NCBI GenBank assembly: GCA_031271975.1
Contig: JAISUR010000042.1
Span: forward strand, 1-64,000
Source: Propionibacteriaceae bacterium
Lineage (GTDB): Bacteria; Actinomycetota; Actinomycetes; Propionibacteriales; Propionibacteriaceae
DNA: 64,000 bases
Reading direction: 5' to 3'
Of the stretch, positions 1-64,000 are shown piece by piece. Within the stretch, counting starts at the first letter, position 1; each line of letters opens with the position of its first letter. The translations under genes were made by a program, and so were the position numbers. The notes under the pieces were generated by a model. That model worked only from the letters and a program-made list of their open reading frames with translations. It was not told the DNA's origin and did not search any database.

Positions 1-867
1 TCCGAACCGGTCTCCGTAACGTACGCCGCCGCACCGATCTGCACCGGCAAGCTGGCCATCACCGGCTCGCTGCGCGTCGGCCAGCCGATAACCGCCACCG
101 GCCTGGACTGCGGCGACGCTGAAGTGAAATACGCGTGGAACAAGGCCCTGTCACCCAAGACCGGCGTCTCGGTGACGCCTGGCACGCTGGACCTCGGCAA
201 CCGGATCCAGGTGGTGGCAACCGCGACACGGGGCAACGACACCGAAACTTACACAGTCACCTCCGAGCGTTCCGTCCGCTTCTTCGTCGACGTGCCTTCG
301 AACCACCGCTTCTACGACGCCATCAACCGGTACGCATATGCGGGGATCATCTCCAGCGGCGCCGCCAACGACAACTTCTTCGGCGACCGCGCCATCACCC
401 GCGGCGAACTCGCGGCGTACCTGTACCGCATCGCGCAGCGGATCGGATTGGCGCCGAACTTCCAAGCTCCCGCGACACCGTCCTTCTCCGACGTGCCCAA
501 GACGCACACTTTCTACACCGAGATCGAATGGCTCAAGGCCGCCGGGCTGACCAGTGTGACCACCTTCAACCCGGGCGCGACCGCGAGCCGCGGCGAGGTG
601 GCTGCCTTCCTGCACCGCATGTACGCCTTGGGCGGCAGCACGGCCGTGTCCGGAACGATCCCCTACCTCGACGTGCCGAACACGCACCTGTTCTACGCGT
701 CGATCAAGTGGATGCGGCTCAAGGGGTACGCCGCCGATGGCAAGTACTTCTATCCCGACCGCGCCACGACCCGCGAAGAGTTCATCGCCTTCGCCGACCG
801 GATCTTCCCGCAGTCCGGCTGGCCGGTCCCAGGACCCGTCATCGTATACAACTCCGCGGGCGGATGA
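1..867 (+). CDS. SLH-domain cell-surface protein, C-terminal part
   Basis: The frame is open from base 1 to the TGA at 865-867 (288 codons), so this is the 3' end of a larger gene whose start is outside the window. The first ~90 residues look like a small Ig/fibronectin-like beta module (it contains PKTGVSVTPGTLDLG). Three SLH-like repeats follow, beginning near residues 95 (FVDVP), 162 (FSDVP) and 222 (YLDVP), each with a downstream TRGE, SRGE or TREE motif. SLH domains usually anchor exported proteins to cell-wall polymers. I infer a secreted, wall-attached protein; what the missing N-terminus does cannot be known here. Confidence 0.85.
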   Translation, partial: SEPVSVTYAAAPICTGKLAITGSLRVGQPITATGLDCGDAEVKYAWNKALSPKTGVSVTPGTLDLGNRIQVVATATRGNDTETYTVTSERSVRFFVDVPSNHRFYDAINRYAYAGIISSGAANDNFFGDRAITRGELAAYLYRIAQRIGLAPNFQAPATPSFSDVPKTHTFYTEIEWLKAAGLTSVTTFNPGATASRGEVAAFLHRMYALGGSTAVSGTIPYLDVPNTHLFYASIKWMRLKGYAADGKYFYPDRATTREEFIAFADRIFPQSGWPVPGPVIVYNSAGG

Positions 868-946
868 CCTGACCTGGCCGAAGCGATAACGCGGTTCCCG
901 AGAACGGCAGCGCGGCTTGGGTTCGCCCGCTATGCTGGCGCGCGTC

Positions 947-1840
947 ATGAGTGTGGAGGAACTGGCCCGGAAGAGCGCGCTGCCCGCTTGGCTGCGCGCG
1001 ATGCGGCCCAAGCAGTGGGTGAAGAATGTGCTCGTCTTCGCCGCGCCGGTCGCGGCGGGCAGGCTGTTCGAAACCGACGTGCTTTCGGCCTCCGCGCTCG
1101 CCTTGGTGGCGTTCTGCCTGATCAGCTCGTCGGTGTACCTGGTCAACGACGTCCGTGACGCGGAGGCTGACCGGGCGCATCCCAAGAAGCGGTTCCGGCC
1201 GATCGCCGCCGGTGAGTTGGCGCCCCAGGCGGCCGTCGCCATGGCGGTCGTGTTGGGCATTGCGGCGCTGGCGCTGAGTTGGTGGGTGGCACCGCAGTTG
1301 TTCGCCACGATCGCCACATATTGGGCGCTGCAGCTCGGATACTCGCTTTTCCTGAAAGACCAGCCGATCGTCGATCTGGCGATGGTGGCGGCGGGCTTCC
1401 TGCTGCGCGCGATCGCCGGCGGCGTCGCCTCGGGCCTGCCGCTGAGCCAATGGTTCCTGCTGGTGGCCAGCTTCGGGTCGCTGTTCATGGTGGCCGGCAA
1501 GCGCTACTCCGAGTTGAAGCAACTCGGCGACCAAGCCGGGACGCGCACGTCGCTGGAGTCGTATTCGCTCAGCTACCTCAACATGGTGTGGGGCATCTCG
1601 GTCGCCGTGGTGATCGTCTGCTACAGCCTGTGGGCCTTCGAGCAACCCGGCCCGCACCTGTGGAACGTGTCCTGGCCGGCCATCTCCATCGCCCCGTTCA
1701 CCTTGGCCATCCTGCGCTACGCCATGGCCGTGGATTCCGGACGCGGCGGCGAGCCCGAAGACGTCGTGCTCTCAGACCACGTCTTACAAGCGCTCGCCGT
1801 CTGCTGGCTCATCCCCGTGGCGCTGGCCGTGTTCGCGTGA
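947..1840 (+). CDS. ubiA: decaprenyl-phosphate phosphoribosyltransferase (UbiA superfamily)
   Basis: Integral membrane prenyltransferase of 297 residues. RPKQWVKNVLVFAAP (~20-34) is typical of the actinobacterial decaprenyl-phosphate phosphoribosyltransferase, which joins phosphoribosyl pyrophosphate to decaprenyl phosphate on the way to decaprenylphosphoryl arabinose. The first aspartate-rich motif is NDVRDAEADR (N67, D68, D71, D75), and a second acidic motif lies near KDQPIVD. About eight hydrophobic segments are visible. The frame also opens at a TTG at 917, but ATG 947 is preferred because TATGCT at 931-936 fits a -10 box 10 bases upstream. Its last 32 bases overlap the convergent gene on the other strand. 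Confidence 0.85.
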   Translation: MSVEELARKSALPAWLRAMRPKQWVKNVLVFAAPVAAGRLFETDVLSASALALVAFCLISSSVYLVNDVRDAEADRAHPKKRFRPIAAGELAPQAAVAMAVVLGIAALALSWWVAPQLFATIATYWALQLGYSLFLKDQPIVDLAMVAAGFLLRAIAGGVASGLPLSQWFLLVASFGSLFMVAGKRYSELKQLGDQAGTRTSLESYSLSYLNMVWGISVAVVIVCYSLWAFEQPGPHLWNVSWPAISIAPFTLAILRYAMAVDSGRGGEPEDVVLSDHVLQALAVCWLIPVALAVFA

Positions 1841-2906
1841 AGCAATCCACCAACGCCAGGAAATTCTCCAGCGGGGTGTCCAACTGGACGTGGTGGGTGG
1901 GGGCGCACAGCCAACCGCCGCCAGCGCCGAGCGTGGAGTGCAGCCAATCGAACTCTTTGCGGATGTCCGCCGGGGTGCCGAGCGGCAGCGTGGATTGGAC
2001 GGCGACACCGCCGAAGAAGGACAGCTTGTCGCCGAAGCGCTGCTTCAACACGGCCGGATCCATGCATTCGGTCTGGATGGGATTGAGCACATCCACGCCC
2101 ACCTCGATCAGGCCGGGGATGATGTTGTACACGCACCCGTCGGTGTGGAAGGCGATCTTGATGTCGGGCTTCACGGCCCGCACAGCTTGGATCAACGCGG
2201 CGTAGCGCGGGGCGAAGAACTCGTCCCAAGTCTGCGGCGAGACGATCGAGTTGGTTTGCGCGCCCCAGTCGTCGCCCAGCCAGATCATGTCCACGCCGCG
2301 CTGGGCCAGGTTCACCGCGACCTTGGTGTGGTAGCCCGCCACCAAATCCAGCACGGCGCAAGCCGCTTCCGGCTCCGCCATGAGGTCGACGAGCAAGTTC
2401 TCGAAGCCGCGCAGCGCCCACGCCAACTCGAAGATCGTGCAGTGGACGCGCCCGATGATGTAGTGGCTGGAGCCATATTCGCGCACCAGGCGCTCCACAT
2501 GGTCATAGGCGCCGGGCCGATCCGGGTCGGGAGCGCGGATGGCGGAAAGGTCCACCTCGCCGGCCAACGGGTGCGAATCCGGATTGGTGTAGTAGCCCGA
2601 GCCGTACGGAGTTTCGTAGCGCTCGACCACCCAGTCGATGCCCCAGTCGTCGGTGAACGGGGCATCGTGCAGGTAATAGTTGGTGACCCAGCCCGCACCC
2701 GCCTGCAGCGCGTCCTGCCCGGTGGCCAGCTCCAAGTCGTAGCCATACCACTTGCGATGGTGCGGCTCGGTGAACTGTGCGAGGAGGCCGAAATGCGTTC
2801 GCAGCCGGTCGGCGAATTCGGGGGTGAAAGTGGCCTGGAACGGCGGCCTGTCGGTTGGTTCGCGATCCAGAGCCGTCTGCACGCGCTCCCTCGCTGTCAT
2901 GCTCAT
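1809..2906 (-). CDS. uroporphyrinogen decarboxylase-like (URO-D/MtaA superfamily) protein
   Basis: A 365-residue protein with the URO-D superfamily outline: an N-terminal TARERV...ALDREPTDRPP segment, a central IWLGDDWGAQ, then IAFHTDGCVYNIIPGLIEVGVDVLNPIQ and a C-terminal GGVAVQSTLPLGTPADIRKE. Proteins of this outline include MtaA/CmuA methyltransferases and many uncharacterised members; true HemE proteins begin differently, and no other haem gene is nearby. It is divergent from an AraC regulator and a sugar ABC transporter, so a role in processing the imported compound is likelier than haem synthesis (inference). TAGGAT ends 6 bases before ATG 2906, which supports a leaderless start. The 3' end overlaps the phosphoribosyltransferase gene by 32 bases. 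Confidence 0.75.
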   Translation of the reverse strand: MSMTARERVQTALDREPTDRPPFQATFTPEFADRLRTHFGLLAQFTEPHHRKWYGYDLELATGQDALQAGAGWVTNYYLHDAPFTDDWGIDWVVERYETPYGSGYYTNPDSHPLAGEVDLSAIRAPDPDRPGAYDHVERLVREYGSSHYIIGRVHCTIFELAWALRGFENLLVDLMAEPEAACAVLDLVAGYHTKVAVNLAQRGVDMIWLGDDWGAQTNSIVSPQTWDEFFAPRYAALIQAVRAVKPDIKIAFHTDGCVYNIIPGLIEVGVDVLNPIQTECMDPAVLKQRFGDKLSFFGGVAVQSTLPLGTPADIRKEFDWLHSTLGAGGGWLCAPTHHVQLDTPLENFLALVDCFTRTRPAPRG

Positions 2907-2912
2907 GCGTGC

Positions 2913-2953
2913 ATCCTAACCCGTATTACGGCCACAGGAATGTGGGCTACCCT
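2913..2953. promoter_or_regulatory. divergent promoter region of the sugar locus
   Basis: Two -10-like hexamers face away from each other: TAGGAT on the minus strand (2913-2918, 6 bases before ATG 2906) and TACCCT on the plus strand (2948-2953, 7 bases before GTG 2961). Between them lies a perfect odd palindrome, CCGTATTACGG (2921-2931), a plausible operator for the AraC-type protein or another repressor. The assignment is by inspection only. Confidence 0.45.
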
Positions 2954-2960
2954 TACCTGT

Positions 2961-3824
2961 GTGACAAGGCGAGAAGGCTTTGCCGGGCAACGAATGCAAG
3001 TGTTGCCGGGGCCACGCGTGTCTGAGGCTTTGCAGCAGCCGGCCACTTCCCGGTTGCTCGTCACCGACGCCGGGTATTTCCCGAACGCCGACGGGCATTA
3101 CCGCCGCCGCGACCGGGGCTCCGGCGCCGCGATCTTCCTGCTCTGCACCGAGGGTAGCGGGTTTCTCAATTTGGGCTTGGGCCGACTGCCGGTGCATCCC
3201 GGGCAGGTGGCTGTCATTCCGGCGGGCATGCCCCACGAATACGGCGCCGACGCGGAACATCCGTGGACGCTGTGGTGGATGCACGTGGCCGGGAGCGACC
3301 TTTCCGATCTGGTGACCGTGTCGGGGGCCACCCGGTCGCAGCCGCTGATCACCCTGCGCGACGCCTACCGCTTCTCGATGCTGATCGGCGAAGCCATCGA
3401 CCGGATGGAGTCTTCCGATTCGGACATGGCGCTCACCGGGGCCTCGGGGGCGGCGTGGCACGCCCTGACGCTGCTGCGCACCGACCGCCGCGTGGGCAGC
3501 CGCGACGACCCGATCCAGGACATCGTCCGCTACCTGCAGGACAACGTCGGCGAGCGGGTCTCAGTGGCCGACCTCGCCGCCCGGGCGATGCTCTCCCCCA
3601 CGCATTTCGCGGCGCTGTTCCGCAAGGCGACGGGCCTGTCCGTGCTGCAGTACCAAACTTCGCTGGCAATGAACAAGGCCCGCGTGCTGCTCGACAACTC
3701 GGATCTACCGGTGGCCACCATCGCCACCATGGTCGGTTACAAGGACCCGTTCTATTTCTCCAGGCAGTTTCGCGCGGTGCATGGGGCGAACCCGACCCAG
3801 TATCGCAAGGGCGACAAAGGCTGA
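2961..3824 (+). CDS. AraC family transcriptional regulator
   Basis: A 287-residue AraC-type activator. The N-terminal cupin-like sensor contains PGQVAVIPAGMPHEYGADAE followed by WTLWWMHVAG, the sugar-binding arm seen in AraC relatives. The C-terminal ~100 residues hold two helix-turn-helix motifs (VADLAARAMLSPTHFAALFR and LPVATIATMVGYKDPFYFSR) and end in GANPTQYRKG. The frame is open far upstream, so the start must be chosen: GTG 2961 lies 7 bases after TACCCT, while ATG 2994 is the alternative. It probably responds to the ligand of the transporter encoded just downstream and controls that operon and the divergent URO-D-like gene. Confidence 0.85.
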   Translation: MTRREGFAGQRMQVLPGPRVSEALQQPATSRLLVTDAGYFPNADGHYRRRDRGSGAAIFLLCTEGSGFLNLGLGRLPVHPGQVAVIPAGMPHEYGADAEHPWTLWWMHVAGSDLSDLVTVSGATRSQPLITLRDAYRFSMLIGEAIDRMESSDSDMALTGASGAAWHALTLLRTDRRVGSRDDPIQDIVRYLQDNVGERVSVADLAARAMLSPTHFAALFRKATGLSVLQYQTSLAMNKARVLLDNSDLPVATIATMVGYKDPFYFSRQFRAVHGANPTQYRKGDKG

Positions 3825-3850
3825 TAACGATCACATAACGTCGTTTTATC
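3823..3850. promoter_or_regulatory. candidate operator repeats upstream of the sugar-binding protein gene
   Basis: GATAACG (3823-3829) and CATAACG (3834-3840) are direct copies 11 bases apart, about one helical turn, and CGTTTTATC (3842-3850) is a related inverted half. The cluster begins in the stop codon of the AraC-type gene and lies ~150 bases before the transporter operon. This is a plausible activator site, not proven. Confidence 0.35.
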
Positions 3851-3998
3851 CAGGGATCTAAGCGAATCGTGCATTAATTCAGCCTTGGAAACTGCGTAGT
3901 TTCGTCACGAGCTCAACGGAGAGTCGGGCTGTGGCAACCGGGCCGCAGCTGGTAATCCCCCGGCGAGCCGCCATTCCAAAACAAGAGGAAGGAATCCT

Positions 3999-5036
3999 AT
4001 GAGGATCTCTAAGATTGCGGCAGCGGGCCTGGCCGCAGCGCTGTTGGCCACCACGTTCGGCTGCAGCTCCGGCCAGGAGTCGGCACCGCCCGCCACCAGC
4101 GCGGACGCCGGCGGCGACGGCGGCGCAAGCGGCGCTATCGAGATCGCGTTCCTGCAGAAGCAAGGCGACCAGCAGTACTTCGTAGACGAGATCGCTGGCG
4201 CGAAGAAGGCCGCCGACGAGGCTGGCGACGTGACGATCACGTCGGCGGACTTGGGCGATGACGCCAACAAGGCCATCTCCGAGGTTGAGGCCGCCATCGC
4301 ACGCGGCGTCCAGGGCATCATCATCGTCGTTCCCGACCAGGCGGTCGGCCCGAACGTGATCAAGCTCGCCACCGACGCCGGTATTCCGATCATGGCCGCC
4401 GACGACGGCATCGTGGATGACGCCGGCAACGCCGCTCCGTTCACCGGCTTCAACGGCACCGACATGGGCAACAAGGTGGGCGAGAAGGCCGCCGAGCTGT
4501 ACCAGGCCGCCGGCTGGGATCCCGCCGACACCGCCATTCTGGCTTCCTGGAAGCAGGATCTGTCCGTTTGCACTGACCGCGTGGAAGGCGCTCTGGACAA
4601 GTTCACGTCCATCGTCGGCGCGGACAAGACGCCGCGGGAAATCCAGGTGGGCACCGACAACACTCCGACCAACGCCCAGGACAAGGCCACGGCCACCCTC
4701 ACGGCGAACTCGGACGTCAAGCACTGGATCGTCTGGGGCTGCAACGATGAGAACACCACTGGTGTGACCACCGCCCTGCAGAACGGCGGCGTCGCTCCTG
4801 CCGACATCATTTCCGTCGGCCTGGGCGCCTACCTGGCTTGCAAGGACTGGGCCGCTGGCCAGGACACCGGCAACAAGGCCGCTCTGTACATCTCCGGCAT
4901 CGACGTCGGCTACGCCGCGGTCAAGGCCATGGTCGCCAAGATCCGCGACAACACACCGCTGCCTCCGGAAACGATCGCGGCCACCTACATGGCTGACGCT
5001 TCCAACTACGAGTCGGTCGGCGTGGTCTGCACCTAG
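3999..5036 (+). CDS. sugar ABC transporter substrate-binding lipoprotein (AraF/RbsB type)
   Basis: A 345-residue periplasmic-binding-protein-type lipoprotein. The signal peptide ends in a lipobox with Cys22 (LLATTFGC), followed by an acidic, Ser/Ala-rich linker. The mature fold matches type I sugar-binding proteins: IEIAFLQKQGDQQYF near the start, GIIIVVPDQAVGPNVIKLA, and SDVKHWIVWGCNDENTTGV, which resembles the corresponding segment of E. coli AraF. A monosaccharide ligand, possibly a pentose, is inferred. A strong ribosome-binding site, AGGAAGGA, precedes ATG 3999. A 13-bp hairpin separates it from the ATPase gene, so its message may be the most abundant of the operon. Confidence 0.88.
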   Translation: MRISKIAAAGLAAALLATTFGCSSGQESAPPATSADAGGDGGASGAIEIAFLQKQGDQQYFVDEIAGAKKAADEAGDVTITSADLGDDANKAISEVEAAIARGVQGIIIVVPDQAVGPNVIKLATDAGIPIMAADDGIVDDAGNAAPFTGFNGTDMGNKVGEKAAELYQAAGWDPADTAILASWKQDLSVCTDRVEGALDKFTSIVGADKTPREIQVGTDNTPTNAQDKATATLTANSDVKHWIVWGCNDENTTGVTTALQNGGVAPADIISVGLGAYLACKDWAAGQDTGNKAALYISGIDVGYAAVKAMVAKIRDNTPLPPETIAATYMADASNYESVGVVCT

Positions 5037-5091
5037 AGACACTCCCGCGGGTCACCCCGCGGGGCTCTAGAGTCAAGACAACAAGAACCAG

Positions 5092-5123
5092 GTTGGGGGC
5101 CGGGTTGCGGCCCGGCCCCCAAC
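5092..5123 (+). terminator. intercistronic stem-loop between binding-protein and ATPase genes
   Basis: A perfect 13-bp stem (5092-5104 pairs with 5111-5123, GTTGGGGGCCGGG and its complement) with a TTGCGG loop. No T-run follows and the ATPase start is 18 bases away, so a partial terminator or a 3'-end stabiliser for the binding-protein mRNA is likelier than a full stop. A second weaker hairpin around CCCGCGG lies at 5044-5063. Confidence 0.6.
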
Positions 5124-5141
5124 ACTCACAAAGAGACGATC

Positions 5142-6674
5142 ATGACTGATTCCACTCCCGCCCTGGAGGCTGTGGGCATCACCAAGGTGTTCCCCGGTGT
5201 ACGGGCACTAGACCAGGTGGATGTGAAGTTCTTCGCAGGCCAGGTAGCCGCGTTGATGGGAGAGAACGGGGCGGGCAAGTCCACGCTCCTCAAAATCCTC
5301 CACGGCGACTACGTCCCGGATGCGGGCACCATCACCCTCAACGGCAAGAAGGTGACATTCAACGCCCCGGCGGCCGCCCGCAAGGCTGGGCTGCGGGTCA
5401 TCGCGCAGGAGCCCGAAATCGCTCCGTATGTCACCGTCGCCGAAAACATGTACTTGGGCCGCTTCCCCACCCACGCGGGCTTCGTCTCCCAGACGGAGAT
5501 GGAGCGCGACGCGGCCGTAGACTTGGAGCGGCTCGGCTTCGCGGGCCTGCTCAACCCCACCGACATCGCCATCACGCTTTCCCCCGCGCAGCGCCAGTTG
5601 CTCGAAATCGTGCGGGCCCTGATCGACGACCCGCAGGTGATCTGCTTCGACGAGCCGACCTCGTCGCTGTCCGACCACGAGATTGACGCGCTGTTCGCCT
5701 GCATCCGCCGCCTGCGCGACGAAGGCCGGGCCATCATCTACGTGTCGCACCGCATGCGCGAAGTGTTCCAGATCGCCGACTCGGTGACCGTGCTGCGCGA
5801 TGGCAAGCTGGTCGGCACCCGGGAGGTGGAAGGCCTCGGCGAGCAGGACATCATCCAGATGATGGTGGGCCGCGACCTGTCCAACATGCACCAGCGCGAG
5901 CCTTACGAGCCCGGCGACGTCCGCCTGCGCTTGGAGAACGTCACCACCGACGACGTGCGCGACATCTCCCTGGAGGTGCGCGCCCACGAGATCGTGGCCA
6001 TCGCCGGCTTGGTCGGCGCCGGCCGCACGGAGTTGGCCCTCGCCATCGCCGGCGACCGCCCAGTGCGTTCCGGAACGATCCTGGTGGACGGCAAGCCGCT
6101 GGTGTCCAAGACTCCGCAGGACGCCATCGAGCGCGGTGTCGGCCTGGCTCCGGAAGACCGCAAGGGCAGCGGGCTGGTGATGATCCGCACCGTGCGCGAC
6201 AACATCATCCTCGCCACGTTGAAGAAGATCACCCGCCTGGGCTTCGTATCCGACAAGAAGGAAGCGGACATCGCCGCCGCGCAGGTGGAACGCCTGAACA
6301 TCCGCACGCCGAGCCTGCGCCAACGCGTGGAGAACCTCTCTGGCGGCAACCAACAGAAAGTCGTGCTCGCCCGTTGGCTGGCTGGCGACTCGCAGGTGTT
6401 GATCCTGGACGAGCCGACCCGCGGCGTGGACGTGGGCGCGAAAGCCGAAATCTACAAGATCGTCGACCAACTGGCGGCCAACGGCGTAGCGGTGCTGGTG
6501 ATCAGCTCCGAGCTGCCCGAGGTCCTCGGCATCGCCGACCGCATCGTGGTGATGCAAAACGGCCACATCACCGGCGAACTGACCCGGGCCGAAGCTACCG
6601 AGGAGAAGATCCTCGCCCTCGCAATGGCCGACCAACTGACCAGCGCGACAACACAACCAGGAGAAAAGCGATGA
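5142..6674 (+). CDS. sugar ABC transporter ATP-binding protein (RbsA/MglA/AraG type, two ATPase domains)
   Basis: A 510-residue protein with two fused ABC domains, the usual size and layout for CUT2 monosaccharide importers. Domain 1 has Walker A GENGAGKST (~40-48), a degenerate signature LSPAQRQLLEIVRAL and Walker B VICFDEPTSSLS. Domain 2 has a degenerate P-loop near GLVGAGRTELALAIAG, a canonical signature LSGGNQQKVVLARWL and Walker B VLILDEPTRGVDVGAK. It acts at the inner face of the membrane and powers uptake. The stop overlaps the permease start (ATGA at 6671-6674), indicating translational coupling. Confidence 0.93.
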   Translation: MTDSTPALEAVGITKVFPGVRALDQVDVKFFAGQVAALMGENGAGKSTLLKILHGDYVPDAGTITLNGKKVTFNAPAAARKAGLRVIAQEPEIAPYVTVAENMYLGRFPTHAGFVSQTEMERDAAVDLERLGFAGLLNPTDIAITLSPAQRQLLEIVRALIDDPQVICFDEPTSSLSDHEIDALFACIRRLRDEGRAIIYVSHRMREVFQIADSVTVLRDGKLVGTREVEGLGEQDIIQMMVGRDLSNMHQREPYEPGDVRLRLENVTTDDVRDISLEVRAHEIVAIAGLVGAGRTELALAIAGDRPVRSGTILVDGKPLVSKTPQDAIERGVGLAPEDRKGSGLVMIRTVRDNIILATLKKITRLGFVSDKKEADIAAAQVERLNIRTPSLRQRVENLSGGNQQKVVLARWLAGDSQVLILDEPTRGVDVGAKAEIYKIVDQLAANGVAVLVISSELPEVLGIADRIVVMQNGHITGELTRAEATEEKILALAMADQLTSATTQPGEKR

Positions 6675-7714
6675 GTGACCCTACCCCCACGAAGGCCCCG
6701 GAAGCCCCGGCTTCCGATTCCGCGCCTGTGAAGGCCAGTAGTGGAATCATGCCGTTCCTGCGCAAGATCGGCGTGGAGAATGTCGCCTTGGTCTTCGCCA
6801 TCATCGCGCTCGCCGGGGTGATCGGCTCGCAGAACGCGTCATTCTTCAAGCCGGCGAACATCGCGGCCATCGGCAACTACGTGGTGATCATGGGCTTGCT
6901 GGCCGTCGTCCAGACAGTCGTCATCATCATGGGCGGCATCGACATCTCGGTCGGCTCCATCGCCGGCTTGTCGTCCGTCTTGGCGGGCATGATCTTCGCG
7001 TCCTCGTCGAACTGGGCTTTTTCGATGATCGTGCCGCTGGCGGTCGGGGCCGTGTGCGGCCTGTTCAACGGCTGCGTGGTCATCTTCGGCCGGATCACGC
7101 CGCTGATCGCCACCCTGGCTACGCTGTCCAGCTACAAGGGCATCGCCCAGTTGGTCTCGAACGGCCGGGCGCAGGGCTACACGGGCGCTGACCCGGTGTA
7201 CATCTTCTTCGCGCGCGGCTCGGTGCTGTTCATCCCCGCCCTGGTGTGGGTGTTGATCATCGTCGCGGCGCTGATCCACGTCATGCTGCGCTACACCCGG
7301 GTGGGCCGCGACATCTACGCGGTCGGCGGCAACGACATGGCCGCCCGCCTGTCCGGCATCAACGTGAACCAGCGCATCCTGACCGTGTTCGTCCTGGCGG
7401 GCGTCGTCGCGGCGATTGCGGGCATCTTGATCACGGCGCGCACCGGCTCCGGCCAGCCCGTCTCCGGGTCCGAGGGCATGGAAATGCTCGCGGTCACCGG
7501 CGCGGCCCTGGGCGGCGCGGCGCTGCGCGGCGGCAAGGGATCGATCATCTCGACGATCTTCGCGGTAATCCTGCTGGGCGTTCTCATGAACGGGATGACG
7601 CTGCTCGGCATCAACCCGTTCTGGCAGAACATCGCCCAAGGCGCGCTGCTGATTTCAGCCGTCGTCATCCAGCAGTTGTCCAGCGGAGAGAGAAGGGTCG
7701 GGCTTCCGAAGTAG
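6671..7714 (+). CDS. sugar ABC transporter permease (RbsC/AraH type)
   Basis: A 347-residue polytopic membrane protein with about 8-10 hydrophobic segments. The family hallmark MGGIDISVGSIAGLSSVLAG follows the third segment, and the region around GRITPLIATLATLSSYKGIA is the expected second conserved block. The ATG at 6671 overlaps the ATPase stop codon, so the upstream opening of this frame from 6374 is not used. With the binding protein and double ATPase it completes a CUT2-type importer. The next gene begins 10 bases downstream, so the operon continues. Confidence 0.92.
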   Translation: MSDPTPTKAPEAPASDSAPVKASSGIMPFLRKIGVENVALVFAIIALAGVIGSQNASFFKPANIAAIGNYVVIMGLLAVVQTVVIIMGGIDISVGSIAGLSSVLAGMIFASSSNWAFSMIVPLAVGAVCGLFNGCVVIFGRITPLIATLATLSSYKGIAQLVSNGRAQGYTGADPVYIFFARGSVLFIPALVWVLIIVAALIHVMLRYTRVGRDIYAVGGNDMAARLSGINVNQRILTVFVLAGVVAAIAGILITARTGSGQPVSGSEGMEMLAVTGAALGGAALRGGKGSIISTIFAVILLGVLMNGMTLLGINPFWQNIAQGALLISAVVIQQLSSGERRVGLPK

Positions 7715-7724
7715 CCCTAGGACC

Positions 7725-10700
7725 ATGGAATCCAAGATCGTATTGCCGGAGCGTCCGGCAGGGTTGGCTGCGGCCCCAGTGGCCGCATGGGAAGCCGATG
7801 TGGTCATCGACTCCTACCCGGTCGGCGCGCCCGACCCATACCCGGAATACCTTGCCACCAGGGTGTTCCAAGGTTCCTCGGGCGCGGTCTTCCCGATGCC
7901 GTTCTTCGACTCGATCAGCCACGAGAAGGCGCCCAAGGCCTGGCGCGGGCTGCACCTGGAGAACGATTATGTGCGGCTGCTGATCCTGCCGGAGCTGGGC
8001 GGGCGCATCCACATCGGGATGGACCGCTTGAACGGCTACGACTTCTTCTACCGCAACAACGTGATCAAGCCGGCGCTGGTCGGGTTGACCGGGCCGTGGC
8101 TTTCCGGCGGCGTCGAGTTCAACTGGCCCCAGCACCACCGGCCGGCCACCTTCCTGCCCGTCGACTGGCACATTGAGCAGGAGGACGACGGCGCGGTGAC
8201 GGTGTGGTGTTCCGACCACGACCCGTTCGCCCGGATGAAAGGCATGCACGGCGTGCGACTGCGGCCCGGCAGCGCGTTGATCGAGTTGCGGGTGCGGCTG
8301 TTCAACCGAACGGAAGACGTGCAGACGTTCTTGTGGTGGGCCAATGTGGCGGCGCGCGTGGGCGACGACTACCAGTCGTTCTTCCCGCCGGATGTCACGA
8401 TGGTCGCCGACCACGCCAAGCGCGCCTGCGCCACTTTCCCGCGCGTCTCCGGGCACTACTACGGAGTGGATTACCCGGCCCGCGTGGACGCGGATCATCC
8501 CGACGCGGACCGGCTGGATTGGTACAAGAACATCCCAGTCCCCACGTCGTACATGATCATCGGCACCTCCGAGGACTTCTTCGGCGGCTACGACCACGCC
8601 AAACAAGCCGGTTTCGTCTACTGGGCCGACCACCGCATAGCGCCGGGCAAGAAGCAGTGGACCTGGGGCAACGCCGAGTTCGGCTGGGCCTGGGACCGCC
8701 AACTCACCGACACCGACGGGCCGTATGTGGAGTTGATGGCGGGCGCCTTCACCGACAACCAGCCCGACTTCTCCTACCTGATGCCCGGTGAGACGAAATC
8801 GTTCTCGCAGTACTGGTATCCGATCCAGCAGATCGGACCGGTCCAGTCCGCCACCCGGCAAATCGCAGGGTCGCTTTCGGTGTCGTCGAACATCGCGAAG
8901 ATCGGCTTGTGCGTGACCGAGCAGATGGCCGGCCTGAGCGTCGAATTGGTGGGAGTGGGCCTGCCGTTCTTCTCGGCCACGGTAGACATGAGGCCCGGCG
9001 AGCCGTACGTGGCGGAAGTGGAGATTCCCACCGCGGAGCAAGGCTCGGAGCTCGAGCTATTCATCGACCACGCCGCGGCGCCGCTGCTGCATGTGGCATG
9101 GGAACCACCTGACGATGAGCCGCTGCCCACCGAGGACGAACTACCCATCCTGGCGACGCCGATCCCCCCGCCCGACCAGATCGCCACTGTGGAAGAGCTG
9201 TATCTGTCCGCGCGCCACCTGGAACAGTACCGCCATGCGACACGCTCCCCGGAGCCCTACCTGGAGGCGGCGCTGCAGCGCGACCCGGAGCATGCTCCCA
9301 GCCTGCTGATGCTCTCGGCGCGGCGCTACCGCCAGGCCTGTTTCGACGAAGCGGCCAACCTGGCGCAGGCCGCGGTGGACGCGTTGACCCGGCGCAACCC
9401 CAACCCGTACAGCGGCGAAGCGCACTACCGGCTCGGAAAGGCGCTGCGCCGGCTCGGGCTGCCCGCCGACGAGGCCCTGGTCAAAGCCGCTTGGGACGCC
9501 GCTTGGCGTGGGCCGGCGCTCGCCACCCAAGCCCAAGCAGACCTCGAGCGGGACGACTTGGAGGCGGCGCTCAGACACATCCGCGCCGCGCTCGACTGCC
9601 AAGGCGACAACACCCGGCTGCGCAACCTGATGGTCATCGCGTTGCGCCGATCCGACGGCAACTCCGCCGCGGACGCCGTGCTGGCCGACACCCGCCAACT
9701 GGATCCGCTGGACTGGTGGGCCCGCGACCTCGCCGGCGAATTGATCGAGCCCGACGATCCGCAGATCCTGCTCGACATCGCCTGCGAATACCGCGCCATC
9801 GGCGATTGGGAATCCGTCGTCCGCCTGGCGAAGCTGGCCATTGCTGCGGCCCCCCGGGCCAATCCGGGCCTGGTCAGCGCCGTGCCGATGGCCCACTACT
9901 ACCTCGCCGAAGCGCTGGATTACATCGATGATGAAGCGGGCCGCGACGCCGCATTGAAAGCGGCCTTGGATGCGGAGCGCGGCACTTGCCAGATATGCCG
10001 GCTGGACGACTACGAAGTGCTGGATTGGGCCTTCGGCGAGTCCAAGACGGACGCCAACGCAGCGGCGCTGCTCGGCAACTGGCTCTACCACGTGCGCCGG
10101 CCCTACGACGCCCAGGAATACTGGCAGTTGGCCGCCCGATTCGACCCTGCGGACGCGATCTCGCTGCGCAATCTGGGCGTTGCCGCCTACAACGTGGACC
10201 ACGATCCAGTTGCCGCGGCCGACTACTACCGCGCCGCGCTGCGGCTGCGCCCCGACGACGCCAAGCTTGTCTACGAATACGACCAGTTGCGCGGCCGCTT
10301 GGGCGATCCGGTGGCCGACCGGCTGGAAGCGCTGCGGAGCCGGGCGGACCTGGTCGCCCAGCGCGACGACCTGACCGCCGCGACGGCCGAGTTGGCCACC
10401 ATCGCGGGCGATCCGGCGTTCGCCGTGGAGTTGCTGCGGGCGCGCGAGTTCGGGCCGTGGGAAGGCGGCGAAGGAGTCGTCCTGGGCGCCTGGGAACACG
10501 CACACTATGCGCTGGCCGCCGCCGGGGTCGATCCCGTGGCCACCTTGCGGGCCGCGCTCGACCCGCCGGAGAATCTGGGCGAAGCCCGGCACCTGCTGGC
10601 AAACGCCTCCGCCTTGTGGCTGGCCCTCGGTGACGCCCTCGCGGCCGCGGGCGACACTGCCCAGGCCCGGGAATGGTGGAGCCGCGCGGCCTATTTCAAG

Positions 10701-11054
10701 GGTGACTTCCAATCCATGTCGGTGATGCCGTATTCGGACTTGACGTACTATTCGGTGCTGGCGCTGCGCCGCCTTGGCGAGACCGCGGAAGCGGACGCCT
10801 TGTTGGCCGGCTTGGACGCCTACATCGCCGAACAGGAGCAGGTATCCCCCACCATCGACTACTTCGCGACGAGCCTCCCGACGATGCTGCTGTTCGCCGC
10901 CGACCTGGACGAGGAGCACGCCCGCTACCTGCTGTTGCTGCGGGCTCAAACCGCCCTGCTGCGCGGCCAGGACGCGACACCGATGTTGGACGAGTTGACG
11001 GCCCGGGATCCGGCCAAATTTGGCCCGTATTCCCTGCGTTCGCTGCGACAGTAA
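7725..11054 (+). CDS. DUF5107 domain protein with C-terminal TPR repeats
   Basis: A very large (1109-residue) cytosolic protein without a signal peptide. The first ~400 residues match my recollection of DUF5107: LPELGGRIHIGMDR, GVEFNWPQHHRPATF and TWGNAEFGWAWDRQLTD, a beta-rich fold related to galactose mutarotase and carbohydrate-processing domains. From ~490 onward the chain is helical, with repeated TPR-like units such as PNPYSGEAHYRLGKALRRLG and DAISLRNLGVAAYNVDHDPV. It lies 10 bases after the permease stop. I infer a role in handling the imported carbohydrate or its conjugate; the exact reaction is unknown, and a glycoside-cleaving or epimerising activity are both open. Confidence 0.8.
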   Translation: MESKIVLPERPAGLAAAPVAAWEADVVIDSYPVGAPDPYPEYLATRVFQGSSGAVFPMPFFDSISHEKAPKAWRGLHLENDYVRLLILPELGGRIHIGMDRLNGYDFFYRNNVIKPALVGLTGPWLSGGVEFNWPQHHRPATFLPVDWHIEQEDDGAVTVWCSDHDPFARMKGMHGVRLRPGSALIELRVRLFNRTEDVQTFLWWANVAARVGDDYQSFFPPDVTMVADHAKRACATFPRVSGHYYGVDYPARVDADHPDADRLDWYKNIPVPTSYMIIGTSEDFFGGYDHAKQAGFVYWADHRIAPGKKQWTWGNAEFGWAWDRQLTDTDGPYVELMAGAFTDNQPDFSYLMPGETKSFSQYWYPIQQIGPVQSATRQIAGSLSVSSNIAKIGLCVTEQMAGLSVELVGVGLPFFSATVDMRPGEPYVAEVEIPTAEQGSELELFIDHAAAPLLHVAWEPPDDEPLPTEDELPILATPIPPPDQIATVEELYLSARHLEQYRHATRSPEPYLEAALQRDPEHAPSLLMLSARRYRQACFDEAANLAQAAVDALTRRNPNPYSGEAHYRLGKALRRLGLPADEALVKAAWDAAWRGPALATQAQADLERDDLEAALRHIRAALDCQGDNTRLRNLMVIALRRSDGNSAADAVLADTRQLDPLDWWARDLAGELIEPDDPQILLDIACEYRAIGDWESVVRLAKLAIAAAPRANPGLVSAVPMAHYYLAEALDYIDDEAGRDAALKAALDAERGTCQICRLDDYEVLDWAFGESKTDANAAALLGNWLYHVRRPYDAQEYWQLAARFDPADAISLRNLGVAAYNVDHDPVAAADYYRAALRLRPDDAKLVYEYDQLRGRLGDPVADRLEALRSRADLVAQRDDLTAATAELATIAGDPAFAVELLRAREFGPWEGGEGVVLGAWEHAHYALAAAGVDPVATLRAALDPPENLGEARHLLANASALWLALGDALAAAGDTAQAREWWSRAAYFKGDFQSMSVMPYSDLTYYSVLALRRLGETAEADALLAGLDAYIAEQEQVSPTIDYFATSLPTMLLFAADLDEEHARYLLLLRAQTALLRGQDATPMLDELTARDPAKFGPYSLRSLRQ

Positions 11055-11064
11055 CGAGTCAGCC

Positions 11065-12009
11065 ATGCCCCCTGCCCTCACCCCACTGGCCGGCTGTCCC
11101 ACCGGGCTGCAAGTCTGGATCTTGCGGCACCGGGACTTGCGCCTCGCCTTTCTACCGTCCGTGGGCGGCCGGCTGATCGGAGCCGCGATCTCAGGCAAGG
11201 AGTTGCTGTGGCGCAACCCGGAGTTCTTCGACGACCTGCTGCCCGTCAAGCCCCGCCACACTTGGCAGCCGCTGGACGCCACCATGGGGTCGTGGTCCAA
11301 CCTGGGCGGGGCGAAGACTTGGCCGGCGCCGCAAGGCTGGAGCGGGCCGGACCAATGGCCGGGGCCACCCGATCCGGTCATCGACTCCGGCGATTGGGAG
11401 CTGGCCGGCGAGGTGGTCATGGTCTCACCGCCGGATCCCTACACCGGCCTGCAGGTTACCCGGAGTTTCACCATCACCGGCGACACCTCGTTCACCCAAG
11501 AAACCAAGTTTGCCAACGTGAGTTCGCGGCCGGTGCGCTGGTCCATCTGGGAAGTGATCCAGCTCGACACGGAACCAGCCACCGACCGCTGGGCCGGCGG
11601 CCAGGGTTTGGTGGAGATAGCGGCGGGCAACGAGCATCCCGTGGTGCTCGCCGACGCGCACGGGACGCTGGCCATGGAGCGGCGCAACGGCTGGGTCCGC
11701 ATCCCGATCCAGCCGGTGGTAGCCAAGCGCGGTTTCCCCGATGCGACGGGTGAGGTGGCGTTCCGCGGCCCGAACGGGGCTGTCCTGCGTTGGCGTTTCG
11801 ACGTGTTCCCGCACGCTACCTATCCAGACGGCGGCAGCCGCGTGGAGGTGTGGATGCAAACCCCGCTGCGCAACCCGTTGGCCGAGTTCGGCGACCTGCA
11901 TCCGGATGCCAACTACACCGAAGTGGAGATCCTGTCGCCGTTGACGACGCTGCTGCCCGGCGACACCTGCACCCAGCGCATCAGCTGGGAACTGACCGCT
12001 CAGCCCTGA
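11065..12009 (+). CDS. DUF4380-like protein (galactose mutarotase-like fold)
   Basis: A 314-residue protein, the last gene of the sugar operon. LAFLPSVGGRLIGAAISGKE near the N-terminus, a Trp-rich segment (MGSWSNLGGAKTWPAPQGW) and a C-terminal YTEVEILSPLTTLLPGDTC resemble DUF4380 proteins, which share the aldose-1-epimerase-like beta-sandwich. ATG 11065 is used because it follows the DUF5107 stop by 10 bases; the frame also opens inside that gene at 11020. No catalytic assignment can be made with certainty; a sugar mutarotase or a carbohydrate-binding accessory protein is likely. Confidence 0.7.
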   Translation: MPPALTPLAGCPTGLQVWILRHRDLRLAFLPSVGGRLIGAAISGKELLWRNPEFFDDLLPVKPRHTWQPLDATMGSWSNLGGAKTWPAPQGWSGPDQWPGPPDPVIDSGDWELAGEVVMVSPPDPYTGLQVTRSFTITGDTSFTQETKFANVSSRPVRWSIWEVIQLDTEPATDRWAGGQGLVEIAAGNEHPVVLADAHGTLAMERRNGWVRIPIQPVVAKRGFPDATGEVAFRGPNGAVLRWRFDVFPHATYPDGGSRVEVWMQTPLRNPLAEFGDLHPDANYTEVEILSPLTTLLPGDTCTQRISWELTAQP

Positions 12010-12093
12010 ATCCTCAGTAATCCTCCCCCCTCGTTGGGCTGCCCGCCGACAAGGTTTGGCTCTAGACTCACATCGTTGGATCAAGGAGGACCT

Positions 12094-13854
12094 ATGGCTA
12101 TTAAGAAAGTGCTGGTGGCCAACCGCGGAGAAATCGCCGTTCGGGTGATCCGCGCCGCAATGGACTCGGGAATCGCCTCGGTAGCGGTCTATGCCGATCC
12201 GGACGCCGCGTCGTTCTTCGTGAAACTCGCCGACGAGGCTTTCGCGCTGAACGGTCAGACGCCCGCCGACACCTATCTCAACGTCGCCAAGATCCTGGAT
12301 GTGGCCGCGCGTTCTGGCGCGGACGCGATCCATCCCGGCTACGGCTTCCTGGCCGAGAACGCCGAATTCGCCCAAGCCGTAATCGACGCGGGCCTGACCT
12401 GGATCGGCCCGCCGCCGGCGGCCATCGACGCCTTGGGCGACAAGGTCAAGGCACGCCATATCGCGCAGCAGGTTGGCGCGCCGCTGGTGCCCGGCACACC
12501 CGATCCGGTCGCCGACGCCCAAGAAGTCATCGCCTTCGCCCAGGAACATGGCCTGCCGATCGCCATCAAGGCCGCTTTCGGCGGCGGCGGACGCGGCCTG
12601 AAAGTCGCCCGCGAACTCGACGAAATTGAGGAGCTTTTCGAATCCGCCACCCGGGAGGCCGTCACCGCGTTCGGCCGCGGCGAATGCTTCGTGGAACGCT
12701 ACCTGGACAAGCCGCGGCACGTCGAAACGCAGTGCTTGGCGGACGCGCATGGCAATGTGGTGGTGGTCTCCACCCGCGACTGCTCACTGCAGCGCCGCCA
12801 CCAGAAACTCGTCGAGGAGGCCCCCGCGCCCTTCCTCACCGAAGAGCAGGTACAGCGCCTCTACGAGTCGTCGAAGGCGATCTTGAAAGAGGCCGGCTAT
12901 GTAGGCGCGGGAACGTGCGAATTCCTCGTCGGCGCCGACGGCACGATCTCATTCCTCGAAGTGAACACGCGTTTGCAGGTGGAGCATCCGGTCTCCGAAG
13001 AGGTCACCGGCCTTGATCTGGTGCGCCAGCAGTTCCGCATCGCCGAGGGCCAAGAACTCGGCTTCGGAGATCCGCTGGTGCGCGGCCACTCCATCGAGTT
13101 CCGCATCAACGCGGAAGACGCCGCCCGCCGATTCATGCCGGCTCCGGGCAAGATCAGCTTCTTCCGCCGCCCGACCGGCCCTGGCGTCCGCGTGGACGAG
13201 GGCTATCAGACGGGCCAGGTCGTGCCCGGTTCGTTCGACTCGCTGGTAGCCAAGATCATCGTCACCGGCGCGGACCGGCACATGGCCATCACCCGCGCCC
13301 GGCGCGCGCTGGCGGAGACGAAGCTGGAAGGTATGCCGACAGTCATCCCGTTCCACCTCGCCGTCGTCAACGAGCCCGATTTCGTCGCCGAGGACGGCAA
13401 CTTCAAGGTGCACACCCGCTGGATCGAGACCGAGTTCACCGGCGCGATTGAGCCCTACGTGGGCGAGTTGGGCGAGCCGGACGAAGTCACGCAGAACACC
13501 TACGTGGTGGAAGTCAACGGCCGCCGCATCGAGGTGCGCCTGCCCAGCGCGCTGGCCGCGCCCGTCACGAAGGCGCCCGTCAAGAAGCCGACCAAGCGCT
13601 CGACCGGCGGGGCCAAGGCGAAAGCGCCCGCCACCAACGCGCTCACCGCGCCAATGCAGGGCACCGTCGTCAAGGTCGCCGTGGTGGAAGGCGAACCGGT
13701 GCAAGAAGGCGACCTGATTGTCGTCCTGGAAGCCATGAAGATGGAACAGCCGATCAACGCCCACCGCGCCGGCGTGGTCACCAACCTCAAGGCTGTGGCG
13801 GGCGCCGCGGTGGCCAGCGGCGAAGAACTCTGCGAGATCGTCGACGCCACCTAG
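12094..13854 (+). CDS. acetyl/propionyl-CoA carboxylase alpha subunit (biotin carboxylase + BCCP)
   Basis: A 586-residue AccA3-type fusion. Residues ~1-450 form biotin carboxylase: [18 protein letters not shown] at the N-terminus, the ATP-grasp glycine loop FGGGGRGLK and the [14 protein letters not shown] motif. After an Ala/Lys/Pro linker, the C-terminal ~70 residues form the biotin carrier domain with [10 protein letters not shown] and biotinyl Lys549. It carboxylates biotin for a partner carboxyltransferase that is not in this window. A textbook ribosome-binding site, AAGGAGGA (12083-12090), precedes ATG 12094, and TAGACT at 12063-12068 is a plausible -10. In this host it may supply methylmalonyl-CoA metabolism (inference). 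Confidence 0.95.
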
Positions 13855-13859
13855 AGATT

Positions 13860-13879
13860 GCGAGCGCTGACGCGCTCGC
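13860..13879. terminator. hairpin between convergent carboxylase and lpdA genes
   Basis: A perfect 8-bp stem, GCGAGCGC (13860-13867) pairing with GCGCTCGC (13872-13879), with a TGAC loop. It sits in the 37-base gap between two converging genes and could act in both directions. There is no T-run. Confidence 0.55.
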
Positions 13880-13891
13880 GGCGCTCTCGGC

Positions 13892-15298
13892 TCAGTAGAG
13901 GATGACGCGCTCGTTCTCGTGGCCGTGGAGGCGCCGGGCGGCTTCGGCGATAGATCCGGACAGCGACGGGTACACCGTGAAGGCTTCGGATAGTTGTTCC
14001 ACAGTCAACTTGTGTCGCACGGCCAGCGACAGCGGGTGGATCAGTTCGCTGGCGGACGGCGAGACCACCACGCCGCCGACGATGATGTGCGTGGTCGGCA
14101 GGCAGAAGATCTTGACGAATCCGTCGCGCATGTCGCGCATCTTGGCGCGGGCGTTGGAACTCAGCGGCAGCGTGATCGCGCGCGCGTTGAAGCCGTCGTC
14201 CAAGTCTTGCTGGCCCACGCCGACGGTGGCGATCTCAGGGGCGGTGAAGACGTTGGCGCAAACCGAGCGGGTGTTCAACGGGGACACGGCGTCGCCCAGC
14301 GAATGCCACATGGCTATGCGGCCCTGCATGGCGGCCACGGACGCGAGCGCGAAGGAGTCAGTGCAGTCGCCAGCGGCGTAAATGCCGCGCACCGATGTGC
14401 GGGAGACCTTGTCCACTTTGATGCGCCCGCCCGAATCCAGCTCCACCCCGGCTTCCTCCAGGCCGATGCCGGACGTGTTGGGGATTCCGCCCACGGCCAT
14501 CAGGCAGTGCGAGCCCCACACCTCGCGGCCGTCCGCGAGCAGCACGCGCACTGAATCGCCGGTGTTCTCCGCGCCGACGGCCCTGGCGTCGTTGTAGATC
14601 TCGATGCCGCGGTCGGTGAAGACCTGCTGGATGACGGCCGCCGCGTCGTCGTCTTGGCCGGGCAGCACCTGGTGGCGCGAGGAGATGAGCGTGACTTCCA
14701 CGCCCAGCGCCCGGTACGCGGACGCGAACTCGGCTCCGGTCACGCCCGAGCCGACCACGATCAGCCGGCTGGGCAACGTGTCGAGGTCATAGATCTGGGA
14801 CCAGTTGAAGATACGCTCACCGTCGGGTTTGGCGGTATCGAGCTCGCGCGGATGCGCGCCCACGGAGATCTGGATGATGTCCGCGGGCAGTTTCTCCTCG
14901 CCGGCTTCGGTAGCCGCGATCACCTCGGCGGCGCCGTTGAGCCGCCCGGTGCCGGAAATAACCCGGATCCCGTCGGCGATGAGCCGGTCGTAAATGTCGT
15001 CGGATTGGGCTTTGGCCAGGGCTTTGATACGGGCGTGCACTTGGGCCATGTCCACCTCGACGGCCGCACCGATGTCCCCGCCGTCGCGCATCCGCAAACC
15101 GAGCGAGTCTGCCGAGCGCAACTGTGTCATCACCTCAGCGGCTGCGATCAACGTCTTGGAGGGGACGACATCCGTCAGGACCGCCGACCCACCCAGGCCG
15201 CGCCGCTCGATCAGCGTCACGTCGCCGCCAAGTTGCCTGCCCACGAGCGCCGCCTCATATCCGCCGGGTCCGCCGCCGATAATTACCACACGAGTCAT
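13892..15298 (-). CDS. lpdA: LpdA-type NAD(P)H flavoprotein (disulfide-reductase family, cysteine-less)
   Basis: A 468-residue two-dinucleotide-binding flavoprotein: GGGPGGYEAA FAD motif at the N-terminus, VVGSGVTGAEFASAYRALG NAD(P)H motif centrally, GIYAAGDCTD, and a dimerisation domain ending near VYPSLSGSIAEAARRL. The closest relative I recognise is M. tuberculosis LpdA (Rv3303c), a NAD(P)H:quinone-type reductase rather than a lipoamide dehydrogenase. At the place of the usual redox disulfide this protein reads GGSAVLTDVVPSK, so both cysteines are absent. True lipoamide dehydrogenase activity is therefore excluded by inference. The frame runs on upstream, but ATG 15298 fits the family N-terminus. 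Confidence 0.88.
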   Translation of the reverse strand: MTRVVIIGGGPGGYEAALVGRQLGGDVTLIERRGLGGSAVLTDVVPSKTLIAAAEVMTQLRSADSLGLRMRDGGDIGAAVEVDMAQVHARIKALAKAQSDDIYDRLIADGIRVISGTGRLNGAAEVIAATEAGEEKLPADIIQISVGAHPRELDTAKPDGERIFNWSQIYDLDTLPSRLIVVGSGVTGAEFASAYRALGVEVTLISSRHQVLPGQDDDAAAVIQQVFTDRGIEIYNDARAVGAENTGDSVRVLLADGREVWGSHCLMAVGGIPNTSGIGLEEAGVELDSGGRIKVDKVSRTSVRGIYAAGDCTDSFALASVAAMQGRIAMWHSLGDAVSPLNTRSVCANVFTAPEIATVGVGQQDLDDGFNARAITLPLSSNARAKMRDMRDGFVKIFCLPTTHIIVGGVVVSPSASELIHPLSLAVRHKLTVEQLSEAFTVYPSLSGSIAEAARRLHGHENERVILY

Positions 15299-15397
15299 AG
15301 GACCATTGTTTCGCGTTTCCACACCCGGCCGCACCTTGGGTCCCGATCCGCCGCTACTTGGTTCAAGTAGGCTTGCCTGAGAGCGATTGGAGACAGC

Positions 15398-16969
15398 ATG
15401 CCCCCCGAACCAGGCGGAGAGGAGTATTCGCCGTGGGCGCCGCCGGGCTATTACGGGGATGACGTGCCTTATCCGGTCCAGGACCCGCCGCCTCCCCCAC
15501 CGCCGCCGGAGCAGCCGGTCCCAGCAGCGGTTGCCGCACCCGCGTATGATCCGATCGCCGGTACCGCTGTCCCCATCACAACACAGGTGGTATCGCCAAG
15601 GGGCAACCGCAAGACTCCTATCCTCGGCATCGCCGCATGCGCCCTGGCTACCGTGCTGGTGGCCGGATTGACCGTCGTCTTCCTGGCCGGGCACCAGCCA
15701 GCTCCCGCACCCACACCCAGCCTCACGCCGGGCAATAGCGAAACTCCGCCAATCCAGCCCACGTCCAGTTGGAGGACCGGCACTCCGCCTGCCGGAGAGC
15801 CCGGAGCCACGCTGACCAGCCTGCCGCTGGTGCCAAACGAATCGGACGGCGACTTCGAACTCGGAGTGGACTCCAGCGTTGTCCGCGAAGATCACTACGG
15901 CCGGTGGAATCCGGCCAAACTGCCCAGCGACAGCCTGATCTACGACTTGACCGACGAATACGTCGCCGCCCAAAGCAAAGCCACCGGTTGGACCAAGAAA
16001 GAAGTCAAGAAGGCCTTCAAGCTGGCGGTGGATTTCGCCATAGACGAGTTGCTCGACTCAGAACTGGTCTGGGACGACACCGTGGACAACCGGGAGCGGG
16101 TGGTCAAGCGGCTGCGCGGCAAGTACATCACGTCCGGCGACAAGGCCATAGCGCAAGCAGTCAGCGACCCCCAGCGTTGCGGCGATCCGCCCATCGACTG
16201 CCTGTTCGACCAGAACATCGCAGATTGGCGCGGCGCCGACCTGACAGGCTATCCCAGCGTGAGACCCGCCCCCTATCAGCTGGGCGCACCCAGATACGGC
16301 TTGACGTCGTACTGGGTCGACGAAGATTCGGATGTGATCGGCGGCCGTTTCGTATTCTCGCTGGAGTACATCCGCCAAGTGCTCCTCGCCGACGGATCTC
16401 CGCTGGTCGAAGAATCCTGGCTGACCGCGGAACTAATAGTCGCAAAGAAGAGCGGCAAACTGCGGATCACGGGTCTGGGCGATACGCAGGGCCACGGACA
16501 TAGCTACGTCGGCACGTGTGAGCCGTGGACGGCTCTCGACTACATGCCGACGCTGGCCGAAACCACCGTGCCGGACGACTGGTACAGCTACCGCGCTCTC
16601 GGCCTGGCCTTCGCGCTGCCGGCCGACTGGGCCCAGACGGACCATGACGCGGACGGGGAAACAGAGATCCTCATCTTCGAACCGCCGGTGGCGGCGGATA
16701 CCTGGGGAAACCAAATGTCGGTGCAGGCCAGCCTGTGGGCCGTGCAAGGCTACGAGGACAGGCTGGAAAGCGTGACCCTGGACGATCAGTACTACGCAAT
16801 CCACAAGGACGGCCTGAACGGATACGTCCGGGTAACCGGACAGTGGGACAGCATCCAGGTGATCTTGCGAGACGAAACCACCACATACGACTTCCAAGCC
16901 GACGTGCCCCCCAGCGGCTGGGGCCTCTACTGGGCCAAGCTAATAGTCGGCGGGATGCACGCCGCCTAA
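15398..16969 (+). CDS. membrane-anchored protein with Pro-rich cytoplasmic tail, unknown function
   Basis: I do not recognise the family. This 523-residue protein starts with ~65 residues rich in Pro, Tyr and acidic residues (a short run of consecutive prolines at ~28-37), then one membrane helix (~69-90, ILGIAACALATVLVAGLTVV), a Pro/Thr-rich extracytoplasmic linker and a ~400-residue exterior domain rich in Trp, Tyr and Asp. The topology (N-in, single pass, large outer domain) resembles many actinobacterial wall or secretion accessory proteins. A GGAGA ribosome-binding site (15389-15393) precedes ATG 15398, with TAGGCT at 15368-15373 as a possible -10. It is monocistronic and followed by a repeat-rich gap. 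Confidence 0.75.
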   Translation: MPPEPGGEEYSPWAPPGYYGDDVPYPVQDPPPPPPPPEQPVPAAVAAPAYDPIAGTAVPITTQVVSPRGNRKTPILGIAACALATVLVAGLTVVFLAGHQPAPAPTPSLTPGNSETPPIQPTSSWRTGTPPAGEPGATLTSLPLVPNESDGDFELGVDSSVVREDHYGRWNPAKLPSDSLIYDLTDEYVAAQSKATGWTKKEVKKAFKLAVDFAIDELLDSELVWDDTVDNRERVVKRLRGKYITSGDKAIAQAVSDPQRCGDPPIDCLFDQNIADWRGADLTGYPSVRPAPYQLGAPRYGLTSYWVDEDSDVIGGRFVFSLEYIRQVLLADGSPLVEESWLTAELIVAKKSGKLRITGLGDTQGHGHSYVGTCEPWTALDYMPTLAETTVPDDWYSYRALGLAFALPADWAQTDHDADGETEILIFEPPVAADTWGNQMSVQASLWAVQGYEDRLESVTLDDQYYAIHKDGLNGYVRVTGQWDSIQVILRDETTTYDFQADVPPSGWGLYWAKLIVGGMHAA

Positions 16970-17006
16970 GGACCGCGGGCATGTCAACAGAACTGTGACC
17001 CCCACT

Positions 17007-17280
17007 GTCATCCCGGACTTGTTCCGGGGTCCCCGCAAAGTATCGAAGAACTTTGTGGGGTGGAGTTCCGGGATCTCGGACGCAGTCCGTGTGTCCCGCC
17101 AGGGGCACGCCTGCGGCGCGCATGGGACTACGTCCCAAGATCCCGGGACAAGCCCGGGATGACGGTTGAGGGGGTCCCCGCAAAGTACCGCAGCGCAGCG
17201 AGGACACTTTGTGGGGTTTGATCCCGGGACAAGCCCGGGATGACGTGGTTGGGGTACCGCGGCGAAGCTAGGGCAGTTTG
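17007..17280. repeat. repeat-rich intergenic region with palindromic REP-like units
   Basis: This covers most of the 321-base gap between the membrane-protein gene and rbsK. CCCCGCAAAGT pairs with ACTTTGTGGGG twice, at 17031-17041/17050-17060 and 17176-17186/17206-17216. An identical 26-base unit with a CCCGGG...CCCGGG palindrome is present at 17139-17164 and 17220-17245, and a diverged inverted copy starts at 17007. A degenerate third unit is at 17255-17286. No coding potential was seen. Related units recur near 37362, 37875 and 54103. Confidence 0.8.
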
Positions 17281-17290
17281 TGGCGTTTGA

Positions 17291-18190
17291 TCATCCCAGG
17301 TCGGCGAGGTGGGGAATCGCGGGGATGGCGCCGGGCTTTGTCACCGACTGGGCGCTCGCTTTGACGGCCAGCGATAACGCCTCGGCGACGGATTGGCCAC
17401 CGGCCAGGCCAGCCGCCAGGTAGCCCGTGAATGTGTCCCCAGCGCCCGTCGTGTCCACGGCCGCCACGGCGGGGGCGATCTGCTCGAAAAGCTGCTCGCG
17501 GGTGGCGGCCAGCGCTCCTCCGGCCCCCAGCGTGCAAACGACGACGTTCTGCAACCGGGTGGCCAACGCCGTGGCCAGGGTGGGCGCGTCCGCGTCGATA
17601 GACATGCCCAGCATGCCCGCCACCTCGATGAGCTCCCCGTAGTTGACCACCAGCACGTCGCTGACGGCAAGGAACGAGCGGGCCTGTTCCAACACCGGCG
17701 ACACGTTGAGCATGACGCGGGCGCCGCGGCGGTGGGCGGTGAAGATGGCGGCTTCGATGAGCGGGCCTGGCACTTCGAGCTGCAACAACACGAAATCCCC
17801 TGGGCCCAATTCGGCCAAGCCGCGATCCAAGTCCGCGGCCCCCAACTCGAAATTGGCGCCGGGCGCCACCACGATCTGATTTTCGCCGCGCTGGTCCACC
17901 ATCACGAACGCCGCGCCCGTCGGCTTGGGCGAAACCCGCACGCTGGCGGTGTCTACCCCGGACTCGCGCAACGCGGCCAGCAAGCGCTGGCCAGCCGTGT
18001 CTTCGCCGAGGGCGGCCACCATACGGGTGCGCGCGCCAGCCCGGGCGGCCGCCACCGCCTGATTGGCTCCTTTGCCGCCGGGGGCCAAGGCGTAATCCGT
18101 GCTCAGAACCGTCTGCCCGACACCGGGCAACTCAGGCATGGTAAGGCGGTGATCCAGGTTCGCGCTTCCGACGACGACGACTCCGCCCAT
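17291..18190 (-). CDS. rbsK: ribokinase
   Basis: A 299-residue PfkB-family sugar kinase that phosphorylates ribose at O5. It has the ribokinase N-terminus VVVVGSANLDHRLTMPELPG, PfkB signature 1 GGKGANQAVAAARAGA, and signature 2 DTTGAGDTFTGYLAAGLAGG containing the catalytic Asp. Length is normal for the family. The frame continues upstream, but ATG 18190 gives the correct N-terminus; TAGTCT, which overlaps the stop codon of metG, ends 7 bases before it and may give rbsK its own leaderless transcript. No ribose transporter is adjacent, so it may serve nucleoside salvage or the sugar importer at 3999-7714 (speculative). Confidence 0.92.
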   Translation of the reverse strand: MGGVVVVGSANLDHRLTMPELPGVGQTVLSTDYALAPGGKGANQAVAAARAGARTRMVAALGEDTAGQRLLAALRESGVDTASVRVSPKPTGAAFVMVDQRGENQIVVAPGANFELGAADLDRGLAELGPGDFVLLQLEVPGPLIEAAIFTAHRRGARVMLNVSPVLEQARSFLAVSDVLVVNYGELIEVAGMLGMSIDADAPTLATALATRLQNVVVCTLGAGGALAATREQLFEQIAPAVAAVDTTGAGDTFTGYLAAGLAGGQSVAEALSLAVKASAQSVTKPGAIPAIPHLADLG

Positions 18191-18200
18191 GGAATCAAGA

Positions 18201-19982
18201 CTAACCAACGGGGGCGAATGACGGCCCAGTCTCCCCCAGCGATTCGTCCAGTTTTCCGAAAAGCGGCGTCGGCTTGTCCAGCGGACGGCCGACGTCCAGC
18301 GGCTGCGAGGCCCAGATGGCGCCCTGATTCTCATAGTCGCCCATCAACACGGGATAGTCCGGACCGCCCGCCTCGGAAACCGTGCGAATCTCCGGCTGCG
18401 CCGCCCAGACGCCTTGCCCGCCGAGCAGCTCGTGCACCTTCTGGGCGGAGTGCGGAAGGAACGGCGTGAGCAGCGTGTTGGCGTCTTGGACGACCTGCAA
18501 GGCGACGTGCAGGATCGAATCGCGCCTTTCCGGCTCATCCTTCAGCTTCCAGGGCTCGGACTCGGAAATGTACTTGTTGGCCAGGCCCACCAGGCGCATC
18601 GCCTCGCCGATGGCCTGCTTGAAGCGGCAGCGCCGCAGCAGCGCACCCACCTCGTCGAAGGCGCGCTGGCTGGCGCCCAGCAACTCGCGGTCCGTGTCGG
18701 ACAAGAAGTTCGCGGCGGGGATCGCCCCACAGTTCTTGAAAGCCATCGAAATGGAGCGGTTCACCAGGTTGCCCCACTCGTTGGCCAGTTCGAAGTTGTT
18801 GCGGCGCACGAATTCGTCCCAAGTGAAATCGGTGTCTTGGCTCTCCGGCCCGGCGACCGCGATGAAATAGCGCAGCGCATCCGGCCCGAATTCGCGCAGG
18901 AAATCGCCGACGTAGATGACGTTCGACCGCGACGTGGAGAACTTGGAGCCGCTCATCGTCAAATACTCCGACGAGACCACCTCCGTCGGCAGGTTCAGAG
19001 TGCCGAACGTGCCCGGCTGGCCACCCAGCGAGCCTTGGCCGTTGTGGCCGAACAACATGGACGGCCAGATGACGGAGTGGAAGACGATGTTGTCCTTGCC
19101 CATGAAGTAGTAGGCCGACGAGTCCTGGCACCACCACTTCTTCCAAGCGTCCGCGTCACCGGAACGCCGCGCCCACTCCACCGACGCCGAAAGATACCCG
19201 ATCACCGCGTCGAACCAGACGTAAATGCGTTTCATCGGCTGGTCGCGCCAGCCGTCCAACGGGATCGGCACGCCCCAGTCCAGGTCGCGGGTGATGGCGC
19301 GGGGGCGCAGGTCTTTGAGCAGGTTCAGCGAGTACTTCAAAACGTTGGGCCGCCAATCGGACCGCGTCGCCAACCACGAGCCCAGCTGTTCGGCGAGGGC
19401 GGGCAAGTCCAGGAAGAACTGCTCTGATTCCACGAATTCGGGCTTCTCCCCGTTCACCTTGGAACGCGGGTTGATCAGGTCGATCGGATCGAGTTGGTTG
19501 CCGCAGTTGTCGCACTGGTCGCCGCGCGCGCCGTCGTAGCCGCAATGCGGGCAGGTGCCCTCGATGTAGCGGTCGGGCAGGGTGCGGCCGGTGGACGGGC
19601 TGATCGCCGACTGCTGCTTCTGGGCCACGATGTACCCGTTGCGGTACAGCGAGGTGAACATCTCCTGCACCACCCAATAGTGGTTCAGCGTCGTCGTGCG
19701 GGTGAACAAGTCGTAGGAGAGCCCCAGGCCGGCCAAGTCTTCCACGATGACGCGGTTGTACTTGTCGGCGAGCTGCCGGGCGGTGACGCCCTCGGCGTCG
19801 GCCTGCACCGAGATGGGCGTGCCGTGTTCGTCCGTTCCGGAGACCATCAACACGTCGTGCCCGGCCATGCGCATGTAGCGCGAGAAGACGTCCGAGGGGA
19901 CGCCGAAGCCGGAAACGTGTCCGATGTGCCGCGGTCCGTTGGCGTAAGGCCAAGCCACCGCCGTGAGAATGGTGTCAGGCAT
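18201..19982 (-). CDS. metG: methionyl-tRNA synthetase
   Basis: A 593-residue class I synthetase that charges initiator and elongator tRNA-Met. [20 protein letters not shown] holds the HIGH signature, a zinc knuckle with [18 protein letters not shown] lies near residues 140-160, and the KMSKS equivalent is [10 protein letters not shown] near 345. A helical anticodon-binding domain occupies the C-terminal third; there is no C-terminal EMAP/TRBP-like extension. The start is ATG 19982, with TATGAT ending 7 bases upstream; ATG 19994, four codons earlier, is the alternative. rbsK follows after 10 bases. Confidence 0.95.
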
Positions 19983-20033
19983 AGGGGCAATCATAGTCCC
20001 GGACGGATCACACGACACACTCTTGTTACCACT

Positions 20034-20039
20034 AGGATG
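20034..20039 (+). promoter_or_regulatory. -10 element of first phosphate permease gene (leaderless)
   Basis: TAGGAT ends 6 bases before GTG 20046, so transcription would start at or next to the start codon. No ribosome-binding site is present. Confidence 0.5.
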
Positions 20040-20045
20040 TGACTC

Positions 20046-21227
20046 GTGACCTCTGTGTTCATCTTGATGGTCATCGTGGTACTAACCGCTTTGGCCTTTG
20101 ATTTCACAAATGGGTTTCACGACACAGCCAATGCGATGGCTACCTCCATCGCAACGAAAGCGCTGACGCCGAAGGCGGCAGTGACGCTGTGCGCAGTTTT
20201 GAATCTTGTCGGCGCGTTCCTCTCGGTAGAGGTGGCGCTGACCGTGACCACTGCCGTGATCCGAATACAGACCTCCACGGGTGGGGTGCGCCCCGAACTC
20301 GTCACGGACGGTGGTTTCAACATTTTGTTGATCCTCCTATCTGGACTCGCCGGCGCAATCATTTGGAACATCCTCACCTGGTTATGGGGTCTCCCGTCCA
20401 GTTCTTCGCATGCCCTTTTTGGGGCGTTGGTGGGCGCGACGATTGCCGGTCTCGGTTTTGAGCAAGTCAAGTGGCTCGGTGAAGGCGAGCATCTCGACGG
20501 CGTGATCGGAAAAGTCGTGCTGCCGGCGTTGGCTTCGCCGTTCATCGCCCTGGTGGTGTCCGCGATCGGCACCAAGGTGGTCTTCATGATCACCCGCGGT
20601 GTCACCGGCCGCTACCGCGACACCGGCTTCCGCTGGGGGCAGATCGGCACAGCTTCGCTGTTGTCGCTCTCGCACGGCACCAACGACGCACAGAAGACCA
20701 TGGGCATGGTGACGCTCGCGCTGATCGCCGCTGGGCAGTGGCACGACCTGGAGTCCATCCCGCTGTGGGTGAAGGTAGCCTGCGCTGTGGCCATCGCCGC
20801 CGGCACGTATATCGGCGGCTGGCGGATCATCCGCACGATGGGGCACGGCCTGGTGACGGTCTCCTCGCCGCAAGGTATGGCGGCCGAGGCGGCGTCCGCG
20901 GCGGTGATCCTGGCCTCCAGCCAGCTCGGCTTCGCCTTGTCGACCACGCACGTGGCCACGGGTTCCATCTTGGGCACGGGCATCGGCGTGGGCGCCAAGG
21001 TGCGCTGGTCCGTGGCCCGCAAGATGGTGTTCGCGTGGCTGACGACGCTGCCGGCGGCCGGGGCCGTGGGTGCGGTGATGTACTTCATCGGCCACCTCAT
21101 CGGCGGCGAAGCCGGGTCGTTCACCGTGTTTGCCTTGATCTGCCTGTCGGCGGGCGGCATGTACTGGCAGTCGCGCCGGAACAAGATCTCCCACGCCAAC
21201 GTCAACGAAGAGTGGAGCGAAGCATGA
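20046..21227 (+). CDS. pit: inorganic phosphate transporter, PiT family (copy 1)
   Basis: A 393-residue polytopic permease for low-affinity phosphate (metal-phosphate) uptake. Both PiT signature halves are present: [20 protein letters not shown] near the N-terminus and [20 protein letters not shown] after the central loop. About ten membrane segments are visible. The GTG start has no leader, consistent with the -10 box at 20034-20039. The stop overlaps the start of a small membrane-protein gene (ATGA, 21224-21227). A second PiT gene follows after that, so this is a tandem duplication. Confidence 0.93.
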
Positions 21228-21532
21228 ACCAAGTACTGGCCGCATTGGACGCCTCCTGGCGGATCCTGCTCGTGGGCATCCTGCTCGGTTCGGGCCTCCC
21301 GGTCCTGTTCGCCCTCGGCGTGCGCGCGCTCGCGTGGGGTTCGGGCGGCGACGCCGAGGAACACCTGGCCAGCGAAGTCAACAAACCTTCGCTGACGGGC
21401 CGGCTCATCGCGTACACGATTTTCACCGTGGTCGTGCTGATGGTGCTGTGCGGCATCGGCTACATCGCCGCGCACGGCATGGGCATCCGGATCACCTTCG
21501 ACGGCATCGTCCCGGTCTTCAGCCAAAAGTAG
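21224..21532 (+). CDS. small membrane protein linked to PiT transporter
   Basis: A 102-residue protein with two hydrophobic segments (RILLVGILLGSGLPVLFALG and TIFTVVVLMVLCGIGYIAAHG) separated by a short charged loop containing GGDAEEHLASEVNKPSLTGR. I do not recognise a named domain. Its ATG overlaps the PiT stop by four bases, so the two proteins are probably made together, and it may be an accessory or regulatory subunit of the permease (inference from coupling only). Confidence 0.75.
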   Translation: MNQVLAALDASWRILLVGILLGSGLPVLFALGVRALAWGSGGDAEEHLASEVNKPSLTGRLIAYTIFTVVVLMVLCGIGYIAAHGMGIRITFDGIVPVFSQK

Positions 21533-21634
21533 CGCCACCTGGCACAGTGCTACGCCGCGTTGGGGAACTCGGCGCGCGCCCAGTTTTCCGAAACGGGTGT
21601 CCGGGGGCGCTGCGGGCTTAGTATTGTTTCCCCC

Positions 21635-22804
21635 GTGACTCCCGCGTTGGTACTGCTCATCGTCGTGTGTGTCACCGCCCTCGCTTTCGACTTCACCAAC
21701 GGCTTCCACGACACCGCCAACGCGATGGCCGCCGCCATAGCCACCGGGGCCCTCAAACCCCGCGCCGCCGTTACCTTGTGCGCCTCGCTGGACTTGGTCG
21801 GCGCGTTGATCTCGGTGGAAGTCGCCATCACGGTCACCAACCACGTGATCCGCATCCAAAACTCCGACGGCACTCCCATTCCCGCGCTGATGGCCGACGG
21901 CGGCATGCCGCTGTTGCAGATCCTCATCTCCGGACTGGCCGGGGCGGTCATCTGGAACGTGCTGACCTGGTTGTTCGGCCTGCCTTCGTCGTCGTCGCAC
22001 GCGCTTTTCGGCGGCTTGGTGGGCGCGACGATAGCGGCAGTCGGCCTGGACGGGGTTCGCTGGGTGGGCGAAGGAACCCACCTCGACGGCGTCGTGGGCA
22101 AAGTGATCCTGCCCGCGCTGGCTTCGCCCGTCATCGCGTGCATCGTGGCGGCGCTCAGCACCCGCGTCATCTTCAAGTTGATGCGGAACGTCCAAGAGAA
22201 GTACCGCGACGGGTTCTTCCGCAAAGCTCAGATCGGCTCCGCGTCGATGCTGGCGCTCTCCCATGGCACGAACGACGCGCAGAAAACCATGGGCGTCATC
22301 ACGCTGGCCCTGATCGCCAGCGGCAGTTGGACGGACACCACCGCGATCCCGCTGTGGGTGAAGCTGTCGTGCGCCATCGCGATCGCCTCCGGTACGTTCA
22401 CCGGCGGCTGGCGGATCATCCGCACCATGGGCAAGGGCCTGGTCGAAATCGCCCCGCCGCAGGGTTTCGCGGCTGAAGCCAGCTCAGCGACCGTCATCTT
22501 GGTCTCCTCCCAAATGGGCTTCGCGTTGTCCACCACACATGTGGCCACCGGCTCGATCCTGGGCACGGGCCTGGGCCGCCCCGGCGCCACTGTGCGGTGG
22601 TCGACCGCGGGCCGGATGGGCATCGCCTGGCTCATCACACTGCCCAGTTCGGGGGCCGTCGGGGCGCTCTGCTGGTTCATCTGCCACCTTGTCGGCGGGC
22701 TGGCCGGGGGGCTCACGGTCTTTGGGCTCATCGTCGCCGCCGCAGGCTACATTTTCCTGCACTCCCGCCGCAGCAAGGTAAGCCACCATAACGTCATGGA
22801 GTAA
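21635..22804 (+). CDS. pit: inorganic phosphate transporter, PiT family (copy 2)
   Basis: A 389-residue paralogue of the permease at 20046-21227, with the same two signatures ([20 protein letters not shown] and [20 protein letters not shown]) and very similar order throughout. GTG 21635 is chosen over the upstream opening at 21560 because the N-terminus then matches copy 1; TAGTAT at 21619-21624 is a plausible -10 ten bases upstream. Copy 2 has its own promoter and lacks the small partner protein. The two copies may differ in affinity, ion specificity or expression; sequence alone does not say. Confidence 0.93.
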   Translation: MTPALVLLIVVCVTALAFDFTNGFHDTANAMAAAIATGALKPRAAVTLCASLDLVGALISVEVAITVTNHVIRIQNSDGTPIPALMADGGMPLLQILISGLAGAVIWNVLTWLFGLPSSSSHALFGGLVGATIAAVGLDGVRWVGEGTHLDGVVGKVILPALASPVIACIVAALSTRVIFKLMRNVQEKYRDGFFRKAQIGSASMLALSHGTNDAQKTMGVITLALIASGSWTDTTAIPLWVKLSCAIAIASGTFTGGWRIIRTMGKGLVEIAPPQGFAAEASSATVILVSSQMGFALSTTHVATGSILGTGLGRPGATVRWSTAGRMGIAWLITLPSSGAVGALCWFICHLVGGLAGGLTVFGLIVAAAGYIFLHSRRSKVSHHNVME

Positions 22805-22817
22805 CGGCGCGGGCCAC

Positions 22818-22823
22818 TAACAT
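22818..22823 (+). promoter_or_regulatory. -10 element of the phospholipase D-like gene (leaderless)
   Basis: TAACAT ends 6 bases before GTG 22830. The spacing matches the leaderless pattern seen at many genes in this window. Confidence 0.45.
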
Positions 22824-22829
22824 TGGTGT

Positions 22830-24083
22830 GTGAAGAGGATCCTGGCGGCGGCCGCCGCTCTGGCGATGACCGGCTGCGGATTGGCTGCCCCCGCTCCCAC
22901 TTCGGAACCGACTTCGCCCACTCCCGCCGTTTCGACTCCGGCCGCATCCGGCGAACCCACACCCACCCAGACTCCTACCGCGACGCCCACACCCACATCC
23001 CAATACCCGCCCGCCGACGCGCCAGTGGCGGAGACCACGCAGGAGGTCATCTTTTCCGTGCCGTGGGGAAAGAACAAGTCGCAGATTCACGCCATTCCAG
23101 AGTCCGCGATCAAGATCATCAAAGGTGTGCCCAAGGGTGGGACGATCACTTTGTCGATGTTCAACATGACGTATCCCGGCTCGGCGAGCGCGCTGATAGC
23201 CGCCCACCGCCGCGGCGTCAATGTCCGCGTCCTGATCAACTACGAGTCGGGTGGCAAGCAGTACAAAGCGCTGGTGAAAGCCCTCGGGACGAACACCAAG
23301 AACCGCTCTTGGGTAAAGCACCGCGCGGGCAAGATCCGGATGCACTCGAAGTTCCTGCTGGCCAGCGAGTCCAACGGCAAGAAGCTGGTGGTGTGGACGG
23401 CCTCGGGAAACATGACCAAACGCGGTGTCGGCCAGGCCAACGACGCCTTGATCACGACTGGCGACAAGGCGCTGTACGACTTCCTCAACGACCAGTTCAC
23501 GCTGCTGCGCAAGGGCACCACGTCCAACAAGAAGCTGGGGCGTACCGCTGTCACCGCGACGTCAATCGTGCAGACGTATCCGATCGCGAACGGCGGCCCG
23601 GACAACGACCCCGTGCTGGACATGCTGAACGACGTCCAATGCGTCCACGGCGAGGAGAATACGATCGTCCGATTGGCGCAGCTATATCTGACCGACGAAC
23701 GCGGGTATCTGGTGGACCGCCTCCGGGAGTTGAAAGCTGAAGGCTGCGATGTGCGCATCATCGGCCACGAAGAGTGCTATTACCCGCCAGTGCCGGAAAA
23801 CCTCACGGCCGCCGGCGACGGCAAGATCAAGCTCTACTTTCTGAAGGGCTACGCCCTGCACAACAAGATCACGACGATCACCGGTTGGGACGCCGCCGGA
23901 GCGCCGCTGAAGATCGCCATGGTCGGCTCCCACAACCTGTCGCTGCGCGCGCTGACCTCCCACGAGGTCGGCACCAACGACGAGCTGTCGCTGATCATCT
24001 GGAACCCGGACCTGGTCGACCAGTACAACGACTATGTCGACGACGTGATCAAGAACCATTCCAAGGTTTACAAGAAGAAGTAG
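22830..24083 (+). CDS. phospholipase D-like lipoprotein
   Basis: A 417-residue exported protein. The signal peptide ends at lipobox Cys16 (LAMTGC), followed by a long Pro/Thr/Ser linker to ~residue 65. Two HKD-like half-sites follow: RMHSKFLLAS with a downstream TASGNMT, and ALHNKITTI with a downstream VGSHNLSLRAL. In both, the Asp of the classic HxKxxxxD motif is replaced (Ser or Thr), while His, Lys and Asn remain. The PLD fold covers phosphodiesterases, phosphatidyl transferases and nucleases. An outer-surface lipid or wall-polymer phosphodiesterase is plausible; the substrate is unknown. Confidence 0.82.
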   Translation: MKRILAAAAALAMTGCGLAAPAPTSEPTSPTPAVSTPAASGEPTPTQTPTATPTPTSQYPPADAPVAETTQEVIFSVPWGKNKSQIHAIPESAIKIIKGVPKGGTITLSMFNMTYPGSASALIAAHRRGVNVRVLINYESGGKQYKALVKALGTNTKNRSWVKHRAGKIRMHSKFLLASESNGKKLVVWTASGNMTKRGVGQANDALITTGDKALYDFLNDQFTLLRKGTTSNKKLGRTAVTATSIVQTYPIANGGPDNDPVLDMLNDVQCVHGEENTIVRLAQLYLTDERGYLVDRLRELKAEGCDVRIIGHEECYYPPVPENLTAAGDGKIKLYFLKGYALHNKITTITGWDAAGAPLKIAMVGSHNLSLRALTSHEVGTNDELSLIIWNPDLVDQYNDYVDDVIKNHSKVYKKK

Positions 24084-24141
24084 CGCAGGTGTGTTTGCGG
24101 GTTGTTGCCGCAAATCGGGTGGCGCGAAGCGTGTTAACGAT

Positions 24142-24660
24142 ATGACCAGCCAAGCGGTCGCGATTGCGGCCCCGATAACCGACTCGGTGTCCTTCACCGA
24201 GTTCGTAGCCACCCAATCCGGCAAACTGATCGGTTTTGCATACCTGTTGACGGGCGAGCGAGAGGATGCCCGCGACATCGTGCAAGACGTGTTGATCCGA
24301 CTGTATCCGCGCTGGCCGCGCATCGCGGCCACGGGCGATCCGGGAGCGTACGTGCGGCGCTGTATAGCCAACGCGAACGTCTCCGCCGCCCGGCGGCGCC
24401 GCAGGCGGATGCCGCCCACCACCGAAGTATCCGTCCCCGATAGCGCCGAGGCGACCGCGGCCCGCGACTGGGCCGTCCGGCTCTGCGCGGAATTGCCCAA
24501 GCGGCAGCGCATCGCGGTGGTGTTGCGAGTGCTGGAAGACCGCGAATTCGCAGAGATAGCCGAGATCTGCAACTGCTCTCAGGCCACCGCGCGTTCGCTC
24601 GTCTCCCGCGGGTTGGCCCGGCTTCGCGACCGCTTGGCGCAACGAAAGGAAATACGATGA
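24142..24660 (+). CDS. ECF sigma factor, SigE-family type
   Basis: A 172-residue extracytoplasmic-function sigma factor. Region 2 contains FAYLLTGEREDARDIVQDVLIRLY, a basic stretch ARRRRRRM follows in the linker, and region 4 has LCAELPKRQRIAVVLRVLED with the recognition helix around CNCSQATARSLVSRGLARLR. This outline is common among actinobacterial SigE-family sigma factors. ATG 24142 is preferred over the upstream opening at 24091 because it gives the normal N-terminus. The stop overlaps the next start (ATGA, 24657-24660), so a membrane protein is made with it and may be its anti-sigma factor. Confidence 0.88.
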   Translation: MTSQAVAIAAPITDSVSFTEFVATQSGKLIGFAYLLTGEREDARDIVQDVLIRLYPRWPRIAATGDPGAYVRRCIANANVSAARRRRRRMPPTTEVSVPDSAEATAARDWAVRLCAELPKRQRIAVVLRVLEDREFAEIAEICNCSQATARSLVSRGLARLRDRLAQRKEIR

Positions 24661-25961
24661 CCGACCAAGAACTGTTGACGGGCCTGCGCGAAGCCAGTTC
24701 GGGCTTTGCCGCGTTGGACGCCGCCGAGCTGGCCCGCGTGGGACGCCGCGAACACAACCGGCGCGTGGGAATCGCCGCGGGAGCCTCCACACTGGCGCTG
24801 GCGGTTGGCTTGGGCGCCGGCCTGCTCGCGCTGCCCACCCAGGTGGCCACCCCCGAACCTGCCCAGACCCAACCGGCGCAGACCCAGGCACCAGCCTGGT
24901 CCGTTGGCACATGGGAAGCGGTGGCGGCGCCGTTGGCCCAGCAGGACGGCGGCATCGGCGACCTGGTCTACGTCGACGGGACTTACCTGCTGCTCGGCGA
25001 CGACGGCTGCGCCGACCCCACCCGTGAAGAGACCTGCGACTTCAAAACCACGCTCGCCGGTTTTGACGGCTCCGTGTGGACGAAACTGGCAGACCCGCCC
25101 GCGGACAACCTGCGGTTCACGGCGAACGCCGTCATCTCCGACAAGCTGTTCTACGCTGGGTTGGCCGGCGCGGAGCAGATTTTCTGGAGCTATGACCTCT
25201 CCGACAACGCCTGGACCGAATTACCGCTGCCACCGATCGAGTTCGACTTCGAGTTCGGCACGACCCAACTGCTGGCGGCTGGGGAGAATCTGTACCTTTA
25301 CACGCCAACCAGCGATTACCTCTATGACGGCGCTTGGACCAAGCTGCCTGAAAACCCGCTGCTGCCCGAAATCACCGTGATCGAAGGCATGCCGCAGGCG
25401 GTCTACAGCTACCGCGAAGCCGCCTGGAACGGGAGCGAAATCGTCGTGTTCAGCAAGCAGCCGTACGAGCGGGCGATCACAGACGCGGAAATCGATGAGA
25501 TTACCTCATCCGGGCCAGTCTCGCCGGAAACCGAAGCCAAGGCGGGCAATCTCAAGGACGCGACCATCACCGGATTCTCGGCGTTGGGCTTCACCGCCTA
25601 TAACCCGGCCACCGGCACCTGGCGCACCCTGCAAACCGCCCTGCCCGACGCCGAGTTGGCGCTGTTCCCCAACCTGCTGGTCCGCGCCGGCACCACGGCG
25701 CAGGCCGAGTTGTATCGCCTGGACGCCGACAATCTGGTGCCGCTGGGGGCGCAGTGGCCCGCTGTCGCGCCGTTCGACTACAACGGGTCAATCATCACTG
25801 CCACCTTCGCGGAAGCCGAGGGCAATCTGCTGACCGCCGATGGCCAGGCGCTGGCACTGCCCGCGCTGCCGGGAACCGGGATGGCCGCCGCCACAGCCGC
25901 CGGCCCCGACAGCGTGCTTGCCGTCCGCGGCGGCGAAGCCTTCCGGCTCACGCTGCGGTAA
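24657..25961 (+). CDS. membrane-anchored propeller-like protein, possible anti-sigma factor
   Basis: A 434-residue protein coupled to the sigma factor by an ATGA overlap. Residues 1-35 are cytosolic (MTDQELLTGLREASSGFAAL...), residues ~36-60 form one membrane helix, and an Ala/Gln/Pro-rich linker leads to a ~360-residue outer domain with repeated WxxL and YDLSDNAWTELPLPP-like blades, resembling Kelch-type beta-propellers. I see no ZAS zinc motif (HxxxCxxC), so if it restrains the sigma factor it does so by an unusual short N-terminal segment. The outer propeller could be the signal sensor (inference). Confidence 0.7.
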   Translation: MTDQELLTGLREASSGFAALDAAELARVGRREHNRRVGIAAGASTLALAVGLGAGLLALPTQVATPEPAQTQPAQTQAPAWSVGTWEAVAAPLAQQDGGIGDLVYVDGTYLLLGDDGCADPTREETCDFKTTLAGFDGSVWTKLADPPADNLRFTANAVISDKLFYAGLAGAEQIFWSYDLSDNAWTELPLPPIEFDFEFGTTQLLAAGENLYLYTPTSDYLYDGAWTKLPENPLLPEITVIEGMPQAVYSYREAAWNGSEIVVFSKQPYERAITDAEIDEITSSGPVSPETEAKAGNLKDATITGFSALGFTAYNPATGTWRTLQTALPDAELALFPNLLVRAGTTAQAELYRLDADNLVPLGAQWPAVAPFDYNGSIITATFAEAEGNLLTADGQALALPALPGTGMAAATAAGPDSVLAVRGGEAFRLTLR

Positions 25962-25977
25962 ACCATCCGCCAAAACC

Positions 25978-26009
25978 AGGGGCGCGGCGCCACAAGGGGC
26001 CGCGCCCCT
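25978..26009. terminator. bidirectional hairpin between propeller-protein and HerA-like genes
   Basis: AGGGGCGCGGC (25978-25988) pairs perfectly with GCCGCGCCCCT (25999-26009), with a 10-base loop. It lies in the 87-base gap between converging genes. Confidence 0.7.
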
Positions 26010-26048
26010 AATGCCGTGCGGACGATGAACCCATCTGAAGAGTTTGCG

Positions 26049-27614
26049 CTATTTCAGCAAAGTCCCGAACACTCCCCGGGTCAGTTGGCGGCCCAACTCT
26101 CGGCCGATCGACGAAACGGTATTGGTCACCACACGGGTGACTGCCTGGCTGCGGCGGTCCGCGGCCTTCTCGGCGGCGCGGCGTTCCTTCTCTTGCTGCT
26201 TGGCGATTTCGGCCGCTTCCTTGGCCCGCTGCTTTTCGCGGGCGGCGGCTTCCTTCTGCTGCTGGGCGACGGCCTGGGCGTATTGCGGCCACCCGGCGGC
26301 GTCTGCGGGCGGCAGGTCCGTCACGGGCGCCGCCGACGCGCCCGTCAGCTGCTCGTAGGCGGAGAAGTTGTCCACCGGCACGGCGTATTTCGGATACATG
26401 GGGCTGGCAACCACGCAGCCGGTGATCAGGGTGTCTTCTGCGACCCCCATGAAGCTGCGCGGCGGCAACACCTTGGCGCGCTGCACGATGGACGGCACCC
26501 CGTCGGCGTCCAGCACGGAAATGAGGGCTTCGCCCGTTCCGAGTTCGCCGAGCACGGTTTCCGTGTCGAAGGCCGGATTGGCCCGGAATCCGGCGGCGGC
26601 GGCCCGCACGGCCTTCTGCTCCTTGGGAGTGTAGGCCCGCAGCGCATGCTGCACCTTGTTGCCGAGTTGGGCCAGCACGGTGTCGGGTATGTCGGCCGGG
26701 ACCTGCGTGATGAAATACACCCCCACGCCTTTGGAGCGGATGAGGCGGGCCACCTGCTCCACCTTCGCCAGCAGCGCCCGCGGCGCGCCGTTGAACAGCA
26801 GATGCGCCTCGTCAAAGAAGAAAACCAGCTTCGGTTTGTCGAGGTCCCCGGCCTCCGGCAGGCGTTCATACAGCTCGGAGAGCATCCACAGCAAGAACGT
26901 CGAATACAGCAGCGGACGTTGCACCAACTCCGCGCAAGACAGCAGGTTGATCACGCCCCGGCCGTCGGAGACCGTCATCCAATCCTCGATGTCCAGGTCC
27001 GGCTCGCCGAAGAAGGTGTCGCCTCCGAGGGATTCGAGGTGCACCACGTTGCGCTGGATGGCGGCGATGGACTGGGTCGTCACGCCGCCGTAAGCCAACT
27101 CGTAGTCCTTGCGGTTCTCGCCGACGTGGGCGAGCATCGCCCGCAGGTCCTTGATGTCGACGAGCAGCCAGCCGTTGTCGTCCGCGATCTTGAATACGAT
27201 CGCGAGCACTTCCGTCTGCACCTCGGTCAGCTCCATGATGCGGGCCAGTAGCTCCGGGCCCAACTGCGAGATGGTCGTCCGCACTGGGATCCCCTTGCGG
27301 CCGAACACGTCCCAGAAACGCACCGGGTAGGCCCCGTACGAGAAGCCGGACACCCCCAACGCCGCAACCCGCGAATCGACGGACTCGTTGGCCTGTCCCG
27401 GCTTGACCATGCCGGAGACGTCGCCCTTGATGTCGGCCAGGAACACCGGCACGCCCGCATCCGAGAATCCCTCGGCGAGCACCTTCAGCGTCGTCGTCTT
27501 CCCAGTGCCTGTCGCGCCGGCTATCAACCCGTGCCGATTGGCCATCTTGGGGAGCAGATAGACAGGTTCGTCGCCCTTGGCGACCCAGATCAGATTCTCT
27601 GCGGGCAAGTACAT
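26049..27614 (-). CDS. HerA/DUF853-like ATPase (YjgR family)
   Basis: A 521-residue P-loop ATPase of the FtsK/HerA superfamily. Walker A is GATGTGKTT (~33-41), Walker B is LVFFFDEAHLLF, and VYFITQVPADIPD matches the sensor region. An Ala/Lys/Glu-rich probable coiled coil near 450-490 precedes the C-terminal GRELGRQLTRGVFGTLLK. E. coli YjgR is the best-known member; its role is not settled and no DNA-repair partner is nearby. TAGGCT (27621-27626, minus strand) ends 6 bases before ATG 27614, giving a leaderless start. Confidence 0.88.
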   Translation of the reverse strand: MYLPAENLIWVAKGDEPVYLLPKMANRHGLIAGATGTGKTTTLKVLAEGFSDAGVPVFLADIKGDVSGMVKPGQANESVDSRVAALGVSGFSYGAYPVRFWDVFGRKGIPVRTTISQLGPELLARIMELTEVQTEVLAIVFKIADDNGWLLVDIKDLRAMLAHVGENRKDYELAYGGVTTQSIAAIQRNVVHLESLGGDTFFGEPDLDIEDWMTVSDGRGVINLLSCAELVQRPLLYSTFLLWMLSELYERLPEAGDLDKPKLVFFFDEAHLLFNGAPRALLAKVEQVARLIRSKGVGVYFITQVPADIPDTVLAQLGNKVQHALRAYTPKEQKAVRAAAAGFRANPAFDTETVLGELGTGEALISVLDADGVPSIVQRAKVLPPRSFMGVAEDTLITGCVVASPMYPKYAVPVDNFSAYEQLTGASAAPVTDLPPADAAGWPQYAQAVAQQQKEAAAREKQRAKEAAEIAKQQEKERRAAEKAADRRSQAVTRVVTNTVSSIGRELGRQLTRGVFGTLLK

Positions 27615-27620
27615 GTGCTC

Positions 27621-27626
27621 AGCCTA
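27621..27626 (-). promoter_or_regulatory. -10 element of the HerA-like ATPase gene (leaderless)
   Basis: TAGGCT on the minus strand ends 6 bases before ATG 27614. Confidence 0.45.
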
Positions 27627-27688
27627 CCGAGCGCTTGACCGTCCGGACCGCGCGATACCAGTAGAGTTTGACGCGACGATGGAGGCTA

Positions 27689-28798
27689 ATGCTCAAAGAC
27701 GAATACGAATCCGGCAGGCTCTACAACGCGCCCGAGATGGAAACCAACTACGCCGAGGCCAAGAAGGTGACCGGCTCGGTACGGCGGCGGGCGATTTCCG
27801 TTGAAGAACTCGCCCAAGAGGTACTGAAGGGTTCCCGGCAGCACATCGCGCGGGCGATCACGCTCGTGGAGTCGTCTCGGCCGGACCACCGCCGAATCTC
27901 CCGGAAGCTGCTGCGCATCCTGCGCCCCTATTCCGGCAAGGCCATCCGCGTTGGCATCTCCGGCGTTCCTGGCGCCGGAAAGTCGACCTTCATCGACGCG
28001 ATGGGACGCCGCCTCATTGAGCGCGGGCATAAAGTCGCGGTGCTCGCCATCGACCCGACATCGACCAAGACGGGCGGCTCAATCCTCGGCGACCGGACGC
28101 GCATGGGCGAGCTGGCCGCCTCGGACCAAGCCTTCGTGCGTCCCTCCCCCACCTCGGGACATCTGGGCGGCGTGGCCCGGGCGACACGCGAGTCCATGAT
28201 CGTGACCGAGGCCGCCGGCTTCGACGTCACCTTGATCGAGACGGTCGGCGTGGGCCAATCCGAAGTGGCCGTGGCCGGAATGGTGGACACTTTCCTGCTC
28301 ATCACGCTCGCCCGCGCCGGCGACCAACTGCAAGGCATCAAGCGCGGCATCCTGGAAATGGCCGACGTCATCACCGTAAACAAGGCCGACGGGGACCACG
28401 AGGCGGAAGCCCGCGTCGCCGCCCGCGACCTTTCCGTGGCCCTCAAACTCATCACGTCCGATCCCAACGCTCCCCGCCCGCCGGTCCTCACCTCCAGCTC
28501 GGTGACGGGCAAGGGACTCGACGAGCTGTGGGACGCGATCCTCGAACACCGCAACCGCTTGGAGGCCAGCGGCGAGTTGGAAGCCCGCCGGGCCAAACAA
28601 CAGCTCGAATGGCTGTGGGCGCTGGTGCGCGGTGAGTTGGAAGACGCCCTGAAACGCTCCGAGCAGGTGCGATCGCTGAAGCCTGAAATGGAAGCGGGCG
28701 TCATCTCGGGAGAGCTGTCCGCCCTCGAAGCATCCAACGCCATAATCAAGGCTTTCGCCGCGGACATCCCCGACTTGGTCCGCACCGAAGACCTCTAA
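27689..28798 (+). CDS. meaB: MeaB-type GTPase, methylmalonyl-CoA mutase chaperone
   Basis: A 369-residue G3E-family GTPase (ArgK/MeaB) that protects and reloads adenosylcobalamin-dependent methylmalonyl-CoA mutase. Walker A is GVPGAGKST (~91-99), followed by AIDPTSTKTGGSILGDRTRM, ETVGVGQSEVAVAGMVD (switch/Walker B) and a VNKADGD base-specificity motif. A helical C-terminus completes the usual dimer arm. ATG 27689 follows a close GGAGG (27681-27685); an in-frame TTG at 27668 is less likely. It converges with mutB/mutA, its functional partners, across a strong terminator. Confidence 0.93.
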   Translation: MLKDEYESGRLYNAPEMETNYAEAKKVTGSVRRRAISVEELAQEVLKGSRQHIARAITLVESSRPDHRRISRKLLRILRPYSGKAIRVGISGVPGAGKSTFIDAMGRRLIERGHKVAVLAIDPTSTKTGGSILGDRTRMGELAASDQAFVRPSPTSGHLGGVARATRESMIVTEAAGFDVTLIETVGVGQSEVAVAGMVDTFLLITLARAGDQLQGIKRGILEMADVITVNKADGDHEAEARVAARDLSVALKLITSDPNAPRPPVLTSSSVTGKGLDELWDAILEHRNRLEASGELEARRAKQQLEWLWALVRGELEDALKRSEQVRSLKPEMEAGVISGELSALEASNAIIKAFAADIPDLVRTEDL

Positions 28799-28808
28799 GA
28801 CCTGGACG

Positions 28809-28848
28809 ACAAGGGGCCGGGCGGGAGAAATCCCACCCGGCCCCTTGT
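28809..28848. terminator. bidirectional terminator between meaB and mutB
   Basis: An 18-bp stem with one mismatch, ACAAGGGGCCGGGCGGGA (28809-28826) pairing with 28831-28848, and a GAAA tetraloop. It lies in the 59-base gap between converging genes and is the clearest terminator-like hairpin in the window. Confidence 0.85.
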
Positions 28849-28857
28849 CTTGGACTG

Positions 28858-31049
<2,192 letters not shown>

Positions 31050-31053
<4 letters not shown>

Positions 31054-32891
31054 TTGGCCGCTCCAATCTTGTCCAAAGTCGCCGAGAGGAACCCGACCAC
31101 GTCCATTCCGTCGAAGATCTCGCCGTCGATAACCGAATCGGCCTCGTCCGAGCCCGTCTCAGCCTTGCGGCCCGCGATGTATACCGTCTCCACGCCAGCG
31201 GCCTTCAGGGCCTTGGCGACCGGAATCGCCTGCTCGGCGTAAACCTTCGCCGAAGACGCCAGCACGGCGAACTTCGCGCCGGCCGCCTGCGCCTGTGCCG
31301 CGATCTCCTCAGGCGTGCCACCCTCGGACTGGGGCTGGGCGATGCCGGCCACAGCCAGCAGCGGCTTGGTGAAACCCTCGCGGCCGCCGAAATCGCGCCG
31401 CTCGCCCAGACAGGCCAGCCAGACCTGCGGCTTCGGCGACGATTTCGCCGCGCGGTCCCGCAGCGCCTCGAAAACCTCCGAGTCGCGGTGCCACTCCAGG
31501 CCGCCGCGCACCGGCGCAGCCGGACGCGGCCGCGTCTCGATCGGCACTTCCTCGTCGCGTGGGAACATCGAGACGCCCGTGATGGGCAGCTTGCGCGTCG
31601 CGAGCCGCTTGGCCCGCTCGGCGTTCACCTCGGCGATGGCCGCGGAGGCCGCGCCGGAAGCCAGCCACGCGGCCATGCCGCCCGCCGCCTCGATGGTCTG
31701 GAACAGCGCCCAGGCCTTTTCGGCCAGCTGATCCGTGTAGGACTCGACGAAGTACGCGCCGCCCGCCGGATCGTTGACCCGGCCGATGTTGGACTCCTCC
31801 GCGGCGAGCAACTGGATGTTGCGCGCGAGGCGGCGGGAGAAATCGGTGGGCAGGCCATGGGCCGTGTCGAACGGCAACGCGGTGATGGACTCGGCGCCGC
31901 CGACAGCGGCTGCGAACACTGCGATGGTGGTGCGCAACAGGTTGACGTACGTGTCGTCACGGGTGATGTTCCGCCACGAAGTCACGGCGTGCTGGATGGC
32001 GCCCGCGGGTGCTCCCGAAGCCTCGGTGATGCGCGCCCAGATGCGGCGGAAAGCGCGCAGCTTGGCGATCGTCGTGAACTGGTCTTCGCCGGCGGCGGTG
32101 CGGAACTCGATCTCGGTCACGGCGTCGGCGGCAGACACACCAGCGGCTTCCAGGGCCCGCAAGTACGCCACACCGGTGGCAGCGGCGATGGCCAACTGTT
32201 GGACATCGCCCGCGCCCGCGTTGTCGTAGGGCACGGTGTCCACGGTGATCGCCTGGATCCCGGGCAGCTCAGCCAGCGAAGCCTGCACCCATTCGGCGAG
32301 CGGCGACAAGTCGGGCTCGGTGCCGTTGACAGCCGCAAAACCGATCGGGTCAAGGCCGAAGTTGCCCTTGGCCGTGGCGGCCGCGCCGGATGCCCGCACG
32401 AAGTCGGCGAGCGCCTTGGCGGCCGCGACCTGGTCATCGTAGGAGGAGACAGCGATGGCCGCCAACTCCGGATTCACACCGGCGAGCACCTGTGCCAGGT
32501 CGGCGGGCGCGATGGCGTCAGTGCCAAGGCGCAGCCACAGCGACGTGGCGCCCCGCTCAAGATCGGCCAGCACTTGGGCGTTGCTGAACGCCGCGTCGGG
32601 ATCCTCGTGCAGGGGCCGCACGTCCCAGGCGTCCATGTCCCCGTCTTTCACCGTGGCGCCGCGCGTGAAGGGCGCCACTCCCGGGAAACCCAACTCACCG
32701 TCGTAGGAGGTGTAAAGGGGTTCGGTCACCAGGCCATCCACTGAAGTGGAGCGCAACCGCTCCAAGGCCTGTTCTATTGATATTTCTTTGCCTGGCGGAC
32801 GGCGTCGGTTGAGGATCTTGAGAACCTCAACTTCCCACTGATCCCAAGTGGACGACGCGAAGTCCCCGGCAAGCTGCAGCATGTCGGTCAT
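31050..32891 (-). CDS. mutA: methylmalonyl-CoA mutase small subunit
   Basis: A 613-residue homologue of MutB that forms the non-catalytic beta subunit of the heterodimer. It keeps the barrel outline ([60 protein letters not shown]), but the C-terminal B12-like domain lacks DxHxxG ([16 protein letters not shown] stands at that place), as expected for this subunit. ATG 32891 is chosen because TAGGCT on the minus strand (32899-32904) ends 7 bases before it; the longer opening to 32921 is not needed. It is translationally coupled to mutB. Confidence 0.94.
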
Positions 32892-32898
32892 GAAGCAG

Positions 32899-32941
32899 AG
32901 CCTATATGAAACCGCGGACATTTTGTGGTCGGACCAAAAAA
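32899..32941 (-). promoter_or_regulatory. mutA promoter with overlapping palindromic operator
   Basis: The minus-strand -10 TAGGCT is at 32899-32904. A 21-bp near-perfect palindrome centred on 32931 (TTTTGTGGTC at 32921-32930, one centre base, GACCAAAAAA at 32932-32941; one mismatch) covers the expected -35 position. A repressor bound there would block mutAB transcription (inference). Confidence 0.5.
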
Positions 32942-33002
32942 CAGGCGGTTCTCCCCAGGCGGGATTTGGCTTGCCGTAAGCCGAGAAGCGGTGGATCAGG
33001 GC

Positions 33003-34217
33003 TCAGACGACCTGCCGCACCAAAGCTTCGGCGGATCCGATCATCAGAGTCGTCTCCCGCTGCCAATCCGGCTCTTGGGAGCGGAACGGGCCCGTGGCGA
33101 GCGAGATGATCACAGCCGCCGCGCGCAGGCGCAATTCCGCCGCGTCCACGCGGGTGTCGAAAACCGGCACCCAATCCCGGATGAGGGAATGCACGCGGTC
33201 GGTCTGAGTGGCGTTCATGCGCTGGATCGTCGACAGGTGCGCCACCAAGCAGGCCAGGTCGTCGACGCGGCTGCCCGGGCCCACGGTGTCCACGTCGAGC
33301 AGGCCGACAACCCGGCCCGACGCCACATGCACTTGGCCTTCGTGGAAATCGCCGTGGGTCGGCTCGTCGCCGAGCGGGATGTCTGCCAGGTGGCCGGCGA
33401 TCGTATCGCGCAGCCATTCCAGCCGGGGCCGCAGCTGGGGCAGGGACTGGGCGACGACTTCCGAATAGTGCGGCAGCGACTGAGTCCAAGCCGCCCGCCG
33501 GGGCAGGCTGGAGACAGCTTGGGGCAGCCGGTCCAGCGTCTCGATGAGGTCTTGCGCGGTGGTCGGGGGGTCGGGTTCGAAGATGGCCTCGGCGAGCGGC
33601 GTGCCGCCCAATTCGGCCAGGAAGAGCATGTGGTCTTCGGTGACGGCGAGCACGGGCGCGGCGGGAACGCCGGCCTCCAGCAGCATGCGGTGGCGCTCGG
33701 CGATCTGCCCGATGAGGTGCTCCCGCAGCACCTTGACGTAGACCGTTTCCCCGCTGACAAGGTCTGTCACCTTCAAGACAGCCCGCCGCCGCGGCCGGTA
33801 CACCACCATCGTCAGCGATAAATCGTCGGGAGCTACCGCCGAAGAGAAGATCTTGTGGTCGTTGCAGACGACGGCCATCGACTCGGCGTAGGCGGCGCGG
33901 GCGAGTCCCGGCAAGTCCGGATCCTTGGGGTACAGCCACACCGCCACCTGGCGGTCTCCGTCCGCGAAGATCTCCGCCGCGGCGTCCGCGCCCGCGATCC
34001 CCCGCGTCCGGGCCGAGACGCCGAGCACTTCGTGCCGGCGCCCGTATGGCCAATCCACGTACACCGAATAGGTGGCCGTGGTGGATTCGTTGGGGTTGCG
34101 GTCCACTTGGTCCAACGACCACTCGACCAGATTTCCGCCGGCATGCGCGACTGCCGCGCTGAGCAGCGGCCCAGCTTGGGAGGATGTCAGCAACTCGATG
34201 CCGTCGTCACCTGGCAC
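33003..34217 (-). CDS. phosphotransferase-fold protein (maltokinase/aminoglycoside-kinase-like)
   Basis: A 404-residue protein. The N-terminal ~120 residues form a beta-rich cap (WSLDQVDRNPNESTTATYSVY), and the rest is an APH/choline-kinase-like fold: VLKVTDLVSGETVYVKVL near the nucleotide-binding Lys, then the catalytic HGDFHEGQVHV (Brenner motif) and the metal-binding VGLLDVDTVGPGSRVDD. A cap before an APH fold recalls maltokinases (Mak/Pep2) and hypothetical relatives, but no glycogen or trehalose gene is near. GTG 34217 is chosen because TACCCT on the minus strand ends 6 bases upstream. The phosphate acceptor is unknown. Confidence 0.75.
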   Translation of the reverse strand: MPGDDGIELLTSSQAGPLLSAAVAHAGGNLVEWSLDQVDRNPNESTTATYSVYVDWPYGRRHEVLGVSARTRGIAGADAAAEIFADGDRQVAVWLYPKDPDLPGLARAAYAESMAVVCNDHKIFSSAVAPDDLSLTMVVYRPRRRAVLKVTDLVSGETVYVKVLREHLIGQIAERHRMLLEAGVPAAPVLAVTEDHMLFLAELGGTPLAEAIFEPDPPTTAQDLIETLDRLPQAVSSLPRRAAWTQSLPHYSEVVAQSLPQLRPRLEWLRDTIAGHLADIPLGDEPTHGDFHEGQVHVASGRVVGLLDVDTVGPGSRVDDLACLVAHLSTIQRMNATQTDRVHSLIRDWVPVFDTRVDAAELRLRAAAVIISLATGPFRSQEPDWQRETTLMIGSAEALVRQVV

Positions 34218-34223
34218 GCCACT

Positions 34224-34229
34224 AGGGTA
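34224..34229 (-). promoter_or_regulatory. -10 element of the APH-fold kinase gene (leaderless)
   Basis: TACCCT on the minus strand ends 6 bases before the GTG start at 34217. Confidence 0.45.
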
Positions 34230-34302
34230 ACGGGTTTCGCGGTTTCCGCTCGCAAACTCGGCGACAGTGCAAGGATGGTCCAACAGACGAAAGGAACGAA
34301 CA

Positions 34303-34533
34303 ATGACACGAAAGCTCTACACGGGGCCCATCGTTGATCTCACCTTTGACGGGGACGTCTGCCAGCACGCGGGCGAGTGCGTGCGGGGCATGCCGGCTGT
34401 GTTCAACGTGCACGCCCGGCCATGGGCGAACCCGGAGGCGGCCAACACGCCGGACCTGGCCGCGCTGCTGCGCGAAGTGATCGGCCGCTGTCCGTCTGGC
34501 GCGCTCCAAGTCGCCGAGCATCAGGCGGCGTGA
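34303..34533 (+). CDS. divergent mono-cluster 4Fe-4S ferredoxin-like protein (Fer4_19 type)
   Basis: A 76-residue protein with C20, C26 and C63 in DVCQHAGECVRGMPAVF and GRCPSGAL, the spacing of the 'divergent 4Fe-4S mono-cluster' family. Such proteins are often fused or joined to the GNAT protein encoded next, as here (stop and start share one base, TGATG at 34531-34535). Likely cytosolic electron carrier or sensor; its partner is unknown. ATG 34303 follows an AAAGGAAC ribosome-binding site. Confidence 0.85.
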   Translation: MTRKLYTGPIVDLTFDGDVCQHAGECVRGMPAVFNVHARPWANPEAANTPDLAALLREVIGRCPSGALQVAEHQAA

Positions 34534-34832
34534 TGGGTGTCAAAGTAACGCACAACACTGCCGAGGCCCGCTACGAGGGCTGGCTGGACGACGTCCTCGC
34601 CGGTTTCGCGGAATACCAGCTCACCGACAAGCTGGTCGTCTTCACGCACACCGAGGTGGACCCGCATTTCGAGGGGCACGGCGTTGGCTCGGTCATCGCG
34701 CGGGCGGCGTTGGACGACGTGCGCGACAACGGCGCCGGCCGCCAAGTGTTGCCGCTGTGCCCGTTCATCAAGGGCTGGATCCAGCGACATCCGGACTACG
34801 TCAGCTTGGTGTACGGGGCGACACCGCAGTAG
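34533..34832 (+). CDS. small GNAT-family N-acetyltransferase (YjdJ-like)
   Basis: A 99-residue single-domain acetyltransferase of the short YidJ/YjdJ type. LVVFTHTEVDPHFEGHGVGS contains the acetyl-CoA-binding loop (EGHGVGS), and LPLCPFIKGWIQRHPDYVSL is the characteristic C-terminal block with the conserved CPF. It is coupled to the ferredoxin-like gene by a one-base stop/start overlap. Its last 32 bases overlap the convergent CDF-transporter gene. The acceptor is unknown. Confidence 0.88.
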   Translation: MGVKVTHNTAEARYEGWLDDVLAGFAEYQLTDKLVVFTHTEVDPHFEGHGVGSVIARAALDDVRDNGAGRQVLPLCPFIKGWIQRHPDYVSLVYGATPQ

Positions 34833-35778
34833 CCACGCCGCCGCGGTCGACGTCGGGTTCCAGGTAGATGACGATCGACGCCTTGGGCACCGCCGCGCGC
34901 ACCGCCGCTTCCGCGGTGTCGATGATCTCGGACAATTCGGCGGCGGACTCTGTCGGAGGCACGGCTATCTTGGCGGCGAGCAGGATCTCGTCCGGGCCCA
35001 GGTGCAGCGTGCGCATGTGGATGACACGGCTGACGCCGGGGGCGCCTTCCAGGGCCGCCGTCATCCGCTTGATCCGCCCGGGCGACGCCGCCTCGCCGAT
35101 CAGCAGCGATTTGATCTCGATGGCGAGCACGATGGCCACGCAAATCAGCAACACGCCGATGCAGCCCGTTCCGACAGCGTCCCAGATGCCGTTCTTCGTG
35201 AGCAGCGTCAAACCGACGCCGCCAAGGGCGAATAGCAGGCCGAGCAGCGCGGCGAAGTCCTCCAGCAAGATGACGGGCAATTCCGGGGCCTTCGTGGCGC
35301 GGATGAAGCGGAACAGGCTCTGCTTCCCGCGCGCCTCGGCGGATTCTTTCACGGCCGTCCGGAAGCTCATGCCCTCCGCGAAGATTCCGAAGCAGAGCAC
35401 CGCGATCGGCACCCACCACCACGGACCCTCCAAGAGTTCGTTCGGATGGCCTTCGGAGACTTCGACGTACTTCTCGTAGGCCTCATACAGTGCGAACAGA
35501 CCGCCCAGCGAGAACAAGATGATGGCCACCAGGAACGCGTTCAGGTAGCGGACGCGGCCGAAACCAAAGGGATGCTCCACGTCGGGGGCCTTCTTGGCCG
35601 ACTTGCCGCCAACGAGCAAGAGGATCTGGTTGGCGGTGTCCGCGATGGAGTGGACGCCTTCGGCGAGCATCGACGATGCCCCGGTCAGCGCCCAGGCGGC
35701 AAACTTGGTGAGGGCGATGAAGAAGTTCGCGCTCAGCGCCGCAATCACGGCCTTGGTACCGGAATGGGGATTACTCAC
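34801..35778 (-). CDS. cation diffusion facilitator family transporter
   Basis: A 325-residue metal/proton antiporter of the CDF (SLC30) superfamily with about six membrane segments. The first metal-site half is EGVHSIADTANQ; in the fifth segment the partner site reads LLEDFAALLG, so the usual HxxxD is replaced by an acidic residue, as I recall for the ZnT9-like branch. The C-terminal cytosolic ~90 residues have the ferredoxin-like CDF domain (GVSRVIHMRTLHLGPDEIL). Zinc or another divalent cation is the probable substrate. The start overlaps the stop of the SIS gene (ATGA). Confidence 0.88.
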   Translation of the reverse strand: MSNPHSGTKAVIAALSANFFIALTKFAAWALTGASSMLAEGVHSIADTANQILLLVGGKSAKKAPDVEHPFGFGRVRYLNAFLVAIILFSLGGLFALYEAYEKYVEVSEGHPNELLEGPWWWVPIAVLCFGIFAEGMSFRTAVKESAEARGKQSLFRFIRATKAPELPVILLEDFAALLGLLFALGGVGLTLLTKNGIWDAVGTGCIGVLLICVAIVLAIEIKSLLIGEAASPGRIKRMTAALEGAPGVSRVIHMRTLHLGPDEILLAAKIAVPPTESAAELSEIIDTAEAAVRAAVPKASIVIYLEPDVDRGGVATAVSPRTPS

Positions 35779-36791
35779 GGTACAAAATGGTAGCGCCCCA
35801 GTCCGAGGCGCAGATACGCCGCGGCGAAGAGCCCGGTTTGCAGCAGCGACGCGTAGCGGGTGACGCGGTCGCCGGCCGAGCAGGAAATCCGCGAAACGCG
35901 CACCCGGCCGGCATCGGCGAGCCGGGTCAACGCGTCCAACTCCCGCACGGCCAAGTCGTCACCGAGGTCGTCGTCGAGCACCACCAGGCCGGGCCGCAAA
36001 CCGGGAGCTTCTTCGGTCGGATCGGCGAACACATCGACCGGCGCCGCCTCTGTAAGCAGCGGCGACAGCGCGCCTGCGTCGGCGGCCAACACCACCCGTC
36101 CACACGCCCCTCGCAAGGCTTCGGCGATCCGCCGCGACGCGCGGGCGGCCAGAATGGAACCACCCCAGACGAGCGGTTGCGCGTCCGCCAACTCCAGGGC
36201 GATGGCTTTGGCGCGATTCTGGCTGATGTCCAACAGGGCGGCGCATTCGCTGGCGACCAGATCCATGGCGTCTGCGACCGCCTCGATGTCCACCTGCGCG
36301 CCCACCCCCAAGCGGCGCAGTCCGTCCAGCGCGAGCACCGCGTTGGTCAAATAGTCGGCGTCGGCTGGAAGCACCGTCGTCGACCGCGAAGCCGCGACGG
36401 CCGCCAGTTCCGAATCCGGGGGGCACACGGCCAACACCCGGCTGCCCCGGCGCACGGCCTCCGCGGCGGCGGCCAATGCGACCACGTTGGTGGCGCCCAG
36501 GACGATCACCAAGTCCAACGGGCCAACCCACGCGGGCAGCCCCAGACGCGGCCAAGCCACGAACGGGACTGGGCAGGTCGGCTCCAATACCGCGCGCAGT
36601 AGCCGGGCCTCCGGGCCGAAAGCGATGACGGCCCTGGGCAGGGGCTCGGGTTCCAGCCCAGCCAGCGGCTCCGCGACGGCCAAGGCCTCACGGCGCAGCC
36701 GAGCGCCCGATTCGGCCAGCGGCCGGATGACGTGGTCGGCGGCGGCGAGCGACTCGGCGTCTTCCAGCCGCCAATCCTCGAAGTCGCTCAC
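35775..36791 (-). CDS. SIS-domain protein (phosphoglucose/phosphomannose isomerase-like)
   Basis: A 338-residue protein matching the conserved actinobacterial protein typified by Rv3256c. Two Rossmann-like SIS halves are visible (LDLVIVLGATNVVALAAAAE and GGSILAARASRRIAEALRGA), and the C-terminal DRVTRYASLLQTGLFAAAYL resembles bifunctional phosphoglucose/phosphomannose isomerases. In other actinobacteria it lies with manA and pmmA in the GDP-mannose cluster, so a role in mannose-phosphate supply is probable, although the catalytic residues are not certain here. GTG 36791 overlaps the Trm112 stop (GTGA). Confidence 0.78.
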   Translation of the reverse strand: MSDFEDWRLEDAESLAAADHVIRPLAESGARLRREALAVAEPLAGLEPEPLPRAVIAFGPEARLLRAVLEPTCPVPFVAWPRLGLPAWVGPLDLVIVLGATNVVALAAAAEAVRRGSRVLAVCPPDSELAAVAASRSTTVLPADADYLTNAVLALDGLRRLGVGAQVDIEAVADAMDLVASECAALLDISQNRAKAIALELADAQPLVWGGSILAARASRRIAEALRGACGRVVLAADAGALSPLLTEAAPVDVFADPTEEAPGLRPGLVVLDDDLGDDLAVRELDALTRLADAGRVRVSRISCSAGDRVTRYASLLQTGLFAAAYLRLGLGRYHFVP

Positions 36792-36961
36792 GGCTTGTGG
36801 GCGCGGTCAACCAGGAGAACGGGTATGCCGCCCTCGACCGGGTATGCCAGGGCACAACTGGCTGACGAGCAGATCAATTCGCTCGACTCGTAGTCCCAGG
36901 CCAGCGCGCCGCGGCAGCTGGGGCAAACCAGTATCTGCAGCAATTCAGCGGGAATCTCCAT
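36788..36961 (-). CDS. Trm112-like zinc-ribbon protein
   Basis: A 57-residue Trm112 (UPF0434)-type protein. C13, C16, C31 and C36 in LVCPSCRGALAW and ELICSSASCALAYPV form the zinc-binding ribbon, followed by GIPVLLVD. ATG 36961 matches family N-termini (MEIPAELLQIL); the frame also opens at a TTG four codons earlier that overlaps the DUF3499 stop. Trm112 proteins activate methyltransferases in other domains of life; the bacterial role is less clear. Confidence 0.88.
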   Translation of the reverse strand: MEIPAELLQILVCPSCRGALAWDYESSELICSSASCALAYPVEGGIPVLLVDRAHKP

Positions 36962-36969
36962 GGTGTCTC

Positions 36970-37290
36970 TCAATCTGCGACGACGGCGAGGTGCCCTTTG
37001 CGGCGGCTCAGCACCGGCCGATCCGGCTGCCCAGCGCGGCGGATCAGATCAGCAAGGGCCATCACGTCGGATTGGCTGGTCATGGTGTAGTAGTCACCCG
37101 GCAGCCGGGTCACCTCCCACCCCTTCGGGGCGCTGAGCGTGCGCGCGTGCTCGCGGCACAGGTCATAGCTGCCCGGCTCGATGCGCGGGGCCAGCGGCCC
37201 GAGCACCGCCTCGTGATCGGCGTAGCTGAACGTGAGGGTGGCCACCGCCTCCCCAGAGCAGGCCGGCCGTGTGCAACGTCGATTGATCAC
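36970..37290 (-). CDS. DUF3499 family protein
   Basis: A 106-residue actinobacterial protein of the Rv3258c type. It has four cysteine/histidine candidates for metal binding in RRCTRPACSGEAVATL and YDLCREHART, and ends in a basic KGHLAVVAD. It is conserved between whiB2 and the mannose genes in many actinobacteria; function unknown. GTG 37290 follows TAACCT (minus strand, 37297-37302) by 6 bases, giving a leaderless start. Confidence 0.88.
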   Translation of the reverse strand: MINRRCTRPACSGEAVATLTFSYADHEAVLGPLAPRIEPGSYDLCREHARTLSAPKGWEVTRLPGDYYTMTSQSDVMALADLIRRAGQPDRPVLSRRKGHLAVVAD

Positions 37291-37296
37291 GAAGCC

Positions 37297-37302
37297 AGGT
37301 TA
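37297..37302 (-). promoter_or_regulatory. -10 element of the DUF3499 operon (leaderless)
   Basis: TAACCT on the minus strand ends 6 bases before the GTG at 37290. It would drive DUF3499, Trm112, the SIS gene and the CDF gene, which are joined by overlaps or short gaps. Confidence 0.5.
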
Positions 37303-37361
37303 GCCCGCCTGTGACTCCGCCCGCGGCTGACACCCCAAGAAAGCTGCGAATCATCCCACCA

Positions 37362-37390
37362 CGTCATTCCGGACTCGTTCCGGAATGACG
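37362..37390. repeat. isolated palindromic repeat unit
   Basis: CGTCATTCCGGA (37362-37373) pairs perfectly with TCCGGAATGACG (37379-37390), with a CTCGT loop. It resembles the CATCCCGG...CCGGGATG palindromes of the 17007-17280 region and sits between two divergent promoters. Confidence 0.7.
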
Positions 37391-37425
37391 GACGTGGGCA
37401 CATACTGTCCACGGCGGCGGCCTAG

Positions 37426-37431
37426 TAGGGT
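37426..37431 (+). promoter_or_regulatory. -10 element of the Rv3259-like gene (leaderless)
   Basis: TAGGGT ends 6 bases before GTG 37438. No ribosome-binding site is seen. Confidence 0.45.
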
Positions 37432-37437
37432 GGGCGG

Positions 37438-37842
37438 GTGAGCAAACGCCGAGATCGACACCAGCGGGGCATGCGCGGCCCGGTGTCGCTGCCCAACCCG
37501 CTGACGCGGACGCGGCTCATCGACCGGCCGACGGCCGAGGGGCAGTTCGCCGACTACATCGCCCAAACTGTCGCGCGCGTCGCCGCAGACTGCCCGCAGG
37601 CGCTCGCGCGGATCGATATTGGCTACGAAGACGTGCCTGTCGCCGCCGGCGACGTGCCGCTGGCTACGGCCACCTCGGCCACCCCGGAACGCAATGGCCA
37701 GGTCGTGCTTTACCGCCGCCCCCTGGAGCACCGGGCGGCCAGCCAGTCGGACCTGCGCCGTTTGGTCCGCCTCACGATCGTGGAGCAGCTTGCCGCCATC
37801 ACCGGGCTCAGCCCGCACCAGATCGACCCCGAAGAAGACTGA
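37438..37842 (+). CDS. zincin-like 'metallopeptidase family' protein without HExxH
   Basis: A 134-residue protein of the Rv3259 type. IVLYRRP-like (VVLYRRPLEHRA) and LRRLVRLTIVEQLAAITGLS align with the zincin-1 family, whose members normally read ...VVHEIAHHFG at the last place. Here H, E and second H are replaced (VEQLAAITG), so peptidase activity is not expected. It is conserved beside whiB2 in actinobacteria, which suggests a non-catalytic role in the same process. GTG 37438 follows TAGGGT (37426-37431) by 6 bases. Confidence 0.8.
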   Translation: MSKRRDRHQRGMRGPVSLPNPLTRTRLIDRPTAEGQFADYIAQTVARVAADCPQALARIDIGYEDVPVAAGDVPLATATSATPERNGQVVLYRRPLEHRAASQSDLRRLVRLTIVEQLAAITGLSPHQIDPEED

Positions 37843-37874
37843 CCCTCCCCGGCAAGCTGCCGCACCGGAGCGCC

Positions 37875-37900
37875 AGCGCAGCAAGGACACTTTGTGGGGT
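37875..37900. repeat. partial copy of the dispersed repeat
   Basis: These 26 bases match 17192-17217 with one difference; the shared core is GGACACTTTGTGGGG. They lie in the 63-base gap between the converging Rv3259-like and DUF5719 genes, 6 bases from the DUF5719 stop. Confidence 0.75.
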
Positions 37901-37905
37901 GATCT

Positions 37906-39300
37906 CTAGCTGCCCACCGAATAGTCCAAGACGACTTGCGGCGCGGCGCCCGCGGACTCGTCCGAATGCAGCGGGATGACGGTCATGCCGGCGAGCGTTC
38001 CCACCTTGCCGGCGACCACTGCCGCGGCCTGGAGTTCCAGCGCGTCCGTGCGCAGCCGCAACACGGTGAAACCGCGCGGCATCAATTGGCGCACCAGCGT
38101 GCTCTGCGCGGGCACCGCCACCGACGCCGTCTCAGCTTCGCCGTCCGGGGTGTCGGAAAGTGTGAGCGAGACCTGGGCGGGCTGGTCGGTCGGATTGGCA
38201 AACTGCACCTGCACGGTGTCCTCGTCCGTGATCGGGAGCGCCCAGATGCCGGCCTGCCCGATGGGGCTGCCAGCCGCCAGAAAAGCCATGTCGGCCTTCT
38301 TCGCGGTATCCGACGACGTCAGAGCCATGCCAGCGGTGATTTCCGGCCCGCTGCTGGTGACGCGCAGCGATCCGCCTTCGCCTCCCAGCGGCGCGGCCAG
38401 ATCGAGGTTCAACGTCGCGTGCGGCTCCACTTCCAAGTCGCCCACCCCAGGGAACGAGATCCCATCCGGGCCGAGAAACTCCACTGTGAGCGTCGCCGGA
38501 GTGTCCGAGTCGTTGAGCACGGTGAGCGTGCGCTGGCCCTCCCCCAGCGGGATCCCGGGAATCAGCACCTGCCCGGCTGGCTCAACGGTGGCGGGAATCC
38601 ACTCCGCGCTCAACGGCTTCGACTTGTCACCCCAAAGGCGTTGCCGCAAGAAGCTCGCGACCCGTCCGGTGCTGGCCTGCACATGGATGGCGACTGGCTG
38701 GTCGGACACCGGTTCGGGGGACGTCGGCAGCACCGTCAGCGGGACGGAGTAGCGTCCCAGGGCGGGAACCGTGATGCCGCGGAAACCGGGCGTAGTCACC
38801 TGTCCGTTGACGTCGAAGACCGTGACGTCCACCACGGTGTCCGACGTATCGGCGTTGTACAAGATGAGGTCGGCGGACGCGCTGGCGCTGAGCGTCGCCC
38901 CCGCATACCAGGTCGAAGCGGTGGGCGAAACGCAGGCGGTGGTCGACATGCCGCGTTCGGGGCCATCCGCTGTGCGCACCCAGTCCAGCGCGGAGAACGT
39001 GTCGTCCCGCGGCGAGGTGACCCGCAGCGGATTCTCAGACCCTTTGAGGTCCAGCAGCGCCACCGACTCCTCGGTCAGCTTCATGCCGAACTCCCCGGCG
39101 CGCAGCTCGCCGCCGGATGAAACCCCCACGGTCTGCCACTCGGCCGCGACGCTGGTGAGCGCGGCGCAGACCAGGCTGGCCCGGGCCGAGGATGTGCTGG
39201 AACTGTCCGGCGGCACCTGGCCGGCGGGAATGAACCCGCTGGCGGCCAGTGCGGCGACCATCGCCACGAGGGCGATTCCGGGAACGAGCAAGCGTTTCAT
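37906..39300 (-). CDS. DUF5719 family exported protein
   Basis: A 464-residue protein with an N-terminal signal or anchor helix (LLVPGIALVAMVAALAASGF), then a long all-beta exterior rich in Val, Thr and Ser. It contains recurring Ig-like strands such as TLTVLNDSDTPATLTVEFLG and VQVQFANPTDQPAQVSLTL. DUF5719 proteins occur beside the large glycosyltransferase-like protein and WhiB2 in actinobacteria. Its ATG overlaps the stop of that upstream gene (ATGA at 39297-39300). It may be the outer partner of the membrane glycosyltransferase; the reaction is unknown. Confidence 0.8.
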   Translation of the reverse strand: MKRLLVPGIALVAMVAALAASGFIPAGQVPPDSSSTSSARASLVCAALTSVAAEWQTVGVSSGGELRAGEFGMKLTEESVALLDLKGSENPLRVTSPRDDTFSALDWVRTADGPERGMSTTACVSPTASTWYAGATLSASASADLILYNADTSDTVVDVTVFDVNGQVTTPGFRGITVPALGRYSVPLTVLPTSPEPVSDQPVAIHVQASTGRVASFLRQRLWGDKSKPLSAEWIPATVEPAGQVLIPGIPLGEGQRTLTVLNDSDTPATLTVEFLGPDGISFPGVGDLEVEPHATLNLDLAAPLGGEGGSLRVTSSGPEITAGMALTSSDTAKKADMAFLAAGSPIGQAGIWALPITDEDTVQVQFANPTDQPAQVSLTLSDTPDGEAETASVAVPAQSTLVRQLMPRGFTVLRLRTDALELQAAAVVAGKVGTLAGMTVIPLHSDESAGAAPQVVLDYSVGS

Positions 39301-42299
39301 GCGGCCCTCCTAGCCCGGTGCGGACGGCCCAACTTCTTGTGGCCTTTTTGGGCCCGGGCACCAGTGGCCGCCGGAGCGCTGCGTAACCGTTTCCCGGTGC
39401 GCGGGCGGCGGGAGGGGCCGCGCGACTGCAACCCCGGCAAGGCCAGCAGGATCAGCAGCAGCAAGCCGCCCAACTGCACCCAAGCCCACCACAGCGAACC
39501 GCCGCGATAGCCGTATTGCAGGGTGCCGGACGCCGTCCCGAGCCGGAACACCTGGCCGACGGCGGCCTCGCCAGCGGGCAACTCTGCACCCACCCTCGCC
39601 CACCAATCCGCATCGGCGGGTTCGGCGATCATGAGTTCGCGGTCTGCCGCGCCCGAAACGATCTGCGAGCCGTTGCCGACCACTTCGCGGGCTTCCCCGT
39701 AGCGCACCACGGCGATGCCCGAATCGGGCACCGGCCACACCATCGCAGCATCTCCGGTGCCGCCGGACAGCCCAGGTGTGTTCGAGATGCCCATGCGCAT
39801 CGCCTCGTCGCCGCCGGACAGCCAGATATGGGCGACGCCGAGCCGGACCAAGTCACCGGCTAACTCGTCGTCGGCCGAACCCGACGCGAGCCGGCTCACC
39901 ACGGAGCGCGCCAGAGCCATCGCTTCCCGGTCACCGAAGAACACCGGGCCGGCCTCCGTCTCACCCATGCGCGGATAATCGGCGCCAATGAGCGTCCACG
40001 CGACCGTGCCGTCATCCGCCGCCCGCATGGCCAAGGTGCGGCCCGGAGTCTCAGACGTCTGCACGTTGGACACGAAGCTGGGCAACTCCCCCACCGTCTT
40101 GCGCTGCAAACCTGCTTCGCCCGTCCAAACCCAGTGCACCGCGCCCACGCCCAGCGCTCCCGCGCACAGCAATGTGACCCCGAGGACGGCGAAGTGCTTG
40201 ACGCCGATGGATTGGGCCCGCAGATTCGCCCCGACCATGTCCATACCGATCGCCCCGGCGGCGGCCAGCAGCCCCACCATCACGATCAGCAATTCCTGGC
40301 CCGATGGACGGGTCCAAGCCCCGGGCGGGACATAGACCAACACCCGGTTGAGCAGGGTCGCCGCAAGCGGGGCAGCCGCGGCGGCGAGGAAAACCGGCGC
40401 CAACGCCCGGCGGCGCACCGTGCCGGCCAGCGCGACCAGCCAAAGCGCTCCCAACGCCGTGGCGGACACCCACAGCGGCGTGGTTGCGGTCGCGCACAGC
40501 GGGGCCTGCCACCACTCGAACACCGTGGCCGGATGCAGTGCGGCGTCCGTCCCCACCAGCAGGCGTCCGGGGTAGGCGGTGATCGTTTCCCAGGTGGGGC
40601 CGAGCAGCAGCAATCCAGTGCTGGCCAGCACGAAGAGCCGCTGCAAGCCCCCCACGACAGACGGCCGGAGAATGAGCTGCGCGACTAGCAGCACCGCAGC
40701 GGCCAGCCAAGTGAGCGGATACAGCGCGCTCAGCACCAGCAGGTTCAGCGCCACTGATCCGGCACCGCGCCAGGTGTGCCGCCCATCCGTCAACCACCAG
40801 CGCATCGAGTAGGCGGCCACGGGCAGCAGCAGCGTCCAGACAGCCACGGGGAATCCGTTCGACTCCAGGGCGCCGGTGAGGATCGGAGCCAGGGCGTAGG
40901 CGCCCGCCCCAAAGGCCGCCCAGGTGCTGGATTCGGCGACTTGGCGGGCAAAACGGAAAGCGGCCAGCCAGGTGAGCGGCACGCAACCGATGACCAGCAC
41001 GGACACGAGCCATTCGGGATTGCCGAGGGTGATCAGCGAAGCCAGGCCCGTCAACGCTTCCCAAGGCGGCATGGACAGGTGCTCCGCCCCAGGCACCGGG
41101 GCGATGTAGCGCTGCAACATCGTCAACCACGAATCGGCCGCGGGAAGTTGCCGGGCGGCGATGAGCGAACCCGCTCCGAACAGGTGGCGGCCCGCGGCGA
41201 TGGCGCCGATCACGGTGACGACCATGCCGACGAGAATGGTCGGGATGCGGATCCGGTTGGACTCCGCGAAATCACCTTCGGCGGTCAACTCGTCGATGCT
41301 GGGGCCTTCGGAACGGCCGGTGAAGGTGATCAGCCAATCCACCAGGCGGGACGCGACCGAATCCAGCGCGTGCCGGATGCCCGCCAACCGGTCCGGGCGC
41401 AGCGCCTTCGTGGCGGCGATTGTCTCCTCGGTGGGGTTGACCTGTTCCCGCCGGTCGTGGAGCCGCCGGCGGCGCTTGAACCCCGCCAGCCAGCGGCCGA
41501 TGCCCGCTATTTCGTCGCCCGCGGCCATCGGCTCTTTGCCGATTAGGAACCCAAGCGCCGCGAAGACGGAGACCAGGATCAGCTTGAACGCCACGGGCCA
41601 ACGCCACTTGGAATGGGTGGCCGTCAGCGCCAACACGCCCGCGCGCTGGGCGGCTCCGTCTGGAACCGAAAAGTCGGTCACCTCGGCGTCGGGTTCGACC
41701 ATCACCTGGTGTCCGGCCAGGTTCGCCAGCCAGCCCAGCTCGAGCCCCCAGACGCTCGGCGCCAACACCTGCACGAAACCGCCCAATTCGCGCCACAGGT
41801 CGCCTCTGATGAGCATGCCATAGGGCGGCGCGCCGAGTGCCTGGCACGCCTTGAGCTGCCCCTGGTACAGCTCGCCGGGCTCGGTCAAGGTGCGAAGCCG
41901 GGCGAATCCGGAGACCGTCTGCCCGAACGTGTTGATCACACCGGCCGGCCCGCGCCGCCTGGGCTCGGTCTGCACAGCGCCGACGACTGCCGCTAGCGGG
42001 TTCTTAGCGGCCCGGCTGACCAGCGCGTTGAGGCATTCGGGCTGCGGCACGCAAGTGTCGGGCACCGCCCAAATCCAGCCCGCGTCGTCTGGAATATCGT
42101 CTTCGGAGACTATGGCCCGGGGTTGGAATGTGGACCGCTCAATGGCCAGCCGCGCCCGCTGGGTGTCCGCGGGTGCCCCCATTGGGAAGATGACGGCGAC
42201 CACGTCGAAACTGGCCATGTCCAAGCTGATGTCCGCGGGGTCGTCACGAAGCCATGACCACTCGGCGAGCGCGTCATCAGGGGAAGTGTCGTTAACCAT
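39297..42299 (-). CDS. large membrane glycosyltransferase-like protein (GT2-like N-terminus)
   Basis: A 1000-residue polytopic protein. Residues ~30-230 resemble a GT-A/GT2 domain (FDVVAVIFPMGAPADTQRAR, then DDAGWIWAVPDTCVPQPECL and GAPPYGMLIRGDLWRELGGF), but the usual DxD is not clear, so the domain may be degenerate. Residues ~350-730 hold about ten membrane segments, and the C-terminal ~250 residues lie outside before a last helix and a basic tail rich in Arg/Lys. It is coupled to DUF5719 and lies just after whiB2. A role in exporting or building a surface polysaccharide or lipoglycan is likely. Confidence 0.8.
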   Translation of the reverse strand: MVNDTSPDDALAEWSWLRDDPADISLDMASFDVVAVIFPMGAPADTQRARLAIERSTFQPRAIVSEDDIPDDAGWIWAVPDTCVPQPECLNALVSRAAKNPLAAVVGAVQTEPRRRGPAGVINTFGQTVSGFARLRTLTEPGELYQGQLKACQALGAPPYGMLIRGDLWRELGGFVQVLAPSVWGLELGWLANLAGHQVMVEPDAEVTDFSVPDGAAQRAGVLALTATHSKWRWPVAFKLILVSVFAALGFLIGKEPMAAGDEIAGIGRWLAGFKRRRRLHDRREQVNPTEETIAATKALRPDRLAGIRHALDSVASRLVDWLITFTGRSEGPSIDELTAEGDFAESNRIRIPTILVGMVVTVIGAIAAGRHLFGAGSLIAARQLPAADSWLTMLQRYIAPVPGAEHLSMPPWEALTGLASLITLGNPEWLVSVLVIGCVPLTWLAAFRFARQVAESSTWAAFGAGAYALAPILTGALESNGFPVAVWTLLLPVAAYSMRWWLTDGRHTWRGAGSVALNLLVLSALYPLTWLAAAVLLVAQLILRPSVVGGLQRLFVLASTGLLLLGPTWETITAYPGRLLVGTDAALHPATVFEWWQAPLCATATTPLWVSATALGALWLVALAGTVRRRALAPVFLAAAAAPLAATLLNRVLVYVPPGAWTRPSGQELLIVMVGLLAAAGAIGMDMVGANLRAQSIGVKHFAVLGVTLLCAGALGVGAVHWVWTGEAGLQRKTVGELPSFVSNVQTSETPGRTLAMRAADDGTVAWTLIGADYPRMGETEAGPVFFGDREAMALARSVVSRLASGSADDELAGDLVRLGVAHIWLSGGDEAMRMGISNTPGLSGGTGDAAMVWPVPDSGIAVVRYGEAREVVGNGSQIVSGAADRELMIAEPADADWWARVGAELPAGEAAVGQVFRLGTASGTLQYGYRGGSLWWAWVQLGGLLLLILLALPGLQSRGPSRRPRTGKRLRSAPAATGARAQKGHKKLGRPHRARRAA

Positions 42300-42372
42300 G
42301 CCAGTGCAGACTCAAGTATGTAATCAGTTGCCTCCAGCCTATCGGGCAATCTGCCCGGGCGCGCGCACAAAA

Positions 42373-42630
42373 TCAAGCGCGCTTCTTCAACCTCCGGCGT
42401 TCGCGTTCGGAAAGCCCGCCCCAGATACCGAAGCGTTCGTCGTTGGCGAGGGCATATTCGAGGCATTCGGCACGGACTTCGCAGGACAGGCAGACCCGCT
42501 TGGCCTCACGGGTGGATCCGCCCTTCTCGGGGAAGAAAGCTTCCGGATCGGTCTGCGCGCACAGGGCGCGCTCCTGCCAACCGAGCAACCCCTCGTCTTC
42601 TTCTGTCATCAACAACAAAAGCTCCTGCAT
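42373..42630 (-). CDS. whiB2: WhiB2-type iron-sulfur transcription factor
   Basis: An 85-residue WhiB protein with C24, C47, C50 and C56 (ALCAQ, VCLSC, AEC) for a [4Fe-4S] cluster, the GIWGG turn and a basic C-terminus (SERERRRLKKRA). The core WQERALCAQTDPEAFFPEKG is almost the same as WhmD/WhiB2 of mycobacteria, which controls septation with WhiA. ATG 42630 follows a good ribosome-binding site, GGAGG (minus strand, 42639-42643); the frame opens slightly earlier but without one. Unlike its neighbours it has a real leader, driven by a consensus TATAAT. Confidence 0.95.
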   Translation of the reverse strand: MQELLLLMTEEDEGLLGWQERALCAQTDPEAFFPEKGGSTREAKRVCLSCEVRAECLEYALANDERFGIWGGLSERERRRLKKRA

Positions 42631-42662
42631 CCGTCTGCCTCCGTTCCCCACCCGGTCGCAGT

Positions 42663-42697
42663 AATTACACCAGGAGAATTACACCAATGTCATTATA
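42663..42697 (-). promoter_or_regulatory. whiB2 promoter with direct repeats
   Basis: A consensus minus-strand -10, TATAAT, lies at 42692-42697. Just downstream are two identical copies of TGGTGTAATT (minus strand; 42677-42686 and 42663-42672), 14 bases apart, at the transcription start and in the leader. The whole 42660-42725 stretch is unusually AT-rich for this genome. The repeats may be an operator or an mRNA feature. Confidence 0.6.
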
Positions 42698-42769
42698 GCC
42701 AATTCAACCGCATTTGTAGACAAATCCGCAAGTCTGTTTGAATCGCACCGTAGGGGGGTAGATGGAGGC

Positions 42770-43831
42770 TCATTCAAAGCCGGGCGCCTGGACGGCCACC
42801 TGCTCGGCGAGGGCCTTCACGCGTTCGGCTTGGTCGGCGGGCACGACGAGGGTTGCGGTGGGAGTGCGAACGACCACCAATCCCGTCACGCCGGCCACGG
42901 CCACGACGGCGTCCGGGTCGTCGTTGATGATGACGTTGCCCTGCGCATCAGCCACCACTCGGCCGCTGGCGGCGTTGCCACCCAACTGCGGCAGCACGTT
43001 GCCGAGCGCCGCATAGCCGCCGACGTCGCGCCACTGGGCGTCGAGCCGGACACAGCACACCATGCCCTGCGCGGCGGCGGGTTCCATGACGGCGTAGTCG
43101 ACCGAGATCTTCGGCAGGCGCGGAAAGATGTCCGCCAGTTGGCCAGGATTCTCAGCGAGTTCGAGCACAAGTTGGGCGCATTCAGGGCGCAACTGGGCCA
43201 CCAAGTCCAGGAACGCCGCCGCCCGCCAGCAGAACATCCCGGCATTCCACCAATACTCGCCGCTGGCCAGGTATTGCTGGGCGAGCGCCAGCGGCGGCTT
43301 CTCGGTGAATCCCAGCACTTCGAAGGCGGTGTCGGACAACGCGGCGCCGCGGCGGATATAGCCGTAGCCGGTGTGCGGACGGGTGGGCGGCACACCCAGC
43401 GTCACCAGCTTCGGGCCCGACTCGGCCAACTCGAAGGCCGCGGCCAAAGTCCGCGCGAAGCTGTCCACCGGCTGAATCAAGTGGTCTGCGGTGAGTTGCG
43501 CGATGACCGCGTCCGGGTCGCGGGCGGCCAGTACCGCGGCCGGCCAAGCGGCGGCGTTCAGCGAATCCCGTCCCACCGGCTCGCCCAGCAGATTGGATTC
43601 AGGGATCTCGGGAGCCAACTCGCGCACCATGTCCAAGTACGCCGCGCCCGTGACGATCCAAATCCGCTCCGGCGGCACCACAGTGCGGGCCCGCTCCACG
43701 GCGAGATGGAGCAGCGAGACCCTTGCGTCTTGTGCGGGGATCAGCGGCAGGAACTGTTTCGGAGTGCCGCTGCGCGACAACGGCCACAACCGCGTGCCCG
43801 ACCCGCCAGCCATGATCACCACATACCGCAT
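42770..43831 (-). CDS. manC: mannose-1-phosphate guanylyltransferase
   Basis: A 353-residue nucleotidyltransferase that makes GDP-mannose from mannose-1-phosphate and GTP. VVIMAGGSGTRLWPLSRSG (~4-22) is the GTP-binding signature with pyrophosphorylase Arg/Lys; FTEKP and WWNAGMFCWRAA are family blocks. There is no C-terminal phosphomannose-isomerase domain, so it is monofunctional. GDP-mannose feeds lipoglycans and polyprenyl-mannose. TAGCCT (minus strand, 43838-43843) ends 6 bases before ATG 43831, indicating leaderless expression. Confidence 0.93.
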   Translation of the reverse strand: MRYVVIMAGGSGTRLWPLSRSGTPKQFLPLIPAQDARVSLLHLAVERARTVVPPERIWIVTGAAYLDMVRELAPEIPESNLLGEPVGRDSLNAAAWPAAVLAARDPDAVIAQLTADHLIQPVDSFARTLAAAFELAESGPKLVTLGVPPTRPHTGYGYIRRGAALSDTAFEVLGFTEKPPLALAQQYLASGEYWWNAGMFCWRAAAFLDLVAQLRPECAQLVLELAENPGQLADIFPRLPKISVDYAVMEPAAAQGMVCCVRLDAQWRDVGGYAALGNVLPQLGGNAASGRVVADAQGNVIINDDPDAVVAVAGVTGLVVVRTPTATLVVPADQAERVKALAEQVAVQAPGFE

Positions 43832-43837
43832 AAGCTA

Positions 43838-43843
43838 AGGCTA
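43838..43843 (-). promoter_or_regulatory. -10 element of manC (leaderless)
   Basis: TAGCCT on the minus strand ends 6 bases before ATG 43831. Confidence 0.5.
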
Positions 43844-43884
43844 GTGCACAGCGGGTGTGGCAACCGGAGGCGGAAAGGAAAGTC

Positions 43885-44700
43885 ATGGTCTTGTCCCGGA
43901 GGGCCTTCTTGGCGGGATTGGGAGCGGTCACGTTGGCGGGCTGCTCGCGCGTGCCGGAGCCGTCCGCGTCGCCAACAGGCGCGGTGGATGCCCAATTGGA
44001 GGCCGCCATCGAGGTAATCAAGGGCCAGAACGCCCTGTTCGGCGTCGCGCTGAAAGACCTGCGCGGTGGCACGGTGTGGGGACTGGCGCCCGACTACGCT
44101 TCGCAAAGCGCGTCGATGGCCAAGCCGATGATTGTGGCCATGGCGCTGCGCAAAGCCCGCCTGGACGGCACCACCCTGAGCGACGAGCAGTTGGAAGACT
44201 GCCGCAAAGCGATCACCATCTCCGACAACGACGCGGCGGACCGGCTGTGGGCTTTCGCCGGAACGAGCGCCGCCTATGACGAACTGGCTGCGGCGCTGGG
44301 CCTGGCGGCGACGCATTCCGACCCGGCGCGGGATTTCTGGAGCTGGACCTGGACGACGCCGACCGACCAGCTCAAGCTGCTGGAGACTCTGCTCGGTCCC
44401 GGCGCCGACGCCATCACCTCCGCCGAAGCGGCGTTCATCCTGGACTTGATGGGCAATGTGGCTGACGACCAGGCCTGGGGCGTGGGCACGGTGCGTTCGG
44501 ACAGTGTCGCCGTGGAATTGAAGAACGGCTGGGTGCAGTTTGAATCCACCGACAATCTTTGGGCGGTGAACTCCATCGGCCACGTCACCGGCGGCGACTG
44601 CGAATATCTGCTGGCCGTGATGAACCGCACCCCGGATTTCGAGACCGGCCGCGACACCTGCACCGCGGTCGGAAAGTGGGTCTACGAGATCCTGACCTGA
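43885..44700 (+). CDS. Tat-exported lipoprotein with class A beta-lactamase-like fold
   Basis: A 271-residue protein. MVLSRRAFLAGLGAVTLAGC combines a twin-arginine motif with a lipobox (Cys20), so it is probably folded inside, exported by Tat and lipid-anchored. The serine-hydrolase triad of class A enzymes is largely kept: S77-M-A-K80, S113-D-N115 and K213-N-G215. No ExxLN (Glu166 region) is visible, so deacylation and real beta-lactam hydrolysis are doubtful. It may act on peptidoglycan or be a binding protein. AAAGGAAAG precedes ATG 43885; a GTG at 43855 is a weaker start. Confidence 0.82.
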   Translation: MVLSRRAFLAGLGAVTLAGCSRVPEPSASPTGAVDAQLEAAIEVIKGQNALFGVALKDLRGGTVWGLAPDYASQSASMAKPMIVAMALRKARLDGTTLSDEQLEDCRKAITISDNDAADRLWAFAGTSAAYDELAAALGLAATHSDPARDFWSWTWTTPTDQLKLLETLLGPGADAITSAEAAFILDLMGNVADDQAWGVGTVRSDSVAVELKNGWVQFESTDNLWAVNSIGHVTGGDCEYLLAVMNRTPDFETGRDTCTAVGKWVYEILT

Positions 44701-44713
44701 GAACTGGTGCGCG

Positions 44714-46177
44714 TCAACTCACCTTGCAGATCGAATCCAGCTTCTGCGCATTCGACTTCGGCTTGGGCGTGGCGGATGCGGACGGCGTCGGCTCGGGTTC
44801 CGGTTCCGCTGACGCGGTGGCCTTTTCGGCCGCTTCGTCCGCCGCCTCGGCCGCCGCGATCTCGTCGGCGACGATCTGGCGGATCTTCGCGAAATCCGGG
44901 TTGGCGGGTTTGATCAGCGGCGGGACGAAGCTGACGCTCGTCATCGGGATCTTCTGGATCTTGGGCGCCAGTTCGAGCATCGCGCCGATCTGGTCGGTGG
45001 GCAGGTCGGTCTTGACGACGTTCTTGCCGGCGGCGGCGATCTCTTGGAAGCTGGTCAGCACTGTGGCCGGGTCGAGTTGCTTCAACATGGCGTTCATCAC
45101 GCACTTCTGCCGCGCCATGCGCTCGTAGTCGGAGGAGTATTCGCGGGAGCGGGCGAACCACAGCGCGTGGTAGCCGTCCAGGTGCACGTTCTTGCCGGCC
45201 TCGATCCAGTCAAACACGCCCTTCTTGCCGTTGACCGACCCCATCGGCACCTTCTTGCCGATGTCGAGAGTGATGCCGCCCACGGCGTCGATCAGCGCCT
45301 CGAAGCCGTCCATGTCGACGATCGCCCAATAGTTGATCTTGAGGCCGAGCGTCTCTTCGACGGCGCCTTTCGTGGCGACGATGCCGGGGTTCTTGACACC
45401 CTTGAACAGCTTCTTGTTGTTGTTGTTCGTCGCCTCGGTGTAGATGGCGTTCAGCAGGCACTCCTGCGACTTGCACCAATAGCCGTCCGGGTACTTCTCG
45501 TACAGCGGCGAGTCCTTCGGGAAAGGCGCGCGCTGCAGGTTGCGCGGCAGGGAAAACAGGATTGTGCGCCCCGTCTTCGCGTCGATGGAGGCGACCGTGA
45601 TCGAGTCGACCCGCACGCCGTTGCGCGCGGCCGAGGAGTCACCGCCGAGCAGCAGGATGTTGTAGCGGCCGTCGATGGTCTCGGTTTCGCCGCCGCCTTC
45701 CATGACCGTCGATATCAAGTCCGCCGAGGAGGCGAAGATCACCCGGCCATTCCAGGAACCCCACACCAGCCCGAGAGCGATGACGAGGGCCAGCACGCCC
45801 GAAACCGCACGGCCGCGGCCCGTCATGGTGCGCGGGTTGGCGATGCGCCAGGCGTCGAGGGCCAGAAAGCCCCAGCCCACGCCCAGGGCCACCACCAACC
45901 AGCCGATCACTTGGATGACGATGGGATTCGCCGCGAAACCCAGCAACGTCAAGATCAACGTGCGGTTGGCGAAGAAGAGAACCAACGCCACCAGGCCCAG
46001 CAGCAGGATCGCCCCCCAGACGCGGATCGCGATCCGACCGAGCCTGCGGCTGCCGTGCGCCAGTTGCGCCGAGCCGGGCACGATCAGCGTCATCAGCACC
46101 AGCACTATGCCGCGGCGCAGGGCAATACCAGCCGTCCGTACTTGCGGCGGCGGAACTGCTACTGCTGCTTCAGACAT
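44714..46177 (-). CDS. LytR-CpsA-Psr (LCP) family wall-polymer ligase
   Basis: A 487-residue membrane protein. About four membrane segments occupy residues ~20-155, more than the single anchor of most LCP proteins. The LCP domain starts at YNILLLGGDSSAARNGVRVD and contains ILFSLPRNLQRAPFP, DGFEALIDAVGGITLDIGKK and the Arg-rich ALWFARSREYSSDYERMARQ. These enzymes transfer glycopolymers from polyprenyl phosphates to peptidoglycan. The tail is Ala/Glu/Pro-rich and ends near LDSICKVS. Its place near whiB2, manC and purE matches the common actinobacterial order. Confidence 0.92.
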   Translation of the reverse strand: MSEAAVAVPPPQVRTAGIALRRGIVLVLMTLIVPGSAQLAHGSRRLGRIAIRVWGAILLLGLVALVLFFANRTLILTLLGFAANPIVIQVIGWLVVALGVGWGFLALDAWRIANPRTMTGRGRAVSGVLALVIALGLVWGSWNGRVIFASSADLISTVMEGGGETETIDGRYNILLLGGDSSAARNGVRVDSITVASIDAKTGRTILFSLPRNLQRAPFPKDSPLYEKYPDGYWCKSQECLLNAIYTEATNNNNKKLFKGVKNPGIVATKGAVEETLGLKINYWAIVDMDGFEALIDAVGGITLDIGKKVPMGSVNGKKGVFDWIEAGKNVHLDGYHALWFARSREYSSDYERMARQKCVMNAMLKQLDPATVLTSFQEIAAAGKNVVKTDLPTDQIGAMLELAPKIQKIPMTSVSFVPPLIKPANPDFAKIRQIVADEIAAAEAADEAAEKATASAEPEPEPTPSASATPKPKSNAQKLDSICKVS

Positions 46178-46211
46178 CTAACACCACTCAGGAATCGCGG
46201 TTATTCCCACG

Positions 46212-46227
46212 GTCCAGTATGTCCAGT
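46212..46227. repeat. short direct repeat upstream of the LCP gene
   Basis: GTCCAGT occurs at 46212-46218 and 46221-46227, 9 bases apart, 35-50 bases upstream of the LCP start (minus-strand ACTGGAC). It is a possible operator; no regulator can be named. Confidence 0.3.
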
Positions 46228-46257
46228 GGGCCCAAGAATGCCGGGCAGGGCGCGCCG

Positions 46258-46749
46258 TCAGGCCAGTTTCGCGCGCAGCGCCTCGCCCTTGGCCTTCGCG
46301 CCGTCGCGCAGACTGGCCTGGAAGTCCAGAACCGCCTGCGTGCGGACCGGATCTCCCGCGGCCAGCATCCGCGCGGCCAGCAGGCCGGCGTTGCGGGCGT
46401 TGCCGATGCCGACGGTGGCCACCGGAACGCCGGCAGGCATCTGCACGATGGACAGCAGCGAATCCATGCCGTCGAGCACCTTCAGCGGCACGGGCACGCC
46501 GATGACGGGCAACGGGGTGAGCGCCGCGACCACGCCTGGCAGGTGAGCCGCACCGCCAGCACCCGCGATGATCGCCTTGAGCCCGCGGCCGTGCGCGCCC
46601 CGGGCGTATTCCAGCGTCTCGTCGGGCATCCGGTGGGCGGAGATCACGTTCACCTCATAGGTGATGGCGAACTCCTCCAGCGCTTTGGCGGCGGCCTCCA
46701 TGACCGGCCAATCCGAATCCGAACCCATCAAGATGCCGACTTCTGCCAT
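46258..46749 (-). CDS. purE: 5-(carboxyamino)imidazole ribonucleotide mutase (PurE)
   Basis: A 163-residue class I PurE, which converts N5-CAIR to CAIR in purine synthesis. The start [20 protein letters not shown] contains the GSxSDxP substrate loop, ISAHRMPD the catalytic His, and [14 protein letters not shown] the phosphate-binding loop. ATG 46749 follows TAGGAGCG; the opening to 46824 is not used. purK, usually its neighbour, is not in this window. Confidence 0.95.
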
Positions 46750-46845
46750 CACCGCTCCTATCTGCTCAGCGGGAAGTCTACTGCCTGATTGATCCCTAGT
46801 TGTGCGCATAGTCGCCGGCCCCATTCATCTGCCAAGATAGCTGCC

Positions 46846-47562
46846 ATGACAACCCACATCGTTGCAGCGGGCGGTGGCGGCTTCTCCATGGCGGAGAACG
46901 GCGCGCCCACCAACCTCGACCGCTACCTTCTCGAATTGACCGGCAAGAGCGCGCCGCTGGTGTGCTTCGCGCCGACGGCATCGGCCGACGACCCGCAGTA
47001 CATCAACAAGTTCTTGATGGCGTACGGGCAGTTGGGCGTGCGGTCGATGGTGCTCACGTTGTGGCACAGCGATTCGAAGGCGAGCGTCGAGCGGCTGCGC
47101 GAGGCAGACTTGGTGCTCGTGGGCGGCGGTCACACGGTCAATTTGATGGCGCTATGGCACGCGCACAAGGTGGACCGCGCACTGCGGGCGATGGCCAAAG
47201 AGGGCGACGTGGTGCTGGCCGGGGTGTCCGCGGGCGGCGCCTGCTGGTTCGAGGGCTGCGTGACGGATTCTTTCGGCGACGTGGCGCCTTGGCGCGGCGG
47301 CCTGGAGATCCTGCCCGGCTCGTTCTGCCCGCATTACGACGGCGAATCCGACCGCGCCCCGGCTTTCAGCGAGGCGATCGCAGACGGCGAGCTGCCCGGC
47401 GGCTGGGCGGCCGACGACGGCGCCGCCATCCACTTTATCGACGGCACGCCGGTGGATTTCATCGCCGAACGCAAAGGCCAGCGCGTGTACCGCATTCTCC
47501 CCTCCGACCTGCCAACTTCGTCAGGCGTGCTGTCGGAAGCCCAGGAGATGACGATTCTCTGA
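46846..47562 (+). CDS. peptidase S51-like protein (cyanophycinase/dipeptidase E type)
   Basis: A 238-residue cytosolic serine hydrolase of the class I glutamine amidotransferase-like fold. The nucleophile elbow GVSAGGACW places Ser128, and LVLVGGGHTVNL and ILPGSFCPHYDGE match the peptidase E/S51 layout. Members cleave Asp-X dipeptides or cyanophycin. Cyanophycin synthetase is not in this window, so a dipeptidase is the more cautious call. CAAGAT lies 7 bases before ATG 46846, a weak leaderless promoter. Confidence 0.88.
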   Translation: MTTHIVAAGGGGFSMAENGAPTNLDRYLLELTGKSAPLVCFAPTASADDPQYINKFLMAYGQLGVRSMVLTLWHSDSKASVERLREADLVLVGGGHTVNLMALWHAHKVDRALRAMAKEGDVVLAGVSAGGACWFEGCVTDSFGDVAPWRGGLEILPGSFCPHYDGESDRAPAFSEAIADGELPGGWAADDGAAIHFIDGTPVDFIAERKGQRVYRILPSDLPTSSGVLSEAQEMTIL

Positions 47563-47577
47563 CCACCCGGACGGTGA

Positions 47578-49137
47578 TCACTCCCACTCGATCGTGCCCG
47601 GCGGTTTGCTGGTCACGTCGAGGACTACGCGGTTGACCTCGGGAACTTCGTTCGTGATGCGGGTGGAGATACGTTCCAGGACGTCGTAGGGCAGGCGGCC
47701 CCAGTCGGCGGTCATCGCGTCTTCGCTGGTCACGGGACGCAGCACGATCGGGTGGCCGTAGGTGCGGCCATCGCCCTGGACGCCCACCGAACGCACGTCT
47801 GCGAGCAGCACCACGGGGAATTGCCAAATGGCGTCGTCCAGCCCGGCGGCGGTGGTTTCCGCGCGAACGATGGCGTCGGCTTCGCGCAGGATTCGCAGGC
47901 GTTCGGCGTCGACGGCGCCAATGATGCGGATGGCCAGCCCTGGGCCGGGGAACGGATGGCGCCCCACGATCTCTTGCGGCAGGCCCAATTGGCGGCCGAC
48001 CTGGCGCACCTCGTCTTTGAACAGCGTGCGCAGCGGCTCAACCAGCTCGAACTGCAAATCGTCCGGCAGCCCGCCCACGTTGTGGTGGGACTTGATGTTG
48101 GCCGCGCCTTCGCCGCCGCCCGATTCGACCACGTCCGGGTAGAGCGTCCCCTGCACCAAGAAGCCGACCGCGCCTCCGGTTTCGGCGATCACCTCGCGTT
48201 CGGCCTCCTCGAAAGTGCGGATGAACTCGCGCCCGATGATCTTGCGCTTCTGCTCCGGTTCAGTGACGCCCGCCAGATAGCCGAGGAACGACGCGGACGC
48301 GTCCACCACCTTCAACTTGGCGCCGGTCGCGGCCACGAAGTCGCGTTCCACCTGCTCCCGCTCCCCCTTGCGCAGCAGCCCGTGGTCGACGAAAACGCAG
48401 GTGAGCCGGTCTCCGATGGCGCGCTGCACCAGCGCCGCCGCCACCGCCGAGTCGACGCCGCCGGACAGCCCGCAGATGGCCTGGCCATCGCCGACCTGGG
48501 CGCGGATCTTGGCCACCTGCTCGTCGACGATGTTCACGGATGTCCAGGTGGGCTGGCATCCGGCGATGTCGTAGAGGAAATGCTCCAACACCGTCTGCCC
48601 GTGCTCGGTGTGCAGCACTTCGGGATGCCACTGCACGCCGGCCAACCCCTGCTCGGGCGCCTCCATCGCGGCGACCGTAGCCCGCGGTGACCGGGCGATG
48701 ACAGCGAATCCCTCGGGCGCGGCGGTGACCTCGTCCCCATGCGACATCCAACTCGTCAGCGTGCCGGGCAAGCCGCGCAGCAGCACCCCCGGCTCCAGCA
48801 CGGACACGGACGTGCGCCCGTATTCGCGCTGCCCCGAGTGGGCGACATTCCCGCCCAACACCTGCGCCATGGCCTGCATTCCGTAGCAAATGCCGAAAAC
48901 AGCCACGCCGGATCGCAGCAAGGCCGGATCGAGCGCGGGCGCGCCCGGCTCATACACCGACGACGGCCCACCCGAGAGGATGATCGCCTTGGGCCCCTTG
49001 GCGAGCATCTCGGCGGCCGGCATGGAATGCGGCACAATCTCGGAATACACCCGCGCCTCGCGCACCCGCCGCGCGATCAACTGCGCGTACTGCGCCCCGT
49101 AGTCGACAACCAGAACCAGATCGTGCGCACTCGTCAT
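47578..49137 (-). CDS. guaA: GMP synthase (glutamine-hydrolysing)
   Basis: A 519-residue two-domain enzyme that converts XMP to GMP. The N-terminal amidotransferase has [19 protein letters not shown], nucleophile Cys84 in FGICYGMQ and the WHPE His/Glu. The PP-loop ATPase has [18 protein letters not shown], and the C-terminal dimerisation domain ends with [23 protein letters not shown] (minus strand, 49145-49150) ends 7 bases before ATG 49137, which decides the start against the longer frame to 49191. Confidence 0.96.
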
Positions 49138-49224
49138 AGGCGGAAGTCTAGTGGCCACAAGTTTCGGCCAGGAAAACGACGACCAGGCCATGGCGCCGGG
49201 GCGTATTTCCCGAGCTGCCGTCCG

Positions 49225-49848
49225 TCAAGCGATCACATCCAGCGAGCGCAGCTCTGGCGGGCCTTGGATGGCGATACCGGCTTTGACGCACGCCGCGGCG
49301 GCGTCGATCTCAGCGACCGCATTCGCCACGCTTGGTGACACGCCAGCGGTGCCGAACAGGGCCCATGCGTTGGCCTTTCCGGGCATGAAGCGCGCTCCAT
49401 AGCGGATGCCGCTGAAGCCGGATTCGCAAATCGCGACCGCCCAGGCCTGGGAGACCGGATACATGCTGGGCGGGCAAGCGCACAGTTCGCGCGTGATCCC
49501 CACCCTGGCGGCCGATCTCGCCGACACATGGCCGCATCGCCACGTGCTGTTCATGGTGGCCTTGGCGACGCTGAACGTGGCCGCCAGCGCTGGCGAAACG
49601 ACGCCGGCGGCGACGACGCGTTCGCGCAGCCGCTCCCGAACAGCCGTCTCCAAATTGTCGGCCACGTACAGCGTGCCCATCGGCTCGGGAAGATCGAAAC
49701 GGCCCAGCCCGGTCCCTGAGAACCACCACGGGTCATTGCTGACTGAGTGGGCGCGGTACACAGTGGTTCCCGCACGCAGAACCGCGACTGCGAGCGCGCG
49801 AAGATCCTGATCCGCCGCAGGTGGCAGCAAGGCAGATCCGTCCGTCAT
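49225..49848 (-). CDS. RES-domain NAD+-degrading toxin
   Basis: A 207-residue protein of the RES family (Arg-Glu-Ser), whose known toxins such as MbcT and Res degrade NAD+. Visible are GTTVYRAHS with the catalytic Arg, WWFSGTGLGRFDLPEPMGTLYVADNLETAVRE in two blocks with the conserved Glu, and the C-terminal SGIRYGARFMPGKANAWALF with the Ser/Tyr region. The start ATG 49848 overlaps the antitoxin stop (ATGA), the usual order antitoxin then toxin. The pair lies 3' of aroK. Whether this copy is active is not known. Confidence 0.85.
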   Translation of the reverse strand: MTDGSALLPPAADQDLRALAVAVLRAGTTVYRAHSVSNDPWWFSGTGLGRFDLPEPMGTLYVADNLETAVRERLRERVVAAGVVSPALAATFSVAKATMNSTWRCGHVSARSAARVGITRELCACPPSMYPVSQAWAVAICESGFSGIRYGARFMPGKANAWALFGTAGVSPSVANAVAEIDAAAACVKAGIAIQGPPELRSLDVIA

Positions 49849-50360
49849 GCGGCGATCCACGACTGCGCATCGGCACGCGCCTCGGCCAGGACGGCGGCCA
49901 GGTCTCCGCTGCGAAGCCGCTGCGCCATTGTGCTCTGGCCCGGCAACTGCGCGTTCAGCCAGGCAGCCCATGTCCACGCATCGTCCACTCCTGAAGCCAG
50001 GGCCGCGACAACCTCGCGCAGCCCTGGCAGCCTCCGCCCCGAGTCGTCGAACTGAAAGGCCGGGTAGACGGCGACTCCGTCGGCCGTAGTCAGGCGCAGG
50101 ATCGACTTCTGCTGGACGAACTGGTGAATGGCCTGCCGGCTTATGCCCAACCACTTGGACAGGCCCCGCGTCGTGTACACCGGGCCCACGGTCTGGCTCC
50201 AACGGGAAGCTTCCGGAATCGACGCCACCATACGCGTCACAACGGCATCGAGGGGGCCGACAGCCTTCAGGTCGCGGCCGCGCAACTCGGCGCGCAGCAA
50301 GGTGAGCAGGCGCTCCTCTATCTCGGAGGCTTCGTCTCGTTCATGCACACTCAAGGCCAT
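49845..50360 (-). CDS. Xre/MbcA/ParS-like antitoxin
   Basis: A 171-residue partner of the RES toxin. The N-terminal ~50 residues are acidic and helical; a helix-turn-helix (GLSKWLGISRQAIHQFVQQK) lies near 68-88; the C-terminal LNAQLPGQSTMAQRLRSGDL and EARADAQSW resemble the toxin-neutralising half of Xre/MbcA/ParS antitoxins. It should bind the toxin and repress its own promoter. ATG 50360 lies 12 bases after the aroK stop and immediately follows four GTCAAG repeats that overlap the -35 and -10 elements. Confidence 0.78.
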   Translation of the reverse strand: MALSVHERDEASEIEERLLTLLRAELRGRDLKAVGPLDAVVTRMVASIPEASRWSQTVGPVYTTRGLSKWLGISRQAIHQFVQQKSILRLTTADGVAVYPAFQFDDSGRRLPGLREVVAALASGVDDAWTWAAWLNAQLPGQSTMAQRLRSGDLAAVLAEARADAQSWIAA

Positions 50361-50362
50361 GC

Positions 50363-50396
50363 GTCAAGTATGTCAAGTAACGTCAAGTGCGTCAAG
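50363..50396 (-). promoter_or_regulatory. antitoxin promoter/operator with four GTCAAG iterons
   Basis: GTCAAG begins at 50363, 50372, 50382 and 50391, spaced 9, 10 and 9 bases. On the minus strand they read CTTGAC, and TTGACG is followed after 17 bases by CATACT, which ends 6 bases before the antitoxin ATG. The promoter is thus built from the repeats, and bound antitoxin would shut it. The array also encodes the last codons of aroK. Confidence 0.7.
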
Positions 50397-50837
50397 CAGA
50401 TCTGCCGACATGGCGTCGGCGATCTTGGTCGCCACCTGCGCGTAGAGCGGTTGGCGGGCGGCGAAGCGGGCGGCGAGGTTCGCGGAGTTGAGCACCGGGC
50501 GGGACGGGTCGTCGCCGAGGCGGGCCAGGGCGTCCTGAAGTGAAATGCGCAGCCAGATGACCTCGTGGCCGGCCAGCAGATCACGCACCGCCGGGGTTTC
50601 AACAGCGCCGCCGCCGAGCGAGACCACGGCTTGAGGACCGGTCAGCGTTTCGCGGATGGCGTCCTCCTCCAGGTCGCGGAAGGTTGCCTCGCCAGCGCTG
50701 GCGAAGATGTCCGCGATGGGCCCGTGGCGGGCTGCGATGACGTCGTCGGTATCCACGAAAGGCAGGCCCAGGCGCTGCGCCAAGGCGGCGCCCAAGGTCG
50801 TCTTGCCAGCTCCCATGAAGCCGACAAGAACAATCAC
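50373..50837 (-). CDS. aroK: shikimate kinase
   Basis: A 154-residue P-loop kinase that makes shikimate-3-phosphate. Walker A is GFMGAGKTT near the N-terminus, followed by DTDDVIAA, the SLGGGAV substrate loop and the RPVL lid with RQPLY. The chain ends about 26 residues after QPLY begins, some 10 shorter than I expect, and its last residues (LLDALDVT) are encoded by the GTCAAG repeats that form the antitoxin operator. GTG 50837 overlaps the aroE stop (GTGA). aroB, often next, is not present. Confidence 0.9.
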   Translation of the reverse strand: MIVLVGFMGAGKTTLGAALAQRLGLPFVDTDDVIAARHGPIADIFASAGEATFRDLEEDAIRETLTGPQAVVSLGGGAVETPAVRDLLAGHEVIWLRISLQDALARLGDDPSRPVLNSANLAARFAARQPLYAQVATKIADAMSADLLDALDVT

Positions 50838-51625
50838 TTGGCCGCCTCGGCCATGGCGGCGATGGGAGCCTCGCGGCCGGTGAACAACTCAAACTGGCGA
50901 GCCGCTTGGCGCACCAGCAATTCCTTGCCCGAAACCACCGTGGCGCCCGCGGCGGCGCCGGCTTGGGCCAGCGGAGTCGGCCAGCCGTCGTAGACCACGT
51001 CGAGCAGCACCTTGACGTTGCTGAACGCGTAACGCTCGATGTCATCGGGCCCGATCACTCCGGCGGGCAGGGTGGACACCAGGGCCGGGGCCTCATTCTG
51101 CTCCCAAGACACCAGCCGGTTGGGTGCCACGGCGACGCCAACCTGTTCGCCAAGCTCGGCAAGCCGTGCGGCGGCTTCCAGGTCGCGCGCATAGACGAAG
51201 ACCCTGCGAGCGCCCAGGTCGCGCAGGGCGATGAGCGCCGACGTGGCGGTGGCTCCCGCCCCCAGAACCGCCGCGTCGTGGTAGTCCTTCCAGTGCGGCC
51301 GCAACACGTCCACGATGCCGCCGATGTCGGTATTGTCGGCTTCCCAACCGCCGGTGATCTTCACCAGCGTGTTGGCCACGCCTGAATCCGCGGCGGCCTT
51401 GGTGTGCTGTTTGGCCAGTTCAAAGGCGCGGCGTTTGAGCGGCATCGTCAGGGAAAATCCCTCGTACTCCTCCGCGTTCGCGGCTAGAAACGCTTCCAGT
51501 TCGGCCGTAGTGACTTCAAAACTGTCGTATTGCCAGTTGGCCAAACCCAAGGCCGCGAAGCCGGCCTCGTGCAGGGCCGGCGAGAGCGAATGGGCGATCG
51601 GCGAGCCGAGCACTGCTGCTTTCAT
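50834..51625 (-). CDS. aroE: shikimate dehydrogenase
   Basis: A 263-residue NADPH-dependent enzyme that reduces 3-dehydroshikimate. AVLGSPIAHSLSPALHEAGF binds shikimate, SLTMPLKR carries the catalytic Lys, and AAVLGAGATATSALIALRDLG is the NADP loop. The C-terminus with GKELLVRQAARQFELFTG is typical. A strong ribosome-binding site (GGGGAGGT, minus strand) precedes ATG 51625, and the start overlaps the ltaE stop. Confidence 0.94.
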   Translation of the reverse strand: MKAAVLGSPIAHSLSPALHEAGFAALGLANWQYDSFEVTTAELEAFLAANAEEYEGFSLTMPLKRRAFELAKQHTKAAADSGVANTLVKITGGWEADNTDIGGIVDVLRPHWKDYHDAAVLGAGATATSALIALRDLGARRVFVYARDLEAAARLAELGEQVGVAVAPNRLVSWEQNEAPALVSTLPAGVIGPDDIERYAFSNVKVLLDVVYDGWPTPLAQAGAAAGATVVSGKELLVRQAARQFELFTGREAPIAAMAEAAK

Positions 51626-52656
51626 GAGAGGACCTCCCCAAGGATTTGGCCTGCGCGCAGGCATTCTTCATAGCTGACGTCAAGATGGGTGACGGCGCGA
51701 ACGGCCTTGGCGCCGACTGCGTGGACGAAAACGCCTCGGCTCTTGGCCGCGGCGACAATTTGCGCCGCGGGAACCGCGCCGGAGTCCAACACGACGATGT
51801 TCGTGACCACCGACGCCGGATCTATCGCGGCAGGGGCACGCTGCGCGACCGCCGCGGCGAAGGCTTTCGCGGCGGCATGGTCCTCGGCCAGACGCGCGAT
51901 GTTGTTTTCAACCGCGTAACGTGCGGCCGCCGCCAGCACGCCGGCCTGCCGCCAAGCCCCGCCGAGGCGTTTGCGCTGGATGCGCGCCCGGGCGATCGTG
52001 TCCTGGTCGGAGCACAGCATCGAACCCACGGGCGCGCCCAAGCCCTTCGAGAAACACACGTTCACCGTGTCGAAACAGTCCGCGTACTCGCTCAGCGGCA
52101 CGCCGGCCGCGACGTGGGCGTTCCATAGCCGCGCCCCGTCCAGGTGCATCTTCACACCCGCGGCCAGGCAGGTCTGCCGGATCGCGCGCACCGCGTCGAT
52201 GGGCTGCACCGTGCCGCCGCCGAAGTTGTGCGTGTTTTCCAGCGCGACGGCTGCCGTGGACACCTGGTACGGCCCGGCGTTCGGCTGCAACATCGCCGCC
52301 ACGGCCGCCGGGTCGGCAACACCCGAATCCGAGGCCCAGGTGCGGGTGGTAACGCCGTGCAGCGCCGCGTGGGCGCCCATCTCCGCCCGCACGATGTGGG
52401 CCAACACGTCGCAGAGGATTTCCTGCCCGGGACCCACCAGCGACCACACGCCCAACAGGTTCGACATGGAGCCCGTCATCGTGAACAGCGCGGCCGGCTT
52501 GCCCAGCAGCGCCGCAACTTCTTCCTCAAGGGCATTGACGGTGGGGTCCTCCGCGAAAACGTCGTCGCCGACCTCGGCTTCGGCCATTGCCTTCCGCATA
52601 CCCGCAGACGGCTTTGTCAGGGTGTCAGAGCGTAAATCGATCACACCGATATTCAA
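51622..52656 (-). CDS. ltaE: low-specificity L-threonine aldolase
   Basis: A 344-residue PLP enzyme that splits threonine or allo-threonine into glycine and acetaldehyde. IDLRSDTLTKPSAGMRKAM opens the fold, EDPTVNALEEEVAALLGK follows, and FSKGLGAPVGSML holds the PLP Lys. The start is uncertain: TTG 52656 has GGAGGA ~11 bases upstream, while GTG 52644 would give the usual VIDLRSDT N-terminus. It lies between aroG and aroE, an uncommon place for this gene, and is coupled to aroE by an ATGA overlap. Confidence 0.92.
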   Translation of the reverse strand: MNIGVIDLRSDTLTKPSAGMRKAMAEAEVGDDVFAEDPTVNALEEEVAALLGKPAALFTMTGSMSNLLGVWSLVGPGQEILCDVLAHIVRAEMGAHAALHGVTTRTWASDSGVADPAAVAAMLQPNAGPYQVSTAAVALENTHNFGGGTVQPIDAVRAIRQTCLAAGVKMHLDGARLWNAHVAAGVPLSEYADCFDTVNVCFSKGLGAPVGSMLCSDQDTIARARIQRKRLGGAWRQAGVLAAAARYAVENNIARLAEDHAAAKAFAAAVAQRAPAAIDPASVVTNIVVLDSGAVPAAQIVAAAKSRGVFVHAVGAKAVRAVTHLDVSYEECLRAGQILGEVLS

Positions 52657-52659
52657 CCA

Positions 52660-54048
52660 CTAGAAGTCCTCCGGCTTGTACGCCTGGACGGCGTTGCCGT
52701 GGGAGGCGCGGCCGGCAGCCAAGCGTTCGGCGATCATGAAGGCCAGTTCCAGGGACTGGTTGCGGTTGAGGCGCGGGTCGCAGGCCGTTTCGTAGTGGGC
52801 GGCCAGGTCGGCCTCGGCGAGCTCGTCGACACCGCCCACGCACTCAGTGACGTCGCCGCCGGTGAGTTCCACGTGGACGCCGCCGGGCCAGGTGCCGAGT
52901 TCGTCGTGGACGTCGAAGAAGCCGTTGACCTCCTCGACGACATCGCTGAAGGCCCGCGTCTTGTAGCCGTTCGCGGACGAGAACGTGTTCCCATGCATTG
53001 GGTCGCACACCCAAGCGACCTTGCGCCCGGTGTCCTCGACGGCTTCGATGATCGGCGGCAGCACTTCGCGCACGTTGTCCGCGCCCATCCGGGTGATCAC
53101 GGTGACGCGGCCCGGCTCCTGGTTCGGATCCAGGCGGGCCAGCAGCGCCACCACATCGTCCGGGTCGGCGGTGGGGCCGAGTTTCACGCCCACCGGGTTG
53201 CGCAAGTGCCGCAGCAGTTCGACGTGGGCGCCGTCCACCTGGCGGGTGCGCTCCCCCAGCCAGACCATGTGCGCGGAGACGTCGTAGGGTGTGCCGGTGC
53301 GCGAATCGATGCGCGTCAGAGCGTGCTCGTACTCCAGCAGCAGGGCCTCGTGCGACGAATACAGATCGACCGTGCGGAACTGGTCGTTGTCCACGCCGCA
53401 CGCCACCATGAACGCCAGCGCCCGCTCGATCTCGCCCGCCATCGTCTCGTAGCGCTCCTCCACGTTGGAGTTGCGCACAAAGTCGGAATTCCAGGTGTGC
53501 ACGGTGCGCAGGTCGGCGAAACCGCCCTTCACGAAGGCGCGCAGCAAGTTGAGGGTGGCCGAGGACCGGTTGTAGACCTCCACCAGCCGATTCGGGTCGT
53601 GCGCGCGGGCGGCGGGGTCAAAATCGAGGGAGTTGACCGCGTCGCCGCGGTAGGCCGGCAGCGTGACGCCGTCGCGGGTTTCAGTGTCGGACGAGCGCGG
53701 CTTGGCGTATTGCCCGGCGATGCGGCCCACTTTGACGACCGGCACCTGCGCCGCGTAGGTGAGCACCACGGCCATTGAAAGCAGCACCCGCAGCTTGCCC
53801 CGGATGTCCTGCGCGGTCACGGAGTCGAAGCACTCCGCGCAGTCGCCGCCCTGCAACAGGAACGAGCGCCCAGCGGCCACAGCCGCGATCTTGCGGCGCA
53901 ACTCGTCGCACTCTCCGGCGAAAACGAGCGGCGGGCGGGCCCGCAACTCCGCCAAGACCCGCGCGACAGCGTCCGGGTCGGCGTACGACGGCTGCTGCGC
54001 CGCCGGGAGCGCGTGCAGTTCTTCCAGGGTGGGGATTACGTCAGCCAC
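52660..54048 (-). CDS. aroG: class II 3-deoxy-7-phosphoheptulonate synthase
   Basis: A 462-residue plant/actinobacterial-type DAHP synthase, the first enzyme of the shikimate pathway. Typical blocks are LLQGGDCAECF (metal Cys), VKVGRIAGQYAKPRSSD, EVYNRSSATLNLLRAF and WVCDPMHGNTFSSANGYKTR. It starts with GTG 54048; TATTCT on the minus strand (54056-54061) ends 7 bases upstream. It heads a run aroG-ltaE-aroE-aroK in which the genes overlap or are 3 bases apart. Confidence 0.95.
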   Translation of the reverse strand: MADVIPTLEELHALPAAQQPSYADPDAVARVLAELRARPPLVFAGECDELRRKIAAVAAGRSFLLQGGDCAECFDSVTAQDIRGKLRVLLSMAVVLTYAAQVPVVKVGRIAGQYAKPRSSDTETRDGVTLPAYRGDAVNSLDFDPAARAHDPNRLVEVYNRSSATLNLLRAFVKGGFADLRTVHTWNSDFVRNSNVEERYETMAGEIERALAFMVACGVDNDQFRTVDLYSSHEALLLEYEHALTRIDSRTGTPYDVSAHMVWLGERTRQVDGAHVELLRHLRNPVGVKLGPTADPDDVVALLARLDPNQEPGRVTVITRMGADNVREVLPPIIEAVEDTGRKVAWVCDPMHGNTFSSANGYKTRAFSDVVEEVNGFFDVHDELGTWPGGVHVELTGGDVTECVGGVDELAEADLAAHYETACDPRLNRNQSLELAFMIAERLAAGRASHGNAVQAYKPEDF

Positions 54049-54102
54049 GCAGTAGAGAATACGGCCAGGCGGGGTTTTATTCCCAACTGCGTCACCACAG
54101 AC

Positions 54103-54136
54103 GTGTCCTCGCTGCGCTGCGATCTTTTGCGGGGAC
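54103..54136. repeat. inverted copy of the dispersed repeat
   Basis: These 34 bases match, in reverse complement and with a few differences, 17174-17207. The shared core is GTGTCCTCGCTGCGCTGCG (54103-54121) plus a GCGGGGAC end. They lie in the 115-base gap between aroG and the acyltransferase gene. Confidence 0.75.
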
Positions 54137-54163
54137 GCCGGAAAAGACCGGAAGGCTCAGGGC

Positions 54164-54916
54164 TCAGCCTTGCCCGGGCAACTGCGGGGCGGGCCCGCCG
54201 CCGGGACGCGGCAGCACCTTTTCGTCGGCCCCTTGTTTGGTGACCGCGCCCGACTTCACCGACGAGCCGTACACATCCACGTACTCCTGGCCGGAAAGCC
54301 GCTGGATCGCCGCCATCACCTCGTCGGTCACCCAACGCAACGTGTCGTGGTCCTCGACTCCGGCGGCGTATTCCTCGAAGCTGATCGGCTCGCCGACGAC
54401 GATCAGCGGCCGGTCGAGCCATGGCAGGCCGAGCGGGCCTTTCACCTTTTGGGTGCGGAAACACGCGAATGGGACCACCGGCACATGCGCGGCCAGGGCC
54501 AACCTCGCGATGCCGGTCTTGCCCTTGTAGAGGCGGCCGTCGGGCGAACGCGTCCCTTCGGGGAAGATCGCCACCGCGCCGCCGTCCTTGAGCCGGGCGA
54601 GGATCGGAGCCAACGCCGCCAGCCGGTTGCGCGGATCGGCCCGGTCGAGCGGCACCTGGTTAATCACCTTCAAGAACCACGCCACCACTTTCGAACCCAG
54701 GCCGCGGTCGCCGCGGAAAAGCTCGGCCTTGGCCGGATACAGCACCTGCCGGTGGATGAGCGCCGGCATGACGTATGCGTCGGCGGCGGCCACGTGGTTG
54801 CCGGCCAAGATGATGCCGCCGTGGGCGGGGATGTTCTGCTGGCCGGTGATCCGCCCGCGCAATACTGTGCGGAGAATCGGCGTGAACAGCAGGTACTTGA
54901 ACAGCGTATAGAACAT
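54164..54916 (-). CDS. 1-acylglycerol-3-phosphate O-acyltransferase-like protein (PlsC family)
   Basis: A 250-residue acyltransferase of phospholipid synthesis. GNHVAAADA is the NHxxxxD catalytic motif and AIFPEGTRSPDGRLYKGKTG the phosphate-binding FPEGTR motif; a hydrophobic N-terminus (FKYLLFTPILRTVL) may dip into the membrane. The last ~30 residues are Gly/Pro-rich and probably disordered. It is monocistronic and divergent from the esterase gene at 54996. Confidence 0.9.
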   Translation of the reverse strand: MFYTLFKYLLFTPILRTVLRGRITGQQNIPAHGGIILAGNHVAAADAYVMPALIHRQVLYPAKAELFRGDRGLGSKVVAWFLKVINQVPLDRADPRNRLAALAPILARLKDGGAVAIFPEGTRSPDGRLYKGKTGIARLALAAHVPVVPFACFRTQKVKGPLGLPWLDRPLIVVGEPISFEEYAAGVEDHDTLRWVTDEVMAAIQRLSGQEYVDVYGSSVKSGAVTKQGADEKVLPRPGGGPAPQLPGQG

Positions 54917-54983
54917 CGCGCCCTCTCTCGTCTCCCCGACATAATCTCACGCCCGGCATCCCACGACGGCGATTGCCCACCAC

Positions 54984-54989
54984 TACACT
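54984..54989 (+). promoter_or_regulatory. -10 element of the esterase gene (leaderless)
   Basis: TACACT ends 6 bases before ATG 54996. Confidence 0.45.
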
Positions 54990-54995
54990 TCCAAT

Positions 54996-55733
54996 ATGCA
55001 GCCGAACGCCTATGCGCAGCCCTACTCGTCGGACTCCGGAGACGTGGGCGTGTTGTTCTGCCACGGATTCTCCGGCTCACCGTGGTCGCTTCTGGAATGG
55101 GCGCAGGTGACGGCCGCCGCCGGATACCGCGTGCGCCTACCCCGGCTGCCCGGGCACGGCACGAGCTGGCAGGAACTGAACACGACCCAGTGGCGGGATT
55201 GGTACGACTGCGTTTCGCGCGAGTTCAACCAGTTGGCCGCCCACTGTTCCAAGGTCTTCGTCACCGGGCTGTCCATGGGCGGCGCTTTAGCGCTGCGCCT
55301 GGCCGAGAAGCACCCGGACAAAGTGGCCGGGCTGGTGCTGGTCAATCCCGCCGTCCAGGCGAAGCTGGTCTCCCGGGCCGCGCCGCTACTGCAGCATTTC
55401 GTGGGCTCCGTGAAGGCAATCGGCGAGGACATCGCGGCACCAAACGTCTTGGAGCACGCCTACAACCGCACTCCGGTCAAGGCCGTGGCGTCGATGCTGA
55501 AGATGTGGACAGACGTGCGCGCCTGCCTGGACCTTGTCGTCTGCCCGGTGCTGCTGTTCCGCTCGCTGCAGGACCACGTCGTCCCGGCCGCGTCTTCGCG
55601 CACCATCTTGACGCACATTTCCAGCGATGAAATCACCGAACGCTGCCTGGAACGCTCCTACCACGTAGCCACCATGGACTACGACAAGCAGCAGATTTTC
55701 GACGAGTCGCTGGCGTTCTTCGCCGCGCACTGA
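54996..55733 (+). CDS. carboxylesterase, alpha/beta hydrolase
   Basis: A 245-residue alpha/beta hydrolase like Est30/monoacylglycerol lipases. FCHGFSGSPWSLLEWA provides the oxyanion loop, VTGLSMGGALAL the nucleophile Ser in GLSMG, LFRSLQDHVVPA the Asp, and ERSYHVATMDYDKQ the His. No signal peptide is seen, so it is cytosolic or membrane-associated. The 3' end lies 8 bases from the convergent lipoprotein gene. Substrate unknown; small acyl esters or monoglycerides are typical. Confidence 0.88.
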   Translation: MQPNAYAQPYSSDSGDVGVLFCHGFSGSPWSLLEWAQVTAAAGYRVRLPRLPGHGTSWQELNTTQWRDWYDCVSREFNQLAAHCSKVFVTGLSMGGALALRLAEKHPDKVAGLVLVNPAVQAKLVSRAAPLLQHFVGSVKAIGEDIAAPNVLEHAYNRTPVKAVASMLKMWTDVRACLDLVVCPVLLFRSLQDHVVPAASSRTILTHISSDEITERCLERSYHVATMDYDKQQIFDESLAFFAAH

Positions 55734-55741
55734 GCCGGCAG

Positions 55742-56845
55742 CTACGACTTGGCGATCTTCTGCAGCGCGGCCTGATACCAGCCCAAGATTTCGGCCAGCT
55801 TCTCGGCGTCGGGCGCTGTGCCCTTCGCCAACTTGCCGACCAACTCCAAGGCGTCTTTCCTGCCCATTTCGTCCACGCACACGTCCACGACCACCCCGGA
55901 CAGCGCGTAGGCGGCGGCGATGGCGTCCCGGTCCTCAGCGGCGGGATCCGCGGGCAACGCGGCGGGCACGCCGTGGTGGGCTACGTAGTTCTTGACGAGG
56001 GCTTCATTCTGCGCCGCAGCCGAGGAGTACGCCTCTTGGGCGACCCACTCGGCGAGTCCCTCCGTCGCCCACCAAGCGCCCGACTTGGAGCACGGCGAAG
56101 CGGTGGCCGCATGCACCGCCTCGTGCGCCATCAGCGCCTGCCCTTCCGGGTCGGGGGCGCTCAGAGAGGCGGGGTTGACGACGATGTGCACAGCGCCGGA
56201 TTCGCATTCCGCCGCGGCTGACGACGTGGTGGGATCAACATCGACCAACTCGGTGTACTCGCTGGTGGTGCGTGGCAACTCGACGACGAGCCGCCCGTCC
56301 CAAGACTCCACAGTGGATCCCAGCTTGGCGTCCTTGACGACTTTGACAGCATCCTTGAGCCGTTTCAGCCACGCCTTGGACTCGGACTCGGAGACCGTTT
56401 CGGCGGCGATCAGCGTGCCTTCGTCGACATTGGTGACCGTCACCCTCCCGAAAAGCCAGCTCGGCGGGGACGAGGAGGCGAGCCGGTCCAGAATCAGCGT
56501 TCGGCCGCCGACTTTGGCCATTTGCATGCTGAGGGTTTCTCTGGACGGGGTGCTTTGACCGGGAACCGACCACGTCACCTGCAACTGGCCGCTCCCGGAG
56601 ACCGCCGTGAAAGACACGTCTTCGAACTGGCTCAAGTTGGAGTACCACTGCTCCGCCAGCGCCACCCCAACTGTCGAGGTGGCGAAGTTCGCGGCAAACT
56701 GCTGCTCGGACTTGAGGCGGATCGCGGACGTGAGCGATTCAGCCACCTGGGCGGAATCTGGCTCCAGTGGATCGGGGGTCGGTTCGGGCGTGCAGCCAGC
56801 CAGCAGGCTCACTGCGAGAATTGCGCCCAACAGCGCCCGGAGCAT
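55742..56845 (-). CDS. lipoprotein with gluzincin-type metallopeptidase motif
   Basis: A 367-residue lipoprotein (lipobox SLLAGC, Cys18). The first half resembles an NTF2/lipoprotein-like beta module. The second half has HEAVHAATA, an HExxH zinc site, with WWATEGLAEWVAQEAYSSAA ~20 residues later supplying the third ligand Glu, as in MA-clan 'peptidase MA-like' domains. An extracytoplasmic protease acting on wall or secreted proteins is likely. It starts 7 bases after the NlpC/P60 gene stop, so the two are probably co-expressed. Confidence 0.8.
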   Translation of the reverse strand: MLRALLGAILAVSLLAGCTPEPTPDPLEPDSAQVAESLTSAIRLKSEQQFAANFATSTVGVALAEQWYSNLSQFEDVSFTAVSGSGQLQVTWSVPGQSTPSRETLSMQMAKVGGRTLILDRLASSSPPSWLFGRVTVTNVDEGTLIAAETVSESESKAWLKRLKDAVKVVKDAKLGSTVESWDGRLVVELPRTTSEYTELVDVDPTTSSAAAECESGAVHIVVNPASLSAPDPEGQALMAHEAVHAATASPCSKSGAWWATEGLAEWVAQEAYSSAAAQNEALVKNYVAHHGVPAALPADPAAEDRDAIAAAYALSGVVVDVCVDEMGRKDALELVGKLAKGTAPDAEKLAEILGWYQAALQKIAKS

Positions 56846-56852
56846 CGTGTGA

Positions 56853-57869
56853 TCAGCCCACCACGCGGCGCGCGCCCGCATACGGCGCCGGATAGCTGTT
56901 CAGAGTCTGGATGACCAGATCGGAGCGGGTGTTGCGCGCGTGCACGATCTTGCCGCCGCCGATGTACATGCCGACGTGGTGGATCGGGTGATACCAGAAG
57001 ATCAGGTCGCCCGGCTTCAACTCGCTGCGCGACACCGCACGGCCGATCTTGGACTGGGCCTTGGACGAATGCGGCAAGCTGATACCGACAGAGCGGTAAG
57101 AGGCCAGCATCAGGCCCGAGCAGTCGAACGAGTTGGGACCGGAAGCGCCCCACACGTACTGGCCCGTCTTCACCTTGGAGATCGCATACTTGACGGCTCC
57201 CAGCGCCTTGGCGTTCGCGGACTCGCCGCTGATCTCGCTCAGATCGAAGTCAGCCGCGGCGCCGTCGGACTGGTCCAGTTCCATGAGCGCTTCGAGCGTC
57301 AACTCGTCCACGATGGCCTGGGCTTCAGCGAGCTTTGACTCGACCTCGTCCTCAATCTGCGCCAAGCGCTTCTCATCTGCGGCCAGGGCCGCAACCTCGG
57401 AATCCAGAGCACGCTGCATCTGCAGCAACTCGGCCTGCTGGGATTGCTGCTCCTGCAGCGTGGCGTTCAGATTCTCATCAACCTTGCTCACCGTGGACAA
57501 CTGGCCCAACAGCGTATCGGGGTCGCCCTCGCCGAAGATCTGCAGCGACGTGTTGATGCCGCGATTCTGGTACTGCAGCAGCGCCACCTGACGGGCTTCC
57601 GTCGTCAACTGGTTGACGAGCTCGGTCTGCGCGGCGATGTCCTTGCGCAACTGGCTGACCCGCTTCTTGCCCTCGTCCAGCTTGATCTTGGCCTCGTCGT
57701 AGGCCTCGTCGGCCTCGGAGGCTTCTAACTCAAGCTGCTTCACGCGCTCCTTGGCCTTGTCCAGATCGGACGGATCGGCCGTGGCGGAGGGGATGGCGAA
57801 TCCTGAGAAAACCAAGGCGACGGCGGCCACTCCAGCGACGATTATCCTGATCGCTTTGCCGTGTTGCAT
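56853..57869 (-). CDS. NlpC/P60 peptidoglycan endopeptidase with coiled-coil domain
   Basis: A 338-residue secreted protein. After the signal peptide (AGVAAVALVFSGFAIPSATA), residues ~33-210 form a long coiled coil rich in Glu, Gln and Leu, as in RipA-like hydrolases. The C-terminal NlpC/P60 domain has NSFDCSGLM with catalytic Cys near 249, HHVGMYIGGGKIVHARN with the His, and ends VVG. It cleaves stem peptides during growth or division; the coiled coil probably autoinhibits or docks to FtsEX-type partners. AGGAGC precedes ATG 57869. Confidence 0.93.
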   Translation of the reverse strand: MQHGKAIRIIVAGVAAVALVFSGFAIPSATADPSDLDKAKERVKQLELEASEADEAYDEAKIKLDEGKKRVSQLRKDIAAQTELVNQLTTEARQVALLQYQNRGINTSLQIFGEGDPDTLLGQLSTVSKVDENLNATLQEQQSQQAELLQMQRALDSEVAALAADEKRLAQIEDEVESKLAEAQAIVDELTLEALMELDQSDGAAADFDLSEISGESANAKALGAVKYAISKVKTGQYVWGASGPNSFDCSGLMLASYRSVGISLPHSSKAQSKIGRAVSRSELKPGDLIFWYHPIHHVGMYIGGGKIVHARNTRSDLVIQTLNSYPAPYAGARRVVG

Positions 57870-58061
57870 GGGGTTGAGCTCCTGGGGTCGTCGCGAATAC
57901 TTAACTTTGGCTGAGAAAACTCTAAGGGAATCCAGAAGCGAGCGCAACTCGCGTCCCACTACGTAGACACCCTTTTGGCCGTTTCAACGCCCGGCGGCCC
58001 TGCCGTATTCCCCACCCGCTTTGGCGAAAAACTGTCCGTAGGCGCAATTAGTCTTGGACCT

Positions 58062-59786
58062 GTGAGTGCCGCCGTGATCCAGCCGACGTTCGCCGATCTG
58101 GGCGAAGCGCTGTCCGAGGTCACTTTCTGCGTCGTCGACCTGGAGACGACGGGCGCGGGCTCATCCGCCGGCATCACCGAGATCGGCGCGGTGAAGGTCC
58201 GCGGCGGGGAGCAATTGGGTGAATTCCAGACGCTGGTGAACCCAGGCGCCCACATCCCGGCGTCCATCTCCGTCCTGACCGGGATCACGGATTCGATGGT
58301 GGCCGGCGCCCCTTCCATCGCGGCCGCGCTCCCCAGCTTCCTGGAGTTCGCGGCCGGCTGCGTGCTGGTGGCGCACAACGCCGGTTTTGACGTCGGCTTC
58401 CTCAAGCGCGCCTGCGAGGAGTTGGGCTACGCATGGCCCAAGCCCAAGGTCGTGGACACGGTGGCGCTGGCTCGGCAGGCGCTGCTGCGCGACGAAGTCC
58501 GCAACTACAAACTGGGCACGTTGGCGGCCCATTTCCACACCGCGGTGACGCCCGACCACCGCGCCCTGGACGACGCCCGGGCCACTGTCGAGGTGTTGCA
58601 CGGCCTGCTGGAACGCGTCGGGTCGCTGGGCGTCTTCTCCCTGGAAGAACTGCTTGACTTCACCCGCCGGGTCTCACCCGCCCGGCGCGCCAAACGCGGT
58701 ATGGCCGAAGGGCTGCCACAACTCCCCGGGGTGTACTGCTTCGTCGCCGAATTGGCCGACAAGCAAGGGATACTGCGGCGCCAAGTCCTGTATGTGGGCA
58801 AGTCGAAGAACATCTACCGGCGGGTCCGCAGCTACTTCACATCCGCCGAGACACGCCGCCGCATGGACGAGATGGTGCGCATCGCGACAAGAGTTGAGGC
58901 GACGGTGTGCCGCACGGAATTGGAGGCGCAAGTCCTGGAGCTGCGGCTGATAGCCGCGCACTCGCCGCGCTACAACCGGCGGTCCAAATTCCCGGACCGA
59001 TACCTGTGGCTGCGCCTGACCGACGAGCCGTTCCCGCGTTTCTCAGTGGTGCGCAAGCCTCCACCCGGTCCCTGCCTTGGCCCGCTCAGCGGCCGGGCCG
59101 CCGCCGCGGACGCGATGCTGGTCGCGCAAGAAGCCTTCGGTTTGCGGCAGTGCAACCAGCGGATCCCCCTCCACAAGCCCGCTCCAGCGTGCGCTTTGGC
59201 CCAATTGGGCCGCTGCCCAGCCCCCTGCCAACACCTGATCAGCCCGGCGGATTACGCCGTGCTCGTGGACGCGGCCAGTGCGGCGTTGGCCGGGGACGTC
59301 CGCCCGGCGCTGCATGCCGCCGCCAGCCGCGTGGCCGAACTGGCCGCCGCCCAGCGCTATGAGCAGGCCGGGGAGATCGTCGGGCGGCTGGAAGGATACT
59401 TGGCGGCCACGGCGAAACACCATCGCCTAGCGAGCCTGGCCGCGTGCCCGTTGCTGGTCGCCGCGTACCCGGTGGACAAGGGTTGGGAGATCCACGTCAT
59501 CCGGCACGGCCACCTGGCGGCGGCAACCCAGGTGCGGCGGGCGGCCGAGGTCATCCCCGCAGCCGCGGCGGCTGTTGCCGAATCGGGCACTGGGCCGGAT
59601 CCGCTCGTCGAAGAGACACAACTCATCGCTGATTGGCTGGAACGCCCCGGCGTGCGCATCATCGAGATCGAAGGCACCTGGGCCTGGCCGCTGCACGCGG
59701 GGGTGGGCTCGCTGCCGCAAGCCCTCGCGGAGCCCGATCAGTCGGCCCCGATAGAGAAGGCGGCCTCCAGATCCAGCGACGAATAG
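58062..59786 (+). CDS. DEDDh exonuclease fused to UvrC-like GIY-YIG domain
   Basis: A 574-residue protein. Residues ~20-190 form a DnaQ-type 3'-5' exonuclease: D26 and E28 in VVDLETTG, AHNAGFDVGFLKRA and HRALDDARAT. Residues ~225-310 form a GIY-YIG nuclease as in UvrC (GVYCFVAEL, VLYVGKSKNIYRRVR, and ELEAQVLELRLIAAH). The remaining C-terminus is UvrC-like but lacks the second endonuclease and HhH domains. Such fusions are known in actinobacteria; a DNA-repair role is inferred. GTG 58062 follows TAGTCT (58049-58054) by 7 bases. The last 49 bases overlap the convergent Lrp-type gene. Confidence 0.88.
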   Translation: MSAAVIQPTFADLGEALSEVTFCVVDLETTGAGSSAGITEIGAVKVRGGEQLGEFQTLVNPGAHIPASISVLTGITDSMVAGAPSIAAALPSFLEFAAGCVLVAHNAGFDVGFLKRACEELGYAWPKPKVVDTVALARQALLRDEVRNYKLGTLAAHFHTAVTPDHRALDDARATVEVLHGLLERVGSLGVFSLEELLDFTRRVSPARRAKRGMAEGLPQLPGVYCFVAELADKQGILRRQVLYVGKSKNIYRRVRSYFTSAETRRRMDEMVRIATRVEATVCRTELEAQVLELRLIAAHSPRYNRRSKFPDRYLWLRLTDEPFPRFSVVRKPPPGPCLGPLSGRAAAADAMLVAQEAFGLRQCNQRIPLHKPAPACALAQLGRCPAPCQHLISPADYAVLVDAASAALAGDVRPALHAAASRVAELAAAQRYEQAGEIVGRLEGYLAATAKHHRLASLAACPLLVAAYPVDKGWEIHVIRHGHLAAATQVRRAAEVIPAAAAAVAESGTGPDPLVEETQLIADWLERPGVRIIEIEGTWAWPLHAGVGSLPQALAEPDQSAPIEKAASRSSDE

Positions 59787-60016
59787 GCGCGGAAGGCGAT
59801 GTGTGTCTCCGTCGCCAGCACGCCGGGGATCTTGTTGAGTTGGTCGGCGACCGTTTGCGCGACGTCTTCCAAGGTGTGCACATGGACCATCGCTATCAGG
59901 TCGATGGTTCCCGTCGTGGAGTAGACCTCCGAGACCCCGGGCAGATCCGCGATGCGCTGCGCGACCTCGGAAAGCTGCGGGGTGTCCGCTTCCACAAAGA
60001 CAATCGCGGTGATCAT
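59738..60016 (-). CDS. Lrp/AsnC effector-domain protein without DNA-binding domain
   Basis: A 92-residue stand-alone RAM (AsnC_trans_reg) domain: MITAIVFVEADTPQLSEVAQ, then GVSEVYSTTGTIDLIAMVHV and a C-terminal FRAYSSLDLEAAF. Without a helix-turn-helix it should sense an amino acid or modulate other Lrp proteins. GGAGGAGTGAC before ATG 60016 is a good ribosome-binding site and lies inside the end of the cyclophilin gene. It overlaps the nuclease gene on the other strand by 49 bases. Confidence 0.9.
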   Translation of the reverse strand: MITAIVFVEADTPQLSEVAQRIADLPGVSEVYSTTGTIDLIAMVHVHTLEDVAQTVADQLNKIPGVLATETHIAFRAYSSLDLEAAFSIGAD

Positions 60017-60017
60017 G

Positions 60018-60530
60018 TCACTCCTCCACGGTGACGGATTCAATCACGACAGGCTTGACCGGGCGGTCTTGGAAACCCGTCGGCACCTGGGCGATCTCGT
60101 CGACGACCTGCTGTGAAGCCGGGTCCTTGACTTCTCCGAAGATGGTGTGGCGGCGGTTCAGATGCGGCGTGGGGCCAACCGTGATGAAGAACTGCGAGCC
60201 GTTGGTGCCTGGGCCCGCGTTGGCCATGGCCAGCAGATACGGCTTGTCGAACACCAAGTCCGGGTGGAATTCGTCGGCGAACTGATAGCCGGGCCCACCG
60301 CGCCCGTCACCGCGGGGACAACCGCCTTGGATCATGAATCCGTCGATGACCCGGTGGAACGTCAGGCCGTCGTAGAACTTGCCAGTCGTGGTCTGTCCGC
60401 TGGCGGGATCCCGGTACTCCTTCGTGCCGGTGGCCAGCCCGGTGAAGTTGGCGACCGTCTGCGGGGCCTGGTCGTCGAACAACTCGATGACGATGTCCCC
60501 GTGGTTGGTATGCAGTGTGGCTTTGCTCAC
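60018..60530 (-). CDS. peptidyl-prolyl cis-trans isomerase, cyclophilin type
   Basis: A 170-residue cyclophilin that speeds folding at prolines. [21 protein letters not shown] holds the catalytic Arg and Gln, [10 protein letters not shown] the FFIT block, and [11 protein letters not shown] the C-terminal motif. No signal peptide, so it is cytosolic. It starts with GTG 60530 after AAGGGAAAC and overlaps nothing downstream except the Lrp-type ribosome-binding site. Confidence 0.95.
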
Positions 60531-60542
60531 TTGTTTCCCTTC

Positions 60543-61289
60543 TTACTTGGCGGCTGTGAAACCGGCCGCTTCGGCCGCCTCGGCGGAGTTGAACCATACT
60601 TCGGCCGTAGTGCGGTCGTAGTGCGAACCGCCGGGCACATGGTATTTCTTCGAGCGGGCATTGCCTTTGATCGTAAACCCTTCCGGCGGCTCATCCCCGA
60701 CATAAGAGCCCTCGCCGTACCCCTCAGCGGCCGCGGCGGCGGGCTCTTCGGCATCGCCGGCTGGGACTTCAAATGGAGCGACGGTCTCGCCCTCGGGGGC
60801 GTCCATCGACTCGGCGGCGGGAACGAAATCGTCTGTCACGTCAGCGCTCGGATGCGCGATGAACGCGTCGGACGGCGTGTGGGAAACCCAATCGGCCTCC
60901 GACGGCGGCTCCAAAGCCTTCTTCACGACCCAGGCGACCGTCCCGGCAATCGCAGCGAGCAGCGCGAAGACGAAGAACTTCTTGCAGCACTTCTTCTTTG
61001 GGGCCACGACGACAGGCTCCGGCTCGGGGGCGTGGCCCAAGAACGTGGTCAGCAACTCGTCCCTGACGTGTTCGATGCGCGGTTGCAGTTGTTCCAACGT
61101 CTCACCGGCGACTTGGGCGCTGTGCCGGATACGGGCAGCCGCTTGGTCTGCCAGCGGGGCGACCTTGTCCTGCGCCTGCTCGACGTACGGCGCCAGGCGC
61201 TCCACGGCTTCGGCGATGGCCGCTTGGCCGATCTCGGCCGCCGCGGCGGCGTTTTGCTCGACAGCTTGCAGCAATTCAGACTTGCGCAT
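60543..61289 (-). CDS. membrane protein with C-terminal sunset domain
   Basis: A 248-residue protein. An Ala/Glu-rich helical N-terminus (~1-85) is followed by [20 protein letters not shown] with one membrane helix, an acidic Pro/Ala linker, and a 45-residue 'sunset' domain: [22 protein letters not shown] followed by [19 protein letters not shown] (two adjacent parts). The domain often sits at the ends of actinobacterial surface or membrane proteins; function unknown. GGAGGAGAC precedes ATG 61289. It lies 12 bases before the cyclophilin gene, likely one operon. Confidence 0.85.
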
Positions 61290-61387
61290 GTCTCCTCCAA
61301 AATGGACTTTGCCTCAAACCTACCCCAACCAGGGACACAACCCACGGCCTTTGCCCGACAAGTTCGGCAATCTTGCCGGCGACGGGT

Positions 61388-62428
61388 CTAAACGAGTGAC
61401 TGCGTCTTGGACACCCACGCCTCCAGCAGGCGCGCGGCCGCGCCGGAATCAACCGCAGCGCGCATCCTCTCCAGTTGCCCGCCCAGCTGCGGTGCAACCG
61501 GCGCCGAGAGATCCGGCCCGGCGTAAGCCAGGCCCGCCGCTGCGGCGTTCAGCAGCACGATGTCGCGCACCGGGCCCGGTTTGCCGCCCAATGTCTCGCG
61601 GACAATGGCGGCGTTCAGTTGCGGCGAGCCGCCGACCAAGGCGGACTTTTCCGCCCGCGCGATGCCCAACTCGGCTGGATCAAGCGCAGTTTGGACCACC
61701 TGCCCCGCGTTGATCAGCCACAGGGCGGAATCGGTCGTCGTGGTGAGTTCGTCGAGGCCGTCACCGCCGTGGAACACCAGCCCGCGGGCCCCGCGCCCGG
61801 CGAGCACTCCCGCCATCAGCGGCGCCATGCGTTCGTTGGCCACGCCGACGGCCTGCGCGATCGGTTTGGCGGGGTTGGCGAGCGGGCCGAGGAAGTTGAA
61901 AGTCGTTTGCACGGCAAGCTCGCGGCGGGCCGTGGCGGCGAAACGCAGCGAAGGATGGTACATAGCCGCGAACAGGAAGGCGATCCCGAGTTCGGCGAGC
62001 ACCTCCTGCTGTTTGGCGGGCGGCACGTTCAGCGCGACGCCGAGGGCTTCCAGGCAGTCGGCCGTACCGCAGGCGGAAGACGCCGCACGGTTGCCGTGCT
62101 TGACGACCGGGACTCCGGCGGCCGCCGCGATGATGGCCGCCATCGTGGAGATGTTCACCGTGTTGGCCCGGTCGCCGCCCGAACCGACAATGTCCACAGC
62201 CTCGGGATTGATCGAGATCGCCGTGGCGCGGCCCAGCATCCCCTGTGCCAGTCCGGAAATTTCGTCGACGGTCTCGCCTTTGGCGCGCAACGCCACCGCA
62301 AAGCCGGCGATCTGGACATTGGTGGCCTCCCCGGCGAGGATCTGGTCCATTGCCCAAGCGGCCTGCTCGGGAGCCAAGTCCTGCCCGTTGATCAGGCCGG
62401 TGAGGATGTCTGGCCAGCTATAGCTCAC
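61388..62428 (-). CDS. trpD: anthranilate phosphoribosyltransferase
   Basis: A 346-residue enzyme of tryptophan synthesis that joins anthranilate and PRPP. VDIVGSGGDRANTVNIST carries the GSGGD PRPP loop (~82-86), VVKHGNRAASSACGTAD the anthranilate site, and FNFLGPLANPAKP the later conserved block. GTG 62428 overlaps the stop of the receiver-like gene (GTGA). No other trp gene is nearby, a common arrangement in actinobacteria. Confidence 0.95.
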   Translation of the reverse strand: MSYSWPDILTGLINGQDLAPEQAAWAMDQILAGEATNVQIAGFAVALRAKGETVDEISGLAQGMLGRATAISINPEAVDIVGSGGDRANTVNISTMAAIIAAAAGVPVVKHGNRAASSACGTADCLEALGVALNVPPAKQQEVLAELGIAFLFAAMYHPSLRFAATARRELAVQTTFNFLGPLANPAKPIAQAVGVANERMAPLMAGVLAGRGARGLVFHGGDGLDELTTTTDSALWLINAGQVVQTALDPAELGIARAEKSALVGGSPQLNAAIVRETLGGKPGPVRDIVLLNAAAAGLAYAGPDLSAPVAPQLGGQLERMRAAVDSGAAARLLEAWVSKTQSLV

Positions 62429-62850
62429 GCGCTCGCCTCCGCAGTTTCGGGGGTCTCGGCGAACCAGGCGCGCAGCAATTCGGCGGCCTTCAGCGGCAAG
62501 AGCACCGGATCGACCGGGTGCGTCAAGGTGGCGTCAGCCTGCGACCACGTGGCGAGCCACGCATCCGCGACGCGCGCCACCAGGAGCAGCACCGGCGGGC
62601 AAACCGGATAGTCGTCTTTGAGTTGGTGTGCCAGGCCCATACCACCGGCGGGTGTGGCCTCGCCATCCAGGATCGCCAGGTCGATGGCGCCGGAATCCAT
62701 GAATTGCAGAGCCGCGGGTTGTGTGGCGGCCTCGACGACCTCCACCTCGGGCAGATCAGCTGCGATCGATTTGCCCAACGCGGCGCGGACAGCTTCGCGC
62801 ACGGCGCGCTCGTCGGAATAGACCAAGATGCGGGCGATTGATTCGGTCAT
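62425..62850 (-). CDS. receiver-like (CheY-fold) protein with altered active site
   Basis: A 141-residue protein with the alternating pattern of a response-regulator receiver: RILVYSDERAVREAVRAAL, DLAILDGEATPAGGMGLAHQL and LTHPVDPVLLPLKAAELL. The phosphoacceptor Asp may remain in AILDGE, but the conserved Lys before the cis-Pro is His (THPVDP), and no output domain follows. It is coupled to trpD by a GTGA overlap. It may be a pseudo-receiver that acts by protein contact; function unknown. Confidence 0.75.
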   Translation of the reverse strand: MTESIARILVYSDERAVREAVRAALGKSIAADLPEVEVVEAATQPAALQFMDSGAIDLAILDGEATPAGGMGLAHQLKDDYPVCPPVLLLVARVADAWLATWSQADATLTHPVDPVLLPLKAAELLRAWFAETPETAEASA

Positions 62851-62865
62851 GGGTTGCCTTCCGGC

Positions 62866-63213
62866 TCAGTGGAAGCTGTTCCCGCAGGCGCAGCTGTTGA
62901 CGGCGTTCGGATTGTCGATCGTGAAACCGACCTGCTGGATCGTATCGACGAAGTCGATGGTGGCACCCACCAAGTACGGGGCGCTCATCTGGTCGGTAAC
63001 CAGGCGCACACCGTAGAACTCCTGGGCGACGTCAGAATCGAGGACTTCCTCGTCGAGGCTCAACTGGTACCGCAGCCCGGCGCATCCGCCCGGCCCGACG
63101 GATATCCGCAGCGCCAGATCGGCGACGCCCTCGTTTTCGGCCAGGGCCTTCACCTTCGTTGCGGCAGCCTCGGTCAAAGTCATCCCGGTAGCTGTTGTCT
63201 GATCCAGTGTCAT
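62866..63213 (-). CDS. erpA: HesB/IscA-type iron-sulfur carrier (ErpA-like)
   Basis: A 115-residue A-type carrier with C44 (GPGGCAGLRYQL) and C108/C110 (NSCACGNSF), the three ligands that transfer iron-sulfur clusters to target proteins. GGAGGAGAAT precedes ATG 63213, which decides the start against the longer frame to 63285. It is the probable supplier for Fe-S proteins such as WhiB2 and the ferredoxin in this window (general inference). Confidence 0.94.
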   Translation of the reverse strand: MTLDQTTATGMTLTEAAATKVKALAENEGVADLALRISVGPGGCAGLRYQLSLDEEVLDSDVAQEFYGVRLVTDQMSAPYLVGATIDFVDTIQQVGFTIDNPNAVNSCACGNSFH

Positions 63214-63277
63214 ATTCTCCTCCAAAGTGTTCGCCAGGTTCAGTGTAGTCGTCTCGCGGTTGGCCGCGTGCGGCCGG

Positions 63278-63478
63278 CTACGCATCCAGACTCATGGGCC
63301 CCATCACGGCTTCGCCGCCGTCGACGAGCGTCACAGCGGTGACCCCGGCTTCCGCCAACTCGGCCCAACTCGAACCCAGCCAATCCTCGGCTGCCGCCAC
63401 GTCGGCGAAACCCAAGTCCAGGCCGAAGGCGGAGCGCTCGGCGCAAGACAGCTCCGGAGTCGTCTCCCAGGTGAGCAT
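63278..63478 (-). CDS. small conserved protein between erpA and DUF3043
   Basis: A 66-residue acidic protein (MLTWETTPELSCAERSAFGL at the start, GGEAVMGPMSLDA at the end). I do not recognise a domain. Its ATG shares one base with the DUF3043 stop (TGATG), so it is translated with that membrane protein. Confidence 0.65.
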   Translation of the reverse strand: MLTWETTPELSCAERSAFGLDLGFADVAAAEDWLGSSWAELAEAGVTAVTLVDGGEAVMGPMSLDA

Positions 63479-64000
63479 CAGATCTTGTCCCCGACCTTGA
63501 CGACGGGCTTCGGCGTGCGCAGCCGGCGCGGGTTGATCGCACGGTTGATGGCGTAGGAGGCCAGCCCCTTCGGCGATTCTTTGGGCAGCCGCTCGGCGAG
63601 CAGCTTCTTGAAGCCGCGCCAGATGAGGAAGAGGTCGATGATGATGAGCAGGAAGATGCCCCAGGTGGTGTACATGACGATGAGCACCCCCGTGTCGCCC
63701 AGGTTCTCCGCGAACATGGACGCCGCCAGGCAGATCATGACGATCGGCAGCGCGAAACCGGCCGGCGAGCGGCGCGTGTCGACATAGTTGCGGCACAGCA
63801 CCCGCCGCGGCTCGGCGTCGATTTTCTGCAGCTCTTCGCCGCGCTTTGCCGCCGCCAACTCGCGCTCACGGGCCTTGGCCTGCTTCGGGTTGAGCGTCGG
63901 ATTCAGCCGTTCGCGCCGCGCTTGCTCGGAAGCGGCCCGGGTCGGCGTGGGCCGAGCCTTCTTCTTCGGCGCCTCGGTGGCCTCGGCCGCCGCAGGCTCA
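63478..64000 (-). CDS. DUF3043 membrane protein (5' end outside window)
   Basis: The frame is open from the window edge down to the TGA at 63478; the start is not seen. The visible N-terminal part is basic and Ala/Arg-rich (KKKARPTPTRAASEQARRER), then come two membrane segments (FALPIVMICLAASMFAE and TTWGIFLLIIIDLFLIW) and a basic C-terminus (RRLRTPKPVVKVGDKI). DUF3043 proteins are small, two-pass, and found in actinobacteria beside HesB/ErpA; function unknown. Confidence 0.88.
   Translation of the reverse strand, partial: EPAAAEATEAPKKKARPTPTRAASEQARRERLNPTLNPKQAKARERELAAAKRGEELQKIDAEPRRVLCRNYVDTRRSPAGFALPIVMICLAASMFAENLGDTGVLIVMYTTWGIFLLIIIDLFLIWRGFKKLLAERLPKESPKGLASYAINRAINPRRLRTPKPVVKVGDKI

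Follow-up and report, generated by a model that had tools for sequence, protein, structure and literature searches.

The gap before rbsK in this actinobacterial genome holds one copy of a repeat family that recurs throughout the host genome and is best explained, with a probability of roughly 0.63, as a non-coding and non-autonomous REPIN-like repeat of CGTC-tagged REPs, copied via single-stranded DNA by a trans-acting enzyme that is not a RAYT. According to this reading, two inverted CGTC palindromes and the four mini-hairpins of the spacer between them would be copied as one unit through single-stranded DNA, in which each half of the unit would fold into short local hairpins, by a trans-acting enzyme other than RAYT. 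Copies would land between genes, frequently close to gene 3' ends, and would often come to sit in tandem or nested arrays. The doublet with its conserved spacer works as a REPIN-like unit but, on the evidence below, is not placed among the RAYT-linked kind; we infer that the unit moves, that it does so through a single-stranded intermediate, and that an enzyme is involved.

A composite repeat in the gap before rbsK

Within the window, that is, the whole 64,000-nucleotide stretch analysed here, the composite lies in a 321-bp gap (16970-17290) between two convergent genes, a plus-strand gene that ends at 16969 and had no match in a Pfam search, and rbsK (17291-18190, minus strand), a PfkB-family kinase. 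An initial annotation of this DNA had described at least two full hairpin units in the gap (CCCCGCAAAGT..ACTTTGTGGGG) and two identical 26-mers (GATCCCGGGACAAGCCCGGGATGACG). All were recovered (Table 1), the hairpins as B and D (0 in 100 shuffles) and the 26-mers as the right and third A palindromes, together with a third copy of the 26-mer, diverged and inverted, at 17006-17028 (0 in 100 shuffles). The related pieces that it had placed elsewhere in the window proved to be palindrome A or halves of the long-loop hairpin D, and all copies in the window lie between called genes, as it had stated. What it had not described is that the first hairpin and the palindromes flanking it form one 159-bp composite, and that the family extends genome-wide.

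Table 1. Repeat features of the window, by position
Feature	Position	Strand	Description
Composite element	17006-17164	+	159 bp; inverted CGTC-type palindrome pair (HH dimer), hairpin spacer and nested B
Left palindrome A	17006-17075	+	tag TGTC, stem ATCCCGGA, loop CTTGT; B inserted within
B hairpin	17031-17060	+	CCCCGCAAAGTATCGAAGAACTTTGTGGGG (arms CCCCGCAAAGT..ACTTTGTGGGG); nested in left A
C spacer	17077-17137		four hairpins, h1-h4
C hairpin h1	17077-17089	+	CGGAC-GCA-GTCCG; GNA loop on + strand
C hairpin h2	17091-17108	+	GTGTCCC-GCCA-GGGGCAC; GNNA loop
C hairpin h3	17106-17121	-	centred on GCC-TGC-GGC; - strand loop GCA; pairs 36/45 and 38/43 (alignment columns) compensatory
C hairpin h4	17123-17137	-	TGGGAC-TAC-GTCCCA; GTA loop on - strand
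Right palindrome A	17139-17164	-	CGTC tag at outer end
D	17171-17217	+	long-loop form of B hairpin (17176-17216), preceded by GGGGT
Third palindrome A	17220-17245	-	oriented like right A
D-like remnant	17246-17290	+	degenerate, reaching rbsK stop; sequence reading, motif search giving just a 2-mismatch arm at 17274-17285
Symmetric palindrome A	37362-37390		single, fully symmetric, perfect 29 bp (CGTCATTCCGGACTCGTTCCGGAATGACG)
Half D hairpin	37875-37900	+	3' half
Half D hairpin	54103-54136	-	degenerate, inverted

Copies in the host genome and anatomy of the unit

Exact patterns matched the host genome (2.70 Mb in 49 contigs, 99.86% complete) at 291 A palindromes (134 + 157), 88 C spacer cores (35 + 53) and 71 B/D hairpins, with no match for the backwards controls, and the whole-genome count that the initial annotation had proposed thus shows a dispersed family. 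A DNA search of the same genome returned at least 113 matches (40 of 229 candidates scored). Repeats lie no more than a few hundred bases from the ends of the host contigs C4, C6, C11, C31, C40, C41 and C44; the assembly probably breaks at repeats, which makes the copy numbers likely lower bounds.

Neighbouring A palindromes no more than 250 bp apart at the fetched host loci form 63 HH pairs (tags outside), 11 TT pairs and 74 HT pairs. A C spacer is present in 58 of the 63 HH pairs, while four of the other five have a spacing of -21, each being a single symmetric palindrome, like that at 37362, counted once per strand, so that the true HH count is about 59. HH pairs without B most often have a spacing of 65 bp, those with one B 109 bp and those with two 153-154 bp (range 49-176), a step of 44 bp that marks B as a copy-number-variable insert. 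The 55 distinct C cores have a median identity of 87%. By inspection, the flanks of the composites differ between sites, save for a partly common CCCCA/TGGGG-like extension beside the tags.

The tag of A is CGTC in 193 and TGTC in 21 of 239 distinct instances, under a search pattern that itself demanded NGTC. The stem is 8-9 bp long and opens with AT over its first two pairs, followed by C-G or G-C as the third (pair counts were made on both strands, for instances found by the stem pattern with at most four mismatches), and the tail is CTT in 68, CTC in 59, CCC in 54 and CCA in 3 instances. Loops have 5 nt in the host (CTTGT, CTCGT) and 4, 5 or 6 nt in congeners. Judged from its tag, stem and loop, the host A can be classed as a CGTC REP. 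The two palindromes of a composite mostly form heterodimers: in 47 of 56 cases, left and right A are of opposite type at the third pair of the stem (Fisher 7e-5, after removal from the table of two HH pairs whose left palindrome was T-type).

Placement relative to genes

Placement was assessed in the window and in 20 stretches picked blind to the location of matches (464 kb in all, 92% coding), with genes called by a home-made gene finder. This sample contains 19 clusters, of which 17 lie in gaps, one at a contig end and one inside a called ORF, some 20 bp from the start assigned to it; the sample's 44 motif hits compare with one in the shuffled sample, and extrapolation gives about 110 clusters per host genome. 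When match-centred loci are added, 57 clusters are available, 47 of them in a gap, two in an ORF call and eight not flanked by called genes at both ends. The unit is therefore neither confined to the sites first noted in the window nor scattered at random within genes, but dispersed, mostly intergenic and structured.

The 47 placed clusters are divided among 20 tandem, 16 convergent and 11 divergent gaps. Convergent gaps are favoured (16/47 clusters versus 19/171 gaps, p 0.0005, gaps below 60 bp being left out of the background), and in the 20 tandem gaps the median distance from cluster to upstream 3' end is 30 bp. Both findings would suit punctuation at the RNA level, with the hairpins selected as stabilisers or terminators of transcript ends between genes and their spread incidental, as would the strong RNA fold predicted for 17006-17245 (z -9.75) and the G.T wobble that the B/D hairpin keeps on one strand. 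Divergent gaps, however, show no deficit (11/47, p 0.58), no T-run that would make an intrinsic terminator was found within 16900-17350, and the C core is absent from 29 congeners. We consider this explanation unlikely, also in view of the loop sequences described in the next section, although effects of the element on transcript ends are possible.

Local hairpins rather than a long cruciform

The structure prediction that the initial annotation had suggested returned the strong fold mentioned above, and the local hairpins show compensatory changes. In an alignment of the C core (A1, 55 rows), folding into four local hairpins leaves 97.4% of cells paired; four odd C cores and one duplicate had been dropped, as had one aberrant L218 core before alignment. 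Double-sided changes occur in 28 cells compared with 7.2 +/- 2.2 after shuffling (0/500 as high) and all fall within h2 and h3, at three of the 21 pairs; counted by pair instead of by cell, they do not exceed the shuffles (386/500 as high). The stems of h1 and h4 are invariant in A1, partly by construction since the core search pattern demanded most of both stems.

An extended cruciform joining h1 and h4, as drawn by RNAalifold, was rejected, because the loop centres fail to pair. Assuming h1-h4 pairing, the loop centres lack a standard pair in 38 of 55 rows, and they are Watson-Crick complementary in 2 of 49 rows where 11.3 are expected (0/20,000 shuffles as low; six rows with a four-base h4 loop left out). 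The deficit persists with one row per h2-h3 haplotype (2/47, P 1e-4) and in two separate halves (1/26, P 0.007; 1/23, P 0.013), and is weaker when G-T counts as a pair (12 versus 20.3, P 0.003), all of these P values being optimistic because the copies are related by descent. This anti-pairing signal amounts to a quantitative test of the idea, put forward in a survey of CGTC REPs, that heterodimers escape the removal of long palindromes (Di Nocera et al. 2013, PMC3733652).

The loops themselves are of restricted types. The h1 loop is GNA in 55 of 55 rows (N = T in 31, C in 13, G in 6 and A in 5), including all 31 rows other than the 24 from loci chosen with a pattern that fixed the h1 G and A, and a wider collection of C cores contains one exception in 61. 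On the other strand, GNA loops are formed by h4 in 43 of 55 rows and by h3 in 48 of 55 (read as TNC), with a further six and two rows, respectively, of the GNNA form. The 55 h2 loops parse as 30 tetraloops (26 of them GNNA), eight triloops and 17 otherwise, and the third base of the GNNA loops is a pyrimidine in 23 of 26. In DNA, d(GNNA) loops are stable, and in RNA, GNRA loops follow a purine rule at the third base, from which the h2 loops mostly depart. GNA loops have been described as extraordinarily stable DNA mini-hairpins (Yoshizawa 1997, as cited in PMC6479982). Read from sequence, these loop types favour DNA over RNA as the folded strand; GNA and GNNA loops are compatible with a role in RNA as well.

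Target sites and the nested hairpin

Inverted ends of about 25 bp and the lack of coding capacity would also be expected of a MITE derived from a DDE-type transposon, with the A palindromes as terminal inverted repeats. One nested insertion, B, fits such an origin in that a repeat of 8-9 bp, (T)GTTCCGGG, usually flanks it, and in the window the stretch GTTCCGGG is repeated either side of B in the left A. Nearly all B copies, however, sit at one common position, and this, combined with the modal spacings given above, suggests that the flanking repeat may belong to the 44-bp tandem unit. At 18 isolated composites, flanking direct repeats have a mean of 3.9, as against 3.9 for swapped flanks, and reach at least 6 bp in two cases where 1.2 are expected; at D the mean flanking repeat is 4.7 versus 4.6 in the control, with no excess that would indicate target duplication. 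Since A is moreover found alone and in tandem, a MITE origin appears quite improbable. The same lack of target duplication at the 18 composites slightly lowers the REPIN-like reading too.

Distribution in the genus and search for a transposase

The C core is found in one of 30 genomes of the genus, the host itself; MAGs of this Propionibacteriaceae genus presumably come from termite guts. A generic CGTC-REP pattern is abundant in five of the 30, with 198 matches in the host, 231 in G018 (9% contamination), 138 in G009, 71 in G005 and 41 in G021, is sparse in G012 (11), G010 (2) and G014 (1), and has no match in the other 22. Across the phylum, 13 of 396 genomes match, namely the host and 12 genomes with one match each. 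In the loci fetched from eight congeners, the canonical features (tag, AT, stem and a loop of 4-5 nt) are present in four, namely G005, G009, G018 and G021. The CGTC REP families of these four genomes are large and have other types of loop (CTTGA, CTCCGA, GAAC), and in G009 REP pairs occur in both inverted orientations.

The initial annotation had likened the repeats to REP/MITE elements and proposed a search for a REP-associated transposase (tnpA-REP). It was right as to the kind of element, dispersed, mostly intergenic and structured, and its remark that the window lacks a transposase holds for the nine genes adjoining repeats, none of which is a transposase. The link to a REP transposase (RAYT) found no support: the host genome has no match to Y1_Tnp (PF01797), in a search whose control recovered the domain in 5 of 14 known genomes, and the tag is CGTC instead of the RAYT-type GTAG. 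That a RAYT mobilised these REPs and has been lost or is encoded elsewhere would agree with their general REP/BIME look and with the presence of Y1_Tnp in 14 of the 30 genus genomes, including three of the five that are CGTC-rich (at least 41 matches). Nevertheless, Y1_Tnp is absent from the host and G009 despite their 198 and 138 matches and present in 10 of the 22 genomes without any; of the sparse genomes, G012 has it and G010 and G014 do not. Y1_Tnp presence thus does not follow CGTC copy number within the genus, and the B/D hairpin does not occur at any of the 10 Y1_Tnp loci fetched from genomes that bear it. A RAYT link is largely contradicted by these observations, and we regard it as very unlikely.

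Amplification by recombination and gene conversion alone, with no enzyme, would match the tandem arrays, the mosaic clusters and the lack of target duplication, but is scarcely probable given some 100 clusters with unrelated flanks, which are hard to reach by homology alone.

Counting against copying by a non-RAYT enzyme, neither transposition nor excision was observed, nor was any orthologous site found empty, and the Y1_Tnp search and the nine repeat-adjacent genes yielded no enzyme candidate in the host genome. An empty-site comparison at rbsK, searched in five congener hits, gave none with the repeat-side neighbour, synteny not being kept. On the congener contig L234, a 75-aa match of 95% identity to the neighbouring MetRS gene lies beside an rbsK of only 55%, a mismatch that possibly reflects contamination or transfer. 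With five genomes of 41-231 matches, two of them free of Y1_Tnp, and 22 of 30 with none, the genus forms a clean comparative set for the enzyme.

The B/D hairpin beyond the host

A scan of named genomes placed the B/D hairpin in at least 95 stretches from many phyla. Among the matches listed, 64 of 100 hairpins have a strand-marking wobble; GGGG lies upstream in 51 of these, always on the wobble strand, and on neither strand in 13, while among the other hairpins 24 are oriented by GGGG alone and 12 are unoriented. A control pattern had no match in 26 of the B/D-bearing genomes, again among the matches listed. In Leekyejoonella (L063, L076, L151) and Cellulomonadaceae (L059), the B/D loops alternate between G-C pairs and stretches of GA and GGA, and GC and AC replace one another around a GNA centre; by their sequence, the GA and GGA stretches might be able to pair as sheared G.A.

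In many Clostridia, the hairpin forms the beginning of an element of about 106 bp (L060-L149; for example L088:7056-7161 and L117:6074-6179) that starts with GGGG(T/C)CCCCGCAAAGTC-GNNA-GACTTTGTGGGG and ends with GACGACG, with several copies per locus at L062, L066 and L111. Compensatory changes affect 15 of its 29 predicted pairs (alignment A2, 21 rows, two rows being left out beforehand). A model of the element has a full-length match in a record from Coriobacteriia (L127:568-688, 60 bits, D-type loop) and matches the window copies at lower scores (30.6 and 24.6 bits), and we infer that the host copies are this element cut down to its hairpin. The Coriobacteriia record joins an actinobacterial D-type loop to a Clostridia-type tail, linking both hairpin forms. 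Some of the ~106-bp copies (L073, L149, L088, L097) lie just upstream of genes whose beginnings resemble those of conjugative-element, possibly PrgI-like, proteins, and others (L060, L067, L083, L116) beside tRNA genes, identified by Rfam at L060 and by eye at the rest. Of 72,556 plasmid records, one matched a 41-nt query of the Clostridia type, and of 50,697 phage records, two did.

Searching 19 of the 95 scan loci against Rfam at the gathering score gave tRNA and FMN riboswitch matches and nothing at the ~106-bp element, and a permissive search with one Clostridia copy gave a single hit of 8.8 bits, at chance level. A known RNA family was likewise rejected for the window, which had no Rfam match at the gathering score and just weak sub-threshold hits at the repeat, the best being sX14 (20.8 bits versus 80). 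In the open literature searched, five versions of the A palindrome sequence did not occur; the 36 articles containing the hairpin-arm sequences are, among the matches listed and judging by title, mostly on human or animal molecular biology, with one on the gut bacterium Intestinimonas.

A possible, though as a whole doubtful, synthesis would be that the composite is an Actinomycetota CGTC-REP transposable unit moved by a non-RAYT enzyme and kept as strings of DNA-type mini-hairpins, with halves mismatched so that no long cruciform forms, and that the nested B/D is the stripped 5' domain of a separate structured mobile element of about 106 bp common to Clostridia, Coriobacteriia, Actinomycetia and Proteobacteria.

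Comparison with known repeat systems

The BOX elements of Streptococcus pneumoniae are a modular intergenic mosaic with a variable number of inner modules, to which the host family, with CGTC REP, C and B/D as its modules, can be likened by description. REPINs are tied to GTAG-type REPs, and the GTAG tag is absent here, the tag being CGTC/TGTC. REPINs are, like the host unit, inverted REP doublets with a spacer; they are proposed to replicate as such units and to fold when in mRNA or in DNA that is single-stranded (Bertels and Rainey 2011, PMC3116915), but they are tied to RAYTs, none of which was found in the host. The GTAG REP/RAYT system shares with the host short tagged palindromes in high copy number and mostly intergenic positions, and differs in its GTAG tag and transposase, both absent from the host (Di Nocera et al. 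2013; Nunvar et al. 2010, PMC2817692).

The open literature searched, with partial coverage, held no report of CGTC REPs in Actinobacteria. A table in RepRanger (2025, PMC12306157) gives palindrome counts for three Actinomycetota genomes, and CGTC appears, in the accessible text of that article, just in the references. The CGTC-tagged super-family is widespread, with five phyla listed in the accessible part of the 2013 survey, Actinobacteria not among them, and no mobiliser given there for it (PMC3733652).

The closest likeness is nevertheless to these CGTC REPs, which share with the host A the CGTC/TGTC tag, an 8-bp stem opening with AT and a 5-nt loop, and with the host family mostly intergenic positions, HH heterodimers and structured spacers (in some families), and for which no dedicated transposase is known (PMC3733652). 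Tags in the super-family are unpaired, at one end of the palindrome, and may also read CCTC, and its loops have 4-5 nt. As far as that survey's accessible text describes them, their tails are mostly CCA, as against CTT, CTC or CCC in the host, and their dimers are mainly HH with negligible head-to-tail arrangements, whereas in the host HT pairs (74) outnumber HH pairs (63). Features that set the host apart are the four-hairpin spacer, the nested second hairpin family and the frequent head-to-tail arrays. The repeat is thus of a known kind, the CGTC-type REP of other phyla (PMC3733652), and what is unusual is its composite form in an actinobacterium.
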